A stretch of DNA of 42,374 bases from Thermotogae bacterium (GTDB lineage: Bacteria; Thermotogota; Thermotogae; UBA12178), in contig JAGGZV010000094.1 in NCBI GenBank assembly GCA_021161835.1, positions 1 to 42,374 on the forward strand, in the 5' to 3' direction. Shown here in pieces: positions 1-42,374 of this stretch; positions within the stretch are counted from its first letter, which is position 1, and each line of letters opens with the position of its first letter. The notes beneath the pieces were generated by a model, which did no database searches, had not been told where the DNA came from, and worked only from the letters and a program-made list of their open reading frames with translations. A program made the position numbers and the translations under genes.

Positions 1-794
1 AAGTAAAGATCAAAGAGTTTTTTGTCGAGTTCTTTGAGTTTACCAGATATGTTTTCAACGATTTTTATATCTCCCTGTCCCTTCATCATCGGATGTTGTT
101 GACCACCTGAAAGCTCCTCGACTTTCTTTTCAACATATTTGTGTAGCTCCCCCGACTCTATCCATCCATCTCCATCTTCGTCCGCCGCTCCTTTGAGACC
201 TTCTACAAGTGTTACCGTGAATATCCCTCCACTACCATCTGGCATTTCTCTTGAGATTTCATTGCCCGTGCTCGATGTGATTATCACCTGACCTTTTCCA
301 GCACTGAGCGCTTCTTTCTCAACCCTGAGTGCTTTCAACGGACGCCCCTTCACTATCGAGCCCGAATAACATGCATCTATCAGCCAGACCATGCGTACCT
401 CGGAGGGAATATATTTCTTCAATCTCGAAAACGGTATCCATGTAAACTCATCTTCAGGATCTGCACCGGAAGGAATGAAGTAAAACTGCCCTTCATGGCT
501 TATCCCATGTCCCGCATAGTAAAAAATGAGAGTTTCTCCTTCCTCTGCAGATCTCGCCCATCTCTTGAATTCCCTCGCAAAATCATCGTATCCAGGATTT
601 TCAACCACCTTCACCATAGCTCCAGGAATCGATTGAATCGCTGTCTTCATGTTCATGGCGTCTTTTTTAGCAAAAGGAAGAGGAATTATCCCAGGATCTT
701 TGTACTCCGAAACGTAAACTATCAACGCTTTGACCGAAGCAAAAGATATGGTCGCAAGTATGATCATCAAAATCAAAGCAACCCTTTTGATCAA
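1..794 (-). CDS. Caspase-like (peptidase C14 family) protein, 3' end beyond window
   Basis: Partial gene read on the minus strand; its C-terminus lies beyond position 1. I chose the TTG at 794 because GAGGG lies about 10 bases upstream; an in-frame GTG at 803 is possible but too close to that box. A short hydrophobic N-terminus (LILMIILATISFA) looks like a signal peptide or membrane anchor. The caspase-fold dyad is visible: His in YYAGHGISHEG and Cys in LIDACYSGS. After the catalytic part comes DEDGDGWIESGE, which fits the EF-hand loop pattern DxDxDGxIxxxE, so Ca2+ may bind. Family members cleave after Arg/Lys or Asp; the substrate here is unknown. It is divergent from the patatin gene and has its own promoter. 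The family assignment is firm; the role is not known. Confidence 0.85.
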   Translation of the reverse strand, partial: MIKRVALILMIILATISFASVKALIVYVSEYKDPGIIPLPFAKKDAMNMKTAIQSIPGAMVKVVENPGYDDFAREFKRWARSAEEGETLIFYYAGHGISHEGQFYFIPSGADPEDEFTWIPFSRLKKYIPSEVRMVWLIDACYSGSIVKGRPLKALRVEKEALSAGKGQVIITSSTGNEISREMPDGSGGIFTVTLVEGLKGAADEDGDGWIESGELHKYVEKKVEELSGGQQHPMMKGQGDIKIVENISGKLKELDKKLFDLY

Positions 795-840
795 AGCTAT
801 CACACCCTCTTTGAAGAAAATATCGGGATTCTAATAAATT

Positions 841-869
841 ATTTTAGCAAACTGCTCGGAAATTTACAA
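841..869 (-). promoter_or_regulatory. Sigma-A-type promoter for the caspase-like gene
   Basis: On the minus strand TTGTAA (864-869) is followed after 17 bases by TAAAAT (841-846). Both hexamers are close to the TTGACA/TATAAT consensus at ideal spacing. Transcription would begin near 834, about 40 bases before the TTG start. This is inferred from sequence only. Confidence 0.6.
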
Positions 870-943
870 TCGCTTTTGCATGGCATCACGGATCTTCGAG
901 AGAAACTCACTTCACAGGCTTATAATAATCCGGGGAGATGTCC

Positions 944-1768
944 ATGAAAGCGCTGGTTCTTAGTGGTGGCGGCGCCAGGGGAGCCGCACACATTGGAGTG
1001 ATAAGAGCGCTGGAAGAAAGAGGATTCCGCCCTGATGCCATAGTGGGGGTCAGCATAGGCGCGCTCGTGGGAGCCGGATATGCCGTATTTGGTGAATGGA
1101 AACCTCTGTGGGAAGGAGCAGGAGAATTCTACAAAAAGGCCAACAAATTTTTCCCCTTCAAATCCGTCCCCGGTCTGAGATCGAGCGTGGCGATATTGGC
1201 AGGATGCCTGTACATGAATTTTTTCAAAGCTTTTCTGCCTTCGAAGATCTACTTTTCTATCGTAGAAAGGGCTTTCAGAGATATCAGGTTTGAATCCTTG
1301 AAAATTCCTCTCCATGTGGTTGTGTTCAATATAACAGAGGGAAAAACGGAGGTTTTCAATTCGGGGTCGCTGGTGCAGGCATTGAAGGCTTCCATGAGCA
1401 TACCGGGGATATTCACTCCGGTACGTTGTGGGAAAGGAATGTATGTGGATGGTGGAATAGTAAACAACCTGCCCTGCAATATTGCCAGAGAGATCGGAGC
1501 CGAATATGTGCTGGCGGTGGATGTAAGCGAAAGAGGTACACACCCTAACGTATACTCCTCCAGTGATCTGCTGAAAGCCATGGGATCGATACAGAACAAA
1601 ATCCTTATCGAGGAACGAAGACGGGAAGCCGATCTCTTGATCACCCCACCCGTTTCCAGTGTACACACTCTGGACTTTTCCCGATCTCTGAAACTGATGG
1701 AAGAAGCATATCAATACACGAGCGAACTCCTTAAACGTGTATCCGTCCCATCAGGGGGAGATAAATGA
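944..1768 (+). CDS. Patatin-like phospholipase (RssA/NTE family)
   Basis: A 274-residue predicted lipid acyl hydrolase. It has the glycine-rich oxyanion loop LSGGGARG (residues 6-13), the nucleophile elbow GVSIG (Ser37) and the DGG motif (Asp169), so the Ser-Asp dyad is intact. No signal peptide is seen, so it is probably a cytoplasmic or peripheral membrane enzyme acting on phospholipids or other acyl esters. The ATG at 944 is preferred over 938 because GGGGAG ends immediately before 938, leaving proper spacing only for 944. The next gene overlaps by ATGA and is a degenerate copy of the same fold, suggesting a paired complex. A TATAAT sequence at 921-926 lies very close to the start and is not convincing as a promoter. 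Confidence 0.9.
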   Translation: MKALVLSGGGARGAAHIGVIRALEERGFRPDAIVGVSIGALVGAGYAVFGEWKPLWEGAGEFYKKANKFFPFKSVPGLRSSVAILAGCLYMNFFKAFLPSKIYFSIVERAFRDIRFESLKIPLHVVVFNITEGKTEVFNSGSLVQALKASMSIPGIFTPVRCGKGMYVDGGIVNNLPCNIAREIGAEYVLAVDVSERGTHPNVYSSSDLLKAMGSIQNKILIEERRREADLLITPPVSSVHTLDFSRSLKLMEEAYQYTSELLKRVSVPSGGDK

Positions 1769-2502
1769 TGCTCGTGATAGCCGGAGGATTTGGAGCGCAG
1801 GGATTGAGTGCATGCGCGGCATTGGTACATCTCCCTATAACTCGCGTCAGGCTCGTATTGACTGGTTTGCCTGCATTCTACGCAGTTTCTTCAAAGTGTC
1901 TGGAAGATGAAGAAGCATTTCATAGAACGTTGATCGTTTTGAAGCGTTTCGCTAACTACTTTGAAGCCATTGGCTCTGTAGGTAAAACCCCTTCTGTCCT
2001 CGAAAGGGTGAAATACTGTTACAGATGGAACCGCAGAATTGCACTCTACGATTGGAATGATGTAGAGGATATTCTTCCCCCTTCTGTCGAGATCGAAGGA
2101 ATAGTATGTGAAGTGATGGATATAAAGGAGATGAAGATAAAAACTCTAACTGGCGATGCCAGAACAATGGCCATGGGAGCGCTATCCTTTCCAGGGCTCT
2201 TCCCACCAGCCAGATCGAGGTATGTGAATACAACCTATTTCTCCCAGATTCCCCTATCGACTTTGGAAGATGACGTGGTGGTACTCTGGAACATCATGAG
2301 ACCGAAATTAAAAAGTCCCAGCATGGACATTCTGCTGTTTTCAGCGATACTCTGGAGAGCGGAAGAACTCGCACGCCAGAAATTGAGGAAATTCAGAGTA
2401 CGTATGGTGGATTTACCTTCAGTGACATCCGCAGATATACATGATCCACGCGGTTTACTGGAAAAAGTCAGATTAATACTAAAAAACGATGGAGGCTTTT
2501 AA
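1765..2502 (+). CDS. Degenerate patatin-fold paralogue (probable pseudoenzyme)
   Basis: 245 residues, translationally coupled (ATGA) to the intact patatin. It resembles that protein along its length: the N-terminal glycine loop is AGGFGAQG (residues 6-13), and residues 139-150 read ALSFPGLFPPAR where the active enzyme has SMSIPGIFTPVR. Both catalytic sites are lost. The GVSIG elbow is replaced by VLTGLPA (31-37), with no Ser at the nucleophile position, and YVDGGIVNNLP by YVNTTYFSQIP (153-163), removing the Asp. The frame is open and the hydrophobic core pattern is kept, so this looks like a maintained non-catalytic partner rather than a decaying pseudogene. Its last codons form one arm of the acpP terminator. 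The function is unknown; a regulatory or scaffold subunit for the preceding lipase is an inference. Confidence 0.75.
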   Translation: MMLVIAGGFGAQGLSACAALVHLPITRVRLVLTGLPAFYAVSSKCLEDEEAFHRTLIVLKRFANYFEAIGSVGKTPSVLERVKYCYRWNRRIALYDWNDVEDILPPSVEIEGIVCEVMDIKEMKIKTLTGDARTMAMGALSFPGLFPPARSRYVNTTYFSQIPLSTLEDDVVVLWNIMRPKLKSPSMDILLFSAILWRAEELARQKLRKFRVRMVDLPSVTSADIHDPRGLLEKVRLILKNDGGF

Positions 2503-2512
2503 GCCTCCATCG
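2481..2512 (-). terminator. Intrinsic terminator of acpP, embedded in the convergent gene
   Basis: A perfect 12-bp inverted repeat (CGATGGAGGCTT at 2487-2498 and its complement at 2501-2512) is followed, read on the minus strand, by TTTTTT (complement of A2481-2486). The stem includes the last codons and the TAA stop of the patatin paralogue. On the plus strand no T-tract follows, so it should work mainly for acpP. Confidence 0.8.
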
Positions 2513-2553
2513 TGTGCATTCACACCCTGAATTCCTTTCCAGGCGCTCCTTCG

Positions 2554-2820
2554 TTACTCTTCGTCCTCAGTCCCCAGGGCGGATACAAGTTTGTTTACAA
2601 CGTCGCCGACCGTTTTGATCTTTTCCAGTTCCTCATCTTCCACACGCACACCGAATTCATCCTCGATAGCCATTGTTAAATCCACGAGATCCAGTGAATC
2701 GGCTCCCAGGTCTTCATCCAGTGTGGATTCTTCCGTTACCTCATCTTCTTCAACACCGAGTTTTTCCGATATGATGGTACGAACCTTTTCGAAAATTTCG
2801 TCTCTGTCCACCTTCTTCAC
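2554..2820 (-). CDS. acpP: Acyl carrier protein
   Basis: 88 residues, very acidic, the usual ACP size. The phosphopantetheine site is DSLDLV within [11 protein letters not shown], and the preceding helix and flanking [10 protein letters not shown] segment are typical. It carries acyl chains in fatty-acid synthesis. The GTG start at 2820 has AAGG(TGG) just upstream. It stands alone rather than in a fab cluster and converges on the patatin pair, which is a suggestive lipid neighbourhood but not the same transcript. The 185 bases between this start and argS must hold divergent promoters. I see only weak candidates, such as TATACT at 2956-2961 facing argS. Confidence 0.95.
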
Positions 2821-3005
2821 CCCACCTTCGATATCGGTCTTTCCGTATTATCACGATATAAGGATAACATTTTTTTGCGGCAGCGTTACAAATTCGAATT
2901 CATCGTTCCTTATGGCGCAACTAAAACCCCTGATGATTTTCACGATACCATGGTTTATACTTTCAAAAGATGGGAACAGTTGGATCGAAGGATGGAGGTG
3001 TGGGA

Positions 3006-4643
3006 ATGCTGGTCGACAAAGTGCGGGATAAGATAAAAAGCGTTCTGGATAAATTCGGAGAAGAACTTGAAAGCTTCAAGGTCGAGAGAGCACCTGAGAA
3101 TTTCGGAGAATTAGCGTCCAACGTGGCTTTCCTGCTGGCAAAGAAATTGAAGAAGAATCCCCGGGAAATAGCAGAAAGAATAGCTCTTGAGTTCGAAAAA
3201 GATGAGAGTTTCGATAAATGCGAGGTTGCCGGGCCGGGTTTCCTCAATTTCGTGCTATCAAGGTCAGAGCATGTGAAGGTAATAGAAAAGATTCTCGACG
3301 AAGGTGAGAATTACGGGCGATCTGAAAAGAAACACATGAAGGTACAGTTCGAATTTGCCAGCGCTAATCCCACCGGACCGCTCACGGTGGGACACGGTCG
3401 TCAGGCCGTTATAGGGGATGTGCTTTCCAGAATATATTCCTTTCTGGGATATGAGGTTCAAAAAGAAATGTACATCAACGATGCTGGAAGGCAGATCGAT
3501 CTCCTGGGATACTCACTGTGGATACGTTACAACCAGCTGCTGGGAGTTGAAGGCCTGGAAATACCCGAAGATGGTTACAGAGGAGAATATCTTGTGGATA
3601 TGGCCAGAGAATTGATAGAAGAAATCGGTGAAAGGTATAAAAACGTGTGGAATGATGAAGTCAGAGAATTTTTCAAATCCTACGCACTCGAAAGAAACTT
3701 GAAGTCCATGAAGGCAACGTTGAAACGTCTGGGGATAGAGTTCGACAACTATTTCAGCGAGAAGAGCCTGATAGAAGATGGCACGGTGGATGAGGTGCTC
3801 AGGATCCTGAACGAGAAAGGCCACATCTACGAAAAAGACGGAGCAGTATGGTTCAGAGCCTCCAATTTCATCGATGATTCGGACAAAGTACTGGTGAAAT
3901 CAGACGGCTCCTTCACATATTTTCTCACGGACATAGCCTATCACCTGAACAAATTTCGACGGGGTTTCGACAGAATATACGATATATTTGGCAGCGATCA
4001 TCATGGACATGAACCCAGATTGCAGGCTGCTTTGAAGGCACTCGGAATACCCGATGGATTCTTAAAGGTGATCTTCCATCAGTATGTGACACTCAAAAGG
4101 GGTAGGGAAATAGTTAAGATGTCGACACGAAAAGGTGAGTTTGTAACGCTCGATGAGCTCATAGACGCCGTTGGAGTGGATGCTGTACGCTATTTCTTTT
4201 GCATGATGGATCCCAATACACATCTGAATTTCGACATGGAATTGGCCACAAAAAAGAGTGAGGACAATCCCGTTTACTACATCCAGTATTCTTACGCCCG
4301 AATAAGAAGTATTTTCAGGAAGTCCGAAGAAAAAGGCATAAAGTTTGAACCGGGGAAGGGATTGGAAAAACTGGGTAATTCCAAGGAACGGACCCTAACA
4401 TTATCATTGGCGTTCTTTCCCCAGGCACTGGAGGAAGCTGCGGAAGAATTCGCTCCGAACAAGCTGACCAACTATCTCGTCGATCTGGCAGCCCGGTTTC
4501 ACTCGTTTTATACCGAGAATGTCGTACTGGATCCTGAAAATCCCGAGCTGAGTCAGGGACGTTTGAATCTTTGCAAGGCTGTTGAAATAGTGATGAGAAA
4601 CGCTTTGAACCTGCTCGGCGTTTCATGCCCTGAACGGATGTGA
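3006..4643 (+). CDS. argS: Arginyl-tRNA synthetase
   Basis: 545-residue class I aminoacyl-tRNA synthetase charging tRNA-Arg. It has an N-terminal Add-1-type domain, the HIGH-like sequence in [15 protein letters not shown], and the KMSKS equivalent KMSTRKGEF. The C-terminal anticodon-binding helical domain ends in PERM, typical of ArgS. The ATG at 3006 is chosen because GGAGGTG (2994-3000) lies 5 bases before it; a reading from 2970 has no ribosome site. The length is normal for the family. It heads the long plus-strand gene run. Confidence 0.96.
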
Positions 4644-4649
4644 TCACGT

Positions 4650-5957
4650 ATGGCGGACATGAAAGTGGTTGTTGAAAAGCTCGTCGCGGGTGGCTATTCT
4701 CTGGCACATCTGCCGAACAACAAAGCGGTGCTGCTGGATGGAGGGTATCCCGACGAGTTCGTTGAGATACAGATAGACAGAGAAAAAAAAGATCTCGCCT
4801 TCGGACGGGTCACGAAGGTGCTTACACCTTCGCAAAAGCGTCGTAAACCGCGCTGTAAGCACTTTGGTGAATGTGGAGGATGCAGATGGCAGGACATAGA
4901 ATACTCCTATCAGCTGGACATGAAGCGCGAAATTTTGAGGGAACAATTTTTCAGAATAGCGCACATGGATGTAGAAGTGGAAAAAGTGGAAGCATCGCCA
5001 AACGAGTTCGAATACCGGAATATAGCAGAATTCACTTTTCAGGCGAGGAAGCTGGGATTCAAAAGATGGCGTTCCAGCTCTGTGGTGGACATTAAAAGAT
5101 GCTGGATATGTCCCAAAACGTTCAGTGATATAGCAAGAAGAATGAGAGAGATCGTGGAAATATTGAATCTGCCCATATACAACTGGAAAAGTAGCGAAGG
5201 GGTTTTGAAACATCTTGTCCTACGTCAAAATTCCAGGGGTGATCTGATGATAATCATCGTTACCAAAACGGAGCATCTCCCGAACTCACGCGAGATCACG
5301 AGACTGATGACACGACATTTTCCAGCTGCCTCCATCGTACATCTCATGAATGCGAAAGATTCCATCGTTTTGAGAGGACCATACAGGATACTGAAAGGTG
5401 AGGGGGTTATAACTGAAGAAACAGATTGGTACACTTTTCAGATTCCTCCCACAGCTTTCTTCCAGGTAAATCTTCCCGTTGCCTTGAAAATGGCCGAATA
5501 CGTTTACGAGGAAATACATCCCGATAAAAACGCTGTGCTTATCGATATGTACACCGGTGTAGGATTCCTGGCCATAAACTCCTCTCATGGATTCAGGAAA
5601 GTGCTGGGCGTGGATTCCAACAGAGTCGCGATAAAAGCTGCTGTTTCCAATGCGAACATTAACAGGGTCAGGAATGTGGAATTTGTGAATCAAGATGTGG
5701 AAGATTTCGCGACCAACATGCCGGAATGCGACAGAGTGATACTCGATCCACCACGACAGGGAATAAGTAAAAGGGTCCTGGAGAAAATAGTGGACAGGAG
5801 GCCAAAACGTGTACTCTACGTTGCGTGTGATACCGCTTCCCTGGCACGGGATGTGAGGAAATTCGTGGATGCAGGATACAAATTGGAAAAGCTCGCCATA
5901 TTTGATATGTTCCCACAAACGCATCACATCGAGACCGTCGCGACGTTAACGATGTGA
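4650..5957 (+). CDS. rlmD: 23S rRNA (uracil-5-)-methyltransferase, RumA/RlmD family
   Basis: 435 residues. It starts with a TRAM-type RNA-binding domain (about 1-60), then an iron-sulfur motif CKHFGECGGC (C-x5-C-x2-C) with a possible fourth ligand in the CWICPKT region. The C-terminal half is a Rossmann methylase with DPPRQGISK and the catalytic Cys in YVACDTASLARD; HHIETVATL near the end holds the general-base Glu. The family methylates C5 of specific uridines in 23S rRNA or tRNA using SAM; which site applies here cannot be read from sequence. It begins 6 bases after argS with only a weak ribosome site, so translational coupling is likely. Confidence 0.88.
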   Translation: MADMKVVVEKLVAGGYSLAHLPNNKAVLLDGGYPDEFVEIQIDREKKDLAFGRVTKVLTPSQKRRKPRCKHFGECGGCRWQDIEYSYQLDMKREILREQFFRIAHMDVEVEKVEASPNEFEYRNIAEFTFQARKLGFKRWRSSSVVDIKRCWICPKTFSDIARRMREIVEILNLPIYNWKSSEGVLKHLVLRQNSRGDLMIIIVTKTEHLPNSREITRLMTRHFPAASIVHLMNAKDSIVLRGPYRILKGEGVITEETDWYTFQIPPTAFFQVNLPVALKMAEYVYEEIHPDKNAVLIDMYTGVGFLAINSSHGFRKVLGVDSNRVAIKAAVSNANINRVRNVEFVNQDVEDFATNMPECDRVILDPPRQGISKRVLEKIVDRRPKRVLYVACDTASLARDVRKFVDAGYKLEKLAIFDMFPQTHHIETVATLTM

Positions 5958-5975
5958 TTCCGGGGGGCCAGGAGC

Positions 5976-7148
5976 ATGAAGAAGGTCATCATGATCCGTT
6001 ATGGAGAAATAGGACTGAAAGGTCGCAATAGATCAGATTTCGAAAAGAGATTACTTGAAAATATAAAAACCACTTTTGGAAAAGAAGTCGACATTCACAT
6101 TCGACATAAAAGGTTGATACTTCCGGTGGTTGATGAAGAAACGTTGAAACTGTACGAACGTCTACGATTCGTTGCGGGTATCCAAAGCTATAGCCTGGCA
6201 TACATGACGGATCGTTCAAAAGACCAGATATTGAAAGCCATCATCGAACTCGTCGAGAACGAGAAAGACGGTGTGAGTACCTTCAAAGTGGAGACCAGAA
6301 GATCGTACAAGAAGTTTCCATGGAGTTCAATGGAATTCAGCGCCCTCATGGGTGAGGAAATATTAAAACGTTTTCCATATCTGAAGGTGAACCTGAAGGA
6401 ACCGGATCTTCTCATAGGTGTGGAGATACGCGAGGAGGGTGCATACGTATTCACCGAAAAAGCGAAAGGTATGGGTGGGTTGCCTGTTGGAAGCTCTGGA
6501 AAAGGAATGGTGCTACTCTCTGGCGGCATAGATAGTCCTGTGGCTGCGTGGATGATGATGAAACGTGGTGTTAGAATAGAAGCGGTTCACTTTGCCAGCC
6601 CACCGTATACAGGGGAACAGGCGAGAGAGAAGGTCTTTGATATTTGCAGAGTACTTGCGCGGTATTCTAATGGCTTTTTAACCCTCCACATAGTACCATT
6701 CACAAAATTGCAGCTTTCCATACACAGAAGCGTTCCTACGAAATACAGCCTGGTGGCCCAGCGAAGAGCCATGGTGAGGATAGCCGAAAAACTGGCGAGC
6801 CGCAGAAGAGCAGATGTACTGATAACTGGCGAGAATCTGGGGCAGGTGGGTTCACAAACCATAGAAAATATGAAGACCATATCCTCCGCAGCATCCATTA
6901 TGGTGTTGAGACCGCTGGTAGGGTTAGACAAGCAGGAAATCATAGCGTTGGCAAGAACACTGGAAACGTATGAAATATCGATAAGACCCTTTGAAGATTG
7001 TTGTACGATTTTCGTTCCCAAACATCCGGCCACCAGATCCACTCCAGAACTTCTGGAGAATCTTGAGAAGAACATACCAGATTACGAAAAGCTAATAGAG
7101 GAGGCAATAGAGAATGTTGAAACCTTCGATGTTGAAGCAGTTTGGTAA
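5976..7148 (+). CDS. thiI: tRNA 4-thiouridine synthetase ThiI
   Basis: 390 residues. It has an N-terminal ferredoxin-like plus THUMP region for tRNA binding and a PP-loop ATP pyrophosphatase site LLSGGIDSPVAAWMM. The conserved FEDCCTIFVPKHP follows near the C-terminus. There is no rhodanese domain, so this is the short form found in many bacteria and archaea. It adenylates U8 of tRNA for sulfur transfer; the short form may not serve thiamine synthesis. The ATG at 5976 follows a GGGGGGCCAGGAG purine-rich ribosome site. Confidence 0.94.
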   Translation: MKKVIMIRYGEIGLKGRNRSDFEKRLLENIKTTFGKEVDIHIRHKRLILPVVDEETLKLYERLRFVAGIQSYSLAYMTDRSKDQILKAIIELVENEKDGVSTFKVETRRSYKKFPWSSMEFSALMGEEILKRFPYLKVNLKEPDLLIGVEIREEGAYVFTEKAKGMGGLPVGSSGKGMVLLSGGIDSPVAAWMMMKRGVRIEAVHFASPPYTGEQAREKVFDICRVLARYSNGFLTLHIVPFTKLQLSIHRSVPTKYSLVAQRRAMVRIAEKLASRRRADVLITGENLGQVGSQTIENMKTISSAASIMVLRPLVGLDKQEIIALARTLETYEISIRPFEDCCTIFVPKHPATRSTPELLENLEKNIPDYEKLIEEAIENVETFDVEAVW

Positions 7149-7902
7149 TTTTCTGTATTCCCTGTTGATGAGTTTGTGGTTCTATGTAGCTTTCTTCAGC
7201 TATGTAATAATCTACGGCTCGTTCGTGGCATGGAGACAGAAAATACTCTCGAAAACCAGGGGTGAAAAAGCCGCAAGAGAATATCTCATCAACGAGGTTG
7301 CAAAATTCGGACGCAGGGCTTTCTCGTGGTTTGGAATAAAAGTGATTTGTATGGGTGAGGAAAACGTACCCAGAGAAAAGGAGGGTTACGTCATCATCGC
7401 CAACCATCTGAGTACCATGGATATACCACTCATTCTGGGATATGTAAATGGTGGCACGGCCTTCATAGCAAAGGCGGAGTTGAGCAAAGTACCAGGAGTA
7501 TCCCATTACACGAAAAAACTCGGAGGATTGTTCATAAAACGAGGCGATCCCAAGCAAACAGCAGGAGTTTTGAGGGTGATGGCCAGAGCTATAAGAGACG
7601 GGAAAGTATTCACCATATTTCCCGAAGGAACCAGGAGTCGTGATGGAAAAGTTGGACCTTTTCGAAAGGGAAGTCTGGCAATACCTTATAAACTCGGTGT
7701 AAAGGTGCTTCCCGTTTCAATATACGGTACCGGGAGAATAATGAAACCCCGATCACTTCTACTGAATCCAACCAGGGTGGGGATACACATTCACCCCATG
7801 ATCGACCCTGCCGATTTCGGGAGTGAAGAAGAGCTGCGAGAAAAAGTGCGTGAAGTTATAGTAAAGGGATGGGAAAGGTTGAGGAAGGAGGTGGAAAGAT
7901 GA
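7114..7902 (+). CDS. plsC: 1-acyl-sn-glycerol-3-phosphate acyltransferase (PlsC family)
   Basis: 262 residues. A hydrophobic N-terminal segment (about residues 12-38) should anchor it to the inner membrane. The acyltransferase motifs are NHLSTMD (H-x4-D catalytic pair), FIKRGD and FPEGTRSRDG. It transfers an acyl chain to lysophosphatidic acid to make phosphatidic acid. The start at 7114 has AGAGGAGG 9 bases upstream and lies 35 bp inside the end of thiI. The downstream nuclease start overlaps by ATGA, so the three genes are coupled in translation. Confidence 0.93.
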   Translation: MLKPSMLKQFGNFLYSLLMSLWFYVAFFSYVIIYGSFVAWRQKILSKTRGEKAAREYLINEVAKFGRRAFSWFGIKVICMGEENVPREKEGYVIIANHLSTMDIPLILGYVNGGTAFIAKAELSKVPGVSHYTKKLGGLFIKRGDPKQTAGVLRVMARAIRDGKVFTIFPEGTRSRDGKVGPFRKGSLAIPYKLGVKVLPVSIYGTGRIMKPRSLLLNPTRVGIHIHPMIDPADFGSEEELREKVREVIVKGWERLRKEVER

Positions 7903-8432
7903 AGCGTGTAATCGTGGAAGCCCTGGTTCTCGATAGGGTACATAACACACCCGTGGTATTGCTCAGAATAGAAAATACTAACAGGGTCTTACCCATATGG
8001 ATAGGATCCTGTGAAGCATTGGCGCTTTCCATGGCACTGGATGGAGTGGAATTTCCACGTCCTATGACACACGATCTTCTACTCAATGTTCTGGAAGCTC
8101 TGGATGCAAAACTTGAAAAGGTCATAATACACTCCATAAAAGACAACACCTATTACGCTTCCCTGATACTGAAAGATCTTTCGTATGGTGAAGATGAGGA
8201 TGCACCATACATCGAAGTGGATGCTAGACCATCGGATTCCATAGTTCTTGCCACGAAAAAAGGTGTTCCCATATATGTGAGCAATGAACTGGTGCTGGAA
8301 AACTCCATAGAATATACCGCTCAGGATGAAGAGAAAGAGCAATTCAAAGAGTTCGTCGATAAACTGGATATAGATCAATTTCGAAGACTCGTCAAGGACG
8401 AGCAGAGTGAAGATGATGAACGAAGTGGATGA
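7899..8432 (+). CDS. Bifunctional nuclease family protein (DUF151)
   Basis: 177 residues from the ATG at 7899, which has GGAGGTGG four bases before it; a reading from 7869 lacks this support. The N-terminal two thirds match the DUF151 fold (VLPIWIGSCEALAL, DARPSDSIVLA). Members, including a T. maritima protein of known structure, have been described as nucleases; physiological roles are poorly known. The last ~50 residues are charged (UVR-like helical tail EEKEQFKEFVDKL). The start overlaps plsC by ATGA, and its end overlaps the polyprenyl synthase by 26 bp. Confidence 0.9.
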   Translation: MKRVIVEALVLDRVHNTPVVLLRIENTNRVLPIWIGSCEALALSMALDGVEFPRPMTHDLLLNVLEALDAKLEKVIIHSIKDNTYYASLILKDLSYGEDEDAPYIEVDARPSDSIVLATKKGVPIYVSNELVLENSIEYTAQDEEKEQFKEFVDKLDIDQFRRLVKDEQSEDDERSG

Positions 8433-9270
8433 AAAGAAACTCTGGTTCGACAAAAAATTACAAATGTTCCTGGAAACTCCTGAAGACCTTTCATGGGCAC
8501 GTTCCATGGTGATTTACACTCCTTCAATAGGCGGAAAACGTTTCAGACCAGTTCTCATGCTGACGCTGGGGGAAGACCTTGGAGTTGATAAGGAATCGTT
8601 GATATGGCCTGCCATGGCCGTCGAGATTCTTCATGCAGCTTCTCTCATACACGACGATCTGCCGGCTATAGATGATGACGATTACAGAAGAGGAAAACTC
8701 TCCTGCCACAAAGTTTTTGGAGAAGGTAAAGCGATAGTTGTGGGTGATATCCTCTTTTTCAAAGCCTTTGAAGCTCTTGTACCGTTGACCAGGGAATTTC
8801 CCGGTTTGAATACGTTGTTTGTAGAGGCTGCACTCAACCTTGGGTATGGCGAACTAAGCGACATAGATTTTGAAAGCAGGGAAGTTACGTTGGATGAAAT
8901 ACTGAAAATGTATGAAAGGAAGACAGGTGCGCTACTCGGGTTCTGCCTTTCCGCTCCAGGAGAACTTGCAGGCCTGGAACACATCGAAGTAGAAAAGTTG
9001 AAGAAATGTGGACAGGAGTTGGGAATAGCATACCAGATCTACGATGATGTTAAAGATGTGGTGGGCAGCTTCGAAGAGCTGGGAAAGACACCCGGTAAAG
9101 ACGAAAAACAGGGTAAAAAGACTATTCCTTCCATTATAGGTATCGATGAAGCCATGAAAATGGGCGATGAAATATTTGAGAGGGTGATGAAAACACTTGG
9201 GGAGGAGTTTTCGGCATGGAAAACGGTGAATTTCCTGAGATCGATGAGACCAACACTGAAGAAGAAATAG
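8407..9270 (+). CDS. ispA: Polyprenyl (farnesyl/geranylgeranyl) diphosphate synthase
   Basis: About 287 residues. The first aspartate-rich motif is HDDLPAIDDDDYRRG, and the second is YDDVKDVVG (DDxxD type, substrate Mg2+ sites). GKRFRPVL near the N-terminus binds IPP. It condenses isopentenyl diphosphate with allylic diphosphates; the product chain length cannot be settled by eye, though the size and the two residues between the first Asp clusters fit the bacterial FPP/GGPP type. The start is ambiguous among GTG 8407 and ATG 8413 or 8416, all inside the preceding gene. Its 3' end overlaps the next gene by 55 bp. Confidence 0.9.
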   Translation: MKMMNEVDEKKLWFDKKLQMFLETPEDLSWARSMVIYTPSIGGKRFRPVLMLTLGEDLGVDKESLIWPAMAVEILHAASLIHDDLPAIDDDDYRRGKLSCHKVFGEGKAIVVGDILFFKAFEALVPLTREFPGLNTLFVEAALNLGYGELSDIDFESREVTLDEILKMYERKTGALLGFCLSAPGELAGLEHIEVEKLKKCGQELGIAYQIYDDVKDVVGSFEELGKTPGKDEKQGKKTIPSIIGIDEAMKMGDEIFERVMKTLGEEFSAWKTVNFLRSMRPTLKKK

Positions 9271-11747
9271 TGGAAACCTCTGCACGGAAAAGTCGGAACA
9301 TCTTCAACACTCTTCTTAAACGACTTGAACGCTGGAAACCAACGGCCAAACTTCTGGACTTTGTGAAGACCCACCGCCTCATATCGGTGTTCGGTGGGGT
9401 GGGTATAATTATGCTTGTAATAGCATTGATGGTGTTCACGAAGAGTGCCCCACCATCGGTGGGAGCGAGCGAAGAAGAAGGAGGCTATGTCCAGTACAAT
9501 CTCGTGGAAATCGATGTGCCACCTGGTGCCTATCCATCGGAAAAGTTCTTCAAAGTGGAAGAAATATCACCAGATTCACCTGAATACACCGATTACAAAA
9601 CATTGGCCAACTTCGAAGGTCCCATATACCGAGTGTATCCCTCAGACGGTAAAGACGAACTTGCACTGAAACCCCTTAAAATCAGATATCGACTGGACCC
9701 GCAGTTGTATCCCGGTGATGAATTTGTACACTTTACGTTGCGCTACGTTACGTTAAACGAACCTCATGTGGTTGGCACACTATATGGTTGCGAAGTGGTC
9801 GAAAAGGGTGGAGTCAAATACCTGGAAGGAACTGTATTTCATGCTTCGTTCGTGGTGGGTATCTCTTTCAAAAAACCAGAGTACGCAGATTTCGGTATAA
9901 GACTCCTGGTGGACAAACCACCTACCTTAAAGCCCTCGATCCTGATTGTTCCAGGTATTGACCAGAATTTCGTGGGAACCATTCCCAACACCTTCACGCC
10001 TGAAAATCCTGGTGGTAGCAACATATGGGAAATGCTCTTCCCTGACAGACCCATCTGGGTCTACAAGTATCCTCTACTGTCAACCAAACCACGTAATTAC
10101 ATGAGAGCTTTTGAAAGACATCAGCAGACTTCACCTGTACCAACCTACATAGATTTTGAAGCGAGAAGACTGGCTGAAGAATTGGAACGTTTGAATAGGT
10201 ACACCTTCGATATAATAGCTCATGACATAGGTGGGTTGATAGTACGATACGCTCTGGAGAGTAATCCCAGAATCAAAAATGTCAGAAGTGTTGTACTGGT
10301 AAGTACTCCCAACACAGGCACCAACGTAACGAACCCTCTGTATTTTTCCACTCTATACGGTAAGCCTCCCGATATCATAGCTGAAGCAATGGGAGGTAGC
10401 AGGGTGGCAATATCTTTCATAACCACCCACATACTCTCCACGTTCGAAAAGGTGAACACCTACTGGCGAGAAATCCTGCCCACCGGTTTGAGCATACGAA
10501 AGCTGGAATCGTTCAACGTTCGAAAAGATATAAGATACCTGTGTATAGCCGGATCAACGCCACCCATAGAAACGGGTATAAAAGGGACGGAACTCGAGAA
10601 ATTTTATCCCGAATTGACAGATGGAGAAGGAGATGGTTTCGTTAGCGTAAAAAGCGCTCTAATGGAAGAAAGCAAGAATCTGATGTTTCCCTACTCCTTT
10701 ACAGAACTCTATCTCAAAGGAGATGTGCTGAACGCTATAAAGGATTTTCTCAACGAGGGTATAAAACTTCCAAAGGTACCGGAATTCAAAACCGATGAAT
10801 TTGTGGAAACAAAAGTGGTGAAGAGAAAAGAAGAAAAACCAAGGATAGAGCCCTGGAAAAAGTATCTTTTACCTGAACTGAAAAAAGGAAGAATTCTGAA
10901 GTCGACCTGGAAATTGAGCACACCTGATCTGGGTGAACCTTACGGTTCCGCGGATGGATGGTATTATCTTGTGGTACACAATGGGGTATACGTGTGTAAT
11001 CCTCCCAAGAAGTGGACGAGGATCCTAGATGGAGAGGTGGTAGCTCACAACTTCTACAATGATAGCATGATAGTAGTAACGAATGAAAGGGTAGAAGTGC
11101 TGAGAAGAGGGAAGATAGTTGATTCATGGCCTTTGCCCACCTTCACCGGTAATGTTCTGGATGCATGGTACAGAACAGATGGCAGAGGTATCATGCTCGT
11201 TGATGTAGAGGGCAGATTATTACTCTACTTTGTGAAACGCAATGAAATAAGATATTCCTCCACTGTGACATCCACCTATGCTCGCTTGCGCGGAGAAAGA
11301 GCGGAAGTGTTCTTGATAACGGAAAGCTCTGTATCGAGCTACGATATTGAAACTTTCAAGAAGAAGTGGACATTGAACACAAGCATGATGATGAAGAGAT
11401 TGAAGATGAAAGAGGGAGCTCTCATAAGACCCATAGATGTTGTACGCGTTGGTAGGGATCTTTTCGTGCTGTTCAAAGATTATATAATCGGCGTGTTCGA
11501 TCTGTACTCTTATTCTGCACAGGTAGTGGCGTACGGCGAGCTGGGATCGAAGAGACTCATGAGATTCGGTGATTTTGTCCTTGCAGTTGGCGAGAATACT
11601 CTTGGGGGGTTCGACTATATCAATAAAAAGAGGATAGAATTTTATCAGATAATCAAAAAAGGGAAAATAGGGATGGGCTATAAAGAGATGTTGATATCCT
11701 ACGAAGAAGGTGGAAGATTTTGGTTGGAAGGGTTTTCAATACGTTGA
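9216..11747 (+). CDS. Membrane-anchored alpha/beta-hydrolase-fold protein with C-terminal beta-propeller; nucleophile position is Asp
   Basis: 843 residues. The cytoplasmic N-terminus is short and acidic, with one membrane segment at about 56-74, so most of the protein should face the periplasm. Residues 90-225 look like a ZU5-like beta domain. Residues 238-520 resemble a PGAP1/lipase-type alpha/beta hydrolase: SILIVPGIDQNF strand, nucleophile elbow IIAHDIGGLIVRY (Asp337 where lipases have Ser), VSTPNTGTN, and the acid in TDGEGDGFVSV. The C-terminal His that usually follows is not apparent (SFTELYLKGDV at 494-504). Residues ~560-843 have repeated strands ending in WYYLVVHNGVYV-like units, suggesting a beta-propeller. 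The ATG at 9216 has GGGGAGGAG upstream. It could be a pseudoenzyme or an Asp-nucleophile hydrolase. The downstream TPR gene overlaps it. Confidence 0.75.
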   Translation: MENGEFPEIDETNTEEEIVETSARKSRNIFNTLLKRLERWKPTAKLLDFVKTHRLISVFGGVGIIMLVIALMVFTKSAPPSVGASEEEGGYVQYNLVEIDVPPGAYPSEKFFKVEEISPDSPEYTDYKTLANFEGPIYRVYPSDGKDELALKPLKIRYRLDPQLYPGDEFVHFTLRYVTLNEPHVVGTLYGCEVVEKGGVKYLEGTVFHASFVVGISFKKPEYADFGIRLLVDKPPTLKPSILIVPGIDQNFVGTIPNTFTPENPGGSNIWEMLFPDRPIWVYKYPLLSTKPRNYMRAFERHQQTSPVPTYIDFEARRLAEELERLNRYTFDIIAHDIGGLIVRYALESNPRIKNVRSVVLVSTPNTGTNVTNPLYFSTLYGKPPDIIAEAMGGSRVAISFITTHILSTFEKVNTYWREILPTGLSIRKLESFNVRKDIRYLCIAGSTPPIETGIKGTELEKFYPELTDGEGDGFVSVKSALMEESKNLMFPYSFTELYLKGDVLNAIKDFLNEGIKLPKVPEFKTDEFVETKVVKRKEEKPRIEPWKKYLLPELKKGRILKSTWKLSTPDLGEPYGSADGWYYLVVHNGVYVCNPPKKWTRILDGEVVAHNFYNDSMIVVTNERVEVLRRGKIVDSWPLPTFTGNVLDAWYRTDGRGIMLVDVEGRLLLYFVKRNEIRYSSTVTSTYARLRGERAEVFLITESSVSSYDIETFKKKWTLNTSMMMKRLKMKEGALIRPIDVVRVGRDLFVLFKDYIIGVFDLYSYSAQVVAYGELGSKRLMRFGDFVLAVGENTLGGFDYINKKRIEFYQIIKKGKIGMGYKEMLISYEEGGRFWLEGFSIR

Positions 11748-12847
11748 TAATGTTTCTTGTGCTTTCCTTCATTCCTATCTTGCTCTTTTCCCAGGCCAGT
11801 GATGAGCGCCTGAATATGGCTTTCAGGCTGTACAATGAAGGACTTGCAGCATATCAAAGTGGAGAATTCGAGCGTGCCCTCAAACTTTTTGAGGAAGCAC
11901 TGGTAATTCTGCCCGAAATGGAGTCCTATGCTCCCGAGATAAAACTGTACATTGGTGTCAGTGCATATTATATTGGTGATTACGCAAAGGCCAGAACCTA
12001 TCTTCAACTTTTCCCGGAGTCTCCCCTTGCTCGAGAATTGCTGGAAACGATGAAAAACAAGAAGGTGGAGGAGCTGCCATCCTTCCGTGAAAAAGTTGAA
12101 ACCACACATGCAGGCACCACTTCAACGGAGGGAACAAAACGAGAAACCAATTTTCTAACCATTCTGTTTTTACTCACACCACTCATAGGTGTGGGAGGAT
12201 TCTTTCTGGTATTTCTGATTCTTTTGAAATTGCGTGGACCTGTGATCGCGGAAGCACTCGTCCCCGCCCGACAAACATCACAGATGGAAACTGCAGAAGC
12301 TCAGGAAACCGCTATTGAGCAAGGACCGATACTTTCCAATGAAGGTGGAATAATAGAAGAAATCGATGTGGGGGAAATCCTGAAAACGGATCTCGAGGAT
12401 GTAAGAGAACTGCTTTCCGACGTGGAAAGCATGGAAACGCAAGAAAAGGTAGAAGAAGTAGAAGAAAAAACCGCAGAAGCAAAAGAAGTGGCGGAAGAAA
12501 TGTTAGAAGAGAAGGAAACGGCTGGAGTTGACATAACCGAAAGCAAAACGGAAGGTGCGGAAGAACAGGAATGGCAGGAACAGGGTGAGAAAATGCTCTA
12601 CCTTTTCCAGGAAGCACTGGATATACTGGACGATAAATTGAATGAAATATCGGAAAAACCCGAGACAGGAGAGGAGGTCGGACCCGAAGATCTGGAAAAG
12701 TTGAAGATGTCATTCGATGAGATAGTGGAAAATCTTGAAAAGAGCGAAGAAATAGATGATGAAGATCTTCACATATTGCTTGTAAAGGCTCGTGATCATG
12801 TATTGGGAATAGATGTAGAAGAAGAGGAGGGAGAAACAGAAAATTGA
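11720..12847 (+). CDS. TPR-containing membrane protein with acidic C-terminal tail
   Basis: About 375 residues. A signal-like hydrophobic stretch (residues 8-25, ending LLFSQA) is followed by TPR-type helices (LYNEGLAAYQSGEFERALKL, then IGVSAYYIGDYAKARTYL). A second membrane segment lies at about 145-170. The remaining ~200 residues are very rich in Glu and predicted helical or coiled, presumably cytoplasmic. The TTG at 11720 is used because purine-rich AAGG/GGAAG precedes it; an ATG at 11750 has no ribosome site. It overlaps the hydrolase-propeller gene by 28 bp, so the two products may act together in the envelope. The exact function is unknown. Confidence 0.7.
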   Translation: MVGRVFNTLIMFLVLSFIPILLFSQASDERLNMAFRLYNEGLAAYQSGEFERALKLFEEALVILPEMESYAPEIKLYIGVSAYYIGDYAKARTYLQLFPESPLARELLETMKNKKVEELPSFREKVETTHAGTTSTEGTKRETNFLTILFLLTPLIGVGGFFLVFLILLKLRGPVIAEALVPARQTSQMETAEAQETAIEQGPILSNEGGIIEEIDVGEILKTDLEDVRELLSDVESMETQEKVEEVEEKTAEAKEVAEEMLEEKETAGVDITESKTEGAEEQEWQEQGEKMLYLFQEALDILDDKLNEISEKPETGEEVGPEDLEKLKMSFDEIVENLEKSEEIDDEDLHILLVKARDHVLGIDVEEEEGETEN

Positions 12848-13428
12848 TAGATGAAGTACTCTCAAAAATTACAGAATGCAAGATTGTGGGTGTCGATGAA
12901 GCAGGTAGGGGACCACTGGCAGGACCGGTGGTAGCTTGTGCGCTTTATCCTCGTGTTATCATTGAGGGGGTTGATGATTCAAAAAGCTTGTCACCTGAAA
13001 AGCGTTTCGAGCTTTTCCAAAGAATCGTTGGAAACTCTGATGTTGCAGTTGGTATGGCAACGCCTGGTGAAATAGATAGATTGAACATCTTACGTGCAAC
13101 GAGATTGGCTATGATGCGAGCGCTGAATCTGCTCTTTGAAAAGTTCGATCCAGACAGAGTGTTGGTATTGGTGGACGGGCGCAATATTCATCTCCCATTT
13201 TTCTGTATGAACATAGTGGAAGGAGATAAGAAAAGTTACGCTATCGCCGCCGCTTCAATAGTAGCGAAAGTCGTAAGGGATTCAATGATGGAAGCAGTGG
13301 ATGAATTGTACCCAAGTTACGGTTTTGCCAAACACAAAGGTTACCCAACAAAATATCACAAAGATATGATTAAAAAATTTGGATCCATATGGTTGCACAG
13401 AAAAACATTCCGTGGAGTGATAGGGTGA
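12844..13428 (+). CDS. rnhB: Ribonuclease HII
   Basis: 194 residues. The family signature GVDEAGRGPLAGPV carries the DEAGRG motif; LVLVDGRN and YAIAAASIVAKVVRD supply further acidic and conserved sites, and KHKGYPTKYH is the usual C-terminal motif. It removes ribonucleotides and RNA primers from DNA. The start is TTG, overlapping the TPR gene stop as TTGA, with GAGGAGGGA about 11 bases upstream. The size matches thermophile RNase HII. Confidence 0.95.
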   Translation: MIDEVLSKITECKIVGVDEAGRGPLAGPVVACALYPRVIIEGVDDSKSLSPEKRFELFQRIVGNSDVAVGMATPGEIDRLNILRATRLAMMRALNLLFEKFDPDRVLVLVDGRNIHLPFFCMNIVEGDKKSYAIAAASIVAKVVRDSMMEAVDELYPSYGFAKHKGYPTKYHKDMIKKFGSIWLHRKTFRGVIG

Positions 13429-13450
13429 TACTTGCTGGAGGTGAAGGGGT

Positions 13451-14488
13451 TTGGGAACTCTGAAAACATTGTCCATGGAGTGGACAGGCGATTCTCTTAA
13501 ACTTATAGATCAGCGTAAGTTACCCTACGTTGAGGAGTACGTTGTATGTAGTACTCATGAGGAGGTCGCGAGTGCCATAAAAAGCATGGTGATACGTGGT
13601 GCGCCTGCTATAGGGGCGGCTGCAGCATTCGGCTATGTTCTTGGGGCAATGAGATATACAGGAGGCGGATTATACGAACATATGAAAAAGGTAAAGGAAA
13701 CACTTGCCAATACACGCCCTACAGCCGTTAATCTCTTCTGGGCTCTGGAGAGAATGGAGAAAAAGTTTCTTTCACTGGATGTGAACATGGACGGGCTTGT
13801 GGAAGAACTGGAAGCGGAAGCACTCGAGATAGCGGAAGAGGACATAGAAAAGAACAAAAGAATCGGAGAATTGGGAAGTCAACTGCTTCCCAACAACGCT
13901 GTTGTTATCACACACTGCAATGCTGGAGCGCTGGCAACTGTGGATTACGGAACGGCACTCGGCGTGATAAGGTATATGCACGAAAATGGTCTCGGAATAA
14001 AAGTGTATGTGGATGAAACACGTCCGTATCTTCAGGGAGCACGATTAACAGCTTGGGAATTGGTGAAATTGGGCATCGATGTAACGCTGATAAGCGACAA
14101 CATGGCAGGCTGGGTTATGAAAACGAAGAAAATAGATGCGGTTATAGTGGGAGCAGATAGAATCGCGGCAAACGGTGATGTAGCCAACAAGATAGGAACT
14201 TACTCCCTGGCCGTGCTGGCAAAAAAGCACGGTATACCTTTTTATGTGGCGGCTCCCACATCAACTGTGGATCTTTCCACATTTACAGGTGCGGAGATAC
14301 CTATAGAGGAAAGAAGCCATCATGAAGTAACACACTGTCATACGGTTAAGGTTGCACCGGATGGAGTCAAGGTTTTCAACCCCGCTTTTGATGTAACGGA
14401 CAATGAACTCGTGGATGCGATAATCACTGAAAAAGGTATTGTTAGGCAGCCCTATTACAAAAATCTGCGGGCTCTTCTCGAGGGGTGA
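13451..14488 (+). CDS. mtnA: S-methyl-5-thioribose-1-phosphate isomerase
   Basis: 345 residues, the normal length for this eIF2B-related isomerase in methionine salvage. Signature segments are VIRGAPAIGAAAAFGY, the catalytic Cys in ITHCNAGALATVDYGTALG, and the catalytic Asp in VGADRIAANGDVANKIGTY, followed by PFYVAAPTSTVD. It interconverts methylthioribose-1-phosphate and methylthioribulose-1-phosphate. The TTG start at 13451 has GGAGGTG (13437-13443) 7 bases before it. No other methionine-salvage gene is in the window. It overlaps the upstream bases of minD. Confidence 0.94.
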   Translation: MGTLKTLSMEWTGDSLKLIDQRKLPYVEEYVVCSTHEEVASAIKSMVIRGAPAIGAAAAFGYVLGAMRYTGGGLYEHMKKVKETLANTRPTAVNLFWALERMEKKFLSLDVNMDGLVEELEAEALEIAEEDIEKNKRIGELGSQLLPNNAVVITHCNAGALATVDYGTALGVIRYMHENGLGIKVYVDETRPYLQGARLTAWELVKLGIDVTLISDNMAGWVMKTKKIDAVIVGADRIAANGDVANKIGTYSLAVLAKKHGIPFYVAAPTSTVDLSTFTGAEIPIEERSHHEVTHCHTVKVAPDGVKVFNPAFDVTDNELVDAIITEKGIVRQPYYKNLRALLEG

Positions 14489-14493
14489 TACAC

Positions 14494-15306
14494 TTGGAGA
14501 AAGTTTTCGTGGTAACTTCTGGAAAGGGTGGTGTTGGAAAGACAACGCTGGTAGCGAATTTGGGGTGTGCTCTCGCCAAAATGGGGGACAAGGTTTGTCT
14601 TATAGATGCGGATGTTGGACTGAAGAACCTGGATGTGGTGTTAGGTCTCGAAAATCGTATAATCTATACCATAATCGATGTTGTGAATAACAGGGTCAAA
14701 CCCGAAGAAGCGCTGGTGAAACACAAGATATTGAAGAATTTACATCTCCTCCCTGCTTCTCAGATAGCCACCAAGGAGATGATATCGCCGGAAGATATGA
14801 AACGCATAATCCATCAACTGTACCCAAATTTCGATTATATAATCATAGACTCCCCTGCAGGTATTGAACGAGGTTTCAGAAATGCCATTGCCGCTGCCGA
14901 ACAAGCCATAGTTATAACCACACCCGAATTACCTTCAATCTCTGATGCAGACAGGGTAATAGGATTACTGGAAAATGCTGGATTTGAAGCACAGAGTGTG
15001 AAGCTGGTCATAAACAGGATAAAACCCAAGATGGTAAAACGTGGGGAAATGCTCACAAAAGAAGATATAGCAGAAGCACTGGCAGTTAACATAGTGGGGC
15101 TAATCCCTGACACTGACGAAATGGTGGTGGCGACCAACAGAGGTATGCCAGTTGTGCTGAACGGCAACCAGAATGTGTCGGTGATCTTCGAGAACATAGC
15201 AAAAAGATTGAAGGGACAACCTGTGCCCATAGAAGCGGATACGATCGTTACTGGAGGATCGTTCCTGGATATGATAAGGAAACTCTTCAAGGGTTCGAGG
15301 GGCTGA
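14494..15306 (+). CDS. minD: Septum site-determining ATPase MinD
   Basis: 270 residues. The deviant Walker A SGKGGVGKTT, then IDADVGLKNLDVVLGLENR (switch I), and Walker B YIIIDSPAGIERGF identify MinD. The C-terminus SFLDMIRKLFKG is the short amphipathic helix that binds membrane. MinD recruits MinC to block division away from midcell and is driven off the membrane by MinE. I place the start at TTG 14494, 8 bases after GAGGGG, rather than at GTG 14485 within that box. minE follows after 4 bases. No minC is present here. Confidence 0.95.
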   Translation: MEKVFVVTSGKGGVGKTTLVANLGCALAKMGDKVCLIDADVGLKNLDVVLGLENRIIYTIIDVVNNRVKPEEALVKHKILKNLHLLPASQIATKEMISPEDMKRIIHQLYPNFDYIIIDSPAGIERGFRNAIAAAEQAIVITTPELPSISDADRVIGLLENAGFEAQSVKLVINRIKPKMVKRGEMLTKEDIAEALAVNIVGLIPDTDEMVVATNRGMPVVLNGNQNVSVIFENIAKRLKGQPVPIEADTIVTGGSFLDMIRKLFKGSRG

Positions 15307-15310
15307 GAGC

Positions 15311-15583
15311 ATGTTCTTTGGTTTCATGAGGCGCAGGAAGAAAAAAGGTAGCCGTACAGAAGCGAAGGAAAGACTTGAAAATATGCTTTCCACCAGAAGA
15401 AGGGTGGTACCCATAAGCAATTTCATAGATGAAAAGCACTTCAGGAATTCCGTCAGCGAAATGGAAAACGTTGTAAGAGAATTGGCGGCGAAATACTTCA
15501 ACGTTGCGAAACACAACGTCAGAGTCGAATGCGAGGAACATAACGGCTATGTTGTGATAATAACCAACATCACTTTCGATTAG
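15311..15583 (+). CDS. minE: Cell division topological specificity factor MinE
   Basis: 90 residues. It has a hydrophobic/basic N-terminus (FFGFMRRRKKK) that can bind membrane, the MinD-interacting helix (TEAKERLENMLSTRR), and the dimerising beta domain ending in VVIITNITFD. It sits four bases after minD, as usual for minDE pairs. GAGGGG lies upstream, in the end of minD. Confidence 0.92.
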   Translation: MFFGFMRRRKKKGSRTEAKERLENMLSTRRRVVPISNFIDEKHFRNSVSEMENVVRELAAKYFNVAKHNVRVECEEHNGYVVIITNITFD

Positions 15584-15593
15584 GGGGGAAAGC

Positions 15594-15992
15594 ATGCTGA
15601 AAACGTACAAAATCAGTACAAAAAGAAGAGTTCAAGCCGTTGAAATCACCTCGGAAGTAAGGAATGCAGTCAGGGAATCGGGAGTGAAAAATGGTATATG
15701 TGTTGTGTACGTGCCCCATACCACAGCAGGCGTGGTGGTGAATGAAAGCTATGATCCCGCTGTGATGGAAGACCTTATGGCCAAGCTATCTCAACTGGTA
15801 CCGGCGGGAATGGGGTACAGACATCTCGAAGGCAATGCGGATTCACACATAAAATCATCCATTGTCGGCAATTCTGCATCTATCATCGTGGAAGATGGAA
15901 ACCTCCTCCTTGGACGATGGGGAGGGGTATTTTTTCTGGAGTTCGATGGACCTAGGGATCGAAGATTCCATGTGAAAATCATTGAAGGATGA
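15594..15992 (+). CDS. YjbQ/UPF0047 family protein
   Basis: 132 residues matching the YjbQ family: YVPHTTAGVVVNESYDPAV, the HLEGNADSHIKSSIVG segment with conserved His and Asp, and the C-terminal GRWGGVFFLEFDGPRDR. Crystal structures of the family show trimers, and thiamine-phosphate synthase-like activity has been reported for some members; the in vivo role is unsettled. The ATG is preceded by GGGGGGAA. It is probably co-transcribed with minDE. Confidence 0.92.
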   Translation: MLKTYKISTKRRVQAVEITSEVRNAVRESGVKNGICVVYVPHTTAGVVVNESYDPAVMEDLMAKLSQLVPAGMGYRHLEGNADSHIKSSIVGNSASIIVEDGNLLLGRWGGVFFLEFDGPRDRRFHVKIIEG

Positions 15993-15998
15993 AGATGA

Positions 15999-16220
<222 letters not shown>

Positions 16221-16228
16221 CCTTCATA

Positions 16229-16254
16229 CCGGGTGCAGGGAAATCTGCACCCGG
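16229..16254 (+). terminator. Hairpin after the ferredoxin gene
   Basis: A perfect 10-bp stem CCGGGTGCAG (16229-16238) / CTGCACCCGG (16245-16254) with a 6-base loop starts 8 bases after the ferredoxin stop. Only a short GTTT follows, so termination may be partial. It ends 12 bases before the kinase start codon and could also limit readthrough or translation of that gene. Confidence 0.6.
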
Positions 16255-16266
16255 GTTTCATGCAAC

Positions 16267-17085
16267 ATGACAGGCAAATTATGTGTGATTGGAGACATCA
16301 ATCTGGATCTGATGATTCACATTGATTCTCCACCCGGGATTGATGAAGATAGAGAAGTACGAACTTTACAGATGAAACCGGGTGGTACCGCTTGTAACAC
16401 GATACTGGAAATTGAAAGATGGGGATGTAGAGCACATTTATTTGGCTCAAGAGGCAGGGATCCAATGGGAGAACTGATGGAACTGGAACTTCGCGATCAC
16501 AATTTCGAAAAATCCTTGATCCTTTCGAGTTTTCTAACGGGTTTATGCGTGGTGATAGAAGATCCATCCGGCAGAAGGCTCATCACACATAGAGGAGCAA
16601 ATAAAACCACTATTTTCAATCTTATAAATGGAAAATACGATATTTCCAGTTGTTCGTGGATACACCTTTCTTCGCTGGAACCAGAGGCTTTAGAATACGT
16701 GAAAAAAATCGCGAAAGGAAGCGTCATCAGCTACGATCCGGGAGGTATACAAATTAAACGTTTACACGATTCTTCGTTGATCGGCATGGTAGACTTCCTG
16801 TTTTTGAATATCAAAGAATATCAGTTTCTCCAATTTGAATCTTCCGGCTTGAAAACGAAGGTGGTGGTGAAAAAAGGAGAAGAGGGAGCAGAACTCATAT
16901 TCGATAACAAAAAGATCAAGGTGGAAGCGAAAAAAGTGAGGAAGATCATGCAGACTCGTGGTGCAGGGGATGTGTTCGATGGAGCCTTTATATCGTGTAT
17001 GTTCAATGGTGGAACCCTCGAAGAATGCTTGAAGATAGCCACTAATAGAGCAGGTGATTATATTGAAGGAGGTGTGGGATGTTGA
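16267..17085 (+). CDS. PfkB-family carbohydrate/nucleoside kinase
   Basis: 272 residues from the ATG at 16267. It opens with [14 protein letters not shown], has the substrate loop [17 protein letters not shown], and the PfkB signature 2 as [12 protein letters not shown], which retains the catalytic Asp in GAGD. It phosphorylates a sugar or nucleoside with ATP; the substrate cannot be read. An earlier in-frame TTG at 16213 would run through the hairpin and overlap ferredoxin, so I reject it. There is no clear Shine-Dalgarno before 16267, unlike most neighbours, so its translation may be weak or hairpin-controlled. Its end overlaps the next gene by 7 bp. Confidence 0.85.
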
Positions 17086-17768
17086 AGGTAGTTTTTTTGG
17101 GACATGCCACTTTCATCTTGGAAACGGGTACCTATCGTTTGATAATCGATCCGTTCGTTAGAGAAAACCCCGCATGTCCCCTGAAATTTGAAGAAGTACC
17201 CAAGTTGACACACGTGCTCATCACCCATGGTCACGGAGATCATCTGGGTGATGCGGTGGAATTTGCAAAGAGAGATGGGGCCATGGTGATATGTAACTTC
17301 GAAATTTCCGTGTACCTTACAAGAAAAGGTGTTGAGAAAGTTCATGCCATGCACATAGGTGGGAGGTACAAATTCGATTTCGGTAACGTGAAGATGGTCC
17401 CCGCATTACATGGTTCGGGAATCCTGGAAAACGGTGAAATCCTGTACGGAGGGAATCCATGCGGTTTCCTCATTGAGGTCGATGGTAAGAAAGTGTACCA
17501 TGCAGGTGACACAGGATTAAGCATCGAAATGAAGTTGCTAGAAGACGAAGAGGTGGATCTTGCGCTCCTGCCCATTGGAGGAAACTATGTGATGGATGTG
17601 AACGATGCGGTGAAGGCGGTAGAATTAATCAAACCCAAGCTGGTGGTTCCCATGCATTACGGTACATGGCCTGTGATAAGCGCAAGGGCAGATAAATTCA
17701 AAGATTATGTCGAAGAGAAGGGTTTTCATTGCTCCATAATAAAACCAGGAGATTCCATAGAATTATGA
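17079..17768 (+). CDS. UPF0173 metal-dependent hydrolase
   Basis: 229 residues of metallo-beta-lactamase fold. Metal ligands are in [11 protein letters not shown] (HxHxDH), later His in VPALHG, Asp in YHAGDTGLS and the final His in [10 protein letters not shown]. It matches the UPF0173/YtkL-type group, whose natural substrate is not established. The start has GAAGGAGGTG upstream and lies within the end of the kinase gene. It converges on ribF with only two bases between stop codons. Confidence 0.92.
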
Positions 17769-17770
17769 TT

Positions 17771-18661
17771 CTAAATTAGATAGGATATAAGCTTTTGGGC
17801 TTCAGCTACATCTTTTCTTATCGCCTCTTTGAGTTCCTCCAAATTGCGATACTTTCTCTCCTCGCGCAGGAAGGCGAGGAGGGAAATTTCCAGTTTTTCA
17901 TCGTACAAATCTCCCCCCGAGTAGTTGAGCAGAAAGACTTCATACTTTACGTCCAGATCGTCATCGATGGTTGGTCTAACTCCCACATTCATCAATCCAT
18001 ACATTTCTTCACCATGCACGCTGGTTTTGACAAGATAAACTCCGAACTTCGGTATTACGAGTCTTTCGTGACCTCGATCCAGATTGGCGGTGGGAAATCC
18101 CAGTTTGCTTCCCAGTCTTCTCCCACGCACCACCCTTCCAATCAATTTAAATGGAGAACCGAGTAACCAGTTCGCACGTTCTATATTGCCGGCAATCAAA
18201 CATTTCCTTATAATGGTACTGCTCACTCTGCATTCATCTACCTTAACCTCGTCCACGAGTTTCAGAGAGATTCCCTCTTTTTTACAGAATGACCTTAGAA
18301 TTTCTGTATTACCTTCGGCTCCACGTCCGAATCTGAAATTCCTTCCCACCACTATTCCCTTGATACCGAAGTCCTTAAGCATGTACATAAATTCTTCGGA
18401 ACTTATTCCCTTGATTTCTATCAAATCCATGAATCGCACGGAAAAAACTCCGATTTCCTGAAGCAATTTGAGCCTATATGTGGGGGGATATATCAATCCC
18501 GGAAAATGGCGGTCTACATAATATTCCATGGGATATACGAAGGACATAACTTCCAATTCCGCATCCATAGAGGATGCCAATCGCAAACCTTCTTCTATAA
18601 CCTTTCTGTGACCCAAGTGCACCCCATCGAAAACCCCTACGGCTACGACCATGCCCCTCAA
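17771..18661 (-). CDS. ribF: Riboflavin kinase / FAD synthetase
   Basis: 296 residues. The N-terminal nucleotidyltransferase domain has GVFDGVHLGH (HxGH-type site), VVGRNFRFGRGAEG and SSTIIRK. The C-terminal flavokinase domain has GRRLGSKLGFPTANL and MNVGVRPTIDD. It converts riboflavin to FMN and then FAD in the cytoplasm. The start is TTG 18661 overlapping the korA stop as TTGA; the ATG at 18652 is too close to GAGGGG. It is the last gene of the minus-strand cofactor block. Confidence 0.95.
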   Translation of the reverse strand: MRGMVVAVGVFDGVHLGHRKVIEEGLRLASSMDAELEVMSFVYPMEYYVDRHFPGLIYPPTYRLKLLQEIGVFSVRFMDLIEIKGISSEEFMYMLKDFGIKGIVVGRNFRFGRGAEGNTEILRSFCKKEGISLKLVDEVKVDECRVSSTIIRKCLIAGNIERANWLLGSPFKLIGRVVRGRRLGSKLGFPTANLDRGHERLVIPKFGVYLVKTSVHGEEMYGLMNVGVRPTIDDDLDVKYEVFLLNYSGGDLYDEKLEISLLAFLREERKYRNLEELKEAIRKDVAEAQKLISYLI

Positions 18662-19815
18662 AATTCTGTCATCCCCGCGTACATCTTCGTTATCGCATCC
18701 AGGATTTCGGAGGGTGAAATCAATTCTCCATCCACGCGTGATACCAATTCGAAATGTTGCCTGCTCTTGAAAACTCTCGAAACTTCACGGGCTACCTGCC
18801 CCAGATTCATCTCCGCCACCACCACTCCGCTTATGTGTTTAGAAAGTTCCTTCAAACGCTTGAAGGGAAAGGGCCATATCGTTATCGGCCTGAAAAGTCC
18901 GACGGGTATGTCGTCCAGCCTTGCCATCTTAACGGCACGCAAAGCACTACGTGCAACTGAACCATAGGCTATCACCAGTATCTCAGCATCTTTGACCATG
19001 AATTCTTCGTACTTTATGATCCTGTCAGCATGAAGACGAATCTTGTTTTCCAGTCTACGCAAAAGCTTACCCGCTATATTCGAAGTACCAACAGGGAAAC
19101 CACTCTCGTCATGTACAAGGCCTGTAACGTGAAACCTGGTTTTACCCATCTTTGCCAGGGGTATCACTTCCACATTCTCACGTTCTTCAAAAGGAAGGAA
19201 AATTTCCTCGGCTTCCTCGAACTCCTCATCGCTTTTTCTACTTATTATCTCTATATCCTCATCGGGTGGAAGGGTAACACTCTCCCTGATGTGACCGAGC
19301 ACTTCATCCATCAAGAAAATGACAGGATTCCTGAATTCTTCTGCGAGGTTGAAGGCTTCTATTATCAGTTCGTATACCTCTTCCACAGTGGACGGATAAA
19401 GGGTTATTATGGGGTGGTCTCCGTGTGTTCCCCACCGTGCCTGCATTATATCTCCTTGACCGGGACGTGTGGGCAAACCTGTGCTGGGACCTCCCCTCTG
19501 CACATCAACAAAAACCACAGGAGTCTCGGCCATGCAGGCGTATCCTATGGCTTCCTGCATGAGGCTGAATCCTGGACCACTGGTGGCGGTCATAGCTTTG
19601 ACACCTGCCAGCGATGCTCCTATTATGGCCGCGGCGCTGGCGAGCTCATCTTCCATCTGTATGAATACACCGCCTATTTTCGGTAATTCCCGCGCCATAA
19701 CCTCCGCTATTTCCGAAGATGGAGTTATAGGATAACCCGCGTAGAACCTGCATCCAGCCCTTATAGCACCCAATGCACACGCTTCGTTGCCCTGCAGAAG
19801 GATACGCTCACTCAT
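18658..19815 (-). CDS. korA: 2-oxoacid:ferredoxin oxidoreductase, alpha subunit (KorA/VorA type)
   Basis: 385 residues. YAGYPITPSSEIAEVMA and SGPGFSLMQEAIGYA, with GGPSTGLPTRPGQGD, are hallmarks of KorA-type alpha subunits; domain II follows (ILVIAYGSVARSALRA). The alpha subunit supplies the pyrimidine-binding half of the thiamine-pyrophosphate site and needs a beta subunit for activity. The ferredoxin-like delta gene overlaps its start (ATGA), but no beta (TPP-binding) or gamma gene is nearby; ribF follows instead. The substrate (2-oxoglutarate or branched-chain oxoacid) is undetermined. Confidence 0.9.
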   Translation of the reverse strand: MSERILLQGNEACALGAIRAGCRFYAGYPITPSSEIAEVMARELPKIGGVFIQMEDELASAAAIIGASLAGVKAMTATSGPGFSLMQEAIGYACMAETPVVFVDVQRGGPSTGLPTRPGQGDIMQARWGTHGDHPIITLYPSTVEEVYELIIEAFNLAEEFRNPVIFLMDEVLGHIRESVTLPPDEDIEIISRKSDEEFEEAEEIFLPFEERENVEVIPLAKMGKTRFHVTGLVHDESGFPVGTSNIAGKLLRRLENKIRLHADRIIKYEEFMVKDAEILVIAYGSVARSALRAVKMARLDDIPVGLFRPITIWPFPFKRLKELSKHISGVVVAEMNLGQVAREVSRVFKSRQHFELVSRVDGELISPSEILDAITKMYAGMTEF

Positions 19816-20033
19816 CGCTTCTCACCCGCTTTCGCCTCAACCTGTACCACATCCACAGCGAAATCCGGACACAGATTCTCACACATGAGGCATCCGACAC
19901 ACCTATCATGATCTTCTACTTTTGGAACGTCCAGCTCGCCTCTGATTATGGTTTTCGTGGGACAAACCCAGTAACATATCCCACATCTTTTACACCAATC
20001 ATAATTTATATTCACTCGATACTTTCCCTTCAC
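19812..20033 (-). CDS. korD: 2-oxoacid:ferredoxin oxidoreductase, delta (2[4Fe-4S]) subunit
   Basis: 73 residues with two ferredoxin motifs, CKRCGICYWVCP and CVGCLMCENLCP, each able to hold a [4Fe-4S] cluster. This matches the small delta subunit that passes electrons from the oxoacid oxidoreductase to ferredoxin. The GTG start at 20033 follows GGGGAGGGACGGGA. It is coupled by ATGA to korA. Its upstream neighbour, 38 bases away, is the OadB gene. Confidence 0.9.
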   Translation of the reverse strand: MKGKYRVNINYDWCKRCGICYWVCPTKTIIRGELDVPKVEDHDRCVGCLMCENLCPDFAVDVVQVEAKAGEKR

Positions 20034-20071
20034 TCCCGTCCCTCCCCACTGCTTGTTTCCCCCATGTGTTC

Positions 20072-21208
20072 CTATCCTAACATGGCCAGAAAAATCCCGG
20101 CTGCCACGGCGGAACCTATTACACCTGCAACGTTTGGACCCATGGCGTGCATCAAGATGAAATTCGTCGGATCATCCTGTTGCGCCACCATCTGGGCAAC
20201 TCTCGCCGAATCGGGAACAGCTGATACGCCAGCTGCACCTATCAAAGGATTGACCTTGTTCTTCACAAAGAGATTCATGAGCTTTGCGAAGAGTATACCC
20301 GATGCCGTCGCTATCATGAAAGCTACCGCACCTAGAAGAACCACCTTCAAACTCTGAGGGGTCAAAAAAGTTTCGGCACGTGCCATAGATCCGACGGATA
20401 CGCACAACAGGATGGTCACACTATCCAGTATGTAACGTGAGGCTGCCTCCACCAACCTCTTCACCACCCCGGATTCTTTCAACAAATTGCCAAGCATGAG
20501 CATACCTATCAGGGGTAAAGCCTTCGGTACCAGAAGAGTTACCACTACCGTCCCCACAACAGGAAAAATGATTCTTTCCAGCTTGGAAACATGACGCAAC
20601 TGTTCCATGCGTATCATACGCTCTTTCTTCGTGGTGAGCAGTTTCATTATGGGGGGCTGTATAATGGGTATCAAAGCTATATAGGAATAAGCGGCGATGG
20701 CTATTATGGATATGAGTTCAGGTGCGAGTTTGGAGGACAGAAATATGGATGTGGGACCATCCGCTCCTCCTATTATGCCAATGGAAGCCGATTGCGTCAC
20801 ACTGAAGCCCAGATGACTCGCCACAACGAAAGTGAAAAATATACCCACCTGAGCAGCAGCACCGAGAAAAAGAACCTTGGGATTGGATAGAAGAAAAGAA
20901 AAATCGGTGAGAGCACCGATTCCAAGGAATATTAAAGGAGGATACACACCCTTGAGCAACCCTTGTTGTATATACCACATCAATCCTCCCGGACATCCAT
21001 CGTGTGGTGGCTCGAAAATACCGGTAGCTGAGGCAGGCACGTTCCCGATTATGATTCCGAAAGCTATTGGAATGAGAAGAAGAGGCTCAGCATGTTTGAC
21101 CACGGCGAAATAGATGAGTATTCCTGCTATAACGAACATAACAAGATTTCCGATGGAATAGTCGAATATGGCGGTGGTTTTCAGATAGTTCATCATGCTG
21201 TCCAGCAA
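20072..21208 (-). CDS. Sodium ion-translocating decarboxylase beta subunit (OadB family)
   Basis: 378 residues, mostly membrane helices. The family core motif IGGADGPTSIF is present with Asp150, the counterpart of the Na+-binding Asp in Klebsiella OadB. The second conserved region NPLIGAAGVSAVPDSARV supplies the Asn and Ser of the Na+ path. OadB decarboxylates carboxybiotin and exports 2 Na+. No carboxyltransferase alpha, biotin carrier or gamma subunit gene is in the window, so its partners must be encoded elsewhere or it works differently. The TTG start at 21208 has GGAGG 8 bases before it. It sits between flavin reductase and korDA in one orientation. Confidence 0.9.
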   Translation of the reverse strand: MLDSMMNYLKTTAIFDYSIGNLVMFVIAGILIYFAVVKHAEPLLLIPIAFGIIIGNVPASATGIFEPPHDGCPGGLMWYIQQGLLKGVYPPLIFLGIGALTDFSFLLSNPKVLFLGAAAQVGIFFTFVVASHLGFSVTQSASIGIIGGADGPTSIFLSSKLAPELISIIAIAAYSYIALIPIIQPPIMKLLTTKKERMIRMEQLRHVSKLERIIFPVVGTVVVTLLVPKALPLIGMLMLGNLLKESGVVKRLVEAASRYILDSVTILLCVSVGSMARAETFLTPQSLKVVLLGAVAFMIATASGILFAKLMNLFVKNKVNPLIGAAGVSAVPDSARVAQMVAQQDDPTNFILMHAMGPNVAGVIGSAVAAGIFLAMLG

Positions 21209-21220
21209 GGTGAATACCTC

Positions 21221-21781
21221 CTATTTTCTGAATTTTTCTGGATCGAATTCGATCGTTCTGGATCTATCGATTTTCACATAAACATCCTTGCCAAGATACA
21301 GCACGGGATCATACGCCGGTCTACCAACCTCATCGAAGGCTCGTGGATCGTAATGTAGACCTACTATTCTGCCCACGAAGAAGGTGTGATCACCATATGA
21401 TCGGCTTTCCAGAACCCTGCATTCGTATACAGCCACCGCATTCCCTATGCCCGGAACTTTCACCACTCTGGGCTCCAACAGTTCCAACCCATATTCCAGG
21501 ACCTTGTTGATCTTACTTCCCGATGTTCTCCCGAGTTTTTCCACAAGTTCGGCATGCCCATGGCCGAGAAAGCTCGCGGTGAACTCGCCACTTTTCATCA
21601 AAAGATCATGAGTATAACGTTTTGGAGATATGGAAACTCCAAAAATGGGGGGATTGAAAGACAAAAGGGTGTGCCAGGCTGCGGCCATGAAGTTCAGCTC
21701 ATCACCATATCGTGCGCCTATCACGGCAACGGTGGTGGGATATATTTGATAGAGCGATGTAGGATCTTTTTCGAAAACCAC
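21221..21781 (-). CDS. Flavin reductase family protein (FMN-binding split barrel)
   Basis: 186 residues. LYPTTVAVIGARYG-type start, MAAAWHTLLSFNPPIFGVSISPKRYTHDLL and GEFTASFLG are characteristic of flavoredoxin/flavin reductase-like proteins that bind FMN. The physiological partner is unknown. The GTG start at 21781 has GAGGTGA 7 bases upstream and begins 7 bases after pdxT. Its position among flavin (ribF) and redox genes (korDA) fits a cofactor or redox role. Confidence 0.9.
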   Translation of the reverse strand: MVFEKDPTSLYQIYPTTVAVIGARYGDELNFMAAAWHTLLSFNPPIFGVSISPKRYTHDLLMKSGEFTASFLGHGHAELVEKLGRTSGSKINKVLEYGLELLEPRVVKVPGIGNAVAVYECRVLESRSYGDHTFFVGRIVGLHYDPRAFDEVGRPAYDPVLYLGKDVYVKIDRSRTIEFDPEKFRK

Positions 21782-21788
21782 CCTTTCA

Positions 21789-22355
21789 TCACCTCATCGT
21801 CTCCAAAAAGATTCTGTGCACATGGCTGGAACCTGAAAGTTCCGGATGGAACGAGGCTACCATGATCTTCCCCTGACGCACAAACACAGGTGTACCATTG
21901 TGTACCGCAAGTACTTCAACTTCAGACCCCATACGAACTATTCTGGGTGCTCTTATGAAAACTCCCCTGATGGGAACATCCACACCCTTGATCTCCAGGT
22001 CAACCTCGAAACTATTTACCTGCCTGCCGTAAGCATTCCTTTCAACATCTATGTCTATGACCCCAAGGGTTTCCTGTGAAGGATTGTTTGTAACCCTTTT
22101 CGAGAGCACTATCATACCTGCACAGGTTCCAAAGACAGGGAAACCCTTGCTCACCATATCTTTCAGGACGTCCCACAACCCTGCGAATTTCATGAGTTTG
22201 GAGATGGTTGTACTTTCTCCACCCGGTATGATGAGGCCATCGATTTCATCCAGCTGCTCGGACTTTTTGACAATCTCAACATCTACTCCCATGCTTCGAA
22301 GAGTTTCCACGTGCTCACGTATGTCTCCCTGGACACCCAGCACACCAATTTTCAA
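21789..22355 (-). CDS. pdxT: Pyridoxal 5'-phosphate synthase glutaminase subunit
   Basis: 188 residues, class I glutamine amidotransferase. It starts KIGVLGVQGDIREHV, with the IPGGESTTISKL oxyanion region, the nucleophile Cys in GTCAGMIVLS, and His-Glu in ASFHPELSG. It hydrolyses glutamine and passes ammonia to PdxS. The start is a TTG at 22355, two bases after the pdxS stop, with AAGGGG 9 bases upstream. Confidence 0.97.
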   Translation of the reverse strand: MKIGVLGVQGDIREHVETLRSMGVDVEIVKKSEQLDEIDGLIIPGGESTTISKLMKFAGLWDVLKDMVSKGFPVFGTCAGMIVLSKRVTNNPSQETLGVIDIDVERNAYGRQVNSFEVDLEIKGVDVPIRGVFIRAPRIVRMGSEVEVLAVHNGTPVFVRQGKIMVASFHPELSGSSHVHRIFLETMR

Positions 22356-22357
22356 AT

Positions 22358-23236
22358 TTACCAGCCCCTTTCTTGCATCCTGACTGCAAGCTCTGCTATG
22401 TCCTGACCGGGCATGGCTTCACCAATATCTTCGCTTATCTTTGCAAGCATTTTTGGATCATCGTAGTACATAACTGCTGCCACTATTGCTTTCGCCATCT
22501 TCCTAGGATCTTTGGACTTGAATATACCCGATCCCACGAAGACACCATCAGCTCCAAGCAGCATCATCAAGGCCGCATCAGCTGGAGTGGCAACTCCACC
22601 AGCTGCGAAATTCACCACCGGTAACCTTCCCAATCTCTTCACTTCGGCAACCAGCTCCACCGGTGCTCCAATTTCTTTCGCATAGGTTACCAGCTCTTCA
22701 TCGGGCATGTTTTGAATCCTTCTGATTTCATCCATGACCTGACGCATGTGTTTCACAGCTTCAATGATGTTGCCTGTTCCCGCTTCACCTTTGGTCCTTA
22801 TCATGGCAGCTCCTTCCGCTATTCTTCTCAGGGCTTCTCCCAGGTTTCTGGCTCCACAAACGAAGGGTACCTTGAATTCATGCTTGTTTATGTGATACTT
22901 ATCATCGGCCGGTGTGAGAACTTCAGATTCATCTATGAAATCGACACCGAGAGCTTCGAGTATCATGGCTTCAGCGATATGGCCTATCCTCACCTTGGCC
23001 ATGACAGGTATACTCACAGCGTCCATTATTTCCTTTATCTTCTGTACACTCGCCATTCTGGCCACTCCACCCTGCTTCCTTATATCGGCCGGTACCCTCT
23101 CCAGAGCCATCACCGCCACGGCTCCCGCTTCTTCAGCTATCCTGGCTTGCTCCGCCGTGGTCACATCCATTATCACGCCATGCTTAAACATTTCAGCGAA
23201 TCCTTTTTTCAACGTCCAGGTACCGTATTTTTCCAT
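22358..23236 (-). CDS. pdxS: Pyridoxal 5'-phosphate synthase lyase subunit
   Basis: 292 residues, the usual length. [35 protein letters not shown] and the active-site region [12 protein letters not shown] identify Pdx[16 protein letters not shown] is the phosphate-binding loop. It makes PLP from ribose-5-phosphate, glyceraldehyde-3-phosphate and ammonia in the dodecameric PdxS-PdxT complex. The ATG at 23236 follows GAGGAGGGTGAGGGG. This is the DXP-independent vitamin B6 route. Confidence 0.98.
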
Positions 23237-23242
23237 TACCCC

Positions 23243-24538
23243 TCACCCTCCTTTCCAGTAATCGCTTGGAACCTCCTTCAATCTGGAAAGATCTCCCTTC
23301 CTTCTCCCCACTTTTGCACATGGTCTTCCGTTTACCTCCACTATATCTGCAGTTATGTCCACCTTTCTTCGCAAAAGTCTGGATCCAACGCCGTAAACAT
23401 CCACCGGAACCTGAAGTCTCTCGAAAAGATCTATCTTCCTCGCATCAAACCCTCCGGAAACTATTATTTTGAGATCCTTCAATCCATTCTCATCGAAAAC
23501 CCGCCTCGCGCGCCACACGAGCTCGGGACAAACACCCAAAGAAGATTCGTCTTTCGGTGTCACCGATACATCGCGAAGACTTCCTGAGGTATCGAAGCGT
23601 ACTCCCCAGATTTTCCCCTTACCTTCACCTATTATGGGAGATGGATCGGTTATACCAGGTTTGAAAGGCTTCCTCATGATGTGTTCATAGAATGCTTTTA
23701 TGACCTTCATGGTTGTACCTATGCAGTCATTCTCCCAATCGACGAGCACGATCCTTTTCACATGTGGGGATATGTGTCTGTCGAATGCCAGAGCCGCGGC
23801 TTCCGTGCTTCCATCGTATGCAGCTATCAGAGCGTGGGGAATCGTCCCAAGACTTTCGGTACCCCAATAATCGGCGTTGGCATCGGTGGAAACACCAAAA
23901 GCACCTGCCTTCAAGGCAGCATAACCATCGGTGGCCTGCACCCAGTAATGATCGAAACGTGCGCTGAAGAACAGTATAGGTTTTCCACGTGCAGCTTTCA
24001 CCACTTCTCTGACAGCCGTGGCAGTACTGGTGGCACGTGCCATGACTCCGAGTAGAACGGTTTCAAGATAACCAAAGTACGTTGGATCGCCTTCTATGGT
24101 CATTATAAGCTCGTTCTCTTTTGCTTCCTCGCCATCGTAAAGTGCTCTCACCCTTATTTCGTTCCATTTATCGATCCATAGATCGTTGAGTCTCCTTCTT
24201 AGCTCCCACCTTTCTTTCGTCAATTTCATCAGCTCATCCATCCGCACATCATAGGACGCGGCCTGCATTTTCCTCTCAGTTTCCAGTATTCTCTGGAAGA
24301 TTTCCCTGGCTTTGTCTTCATCCCTATAGTATCCTGTTCCATATCTAAGAATCGCCAACGCCTCGTCTATACCCACTATAACCGCGTCAGCGCGCGGGAA
24401 AAATTGATAGAGAACCCATGGATGTCTGTCGTCCTTTTTCAACACCTCAACATATCTCGTAAAATAAATATCGGAATAGTATCCTGCTCTTATCCTATCT
24501 ATGGGAACCTTGAAAACCCTGGGATCCAGCCTCTTCAA
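23243..24538 (-). CDS. pncB: Nicotinate phosphoribosyltransferase
   Basis: 431 residues from a TTG at 24538, which overlaps the nicotinamidase stop as TTGA and has AGGTGG 7 bases upstream; a longer reading into pncA is unlikely. It shows YYSDIYFTRYVEVL, FFSARFDHYWVQATDGYAALKAGAFGVSTDAN, and IIVSGGFDARKIDLF with YGVGSRLL for phosphate binding, matching the archaeal/Thermotoga-type enzyme. It converts nicotinate and PRPP to nicotinate mononucleotide. With pncA it forms the Preiss-Handler salvage route to NAD. Confidence 0.95.
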   Translation of the reverse strand: MKRLDPRVFKVPIDRIRAGYYSDIYFTRYVEVLKKDDRHPWVLYQFFPRADAVIVGIDEALAILRYGTGYYRDEDKAREIFQRILETERKMQAASYDVRMDELMKLTKERWELRRRLNDLWIDKWNEIRVRALYDGEEAKENELIMTIEGDPTYFGYLETVLLGVMARATSTATAVREVVKAARGKPILFFSARFDHYWVQATDGYAALKAGAFGVSTDANADYWGTESLGTIPHALIAAYDGSTEAAALAFDRHISPHVKRIVLVDWENDCIGTTMKVIKAFYEHIMRKPFKPGITDPSPIIGEGKGKIWGVRFDTSGSLRDVSVTPKDESSLGVCPELVWRARRVFDENGLKDLKIIVSGGFDARKIDLFERLQVPVDVYGVGSRLLRRKVDITADIVEVNGRPCAKVGRRKGDLSRLKEVPSDYWKGG

Positions 24539-25065
24539 TTCTTCACCACCTGCGCTCCCAGTATTTTTTCCATATGTTTCAAAGCCCACTCGTGCTCTTC
24601 AGTATCGTAGGATTTAACTCCTTTCTCCCACACCCTTACGACCATATCCCTGTTACACAACTCCTCGACTGTGTGTAGAACACATATATTGGTCACCAAT
24701 CCGCAGACATCTATCTCCTGTATTCCAAGCTCTTTAAGCAATTCATCTAGGTTGGTCTCGAAGAAAGCGCTGAATCTCCTTTTTTTCACACTGTAATGCT
24801 TCTGATAATCCTGTAATTCGACCAACAACTCTTTCACCAGTTCTGCACCTTCGCTTCCTGCCACACAGTGCTTTCCAAATCTTTGGAATTCCAGATCGTC
24901 CTGTTGATGCCAATCCTGTGTGGTTATTATGGGAAGACCCTCTTTCTTATACTCCAGAACCTTCCCAAGTATAAAAGGGATAATCGTTTCCGCACCTTCG
25001 AAATAGAGAGCTCCCCCCGGTTTCGCGAAATCGTTCTGAAGATCTATTATGAGAAGGGCTCTCAC
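24535..25065 (-). CDS. pncA: Nicotinamidase
   Basis: 176 residues, cysteine hydrolase fold. It starts RALLIIDLQNDFAKPGG (catalytic Asp), has TTQDWHQQDD and FGKHCVAGSEGAEL, and the nucleophile Cys in GLVTNICVLHTVEEL. It converts nicotinamide to nicotinate for the next enzyme, pncB. The GTG at 25065 has GGAGGTGGGACT directly upstream; a longer ORF start lacks such a site. A possible -10 TATAAT (minus strand, 25087-25092) lies just upstream without a good -35. Confidence 0.93.
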   Translation of the reverse strand: MRALLIIDLQNDFAKPGGALYFEGAETIIPFILGKVLEYKKEGLPIITTQDWHQQDDLEFQRFGKHCVAGSEGAELVKELLVELQDYQKHYSVKKRRFSAFFETNLDELLKELGIQEIDVCGLVTNICVLHTVEELCNRDMVVRVWEKGVKSYDTEEHEWALKHMEKILGAQVVKN

Positions 25066-25122
25066 AGTCCCACCTCCTGCAATACAATTATAAACCAAAA
25101 GTTGTCCCCTCTCCCTCGTTTT

Positions 25123-26163
25123 CTAACCCAGAACCTTTTCTATTTTCAGCTTCTTTTCCTGCCCAAGGTCTATAACATTACCCTCCTCGTCCTGAACCAG
25201 AGGTCTCGTATAATATCCACGTTTTATACCCACGACAACCACTTCCCTGCCGTTGGAAAGAAGCAGTCTCGTGCCCGCGGGATACATACCCATAACTTTT
25301 ATCAATCCGTTCACCACACGAGGATCAAGATGTTTACCGGCTATGGAAAGTATGAAACTGAAAGCTTTATATGGAGTCCAACCAGGTTTGTATGGACGCT
25401 CGCTCGTCAGGGCATCGTATATATCAGCAACCGCTATTATACGTGCAAACAGATCTATGCTTCCATTCTTTAAGCCCCTCATGTAGCCCGTACCATCCAT
25501 CTTCTCATGGTGTTCTTCTATACCGGCAAGTATGGCTCTATCCTTTAATCCCGATTCTTCACATATCTGTTTTCCATATACCACATGCTTCTTGACCTCT
25601 GTGAACTCCAGATTGCTCAACTTGCGACGGGCATTCAAGATTTCCTGAGGTACCATCAACTTTCCCACATCGTGTATCAACGCGGAAGTGGCCAGAGTGT
25701 GTATTGTTTCTTCCTTCAAACCCAGTTCTATACCCATAAGAGTACTGAGAATGGCAACGTTTACTTCGTGTGTGTACGTGTATTCATCGAGATTTTTCAG
25801 AATCGCCATCACCGGAACGATGTAATCTCCATAATTGTCCATGATATTCTTCGAAAGCGTTTTGGCCCTTTCCTCGACTTTGGAGTACTCTATCTTACCA
25901 TCCTCGACAACCTTCGTGAATATGTCCTCGATGTCCTGCTTCATACCACTCACGAAGTCTTCATGAAGTATGCCCTTTACATCCCCATCGATGTGGGTGG
26001 TATCAACGAGAAGCCATTTTATGCCAAGGCTTTTCAACAACCCGATTTTGTCTTCTGTAAGCCGTTCCCCAACACGAACCACCGCTTTACCTGCGGCAAG
26101 CGCTATCTCCTCCTCGGCTATGTCTCCCTCGACCAGTTTGTCAACAGATTTCCAAATCCTCAA
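25123..26163 (-). CDS. HD-GYP domain protein (probable cyclic-di-GMP phosphodiesterase)
   Basis: 346 residues. The N-terminal ~110 residues look like a DUF3391-type segment. The HD-GYP domain follows: HEVNVAILSTLMGIELG, metal ligands in ALIHDVGKLMVP (His164-Asp165), EEHHEKMDGTGYM (218-228), and IIAVADIYDALTSERPYK. The signature GYP is GYM here, a conservative-looking variant of unknown effect. A C-terminal ~70-residue PilZ-like beta segment may sense or modulate. It would degrade c-di-GMP. The TTG start at 26163 has GGGAGTGGG upstream. No GGDEF partner is in the window. Confidence 0.9.
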   Translation of the reverse strand: MRIWKSVDKLVEGDIAEEEIALAAGKAVVRVGERLTEDKIGLLKSLGIKWLLVDTTHIDGDVKGILHEDFVSGMKQDIEDIFTKVVEDGKIEYSKVEERAKTLSKNIMDNYGDYIVPVMAILKNLDEYTYTHEVNVAILSTLMGIELGLKEETIHTLATSALIHDVGKLMVPQEILNARRKLSNLEFTEVKKHVVYGKQICEESGLKDRAILAGIEEHHEKMDGTGYMRGLKNGSIDLFARIIAVADIYDALTSERPYKPGWTPYKAFSFILSIAGKHLDPRVVNGLIKVMGMYPAGTRLLLSNGREVVVVGIKRGYYTRPLVQDEEGNVIDLGQEKKLKIEKVLG

Positions 26164-26203
26164 ATTTTCCCACTCCCAGCATCCAGAGATTTCAGCGGTT
26201 AAA

Positions 26204-26226
26204 TGAGGGGGGCTCGGCCCCCCTCA
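26204..26226 (-). terminator. Strong GC hairpin terminator after the 5'-nucleotidase gene
   Basis: A perfect 10-bp stem TGAGGGGGGC (26204-26213) / GCCCCCCTCA (26217-26226) with a 3-base loop lies 9 bases past the nucleotidase stop. On the minus strand it is followed by a short TTT. It separates the nucleotidase from the HD-GYP gene and probably ends most transcripts. Confidence 0.75.
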
Positions 26227-26234
26227 CTCTTCTC

Positions 26235-27788
26235 TCACTTTTTTATGTACCGTGGTGTTTCATCGTAACTTTCTATTACTCCCAGGTTTTTGATGTAGTC
26301 CTTGACCACATCGGCCAGCACGAATCCAGTATCATAACCTTTTTCAGACCATTCCTTCAACATCAGGTAACCGTCTCCTCCGCCTGCCATGTAGTTGTTG
26401 GTGACAACAACGTAAGTTTTGTTCAGATCTATCGGTTCATCGTTCACCTTCACATCCACAGGTTTACCACCCTCGTTCACCCAGGTTAAACCTGAAGTCT
26501 GCAGATGTGCTCCTTTACCATCGGGTATGGTAGCTGCATACTCCAGCACCTTCATTATCTCCGCGCCGGTGAGTTCCATGACGTAGAGAGTATTACCGAA
26601 TGGAAGAACCGTGAGTATATCTCTGTAGGTAATCTTGCCGGGTTTTATGGAGGCTCTTATGCCACCACCGTTCTGAAGTGCTATGTCCGCCCCGGTTTTC
26701 CACCGCATGGCATCGGTTATCAAATGAGCGAGGTTGGTATCACGGGACCTTACATGACTCCTTTCACCGTCCAGGTACACCTTGGTTTCACCGATGGGCT
26801 GATCCAGCTTCTTCGCACCTCTTTCCTTGTAAGTAGCCAGTACTGCATCTACGAAGAAATCGGGTTCTATGGGTGCACCCACGTACTCGTACATGGATCT
26901 ACCTTTCTCATCCTTGCCGAGATACTTCTTGAGATTTATGGGGATGTAAGTCCAGCTCCAGTTACGTACCTTCCCATCCTCCACATCGAGATCCAACCTT
27001 CCCAGGTACTTACCCCATTCCCACGCTTGAACAATCACTGTACCATTCACTACCACGGCTTTTTCCATTTTGGTATGGGTATGCCCTCCTATTATTACAT
27101 CTATACCTTTCACTTTCCGAGCGAGTTCCACATCCGATGTGTAGCCTTCCTCGCCGTACGTTTCGAATCCAAGATGTGAGAGAACCACTATAACATCAAC
27201 CTTGTCGCGCAGCAATTTAACGTACCGACTCACAGCTTCCACAGCATCTATGAACTTGTTTTCGCCAAGATACAGTGGTTCGAGTATGGCTGTTTCCTCG
27301 GTTGTTACACCTATTATCCCCACTTTGATATCACCGAAATCCTTTACCACGTAAGGTTTGAAAATGGGCTCGCCATCCGGTCCCACGAAGTTACAGCTCA
27401 GGAAGGGAAAGGTGGCAAAACGCGATTGTTTCAACAAAACATCGAAAGGATTATCGAATTCATGATTGCCCAGAACCATTGCATCGAGTTTCATGAGATC
27501 CAGTGCCACGATGTCGGGTTCGGCATCCAGCAAATCGCTTTCCGGAACACCCGTATTAAGATCCCCGGCATGCAGGAAGAGGACGTGGCCACCGGCACTC
27601 TCCACTTCTTTCCGTATCTCTTTCACCACCGTCGCTATGTAAGCGAAACCACCTATGTTGGGATTGCGCCATTCGCTGAAAGCCCAGGCATGACCGTGAG
27701 TATCGTTGATATGAAGCAAGGTGAGATGTGCCGCCAGCACCCACACCCATAACAACACGATGAGAATCGTGAACAGTACTTTCCTCAT
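26235..27788 (-). CDS. Secreted 5'-nucleotidase / UshA-family phosphoesterase
   Basis: 517 residues. An N-terminal signal peptide (VLFTILIVLLWVWVLAAHL) is followed by the calcineurin-like metallophosphatase domain: LHINDTHGH, LFLHAGDLNTG, VLGNHEFDNP, VLSHLGFE and IIGGHTHTK hold the metal ligands. The C-terminal 5'-nucleotidase domain (about 330-500) has LQNGGGIRASIKPG and NNYMAGGGDGY for substrate binding. It should hydrolyse nucleotides outside the cytoplasm for phosphate or nucleoside uptake. The ATG at 27788 has GGGGAGG 8 bases upstream. It is transcribed alone, bounded by a terminator. Confidence 0.95.
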   Translation of the reverse strand: MRKVLFTILIVLLWVWVLAAHLTLLHINDTHGHAWAFSEWRNPNIGGFAYIATVVKEIRKEVESAGGHVLFLHAGDLNTGVPESDLLDAEPDIVALDLMKLDAMVLGNHEFDNPFDVLLKQSRFATFPFLSCNFVGPDGEPIFKPYVVKDFGDIKVGIIGVTTEETAILEPLYLGENKFIDAVEAVSRYVKLLRDKVDVIVVLSHLGFETYGEEGYTSDVELARKVKGIDVIIGGHTHTKMEKAVVVNGTVIVQAWEWGKYLGRLDLDVEDGKVRNWSWTYIPINLKKYLGKDEKGRSMYEYVGAPIEPDFFVDAVLATYKERGAKKLDQPIGETKVYLDGERSHVRSRDTNLAHLITDAMRWKTGADIALQNGGGIRASIKPGKITYRDILTVLPFGNTLYVMELTGAEIMKVLEYAATIPDGKGAHLQTSGLTWVNEGGKPVDVKVNDEPIDLNKTYVVVTNNYMAGGGDGYLMLKEWSEKGYDTGFVLADVVKDYIKNLGVIESYDETPRYIKK

Positions 27789-27872
27789 AGCAACGCCTCC
27801 CCATCGGAAAGTTTTATCACCTCAAATATTCTACACCCTCGTTCTTCCAAAAGATTTTTGTGATTTTCTTAT

Positions 27873-27919
27873 TATGGTATCCTCGAAACGTTTGTAGGTA
27901 CCACTTCAAACATACCATA
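27873..27919. repeat. Inverted repeat in the largest intergenic region
   Basis: TATGGTAT (27873-27880) and ATACCATA (27912-27919) are exact complements 31 bases apart, in the 268-bp gap between the divergent nucleotidase and oxidoreductase genes. The gap otherwise holds one clear promoter (27964) and no convincing gene. The repeat could be an operator pair or chance. Confidence 0.35.
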
Positions 27920-27963
27920 TTTTTGCTGGTCATCCGGATAATACGAAGCACTATGGTGAAAAG

Positions 27964-27993
27964 TTGAAAGTAATGGGATATCCTTGCTATCAT
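27964..27993 (+). promoter_or_regulatory. Sigma-A-type promoter for the Gfo/Idh/MocA gene
   Basis: TTGAAA (27964-27969) and TATCAT (27988-27993) are separated by 18 bases, each one mismatch from consensus. Transcription would start near 28000, giving a leader of about 57 bases that ends in AGGAGG before the ATG at 28057. Confidence 0.55.
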
Positions 27994-28056
27994 TGGAATG
28001 GTTCACCTTCAGACATATAACTTGAAAGACCGGAAAGCGAAGGAGGCACGGGACGC

Positions 28057-29145
28057 ATGGACAAACTCAGATTCGCCATGATCGGATGTGGACGCATAGC
28101 ACACAAGAGCCATTCAGAAGCGATTATAGAAAATAGATCCTTGCTGGAATGTGTGGTAGCATGCGATCTGGTGGAAGAAAAAGCCAGGAGTTTCTCAAAT
28201 GTTCTGGAAAGAGCAGGATTGAAAAAGCCTGAGATCAGCATCAAACACGCGGAAGTCCTTCAACGCTACGATATAGATGTGGTGGTGGTAGCCACCGAGA
28301 GTGGTAAACATTATGAAATCACCAGAGCAGCACTGGAAGCAGGAAAACATGTACTCGTGGAGAAACCCATGGCGCTTTCGGTGAAGCACATGAACGAATT
28401 GATAGAACTGGCCAGGGAAAAGAATCTGAAACTTGGAGTATGCTTCCAGAATAGATTCAATCCTCCCGTTCAAGAGCTGCGGAAAAAGATAGAAGCGGGG
28501 GCGTTTGGGAAGATAAATTACGGCGTTATACAGGTACGCTGGAACAGAAACGAGGAGTATTACAGAATGGCTCCATGGCGTGGTACCTGGGCGATGGATG
28601 GAGGAGTGCTGATGAACCAATCCACACATGGCATAGATCTTCTTCAATGGATGCTCGGAGGAGAAATTGAAGAAGTTTATGGACGCATAAACAACTTCTC
28701 GCATCCACAAATAGAAGCAGAAGATTTTGGAAGCGCTGTGGTGAAGTTCAAAAACGGTTCGGTAGGGATAATAGAAGCCACTTCAACGGTATATCCTCAA
28801 AACCTTGAAGAACGTCTCTCCATCTTCGGAGAAAGAGGTACGGTGGTTATAGGTGGACTGGCAGTCAACAGAATAGAAGTCTGGAGGTTTCCGGGTGAAG
28901 ACTCTCATCCCTTTATGAGTCTTCCTGATCCAGAAACGGTGTATGGAAAAGGGCACATTCCTCTGTACAAAGATTTCTGCAAAGCGATCCTTGAGAACCG
29001 ACCTCCATACATATCCGGTGAAGAAGGCAAAAAAGCCGTTGAATTGGTTCTAGCCATATATAAATCGGCTCTGGAGAATCGACCGGTACGCTTTCCCCTC
29101 ACCGATTTTTCAACCCTTGAGATGGAAGGTTTCTTCTCTGAGTAA
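28057..29145 (+). CDS. Gfo/Idh/MocA-family NAD(P)-dependent oxidoreductase, WlbA-like
   Basis: 362 residues. The Rossmann start is RFAMIGCGRIAHKSH, with VLVEKPMALS (catalytic Lys of EKP) and GGVLMNQSTHGIDLLQWMLGG, which carries the conserved His-x3-Asp-type active site. VCFQNRFNPPVQ and the NQSTHGIDLL form resemble WlbA/WbpB, the UDP-N-acetylglucosaminuronate 3-dehydrogenases of surface polysaccharide synthesis. That substrate is a guess; other sugar dehydrogenases share these features. It is a single plus-strand gene with its own promoter, and its last 36 bases overlap the convergent acetyltransferase gene. Confidence 0.88.
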   Translation: MDKLRFAMIGCGRIAHKSHSEAIIENRSLLECVVACDLVEEKARSFSNVLERAGLKKPEISIKHAEVLQRYDIDVVVVATESGKHYEITRAALEAGKHVLVEKPMALSVKHMNELIELAREKNLKLGVCFQNRFNPPVQELRKKIEAGAFGKINYGVIQVRWNRNEEYYRMAPWRGTWAMDGGVLMNQSTHGIDLLQWMLGGEIEEVYGRINNFSHPQIEAEDFGSAVVKFKNGSVGIIEATSTVYPQNLEERLSIFGERGTVVIGGLAVNRIEVWRFPGEDSHPFMSLPDPETVYGKGHIPLYKDFCKAILENRPPYISGEEGKKAVELVLAIYKSALENRPVRFPLTDFSTLEMEGFFSE

Positions 29146-29583
29146 ACCATAGATAAGTATGTCGTGATAGGAACCGTTGTAATACCGTGCTTTGCGTAAA
29201 CATCCTTCATTCTTGAATCCAAGGGCTTCCAGCACCTTGATAGAACGAATGTTATAAGAATACACTTCGGCGGTCAACCTGTTGAGATTGAGTGTGGAAA
29301 AACAGAGATTCACGAATTCTTTCAACATCATCTTACTAATACCTTTGTCCCTGAATTCAGGGTACAGATAAAATGTTATGTATGCTGTTCTGTTGAACCA
29401 TCTTATGTTGTAAAGTTTCACCCAGCCAACAACCTCTTCATCCCTCTTCGCAATAAAGACAACCGTTTCCGGGAAATCCGTCCACCACGAGTTTCTTTCC
29501 GAAATGTACTGTAAGTCCTCAGGATATACTGTGACATCCTCTGCTTCCACAAACAAGAACGAATCCGACCTGAAAGGCATCAT
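29110..29583 (-). CDS. GNAT-family N-acetyltransferase (RimJ/RimL-like)
   Basis: 157 residues from the ATG at 29583, which overlaps the DUF362 stop (ATGA). The acetyl-CoA fold is seen in WVKLYNIRWFNRTAYITFYLYPEFRDKGISKMMLKEF, then LNRLTAEVYSYNIRSIKVLEALGF, the usual motif A/B order. The acceptor is unknown: a ribosomal protein N-terminus, an amino sugar or a small amine are all possible. The convergent oxidoreductase next to it might hint at an amino-sugar role, but the two are on opposite strands. The operon's last gene overlaps that neighbour by 36 bp. Confidence 0.85.
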   Translation of the reverse strand: MMPFRSDSFLFVEAEDVTVYPEDLQYISERNSWWTDFPETVVFIAKRDEEVVGWVKLYNIRWFNRTAYITFYLYPEFRDKGISKMMLKEFVNLCFSTLNLNRLTAEVYSYNIRSIKVLEALGFKNEGCLRKARYYNGSYHDILIYGLLREETFHLKG

Positions 29584-30620
29584 ACCACCCTTCTCACCAG
29601 ATTTATGGCGTTCTCGGGACACACCTCATGACAAACATAACATCTTATGCATCTCTCATAATCTACCTTTCTAGTATCGATATCTATAGCAGAAACGGGG
29701 CACCTTTCTTCACAGATCCTGCAACCCACACACCTTCTTCTGTCGATTCTGGGAACCCTTATCACCCTCCTGAGTAATCTGGCTATGGAACGCGGCAGAG
29801 GGACAACAGAAACGGTGGAAGGAAGCGAAATTTTCCCCTTCCACTCACCGTACAGAATGTATGGCGGGACCAGATCCCTCTCCAGAGAACGCTTCACTGT
29901 GTAAATCAATCCTTCCGATATACCCAATGATCTCACCACAGCATGATCCAGAGCAAAACCATCTTCTGACACCGCGATGAGGCCGAAGAGTTTCACCTGT
30001 CCATTCGATGGTCCGTTACCCTCCATTCCTATCACGCCATCGAGAACGTTCAATACGGGTTTCACGAGAAGGTGTACGTCTATCAGTAAATCAGCGAAAT
30101 TTTCACTTGTTCCAGCTCTAAGATGCCATGCCGATTTCTCTTTGCCCGGAATACAACCAAAAGTGTTTTTAACGGCTAAAGTCAGTATCATCTGCGAATG
30201 AGTTTTCAACTTTGGTACGTTGACAACACCATCCACCTCAACGACTTTCCTGGAAAGCCTTATTTTCCTGTATATGATGCCATCGAATTCCAGCGGATCG
30301 TCGAGCTCAACTATGGGAACGCTGAGTTTCTCACACACGTCCTTCACACCGCTTACACGGGCAACTTTCTGTATGCTTCCCACAGCAGGGCTGTCACCAA
30401 CCAGCGGTTTCACACCCATATCCAGAAGAAATTCGAGAATCACCTTTATCATATAAGGATGCGTGGTCACTGCGGTGGATGGAGCCTTCGGTGAAAGAAG
30501 ATTTGGTTTTACCAGTATCCGATCACCGGGTTTGAAAAGATGCGAATATTCGTTTAAAAGATCCTTCAGGAGACCAGGAACGCTTTCATAATGAGTACAT
30601 TCGCGAAAATAGACTTTCAC
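29580..30620 (-). CDS. DUF362 domain protein with C-terminal 2[4Fe-4S] ferredoxin
   Basis: 346 residues. The DUF362 part has RILVKPNLLSPKAPSTAVTTHP, VGDSPAVGS and VVNVPKLKTHSQMILTLAVKNTFG. The tail has two cluster motifs, CVGCRICEERCP and CIRCYVCHEVCP. The family is widespread in anaerobes; its biochemical role is unknown, and a redox function is inferred from the clusters. The GTG start at 30620 has only a near GGGGA. It lies 15 bases after the RlmI-type gene. Confidence 0.9.
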   Translation of the reverse strand: MKVYFRECTHYESVPGLLKDLLNEYSHLFKPGDRILVKPNLLSPKAPSTAVTTHPYMIKVILEFLLDMGVKPLVGDSPAVGSIQKVARVSGVKDVCEKLSVPIVELDDPLEFDGIIYRKIRLSRKVVEVDGVVNVPKLKTHSQMILTLAVKNTFGCIPGKEKSAWHLRAGTSENFADLLIDVHLLVKPVLNVLDGVIGMEGNGPSNGQVKLFGLIAVSEDGFALDHAVVRSLGISEGLIYTVKRSLERDLVPPYILYGEWKGKISLPSTVSVVPLPRSIARLLRRVIRVPRIDRRRCVGCRICEERCPVSAIDIDTRKVDYERCIRCYVCHEVCPENAINLVRRVV

Positions 30621-30635
30621 ATCCCCAATGATATA

Positions 30636-31808
30636 TCACACTCCCACCATGTAAACGTTGAATTTGAGGTATGAAGTCTCAGGTACGTGTAAGCACTCGG
30701 GATGATCGGGAGGTTGGCCCGAGGTGAATACTCTCTTCAGAGAAACCCTGGTATCCCTGGCAGCCGAACGAATAACTTCTTCAAACGCCTCTCGTGAAAC
30801 TATACGCGTGCACGAGGAAGTGGCAAGCAATCCTCCATTCTTCAAAAGTTTCAGAGCCCGTAGATTCAGCTCTTTGTACCCTCTCAAAGCAGCATCAAGG
30901 GAATGCGAGGACTTGGCCAACGAAGGAGGGTCCAAAAACACCGCGTCGAAAGCTTTGACTCCCTGCATGGACTTAAGGTAATCGAAAGCGTTGGCCCGTA
31001 TCATCCTAACTTTACCGAGGTCTATGTTGTTCGATTTTAAATTAAGCCTAGCCACTTCCAGAGCCCTTTCCGAGTAATCGACCATGGTGGCCTCTCCACC
31101 ACCATTGGCCAGACAATGTACAGTGAAATTTCCCGTATAGCAAAATACATCGAGAAATCTGGCAAAACGAAACCGCGATAAAAACCATGCGTTCATTCGT
31201 TGATCGAGGAAAAATCCCGTTTTCTGTCCGTGGGTATCGCATAGGAAATTCAAACCGTTTAGTTCGAAAGGTATCAACTCGGGTCCCTTTCCGAGTATCC
31301 AGCCCTCACATTTTTCCAATCCTTCGCGCTTCCGACTGGGCTCATCATCCTTCTCGTAGATTCCCACAGGGTCAAGAAGTTCTCTCAGAACGTCCACAAT
31401 AGTGCTTTTCAATTTCTCAATACCCAGGGTATTGAATTGAACAACGAGGTATTCTCCGAACTTGTCCACTATCAAACCAGGTATGCCGTCACTCTCACTA
31501 TAAACGACTCTGAAAGCGTTCGAATCATTCCATCTGTAATTCAAACGATGCATGAGGGCACTCTTGATCTTTGAATGAAAGAAACTTCTGCTTATCTCTT
31601 CTTTCTTCCTCGTCAGGATACGCACCACAATCTTGGATGAAGAATTGAAATACCCTCGCCCCACGAAGTATCCTCTGGATGAAAGAACATCGACTATATC
31701 ACCATCTTCTGGCGAGCCTTCTATTTTCAAAACTTCGTTTTTGAATATCCAGGGATGCCTTTTGAGGGCACGTGCGTGCGGAGCGAGTATCACCTTCGCC
31801 ACTATCAC
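30636..31808 (-). CDS. Class I SAM-dependent rRNA methyltransferase, RlmI family
   Basis: 390 residues. The N-terminal PUA domain (HPWIFKNEVLKIEG, GRGYFNSSSKIVVRIL) precedes the RlmI-type catalytic core: GFFLDQRMNAWFL, FLDVFCYTGNFTVHCLANGG (SAM site), AFDAVFLDPPSLAKS and LLATSSCTRIVS with the catalytic Cys. Members make m5C in 23S rRNA (C1962 in E. coli). GTG 31808 overlaps the phosphodiesterase stop; GTG 31802 is an alternative. Confidence 0.92.
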   Translation of the reverse strand: MIVAKVILAPHARALKRHPWIFKNEVLKIEGSPEDGDIVDVLSSRGYFVGRGYFNSSSKIVVRILTRKKEEISRSFFHSKIKSALMHRLNYRWNDSNAFRVVYSESDGIPGLIVDKFGEYLVVQFNTLGIEKLKSTIVDVLRELLDPVGIYEKDDEPSRKREGLEKCEGWILGKGPELIPFELNGLNFLCDTHGQKTGFFLDQRMNAWFLSRFRFARFLDVFCYTGNFTVHCLANGGGEATMVDYSERALEVARLNLKSNNIDLGKVRMIRANAFDYLKSMQGVKAFDAVFLDPPSLAKSSHSLDAALRGYKELNLRALKLLKNGGLLATSSCTRIVSREAFEEVIRSAARDTRVSLKRVFTSGQPPDHPECLHVPETSYLKFNVYMVGV

Positions 31809-32359
31809 ACTCTCTCCTCGAAGAGCTTTTCCCCATTCTCCAGATTCACGATTCTCAATATCAGTCGATCGTTCTCAAGGAAGATTTCTCCATACGTGGG
31901 AGGATAGCCACCTTTCGGTAAGGCAATACTTCCGGGATTGAATACCAACAATTGTCCTTTTCTGGTTATTGACGGAACGTGCGTATGACCATACATCAGA
32001 ACATGCCAGTTTTCTCGCCTTGCGAGTTCAATGCCTTCTTCCAGACTCGGTGAGTCGCCATGTATACACAATATGTGATACTTCCCATAGCTTTTCAACA
32101 TTATCCTGGGTATATCCTCGATCTCGAGCACCATGTAATCCACGTCAGCATCGCAATTACCTCTAACATAGTCCACACGATACTTTTTCAACTCTTCTGC
32201 AAGGGTTGCAGGATCATAACCTGGCGGTAGAGGATTTCTGGGTCCATGATAGAGCACATCTCCAAGGTGTATAATCCTGGCGCCGGAACTCAGATGTGAA
32301 GTGAAAGTTCGCCACCTTTCCAGAGATCCGTGTGTGTCACTGACAACAAAGACGTGCAC
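31805..32359 (-). CDS. YfcE/MJ0936-family metallophosphodiesterase
   Basis: 184 residues. Metal ligands are in HVFVVSDTHGSLERW, IIHLGDVLYHGPRN, YVRGNCDADVD (GNCD), LCIHGD and LMYGHTHVPS. YfcE-type proteins cleave phosphodiesters in vitro; the natural substrate is unsettled. The GTG start is 3 bases after the dnaN stop. It ends overlapping the RlmI-type gene. Confidence 0.92.
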   Translation of the reverse strand: MHVFVVSDTHGSLERWRTFTSHLSSGARIIHLGDVLYHGPRNPLPPGYDPATLAEELKKYRVDYVRGNCDADVDYMVLEIEDIPRIMLKSYGKYHILCIHGDSPSLEEGIELARRENWHVLMYGHTHVPSITRKGQLLVFNPGSIALPKGGYPPTYGEIFLENDRLILRIVNLENGEKLFEERV

Positions 32360-32362
32360 ATT

Positions 32363-33463
32363 TCACACCAGCCTTATCGGCATCACAATGTATAGATATC
32401 CTTCCACATCCGCGGGATTGATCTGCAAAGGACTATTCGGATCTCTGAAATTCAATTCTATCTCTTCAGAGTCTATGTGCTGACACGCTTCCAGTAAGAA
32501 TTTAGGGTTAAAACCTATTATTATATCTTCACCATCTTTCTGCACTTCCAATTCTTCCATCGCTTCACCACGGTCGCTGCTACGCGCACTGATCCTCAGA
32601 GTTTCTTCCTCTACCTCCAGCTTTATCGTTTCGGATCCCAATTTTGCGGCTATGGACACTCGTTTCAAAGCAGAAATGAAAGAATCTCTGTTCACACGTA
32701 CTTTCGTTCTCACTTCCTTCGGCAGAACTTGTTTGTAATTGGGGAACTCGGCTTCAACAACCCGAACTATCATCTGAGTACCATCGAAAACGAACCCCAC
32801 CCTTCTGCCATCGTATATCACTTCCAGATCATCCGACATAGCCGTCTTGATGGCGTTCAAAAAATCCTTCATGCTGTCCAGAGAAAGCAGGAAAGAACCG
32901 GTGAATTCGGTGGTGTTTTCAGCCTCAGCGAGTGCCAGCCTGAAACCATCCGCCGTCACCATCCTGAAATATCCTTCCTCGAATTCCCAGTACACCCCAT
33001 TGAGGTTTTTCATAACTTCATCCTTTGCCGCGGAAAAAACTGTTCTGTCCAGCATCGTTTCAACGAGCGTGGTGGAAAGCATCATCTTCTCACCGGCTAC
33101 ATCCATCGATATTTCAGGAAACTCCTCCGGATCCATGGTCGGCAGGGTAAATCGACTTCTCATAGAAGAGACCACAAGATTGCTACCCTCGAGTTGCAGG
33201 ACAACTTCATCTCCTGGCATACTCTTTACTATCTCGTCTATAACCTTTCCTTCGACAACGAATTTACCCTCACCTTCCATAATGCCCTGACGCACACGTG
33301 TTGCCAAAGATATTTCGAGATCGGTAGCTTGAAGGGTGAGAGTATTCTCCGAAACGTTGAACAGAATCCCCTGCAAAATTGCCTTCGCGGATTTCGCAGA
33401 CACAACCTTTGATACCACCGATAAGCGTGTGGCGAGCTCGTTCCTGGGTACCTGCAATTTCAC
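32363..33463 (-). CDS. dnaN: DNA polymerase III beta subunit (sliding clamp)
   Basis: 366 residues, normal for the clamp. The N-terminus KLQVPRNELATRLSVVSKVVSAK, the mid-protein FRMVTADGFRLALAEA and the C-terminal DPNSPLQINPAD...YIVMPIRLV are diagnostic. It forms the dimeric ring that holds the polymerase on DNA. The GTG start has GGAGGTGG 7 bases upstream. It is not beside dnaA or recF here; its operon neighbours are a pilin and a phosphodiesterase. Confidence 0.97.
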   Translation of the reverse strand: MKLQVPRNELATRLSVVSKVVSAKSAKAILQGILFNVSENTLTLQATDLEISLATRVRQGIMEGEGKFVVEGKVIDEIVKSMPGDEVVLQLEGSNLVVSSMRSRFTLPTMDPEEFPEISMDVAGEKMMLSTTLVETMLDRTVFSAAKDEVMKNLNGVYWEFEEGYFRMVTADGFRLALAEAENTTEFTGSFLLSLDSMKDFLNAIKTAMSDDLEVIYDGRRVGFVFDGTQMIVRVVEAEFPNYKQVLPKEVRTKVRVNRDSFISALKRVSIAAKLGSETIKLEVEEETLRISARSSDRGEAMEELEVQKDGEDIIIGFNPKFLLEACQHIDSEEIELNFRDPNSPLQINPADVEGYLYIVMPIRLV

Positions 33464-33486
33464 GCCGGAACCACCTCCAATGAAGG

Positions 33487-33894
33487 TTACGGCCCGAACA
33501 ACGTGACCGTGAAGCAGAGTTTGTTACCCGAAGCCTCCAGTGCCGGATAAACCTGACGAATGAGTATGGGATCCGCCCCACCGGCCACCGCATCATAGCA
33601 GATAGTTATTTTGGTCGCAGTTACTGTTTCAATGGTGTATTCCGATCCCGGCCATCTGGAAACGTATCCAGGTACCAGATCGCTTATGGTTGAGGGGATT
33701 GTCGAATTCAATGTGACATACTGCATCACAGCGATATTCAGATTTCTCATGTTGACACCGACCTGCGTTGCCTTGGCTTTACGTATGGCGTTTATGGCGG
33801 TGGGAGTTACCACGGAAACCAAACTCGATATGATGGCCAAAACAATCAACAATTCGACAAGAGTGAAACCTTCTCTCCTTTTTCGTCCTCTCAT
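33487..33894 (-). CDS. Type IV pilin-like protein (prepilin)
   Basis: 135 residues. The class III signal is REG/FTLVELLIVLAIISSLVSVV: cleavage after Gly9, Glu at mature position 5, then the hydrophobic helix. The C-terminal globular part has two Cys (ICYDAV and KLCFTV) that could form a disulfide. It may be a pilin or a pseudopilin for pili, DNA uptake or secretion. No assembly gene (PilB, PilC, PilD) is nearby. GGGAGG precedes the ATG at 33894 by 9 bases. It sits between the folate ECF gene and dnaN. Confidence 0.9.
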   Translation of the reverse strand: MRGRKRREGFTLVELLIVLAIISSLVSVVTPTAINAIRKAKATQVGVNMRNLNIAVMQYVTLNSTIPSTISDLVPGYVSRWPGSEYTIETVTATKITICYDAVAGGADPILIRQVYPALEASGNKLCFTVTLFGP

Positions 33895-33928
33895 GGGATA
33901 GCGCCTCCCATTCTATGTTAATGGAAAA

Positions 33929-34459
33929 TCAGGCTTCCGTTCCACCTTCCATGACGGTGAAAGGAACATATCTGTTGAGTACTTCGAGTATGGAAACCGT
34001 CATGATCAGAGTTACTGGCAATGCAACTATCCTGGGAATAAAAAGTACCATAAAAGGTGCGCCAAACAGCTGATGAATAAAATACGGAACGAGGAATAAT
34101 CCCACCACAACTTTTGGTATTCCTATGACCACCAGCCCTTTCCCGAACGACCATCTGCGCTTGAAGATATAGAAGAACACGAGCCCCGCTATCAAACCCC
34201 TTAGAGCGCTGGTGATGGTGAAATGCGGCATGTATGGCCCCATGGGATTCAACCAGAAACCTATAAGATCAGCGACCGCACCCACTATCGCTCCATTCAC
34301 AGGTCCAAAAAAGACAGCAGCCATATATATCCCCAAACTACCTATTCCTATCCTTACACCTTCCACACCGAAGATAGCGATCCTTATGCTGGCAAAACGT
34401 GTTAGCAGTATGCTTATAACTGTGAATAGTGCCAGATAAACCACTCTTCTGCTTTTCAC
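33929..34459 (-). CDS. ECF transporter S-component, folate type (FolT family)
   Basis: 176 residues, all membrane helices. RIGIGSLGIYMAAVFFGPVNGAIVGAVADLIGF followed by GPYMPHFTITSALRGLIAG is the pattern of FolT-type substrate-binding subunits of energy-coupling-factor transporters. It would work with EcfA, EcfA' and EcfT encoded elsewhere. The GTG start has GGTGAGGTGA upstream. The 52-base gap before it holds a TATAAT right after the rlmB stop but no matching -35, and is too short for a THF riboswitch. Confidence 0.87.
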   Translation of the reverse strand: MKSRRVVYLALFTVISILLTRFASIRIAIFGVEGVRIGIGSLGIYMAAVFFGPVNGAIVGAVADLIGFWLNPMGPYMPHFTITSALRGLIAGLVFFYIFKRRWSFGKGLVVIGIPKVVVGLFLVPYFIHQLFGAPFMVLFIPRIVALPVTLIMTVSILEVLNRYVPFTVMEGGTEA

Positions 34460-34511
34460 TTTACGTTCACCTCACCCTATGGATTTTCCCCTGTAAAGCG
34501 TGAAGATTATA

Positions 34512-35234
34512 CTATAAACTATTTTCAAAAAGATTTCTGGGATTCAACACTTCGAACATGAGTATACCTGCACTAACAGATACATTCAGAGACTCCACCC
34601 CTTTTTTCATGGGAATGGAGATCAACTCATCACACGTTTCCTTTACCAGACGCGACAGACCTCTCCCCTCATTTCCGAAAACCATCACGTTGGGTTCCAC
34701 AAAACATGTTTCCAGCACACTTTTTCCCCTCATATCAGCACCGTATACCCAGAATCCTCTTTCTTTCAATCTCCCTAAGGTACGTGATATGTTAACGACC
34801 ATCACCACGGGGATCTTGAAAACGTTGCCCTCCGAAACTTTCACAACTGCAGGAGTCACGTGGACAGCTCTGTCCTTTGGAATCACCACTCCATCAACAC
34901 CCAGAGCAGCCGCCGTTCTCACTATGGCTCCAAGATTATGCGGATCCTGTATGTGATCCAGCACCACGATAACTCGTGCATTTTCCAGCTCTTCGAGCTC
35001 ACGGTAAACGAACTCTACATCGGCCACCACACCCTGATGTTTCCCTGTGGATGCCATCCCGCTGAGTGTACTCTCGCTGGTCTCCTGGACGGGAACACCC
35101 TTTTTGCATGCCAGGAATTCGATTTCTTCGAAAGACCCTCTCCTTTTTCTGGAGATGTAGATTCTTTTAACAAGGTGAAAATCCTGCTTAAGAGCTTCGA
35201 TTACGGGATTCCTGCCGTATATGTACACTTTCAT
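34512..35234 (-). CDS. rlmB: 23S rRNA 2'-O-ribose methyltransferase, RlmB/TrmH family
   Basis: 240 residues. The short N-terminal L30e-like substrate domain (YIYGRNPVIEALKQD) precedes the SPOUT knot: VLDHIQDPHNLGAIVRTAAALG, VMVFGNEGRGLSRLVKETCD and IPMKKGVESLNVSVSAGILMFE. These are motifs 1-3 of the TrmH family. It most likely modifies G2251-equivalent in 23S rRNA. It overlaps the thiamine pyrophosphokinase gene by ATGA. Confidence 0.93.
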   Translation of the reverse strand: MKVYIYGRNPVIEALKQDFHLVKRIYISRKRRGSFEEIEFLACKKGVPVQETSESTLSGMASTGKHQGVVADVEFVYRELEELENARVIVVLDHIQDPHNLGAIVRTAAALGVDGVVIPKDRAVHVTPAVVKVSEGNVFKIPVVMVVNISRTLGRLKERGFWVYGADMRGKSVLETCFVEPNVMVFGNEGRGLSRLVKETCDELISIPMKKGVESLNVSVSAGILMFEVLNPRNLFENSL

Positions 35235-35863
35235 CGACGCTCCCTGAAAACAAATAGTTCACCCGATTCAAAGATCACTTCTACCTTGTTGTTCACGGCT
35301 TCATTGCTCAGAGTGAAGGTCTCATGAAAATGCAGGTCGTAAGAATTCAGAGGATATTTAAATCCCTTGAGTGAAAGTCCGCGTACCACATCACAGGCCG
35401 CCAGAAACGACCATATCTGACCGGGAAAGGCGTTGAAGGAAGACGATGAAGACAGTAAAAAAACCTCCCAATCTCTGTTCATCAGTAATATACTATGATT
35501 GGAATAGCGCTTCAGCAACCTGTATGCCGCCAGCGTTTGATCGGGCCTCGAACCCCAGGAACCATATACATGTATTTCCACCGGGTTCACTTTCAGGGCT
35601 TCCAAAATCGCCAGTTCGAGATCCAGTTCATCTTTTTCATGGGAATACTCACACACTGAACATTCTTTCTTTCTAAAAAATTCCAGCGTTTCATGATCTA
35701 TGGAGTCCATATCCCCCACCAGGATATCCGGAACGATGCCCAGCTTTTTGAAAACCTCTGCGCCTGCGTCCACAGCTATCTTCAGAGCATATTCACTGAA
35801 CTCCTCAACACCTATATCTACTGAGTCCCCACCTGCTATCAAGAGCACGTATCCACGCCTCAT
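35231..35863 (-). CDS. Thiamine pyrophosphokinase
   Basis: 210 residues. LLIAGGDSVDIG, the ATP/Mg site ILVGDMDSIDHE and SHEKDELDLELAILEAL match bacterial thiamine diphosphokinases; GSWGSRPDQTLAAYRLL stands in place of the usual GGxGGRxDH. It makes TPP from thiamine, the cofactor needed by oxoacid oxidoreductases such as KorA. It overlaps rpoN and rlmB by 4 bases each, so translation is coupled. Confidence 0.88.
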   Translation of the reverse strand: MRRGYVLLIAGGDSVDIGVEEFSEYALKIAVDAGAEVFKKLGIVPDILVGDMDSIDHETLEFFRKKECSVCEYSHEKDELDLELAILEALKVNPVEIHVYGSWGSRPDQTLAAYRLLKRYSNHSILLMNRDWEVFLLSSSSSFNAFPGQIWSFLAACDVVRGLSLKGFKYPLNSYDLHFHETFTLSNEAVNNKVEVIFESGELFVFRERR

Positions 35864-36933
35864 TTTTTCTTCAACCCCATTTCATGCCTGTACTTGTTGA
35901 CCGTTCTCCTCGATACCTTGAGTCCCATCTCTTTGAGCTTACGTGCTATCTGTTCATCCGTCATGTCGGGATCAGTACGCAGGAGGTGAAGAATGTGCTT
36001 CATAGCCAACATCCTCATGCTTCTTTCACCAAAGAAAGAGGATAATTCATGCATTCCCCGTGGAGATTTCACATACTTGTCCTTTATGGCCCTGCTCACC
36101 GTGGATTTGTTGAACCCCAAACGTTTGGCCAGTTCGGTTATTTTGATCAACGAAGGTTCGGTTTTCCTGTTCAGGAAGTAATCCCTATTGATCTCTATCA
36201 GAATATCCGCTACCTGCTTCAATGTTTCCCTGCGTCTTTTCAAAGCATTCACAAGTATCAAGGCTTTCTTTTCTTTTTCCTTCCATTGAGACGTTCTGGG
36301 GACATTTTCACCGTATTCCACAATCCGTACTTCGGGTGTCATAACGATTGCTGTCAACCTTTCACCATCCAGAGTAAGGACAATATCGGGTTTCCCGTAC
36401 TTCACTCCTTCCTCGGCATCAAAACCGTTCGATGGATAAGTACATTCCCCACGCTCTCTGAAACATTCGTTTTCATCTCTGGCAAGGATACCAGGAGGTC
36501 CCACACTCTTGAGAAAACGCAAAACCTCCTCCAGCTGCTTTTCATCTACCCCTATCTCTTTGGCCAGTGTTTTGAGGTCCAGAGGTAAAAGCCCATGATC
36601 ATCGAGATGCCAGATCACATCTTCGGCGATCTCCCGCAATTTTTGTGTTGGAGCAAGATAATCCACCATCTTGAGCATGTAATCTTTGAGCGTGAATCTC
36701 TCAAAACGTATGATATCGAAATCTTCAGGGTCTCTCGATGCAGGAGCAAGGTCATCATATACCAATTCCACCAGAGGATTTTCCTCGACTTCTTTATATA
36801 TAACCTCTTCCAGCACAACCAGAGGCATCTGTATCAACTCCAGATAAAGCCTCATCTCCTGGCTGAGAATCAGACCCTGATGCAGTTTCAGCTTTTGCTC
36901 CAAACCCTGAATCATGCTCATTTTGTCTCTCAC
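35860..36933 (-). CDS. rpoN: RNA polymerase sigma-54 factor
   Basis: 357 residues, shorter than the ~480 of E. coli but in line with compact thermophile forms. The N-terminus has region I (LEQKLKLHQGLILSQEMRLYLELIQMPLVVLEE), then the short acidic region II, a core-binding domain, the helix-turn-helix TELAKRLGFNKSTVSRAIKDK, and the RpoN box SRRTVNKYRHEMGLKK at the very C-terminus (Ser for the usual Ala). It directs enhancer-dependent transcription from -24/-12 promoters; no activator is in the window. The start could be GTG 36933 (GTGA overlap) or ATG 36921. Confidence 0.93.
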   Translation of the reverse strand: MRDKMSMIQGLEQKLKLHQGLILSQEMRLYLELIQMPLVVLEEVIYKEVEENPLVELVYDDLAPASRDPEDFDIIRFERFTLKDYMLKMVDYLAPTQKLREIAEDVIWHLDDHGLLPLDLKTLAKEIGVDEKQLEEVLRFLKSVGPPGILARDENECFRERGECTYPSNGFDAEEGVKYGKPDIVLTLDGERLTAIVMTPEVRIVEYGENVPRTSQWKEKEKKALILVNALKRRRETLKQVADILIEINRDYFLNRKTEPSLIKITELAKRLGFNKSTVSRAIKDKYVKSPRGMHELSSFFGERSMRMLAMKHILHLLRTDPDMTDEQIARKLKEMGLKVSRRTVNKYRHEMGLKKK

Positions 36934-37511
36934 AATTGTAGACTTTCCTCCACAGGCTTACAGATGATTCCGCCTATTTCCAGATCGAAAACGGAATTGG
37001 AATTAGCTGGTTTCAGGAAAACACCTGTATCCAGACCTCTTGCGGTACCGCCACACGAAACTATCCAGCGCTCCACATCCACCAATCCCGCATCTGCAGC
37101 CATTATAGCTATTTCCACGGCTACCTTAACACCTTCACAGAACATTCGTAGGGTTTGTGCCATTATTTCCAGAGGATACAACCCGCCGAATTTCTTCCTG
37201 AATGTACGCTCGACACCTGAAAATGCATGGGTGGTGGTCAGAACATAATGTCCTTTATCCAGCAACTCCTTCTTTATATCTTCGGAAAACTCATTTTTGT
37301 TTTTCGTGCGAAAACCCGTGTGATGTGTAACAACCACAAGTTTGAAATCATCGGGTATCATATCCAGAGCTTTTCTGGCGCTCTCACCTGTGGTTGATGA
37401 TATTAGAATGCTTTTGTTACCTAGCTTGTCCGCCCATTCGATGGCCAGCTCCAGGGTCTTTTCAGTATGTTGCGGACCTTCTCCTTTGAAAAGAAACGTC
37501 TCAACGCGCAT
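36930..37511 (-). CDS. Stand-alone pyruvate kinase C-terminal (alpha/beta) domain protein
   Basis: 193 residues from ATG 37511, which has GGAGGTG 6 bases upstream. It resembles the C-terminal allosteric domain of pyruvate kinase without a catalytic barrel: LAIEWADKLGNKSILISSTTGESARKALD and FKLVVVTHHTGF. The second half (EIMAQTLRMFCEGVKVAVEIAIMAADAGLV, WIVSCGGTARGLDTG) is shared with similar proteins of archaea and clostridia of unknown role. It probably binds a phosphorylated or nucleotide ligand. It lies between gltX and rpoN and overlaps rpoN by 4 bases. Confidence 0.8.
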   Translation of the reverse strand: MRVETFLFKGEGPQHTEKTLELAIEWADKLGNKSILISSTTGESARKALDMIPDDFKLVVVTHHTGFRTKNKNEFSEDIKKELLDKGHYVLTTTHAFSGVERTFRKKFGGLYPLEIMAQTLRMFCEGVKVAVEIAIMAADAGLVDVERWIVSCGGTARGLDTGVFLKPANSNSVFDLEIGGIICKPVEESLQL

Positions 37512-37524
37512 ACACCGCACCTCC

Positions 37525-38985
37525 TCAACGTTCTTCGATTCTCGCCAATCTTTCCAGCACCCTGGTTCTCCCAAGCAAGTAGATAACTTTTACCAGTTCC
37601 GGACCTTCCCGTCTTCCTGTCAACAACTGTCTCAATGTCATATAAAAATCTTTCTTTGGCACCTTGAAGTTCTTTAGAACTTCTTTAAAGCATCGCACTA
37701 TTTCCTTTTCTTCCCACTTCTGCAGATCCTCAAGAGCATATTTTATTTCAACAAAGACGGGTTTCAAATTCTTCTTCCTTATCTCCTCGAACAGTTCTTC
37801 GTCTGGTTGCACCTCCTCGAAATAAACATCGAGTTTTTCGGGAATCTCCGCCAGCGTTTCCACGGAATTTCGAACGCTCTCGATGGCTTTCTTCAACCAC
37901 TTGAAATTCGCTTCCGCTTCTTTACGCTCGAGCAAGCCATAGCTGACCACGAAAGGTATGGCAAGCTTGGTTAACCTGTCCAGATCACCGTTTCTCATGT
38001 AGACTCCATTCATCCATTTCAACTTGTTCACATCGAATATAGCAGGACTCGAATGTACCCTGTCCAAATCGAAGACCTTCACCATCTCTTCGAGGCTCAT
38101 GATCTCCTTACCTTCCGGATGCGACCAGCCAAGAAGTGCCAGGTAATTCACCATGGCTTCAGGAAGTATTCCCATGGCTCTGAACTCTTCTACGGATGTT
38201 GCCCCATGCCTTTTACTCAGCTTACTTCCATCCGGTGCCAGTATCATCGAAACGTGCGCGAACTTCGGTGGCGTCCATTCAAACGCTTCGTAGATAGCTA
38301 GCTGTCTCAGAGTATTGGAAAGATGATCATCACCTCGTATAACGTGTGTTATCTCCATGTCGTGATCATCGATCACACATGCGAAGTTGTAGGTGGGTAG
38401 ACCGTTGCTTCGCAATATAACAAAGTCTCCTATAGCACCTTCTCTGAAGATTATTTCACCCTTTATGAGATCCATCAGTTTGTATTCTTTTCGGGGCATC
38501 TTGAACATTATCACCGGTTCCTTCCCCATTCTTTCGTATTCCTTTCTCCTGGACTCAGACGTAAATCTGGCGAAGTCGCTTTCAGAAAAATGCGGAGGTT
38601 TGCCCTCGGCTAAAAGCTTCGTTCTCACCTCATCTATCTCCTCGGGCGAAGCATAAACGGGATAAGCTTTTCCCTCCTTTACGAGCTCTCTGGCATATTC
38701 ACGATACAACTCCAGCCGCTCACTCTGCCTGTATGGTCCGTAAGGACCCCCTATCTTCGGACCTTCGTCCCATTCCAACCCCAGCCAGAGAAGAGCATCA
38801 AGAAGTTTTTCCTCCGATTCCCTGGAGGAACGCGTAATATCGGTGTCCTCTATTCTCAGGATGAACTTTCCTTTGTGATGTCTCGCAAAAAGGTAATTCA
38901 TCAAAGCAGTTCTGGCACCTCCAACATGTAGATGCCCTGTTGGGCTCGGAGCGAACCTAACCCTCACCGTCTTCTTCATACTCAT
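37525..38985 (-). CDS. gltX: Glutamyl-tRNA synthetase
   Basis: 486 residues, class I. RFAPSPTGHLHVGGARTAL contains the HIGH-type motif and KLSKRHGATSVEEF the KMSKS-type motif; HKGKFILRIEDTDITRSS is a family signature. The C-terminal anticodon-binding region is present. It charges tRNA-Glu; whether it also charges tRNA-Gln (non-discriminating) cannot be read. Start ATG 38985 has GGAGGG 5 bases upstream. The start lies 29 bp inside the end of the tRNA methylase gene. Confidence 0.95.
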   Translation of the reverse strand: MSMKKTVRVRFAPSPTGHLHVGGARTALMNYLFARHHKGKFILRIEDTDITRSSRESEEKLLDALLWLGLEWDEGPKIGGPYGPYRQSERLELYREYARELVKEGKAYPVYASPEEIDEVRTKLLAEGKPPHFSESDFARFTSESRRKEYERMGKEPVIMFKMPRKEYKLMDLIKGEIIFREGAIGDFVILRSNGLPTYNFACVIDDHDMEITHVIRGDDHLSNTLRQLAIYEAFEWTPPKFAHVSMILAPDGSKLSKRHGATSVEEFRAMGILPEAMVNYLALLGWSHPEGKEIMSLEEMVKVFDLDRVHSSPAIFDVNKLKWMNGVYMRNGDLDRLTKLAIPFVVSYGLLERKEAEANFKWLKKAIESVRNSVETLAEIPEKLDVYFEEVQPDEELFEEIRKKNLKPVFVEIKYALEDLQKWEEKEIVRCFKEVLKNFKVPKKDFYMTLRQLLTGRREGPELVKVIYLLGRTRVLERLARIEER

Positions 38986-39760
38986 CTTTTCCCTCCTCGA
39001 CGGACACTTTGGTTGCGAAGACCAGATACGCCGTATGCGCCACCATCCTGTCCACAGGTCTCAATCTCTTGGGCACAGGTTTGTACATCCTGAAAAGATT
39101 CTCCCATACCTGTAGATTGATGAATCCCTCAGATTCAAGCGTTTCCAGAGCTTTTTCCACCTGGTTCACCGTGGGACATATTATCCCTATCCTGCCACCA
39201 CCTTTAAGAGAATTGCGTGCGTGATAAATGTAGTTCCAGGAATCGTTTACATCTATCATAACCGCATCTACTTCCTTCTCGTCGAATCCCTCTTTTATAT
39301 CCCTATGTTTTATCTCCACACGCTCCAGAACACCAAATCTTTTCAGATTCTCTTTTGCCAACCTTATGAAATCCTCTCTCCTTTCATACGCGTACACTTT
39401 TCCGCATGAGCCCACGTAACGTGCAAACGCCATACACAATGCCCCACTGCCCAACCCCGCATCTATCACCCTATCTCCCTCCTTTATATCCAGCATCATT
39501 ATGATAAAGGCAGCATCCTTGGGATAGACTATCTGGGTCTTACGACGTATCTTGAAGATGTAATCCACTATGCCTGGTATCAGGATGTAGTATTCTTCTC
39601 CGGTGGAAGTCTTTCCCACACTCCCGTATTCCTTGCCCACTACTTCAGAAAGGTCTATGTTGCCCCTATGCGTCATCTTGATGCCTTCTCCTGTTTTGAT
39701 GAGGTAGCTGGAACCATCCTTCAACAGCAACAACACGTCATCTCCTTTTTTTACCTTCAT
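38957..39760 (-). CDS. trmI: tRNA (adenine-58-N1)-methyltransferase, TrmI family
   Basis: 267 residues. The short N-terminal beta domain (GDDVLLLLKDGSSYLIKTGEG) is followed by QIVYPKDAAFIIMMLDIKEGDRVIDAGLGSGALCMAFAR, the TrmI SAM site, then VDAVMIDVNDSWNYIYHARNSLKGGG and ICPTVNQVEKALETLE. TrmI makes m1A58 (or m1A57/58) in the T-loop, important for tRNA stability at high temperature. The start overlaps the CsoR-family stop by ATGA. The C-terminal tail is acidic. Confidence 0.92.
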   Translation of the reverse strand: MKVKKGDDVLLLLKDGSSYLIKTGEGIKMTHRGNIDLSEVVGKEYGSVGKTSTGEEYYILIPGIVDYIFKIRRKTQIVYPKDAAFIIMMLDIKEGDRVIDAGLGSGALCMAFARYVGSCGKVYAYERREDFIRLAKENLKRFGVLERVEIKHRDIKEGFDEKEVDAVMIDVNDSWNYIYHARNSLKGGGRIGIICPTVNQVEKALETLESEGFINLQVWENLFRMYKPVPKRLRPVDRMVAHTAYLVFATKVSVEEGKDEYEEDGEG

Positions 39761-40026
39761 CTTCTGCCCCCCATGTGCTTCGAAAGCAGCGATATCAATG
39801 AATCCAGTTTTGAACGATCTCCGGTGGTCTCATATTCAAGCACACATCTCTCCGCGTATTCCTTAAGGATGATTTCCTTGACCTTATGCATGGCAGACGT
39901 TACCGCGTTTATCTGTATAAGCACATCTTCACAGCTCCTATCTTCTTCTATCATCTTCTGAAGCCCTCGAACCTGTCCCTCTATTCTCCGCAACCTGTTT
40001 ATCATCGCGTCTTTTCCACCGGCCAA
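39757..40026 (-). CDS. CsoR/RcnR-family (DUF156) metal or persulfide-sensing repressor
   Basis: About 89 residues, all helical. AMINRLRRIEGQVRGLQKMI is the family N-terminus. Two Cys are 29 apart: Cys32 (RSCEDVLIQINAVTSAM) and Cys61 (ERCV). The third copper ligand of CsoR, His four residues before the second Cys, is Tyr57 here, which resembles CstR-type persulfide sensors rather than copper sensors. I favour the TTG at 40026, 10 bases after GGAGG; GTG 40035 is too close and ATG 40005 is possible. It lies in a housekeeping operon with no metal or sulfur gene beside it, so its target is likely elsewhere. Confidence 0.87.
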   Translation of the reverse strand: MAGGKDAMINRLRRIEGQVRGLQKMIEEDRSCEDVLIQINAVTSAMHKVKEIILKEYAERCVLEYETTGDRSKLDSLISLLSKHMGGRR

Positions 40027-40463
40027 TATTGCCACACCTCCCTACCGAACTTGTACGTGGTTTCTATCCACCCACCCAACACTCCATCTTCTCCATCCAG
40101 GAGCAGTTTCACCCAGTGTATGCCTTCAAAGGATTGAAAGATCGAGCAAACGAGGGAATGCACGAAAAGACGAGCATCTTCGAATCGCCAGTATTTGAAC
40201 TTCTCTTTTTTCAAATCCACATAAATGGTATCATACACGATATACACTGCATTCACGGAGTCCTTTGGCATCAAGGAAAGATATCTGGATGGAGGAGACT
40301 GAAGGTATGTAAACAACACGACAACGGGATTTTCTTCAGCTGACACGATGACCTGCGTGGGATGCGGTTGCATGTTACCATCAACGTAGAAGACCGTTAT
40401 CTTCAGCGCCGATACCGCTGTCACACTAAGCATCAACAGTAGAATCACAGCTCCAGCACGCAT
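40002..40463 (-). CDS. GerMN-domain lipoprotein-like/secreted protein
   Basis: 153 residues. A signal peptide (AVILLLMLSVTAVSA) is followed by a GerMN-like domain: KITVFYVDGN start, strand-helix pattern through VVLFTYLQSPPSRYLSLMPKDSVNAVYIVYDTIYVDL, and LFVHSLVCSIFQSFEGI near the end. GerMN is named from Bacillus GerM (spore envelope), but occurs in many non-sporulating bacteria near cell-wall genes. No lipobox Cys is evident. It overlaps the 350-residue envelope gene by 19 bp and the regulator start by 25-34 bp. Confidence 0.75.
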   Translation of the reverse strand: MRAGAVILLLMLSVTAVSALKITVFYVDGNMQPHPTQVIVSAEENPVVVLFTYLQSPPSRYLSLMPKDSVNAVYIVYDTIYVDLKKEKFKYWRFEDARLFVHSLVCSIFQSFEGIHWVKLLLDGEDGVLGGWIETTYKFGREVWQYWPVEKTR

Positions 40464-41497
40464 TTGCCCATCGCCTCCACGATTTTTTCAAGATCTTCCA
40501 GAGGTGCGAATATGGCCAGGGACACGGTGCTTTGATCCAGGGAACTCAGAAAAAGAGGCTCATACGTGTATCCCAGCTTCTCGGACATCAAAGCAGCTAT
40601 CCTTTTCGATATAACGACATTCTTGTGCGATATGCCTTTCAATTCCACAGGCTCAGGTTCGTAAACAATGGTTTTGATGCTGGAGGTATGAAAATCCACC
40701 ACGATCGTTTGTTCGGGATCCACCACACTTTCAACTGGTTCGAGTCCATACAACTTGAACATTTTTCTGAGCTTTCCATCCTTTGCAATCCGCCCATCGA
40801 CTCTGAAAACCACGTATCGATAGGTGAGCTTCTTGAATTCCAGATGTATTCTTAAAAGTCCACGTGCCCTTTCAACGTTGTACTCTTTGACGGGAGATGG
40901 AACTTCTACAGAAATTTCCTCATCCATTTTTACTTTCACATTGCTCGGTACATAAACACCCTTTTCGAGCATACAGGGTGCCTTCAACTTTATCGATACG
41001 CTTTTTCCCATCACTCGAACGTCGAAGATATCCTCCCCATCGTACACTATCTCCAGTCCGTCTGGCAACACGGCGATCTTCTTCAAAGTACATGTTATGA
41101 GCAGCACCTTGCCATCATGCCACCTATACGGTATCTGAAGGGTGTCGAAAAGATCAAAAACAGGAACATACAACAATCCATTCCTTGCATATATTGGACC
41201 GGAGAGATAACGAACGAAATCGGGTCCGCTGAGCATACTCTTTCCTTCCATGAAGGAAACAACCGTACCTTTGAATCGGAGAAAATACATGGGGCCGAAC
41301 TTCCCCATCTCAAAATCCTCTGTCTTCAATTTATCGCTCAGTATCGAAAGCACCGAACGTATGGAATCGATGTCCATATAATAAACTCCTTCCCTTCTTA
41401 TCAGCGGGAAATTCCTCTCTTCCGCCCCTATTCTGAATATGACACCTAGTAACAAAACGTTCAAAAGTACAAAACACATAACGAGTATTCTCTTCAA
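40445..41497 (-). CDS. Secreted/anchored envelope protein with AMIN- and stalk-like domains; C-terminus may be a degenerate amidase
   Basis: 350 residues. The start is TTG 41497, overlapping the kinase stop as TTGA. The N-terminus is hydrophobic (VMCFVLLNVLLLGVIF). Residues ~30-130 resemble a copper amine oxidase N-terminal-like stalk domain (GLLYVPVFDLFDTLQIPYRW). Residues ~135-270 show beta strands like AMIN domains, which bind peptidoglycan. The tail from IVVDFHTSS through HKNVVISKRIAALMSEKLGY loosely follows the start of amidase_3 (IDPGHGG...KNVNLAIAKRLA) but lacks its later SIHAN motif. It is followed by a GerMN gene, a combination seen with cell-wall amidases. The function is inferred and uncertain. 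Confidence 0.6.
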   Translation of the reverse strand: MKRILVMCFVLLNVLLLGVIFRIGAEERNFPLIRREGVYYMDIDSIRSVLSILSDKLKTEDFEMGKFGPMYFLRFKGTVVSFMEGKSMLSGPDFVRYLSGPIYARNGLLYVPVFDLFDTLQIPYRWHDGKVLLITCTLKKIAVLPDGLEIVYDGEDIFDVRVMGKSVSIKLKAPCMLEKGVYVPSNVKVKMDEEISVEVPSPVKEYNVERARGLLRIHLEFKKLTYRYVVFRVDGRIAKDGKLRKMFKLYGLEPVESVVDPEQTIVVDFHTSSIKTIVYEPEPVELKGISHKNVVISKRIAALMSEKLGYTYEPLFLSSLDQSTVSLAIFAPLEDLEKIVEAMGKCVLEL

Positions 41498-42374
41498 TAC
41501 TCGAACACGCTCCCTCCTATGAACTCTCGTATTATGGAAGTACGGGGTATCGTTTCCAGACGCGTTATGGGCAGGAAGTAATCCAGAAATTTCATCAATC
41601 TACGTGCCTGCGCGTATTCCTCTTCGGTATGCTCCACCTGCATCAGCAGGGAATCGGCAAAGATCTTCAGAACAGCGAGCTCGTATACCAGCGCGGAATT
41701 GAAGAAAGCATCCGCTTCTTCTTGATAAGGGAAGATGTATTTCTCTTCACCACGTCTGACCTTCGACCACATCCTGAGCGTCTGCAGGGGTGAATGTCCA
41801 CGTGATCTGTAATCTCTGACCAATCTCCTAATCAACCGCGTATCGGTAGTTGGTATCCTGTTTATGTTGTCTATACTCAGCTGGGTGAGAGCACTGACGT
41901 ATATCTTGTATTTCTGTTCACGTGGAATGCTCTCCGTCAATCTCTCGTTCAGTCCATGTATACCTTCAACGACCACCAGTTCGTTTGGTGACAACTTCAA
42001 TCTCCTGCCGACCCACTCACGCTTTCCTTCGATGAAATTGAATCTGGGTATCTCGACTTCTTCACCGGCAAGAAGTTTACTCAAATGATGATTGAAAAGC
42101 TCGAGATCCAGAGCTTCTATACTCTCGAAATCGTATTCACCATTTTCATCCCTCGGTGTTTTTTCCCTATCCACAAAGTAATCATCGAGAGATATGGGAA
42201 CAGTCACCAATCCCAACGCCTTGAGTTGAAGGGAAAGCCTTTTGGCAAAAGTCGTCTTACCCGAAGACGAAGGCCCGGCTACCAGGACCAATCTCACCGT
42301 TCTCCTTCTGGCTATTTCGTGAGCTATCAAGGCTATTTTGTACTCGTGTAACATCTCGGCCACCAGTATGAGCT
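41494..42374 (-). CDS. Nucleoside (uridine) kinase-like protein, 5' end beyond window
   Basis: Partial: the frame stays open past 42363 to the window edge (residues LILVAEMLHEYK precede the Walker site), so the true start is outside. The P-loop is LVLVAGPSSSGKTTFAKRL; SLDDYFVDREKTPRDENGEYDFES and VVVEGIHGLNERL are typical of the phosphoribulokinase/uridine kinase family. Related Thermotoga and clostridial proteins are ~550 residues, with an N-terminal TGS/ThrRS-like domain ahead of this kinase; the open upstream frame agrees. The substrate is uncertain. It heads the minus-strand operon as far as visible. Confidence 0.87.
   Translation of the reverse strand, partial: LILVAEMLHEYKIALIAHEIARRRTVRLVLVAGPSSSGKTTFAKRLSLQLKALGLVTVPISLDDYFVDREKTPRDENGEYDFESIEALDLELFNHHLSKLLAGEEVEIPRFNFIEGKREWVGRRLKLSPNELVVVEGIHGLNERLTESIPREQKYKIYVSALTQLSIDNINRIPTTDTRLIRRLVRDYRSRGHSPLQTLRMWSKVRRGEEKYIFPYQEEADAFFNSALVYELAVLKIFADSLLMQVEHTEEEYAQARRLMKFLDYFLPITRLETIPRTSIIREFIGGSVFEY

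Follow-up and report, generated by a model that had tools for sequence, protein, structure and literature searches.

The overlapping gene pair

The window, which is the whole stretch of DNA analysed here (42,374 nucleotides of a Thermotogae bacterium contig), carries two overlapping genes close to its left end, both on the + strand. The upstream gene (944..1768, alternative start 938) encodes an active patatin-like phospholipase that matches PF01734 at E = 4.5e-34 and scores 370 bits against the profile of type-1 active patatins, type 1 being one of two pair families described below. Its frame is intact and its GGGARG, GVSIG and DGG motifs are all present; the codons of the nucleophile Ser37 (GVSIG; 1052..1054) and the catalytic Asp169 (DGG; 1448..1450) were read in the sequence, and both residues are invariant in the alignment of active patatins. 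The downstream gene (ORF2; 1765..2502) encodes a protein of 245 amino acids, identified as a type-1 pseudopatatin from its fold model, its fold matches in the PDB and its homologues across the phylum. Its ATG at 1765 overlaps the stop of the first gene as ATGA. A second ATG at 1768, behind GGGGGAG, is an equally good start, in which case the overlap would be TGATG. A crude hydropathy check gave no transmembrane segment in either protein. The initial annotation had described a patatin and an intact 245-codon frame overlapping by ATGA, with motifs of the second protein corresponding to those of the first; both ORFs and the motif correspondences are present in the sequence.

ORF2 had no match in Pfam or NCBIfam, and PF01734 gave no hit to it at E ≤ 10. 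BLASTP of the window patatin against ORF2 gave only a single segment of 51 residues at E = 0.001, so the patatin likeness as read by eye lies at the limit of sequence comparison.

Predicted fold and the lost dyad

Comparison of family profiles settled the homology of the active and dead copies. The profile-profile comparison that the initial annotation had proposed, type-1 pseudopatatins against type-1 active patatins, gave E = 1.1e-12, and the corresponding value for type 2 was 8.6e-20; the two pseudopatatin families matched each other at E = 9.7e-21. The patatin fold of ORF2 is predicted with high confidence. AlphaFold2 models were built from each pseudopatatin family's own alignment, and the window pseudopatatin reached a pLDDT of 91.1 and a pTM of 0.90 (89.7 and 0.88 for one type-2 pseudopatatin). 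When the window model was compared with the PDB, all 14 matches at E ≤ 0.001 were patatins (TM 0.53-0.62), including CapV, CapE, PlpD and patatin-17 together with two entries titled as lipase/ligand complexes. The type-2 model likewise matched only patatins at E ≤ 0.001, with VipD and iPLA2-beta added. A model lacking the patatin fold had been named in advance as evidence against the reading, and the predicted structure is instead that of a patatin. A sequence search of the PDB returned PlpD alone and weakly (E = 0.0017), and the PF01734 model was matched by 0 of 29 type-1 pseudopatatins compared to 16 of 44 type-2 pseudopatatins. Because Pfam recognises none of the type-1 proteins, they are probably annotated as hypothetical.

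In the hhalign alignment, Gly34 of ORF2 (VLTGLPA; 1864..1866, + strand) falls on Ser37 of its neighbour, and Asn155 (2227..2229, + strand), which lies within YVNTTYFSQIP, falls on Asp169. The register of Gly34 on Ser37 is supported by the type-2 pseudopatatins of family f7, which align in the same way (T-S-[S/G]-L-G-S-L-[RK]-G, compared to G-S-S-V-G-A-L-V-G in their active partners). The more obvious alternative of aligning Gly34 with the first Gly of GxSxG was rejected: the f7 sequences favour Ser37, as do three of the four profile comparisons, the fourth showing a local shift of register.

Loss of the dyad is a property of the families and not only of the window protein. The nucleophile position is Gly in all 29 type-1 pseudopatatins and in 54 of 61 type-2 pseudopatatins; the other seven type-2 proteins have Ser, all belong to one family, and one close sister there has Gly. 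At the position of the catalytic Asp, type-1 proteins have N, S, T or A (29/29) and never Asp, and 60 of 61 type-2 proteins have S, P, T, N or A, so that Asp is missing in 89 of 90. The sole Asp is in the type-2 copy of the window genome (locus L081), which has Gly at the nucleophile position. Both dyad residues occur together in none of the 90 proteins. The claim that ORF2 has lost Ser and Asp thus holds for the window protein and for every type-1 relative, and the check for conserved loss that had been suggested with it turned up exceptions in type 2 only (seven Ser, one Asp), never both residues at once.

The pseudopatatins retain the order of glycine loop, elbow, PGxFxP loop and a remnant of the Asp loop, and the GGGx[RK]G loop is gone. 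Their most conserved columns lie in the vestiges of the former active site (G7, G8, G10, G34, G37, P143-P148, T156 and P163). The old site itself is replaced by an NTTY-x-SQIP motif and a nearly invariant R198, conserved in most type-1 pseudopatatins, and these could signal a different function.

Two pair families across the Thermotogota

An initial search of 61 related genomes found a homologue of ORF2 in 23, nearly always directly 3' of a patatin. The census was extended over 103 Thermotogota genomes with profiles of the pseudopatatins and then of their active partners. Two paralogous families of patatin/pseudopatatin pairs emerged, type 1 and type 2; one or both are present in 78 of the 103 genomes, and each is present in most families of the phylum. 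The window pair is of type 1. The window genome also carries a type-2 pair on contig 53 (approximately 64145-65640), with genes at 1146-1976 and 1976-2641 of locus L081. Orthologues that were frameshifted or absent in relatives would have spoken against the initial annotation; the search that it had recommended found intact, co-located orthologues in many of them.

In a tree of 76 pseudopatatins, type 1 separates from type 2, and loci L020-L023 were placed in type 2 by this tree. In a joint tree with the active partners, actives and dead copies fall into separate groups for each type (A1, A2, P1 and P2), and these groups branch in parallel, with support of 66 for the type-2 pseudopatatin group and with long branches that leave the deep joins unsure. 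The dead copies of both types group together in this tree, and the actives do not clearly do so. No genome has more than one pair of each type, and both types are vertically inherited.

Active and dead copies are retained together. For type 1, both genes were found in 31 of the 103 genomes, the pseudopatatin only in 2 and the active patatin only in none; for type 2 the corresponding numbers were 60 (one of them, G073, with only a fragment of the pseudopatatin), 2 and 0. A cognate active patatin without a pseudopatatin was therefore seen in 0 of 91 cases. Fisher's exact p values for co-occurrence were about 1e-24 (type 1) and 1e-26 (type 2), ignoring the shared ancestry of the genomes. The four genomes with a pseudopatatin only are G095 (a draft), G029 (88% complete), G038 (87% complete) and G055, in which both type-1 genes (locus L005) have frameshifts or stops and the pairs of its congeners are intact, indicating joint decay. 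Two genomes that had appeared to have an active patatin only (G004 and G016, about 240 bits) were rejected as such, for a very divergent pseudopatatin adjoins the patatin in each.

When the two genes are adjacent, the active gene always precedes the pseudopatatin on the same strand. They overlap in 68 of 78 adjacent pairs, including most type-2 pairs, and by exactly four bases in 19 of 23 adjacent type-1 pairs, lengths that depend on the choice of the longest ORF. Linkage has been lost for type 1 in genera g23, g37 and g38 of family f11 (5 of 6 genomes), with both genes retained, and for type 2 in family f4 (G011, G032, G026 and G005). In these f11 and f4 genomes both unlinked genes persist in nearly all cases, and this is the best argument that the active and the dead copy need each other rather than merely share an operon. 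In G046 (loci L009 and L030) and its f11 relatives the type-1 pseudopatatin lies away from its patatin, which sits elsewhere in the genome; the gene upstream of the unlinked pseudopatatin in G046 is presumably xseA. The active and the dead partners give trees that run in parallel (r = 0.93 and 0.88). Co-occurrence and parallel trees would also be expected from a vertically inherited operon.

Purifying selection on the dead copies

We estimated dN/dS by the method of Nei and Gojobori in 50 pairwise comparisons between close relatives with usable dS, a calculation that had been suggested for ORF2. The values for pseudopatatins were 0.07-0.24, compared to 0.05-0.43 for their active partners in close relatives, so that purifying selection on the dead copies is about as strong as on their partners. 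These low values in close relatives indicate that the pseudopatatins are maintained proteins and not relics. The rate of evolution of the pseudopatatins is about 1.65 times that of the active patatins paired with them. The window protein is itself one with no close relative, and purifying selection on it is inferred from the other members of the family.

Neighbouring genes

The neighbourhoods of type-1 pairs vary among families, and since the surrounding genes change, the conserved unit is the pair itself. In the window, a caspase-like gene lies upstream, and acpP and argS lie downstream. The caspase-like peptidase (3-803, - strand; PF00656, E = 2.9e-18) has a hydrophobic N-terminus, is divergent from the patatin gene and is cut by the edge of the window. 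A few genes downstream of the pair are genes for a PlsC-type acyltransferase (7114-7899, + strand; PF01553) and, near it, a polyprenyl synthetase (8407-9267), and the only Pfam match of an ORF of 843 amino acids (9216-11744, + strand), DUF7379, is below threshold. No cGAS/DncV-like nucleotidyltransferase, which would accompany a CBASS effector of the CapV/CapE kind, was present among the neighbours, annotated as far as window position 17,765, and the conserved, phylum-wide distribution of the pairs argues against a mobile defence system.

Type-2 pairs in families f7, f10 and f11 have neighbours in common. Of 20 type-2 loci sampled, 12 have a gene for an LptA-like protein (PF03968) 3' of the pair, and 9 of these 12 encode an SLH/coiled-coil envelope protein 5' of the pair, often with a PEGA protein beyond it; the SLH match is above threshold only in the Thermotoga-type copy. 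This context, which is that of type 2, suggests a locus for envelope (toga/outer-membrane) lipids.

Searches beyond the phylum

The 20 best profile hits inspected from 287 genomes of other phyla included no pseudopatatin; each of the 20 has a far higher score as an active patatin, and GxSxG or a near form of it is present in 19. When GTDB contigs were scanned with type-1 motifs, two loci came back, both from Thermotogota and both with the pair; this is weak negative evidence, as the scan missed most of the relatives known from the other search. The initial annotation had considered the pair undescribed. In agreement with this, the literature searched, with many subscription papers outside its scope, yielded no account of a patatin partnered by a dead patatin, whether in Thermotogota or in other organisms, and patatin is not mentioned in the paper on toga genes.

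Discussion

We think it likely that ORF2 is a pseudoenzyme that lost its catalytic dyad long ago and has been retained as a non-catalytic partner dedicated to the patatin of the gene upstream. This reading draws on results obtained computationally: the predicted fold, the conserved loss of the dyad, purifying selection in close relatives, co-retention across the phylum and the existence of two pair families. The suggestion of the initial annotation that the dead copy would be a regulatory or scaffold subunit of the adjacent phospholipase is the form of partnership we favour by analogy. It is common for patatins to depend on dimerisation or on a second protein, and this is thought to rigidify the mobile segment bearing the catalytic Asp, and PNPLA2 (ATGL) is co-activated by ABHD5, which itself has no catalytic activity (PMC12871566); it is on these precedents that a role as co-activator or scaffold is based. 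The overlapping genes would provide for coupled, near-equal synthesis of the active and the dead patatin. The two proteins may assemble into a hetero-oligomer, with the dead subunit in place of the second protomer of a patatin dimer; there it could steady the flexible Asp loop of its active counterpart, present lipid or membrane to that counterpart, or both. Such a complex would reach its phospholipids from the cytoplasm, and its role would probably lie in the lipid metabolism of the envelope (toga/outer membrane).

The main rival to a co-activating partner is an inhibitor or guard, one that would restrain a potentially membrane-damaging phospholipase until a signal arrives, because the active gene is never found alone: no genome has the active patatin only, compared to four with a pseudopatatin and no detected intact active gene. 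This asymmetry fits inhibition, and inhibition of a patatin by a partner has a precedent in ExoU, which is held inactive by SpcU (PMC12871566). However, decay of the genes, incompleteness or draft status applies to each of the four pseudopatatin-only genomes, several lineages have lost the linkage of the two genes, and the pairs are vertically inherited, phylum-wide and limited to one per type per genome, in which most toxin-inhibitor pairs differ. On balance we regard an inhibitor as unlikely. A separate lipid-binding or lipid-sensing protein, acting in the same pathway and forming no complex with the patatin, would account for the concentration of the best-conserved columns in the old active site, as expected if the pocket still holds a ligand, and for the retention of both genes even when they are unlinked; the overlap in fixed order in 68 of 78 adjacent pairs and the absence of active-only genomes fit an obligate physical partner better, and we give the separate binder little weight.

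That the pseudopatatin is an enzyme with a rebuilt site, catalysing another reaction by way of, for instance, a Ser, Thr or Cys close to the old one, seems improbable. The NTTY-x-SQIP motif and the invariant residues of most type-1 proteins, and the Ser at or near the elbow of some type-2 proteins, might be taken to favour it, yet in neither type are a nucleophile and a base conserved across the members, the elbow residue switches between Ser and Gly inside a single genus (L089 compared to L090), and Asp is missing nearly throughout. Very little probability attaches to a decaying duplicate (an incipient pseudogene) or a chance open frame. The faster evolution of the pseudopatatins and the frameshifts in both genes of G055 are what decay would produce, but frames are intact across most families of the phylum, the fold is well predicted and dN/dS is far below 1; a chance ORF or pseudogene is contradicted by the data and is ruled out by the homologues and by dN/dS.

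Returning to the dedicated partner, a broader proposal is that Thermotogota have two ancient hetero-oligomeric patatin phospholipases, each with one active and one dead subunit, and that at least the type-2 complex builds or maintains the lipid layer of the toga/outer membrane together with the LptA-like and SLH coiled-coil proteins. We put this forward tentatively, as a possibility that falls somewhat short of an even chance. Thermotogota have an unusual outer sheath, little is known of its lipid biology, and the pairs are common across the phylum; given the co-retention, two small proteins would suffice for a direct test of the partner hypothesis. Patatins occur in all domains of life, and a dead-patatin partner, if confirmed, would be a simple and ancient case of how the control of patatins by partners evolves.

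The pseudopatatins share their predicted fold, profile similarity and motif order with the PF01734 patatins PlpD, patatin-17, CapV/CapE, VipD and iPLA2-beta, and differ from the patatins of that family in having neither the Ser and Asp dyad nor the GGGx[RK]G loop, type 1 falling outside the Pfam model altogether. Full activity of the patatin domain of PNPLA9 (iPLA2-beta) seems to depend on a second such domain (PMC12871566), and a second patatin domain is also the partner proposed for the Thermotogota pairs. In the PNPLA9 homodimer both protomers are active and come from one gene, whereas here the second copy would be the product of a separate, dead gene. The PNPLA2/ABHD5 system resembles our proposal in that a patatin lipase is activated by a non-catalytic protein. 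ABHD5 has a hydrolase fold that differs from the fold of its lipase, whereas the dead partner here is predicted to be itself a patatin, encoded by an overlapping gene, in bacteria. A catalytically dead paralogue is retained as a subunit of an active enzyme in ClpP/ClpR and in ADAT2/ADAT3, and to our knowledge no pseudoenzyme partner pair of this kind is known in the patatin family.

Follow-up and report, generated by a model that had tools for sequence, protein, structure and literature searches.

A Thermotogota-wide alpha/beta-hydrolase-fold protein that has lost its catalytic triad and is co-inherited with a TPR membrane protein: probably a binding component of the cell envelope

RESULTS

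Gene order and domain layout

The window (the whole 42,374-nt stretch of DNA that was analyzed, a contig from a Thermotogae bacterium) carries on its forward strand, at positions 9216-11747, an open reading frame for a protein of 843 amino acids (...FDIIAHDIGGLIVRYALES...), referred to below as the pseudo-hydrolase. Three conserved neighbors lie upstream on the same strand: genes for a PlsC-type acyltransferase (7114-7902), a protein with a bifunctional-nuclease (BFN) domain (7869-8432) and a polyprenyl diphosphate synthase (8407-9270). Downstream, and also on the forward strand (11720-12847), is a gene for a TPR protein composed of an N-terminal signal or transmembrane (TM) segment, the TPR region, a second TM segment and an acidic tail. 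Its start is either the TTG at 11720, which overlaps the pseudo-hydrolase gene, or the ATG at 11750. The order ThiI - PlsC acyltransferase - BFN - polyprenyl synthase - pseudo-hydrolase - TPR is kept wholly or largely in most families of the phylum. In the family designated f10, the polyprenyl synthase gene is not adjacent to the pseudo-hydrolase gene, and the TPR partner gene is present but unlinked, elsewhere in the genome; the gene downstream of the pseudo-hydrolase there (loci L019-L026, L030 and L032) encodes a different small membrane protein (HLFLAHFVADHGFT...).

The pseudo-hydrolase begins with a membrane segment at residues 52-82 (9369-9461; Kyte-Doolittle peak 2.77), and the positive-inside rule predicts a cytoplasmic N-terminus with the remainder of the protein outside. 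No lipobox was seen by eye in the N-terminal region. According to structure models described below, the segment is followed by a beta-sandwich domain at residues about 93-232 (9492-9911), for which no Pfam family was found, by an alpha/beta-hydrolase-fold domain at residues about 233-515 (9912-10760) and by a C-terminal beta-propeller of about 28 strands in about 7 blades at residues about 560-843 (10893-11744). An earlier note on this DNA had proposed, as one of two readings, a non-catalytic binding domain fused to a ZU5-like domain and a propeller. That reading is supported here in all but the ZU5-like label, for which Pfam gave no support: with matches accepted up to E 10, none of 13 family members aligned to the ZU5 profile over residues 93-225.

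Predicted fold

AlphaFold2, supplied with an alignment of 16 homologues, returned a model of residues 80-843 with a mean pLDDT of 86 and a model of residues 93-530 with a pLDDT of 91.6 and a pTM of 0.90. In both, residue 337 sits in a tight turn that leads from a core strand into a helix, which is the geometry of a nucleophile elbow; the position assigned to this residue in the earlier note thus holds, and the models offer no placement of it off the elbow. When compared with the PDB by Foldseek, the top matches were lipases (6wpy, 1ex9 and 6cl4, E about 1e-8), followed at lower rank by the non-enzymatic NDRG2 and by haloalkane dehalogenases; TM-scores were modest, and the query carries the additional beta-sandwich. 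With the full model, BamB chains came first (TMt about 0.5) and WD40 proteins scored similarly; BamB and WD40 propellers are the nearest solved structures for the C-terminal domain. The Pfam family DUF7379 (PF24096) was matched at 32.9 bits against a gathering cutoff of 33, and at E<=0.1 by 19 of 20 family members; Palm_thioest, PGAP1 and Abhydrolase_1 were other weak matches, and a search of PDB sequences with the family profile gave none. The models and the lipase matches, together with the profile alignment given below, identify a predicted alpha/beta-hydrolase fold that contains the strand-turn-helix elbow.

Catalytic positions and an intact control

The DNA reads directly as AHDIGG at residues 335-340 (10218-10235), with the codon GAC (10224-10226) specifying Asp337 where Ser is expected, as the earlier note had stated. 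We used as a control a group of short secreted alpha/beta hydrolases (about 330 aa; L038-L045 and L116-L125) that occur in the same phylum and partly in the same genomes. They share the fold and have detectable homology with the pseudo-hydrolase, but have neither propeller nor sandwich domain and possess a full Ser-Asp-His triad in the motifs AHSMGG, NDGMVPxxSA and HADL. Alignment of the two profiles by hhalign (99.6%, E 7e-24) set residue 337 on the nucleophile Ser of AHSMGG, residue 473 on the acid and residue 495 on the His of (S/N)HADL. Because the paralogue Ser, Asp and His columns fall on these three residues, loss of the triad is not a guess from alignment, and since the short paralogues have the whole triad, the 843-aa protein is properly termed a pseudo-hydrolase.

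Homologues were found across the phylum by a profile search of genome contigs, a single-sequence search having given none, and we counted residues in 68 full-length Thermotogota sequences. The elbow column contained Gly in 51, Glu in 10, Asp in 6 and Ser in 1. By contrast with this tolerance, the acid position, a feature not mentioned in the earlier note, is kept: Asp473, in the GDG of residues 472-474 (10629-10637), was present in 68/68. Phe495 (10698-10700) marks the catalytic-His position, which held Phe in 47 sequences, Trp in 10, Tyr in 5, Ala in 4, Val in 1 and Ser in 1, that is, an aromatic residue in 62/68 and His in 0/68. The suspicion that the expected C-terminal His is missing was therefore correct. 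Nor was there a conserved His in any column of the whole protein, the highest value being about 65% of the 68 rows. In addition, the oxyanion-hole dipeptide HG that follows the first core strand, which the short paralogues keep, is PG here (residues 246-247), with P in 95% of the 68 rows.

Of what a serine lipase or esterase needs, then, the family has the acid and has lost Ser, His and HG. It shares with lipase family I.1 and the PGAP1-, Palm_thioest- and DUF7379-type hydrolases the fold, the elbow position and the GDGxV acid loop, but differs from them in these three replacements and in having a TM anchor, a beta-sandwich and a propeller.

The Asp at the elbow

The earlier note had alternatively proposed an unusual Asp-type hydrolase. 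Such an enzyme, using the chemistry of dehalogenases or epoxide hydrolases in the lineages that carry Asp337, would account for the HD.G-like elbow in the window's species and in one clade of f10, and haloalkane dehalogenases are indeed among the fold matches. Both of these enzyme groups share the elbow Asp with the window's species. Yet in the present family the Asp is not conserved (6/68) and the base His is missing, its position being occupied by Phe in the window and by Ala or Val in the f10 Asp clade, with no conserved His elsewhere to replace it. The tree of homologues, which follows families, points to two origins of Asp, one within f10 and the other in the lineage to which the window belongs, and to a single origin of Glu, in an f10 clade that is sister to the one with Asp; both homologues from the genus most closely related to the window's lineage (its sister genus; genomes G001 and G002) have Gly. 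We consider an active Asp hydrolase very improbable. Gly looks to be the ancestral elbow state, an inference drawn from a tree with a midpoint root. Asp337 is, on this sequence evidence and as part of an explanation that we hold to be likely as a whole, a variant at a tolerant elbow position and not a nucleophile.

Orthologues with Ser at the elbow, which the earlier note had named as counting against its view, amount to 1/68. This sole example (L098 in genome G068, ORF at 2480, forward strand) reads ANSVGG, has no His at the base position and nests among Gly rows in the tree. We also considered whether Asp or Glu at the elbow is tied to the lost adjacency of the TPR partner in f10, and rejected this, as the partner is still present there and the window combines Asp with an adjacent partner.

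Outside the phylum, distant alpha/beta-hydrolase proteins with a Gly elbow were observed in KSB1 (L064, 4575-6542; AQGVGG) and in Caldisericia (L065, 3399-6443; AHGIGG). Both retain a His after the acid loop. Possibly these are independent losses of Ser, as found by a search pattern that required G or D at the elbow; no further members of the KSB1 family appeared in 60 genomes searched.

Selection and retention

We determined dN/dS for twelve close pairs, eleven of which were measurable for the hydrolase domain. Whole-protein values were 0.06-0.29. For the hydrolase domain, values were 0.036-0.11 in 10 of the 11 pairs and 0.15 in the remaining one, and the domain fell below the propeller in 10/11, the exception being L023/L026. 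Purifying selection on a catalytically dead domain implies that the domain has some job, though not one of triad catalysis.

These values bear on the proposal that the protein is a functionless, degenerate enzyme in the course of being lost, as its missing catalytic residues might suggest and as split or broken copies in family f7 (L022 in G027, L024 in G036, L112 in G058 and L111 in G063) might seem to illustrate. We set the broken copies aside as signs of decay: the break in G063 is an assembly gap (NN), and the other three are frameshifts in draft genomes, apparently single ones in G027 and G036, which may be real or sequencing errors. Against the proposal also stand the purifying selection, strongest in the dead domain itself, and retention of the protein, usually one per genome, in nearly all Thermotogota families (78/103 genomes) and together with its partner. 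Decay of a useless enzyme thus seems to us extremely improbable.

Co-occurrence with the TPR protein

Profiles of both proteins were run over 103 genomes of the phylum, and occurrences were counted by hand with weak paralogue matches ignored. Both proteins were present in 77 genomes, the pseudo-hydrolase alone in 1, the TPR protein alone in 0 and neither in 25. The single unpaired case, G069, is 71% complete and its gene is cut by a contig end. The genomes with neither are 17/17 of family f9, which is presumably Kosmotogaceae, G017 and G020 of family f4, four genomes from genus g33, and two drafts, G067 and G089. The upstream operon genes persist in f9 and in G017 and G020, and the polyprenyl synthase gene is accordingly not co-lost with the pair. 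We estimate about three lineages of independent co-loss, two of which retain the upstream genes. Such repeated co-loss supports a shared function; it speaks for a linked fate of the two genes, not for physical contact between the proteins. At the place of the pair after the polyprenyl synthase, five f9 loci (L142, L143, L145, L147 and L148) have, on the opposite strand, a protein-kinase-like gene with the motif GxGGFGITY.

Two further explanations of the pair must be weighed against this distribution. The first would make it an accessory of outer-membrane-protein assembly, in which a BamB-type propeller and a BamD-like TPR partner would act as analogues of the BAM lipoproteins but with their anchor in the inner membrane. 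BamB chains head the PDB matches of the full model, and within NCBIfam the TPR partner scores best against BamD/YfiO, although weakly and far below the cutoff. However, matches of propellers and TPRs are generic, as the similar WD40 scores illustrate; the pseudo-hydrolase, unlike BamB, shows no outer-membrane lipoprotein signal, its anchor being a TM helix and not a lipobox; and the pair is absent from Kosmotogaceae-like bacteria, which also possess an outer membrane and a toga. Such an accessory role appears improbable.

The second would make the dead pocket a receptor whose ligand, acyl or isoprenoid in nature, resembles what the neighboring PlsC and polyprenyl synthase produce. The lipase-type fold, together with the conservation of the PlsC, BFN and synthase genes as neighbors in most families, suggests a ligand of lipid type. 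The suggestion is weakened by persistence of these genes where the pair is absent and, since the synthase is moreover not adjacent in f10, the linkage may be merely chromosomal. A receptor of this kind we regard as doubtful.

DISCUSSION

The predicted fold, the lost triad, the purifying selection and the co-occurrence with the TPR gene form the basis of our reading that the 843-aa protein probably serves as a binding element in the cell envelope and not as an enzyme. It is likely, in our estimation, that we are dealing with a phylum-wide Thermotogota pseudoenzyme, a periplasmic binding or scaffold module whose work in the envelope is shared with the TPR protein. Its N-terminal helix would hold it in the inner membrane, and the beta-sandwich, the dead lipase-type domain and the approximately 7-bladed propeller would all lie in the periplasm. 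The hydrolase fold would have been retained as a binding or scaffold surface, with replacement of Ser by Gly (secondarily by Asp or Glu), of His by an aromatic residue and of HG by PG, and with retention of the GDGxV acid loop. Together with the TPR membrane protein encoded beside it, the pseudo-hydrolase would probably form a single complex within the envelope and there bind or tether one of the envelope's components. Alternatively, the invariant acid may be a sign that unusual chemistry persists.

We offer more tentatively, and as an unlikely elaboration, that the pair works across the membrane as a device for sensing or tethering. The dead lipase domain would then serve as a periplasmic receptor for a ligand or protein and would pass its state to the TPR protein and thence to the acidic cytoplasmic tail of the latter. 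If so, most Thermotogota would possess an envelope system that is as yet undescribed and that has been lost from Kosmotogaceae and from two further lineages.

Neuroligins, gliotactin, neurotactin, a thyroglobulin domain and NDRG2/NDRG3 have been described as proteins that lost the triad, kept the fold and were recruited to protein-protein interactions (PMC5943944, PMC7022630). By sequence and model, the pseudo-hydrolase shares with this eukaryotic non-catalytic class a lost triad in a fold that is kept under selection, and NDRG2 is among its fold matches. It differs in that the eukaryotic proteins are of another subfamily and have no propeller or TPR partner, whereas the Thermotogota family keeps the invariant acid.

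In a literature search that covered few subscription journals, we found no paper on the present family. The homologue from genome G093 we take to be TM0162 of T. maritima, from the locus order and from an upstream neighbor that matches PDB 2ftz; a literature search for TM0162 brought up nothing but unrelated strings (STM0162 of Salmonella).

The best-known non-enzymatic proteins of the alpha/beta-hydrolase fold come from animals, and the Thermotogota example is bacterial, phylum-wide, strongly selected and equipped with a co-inherited partner. Its host envelope is the toga, the inner architecture of which is poorly known. The findings also warn against annotating homologues of the pseudo-hydrolase as lipases or Asp hydrolases, and they make the pair a defined two-gene target for genetics and structural study in a model thermophile.
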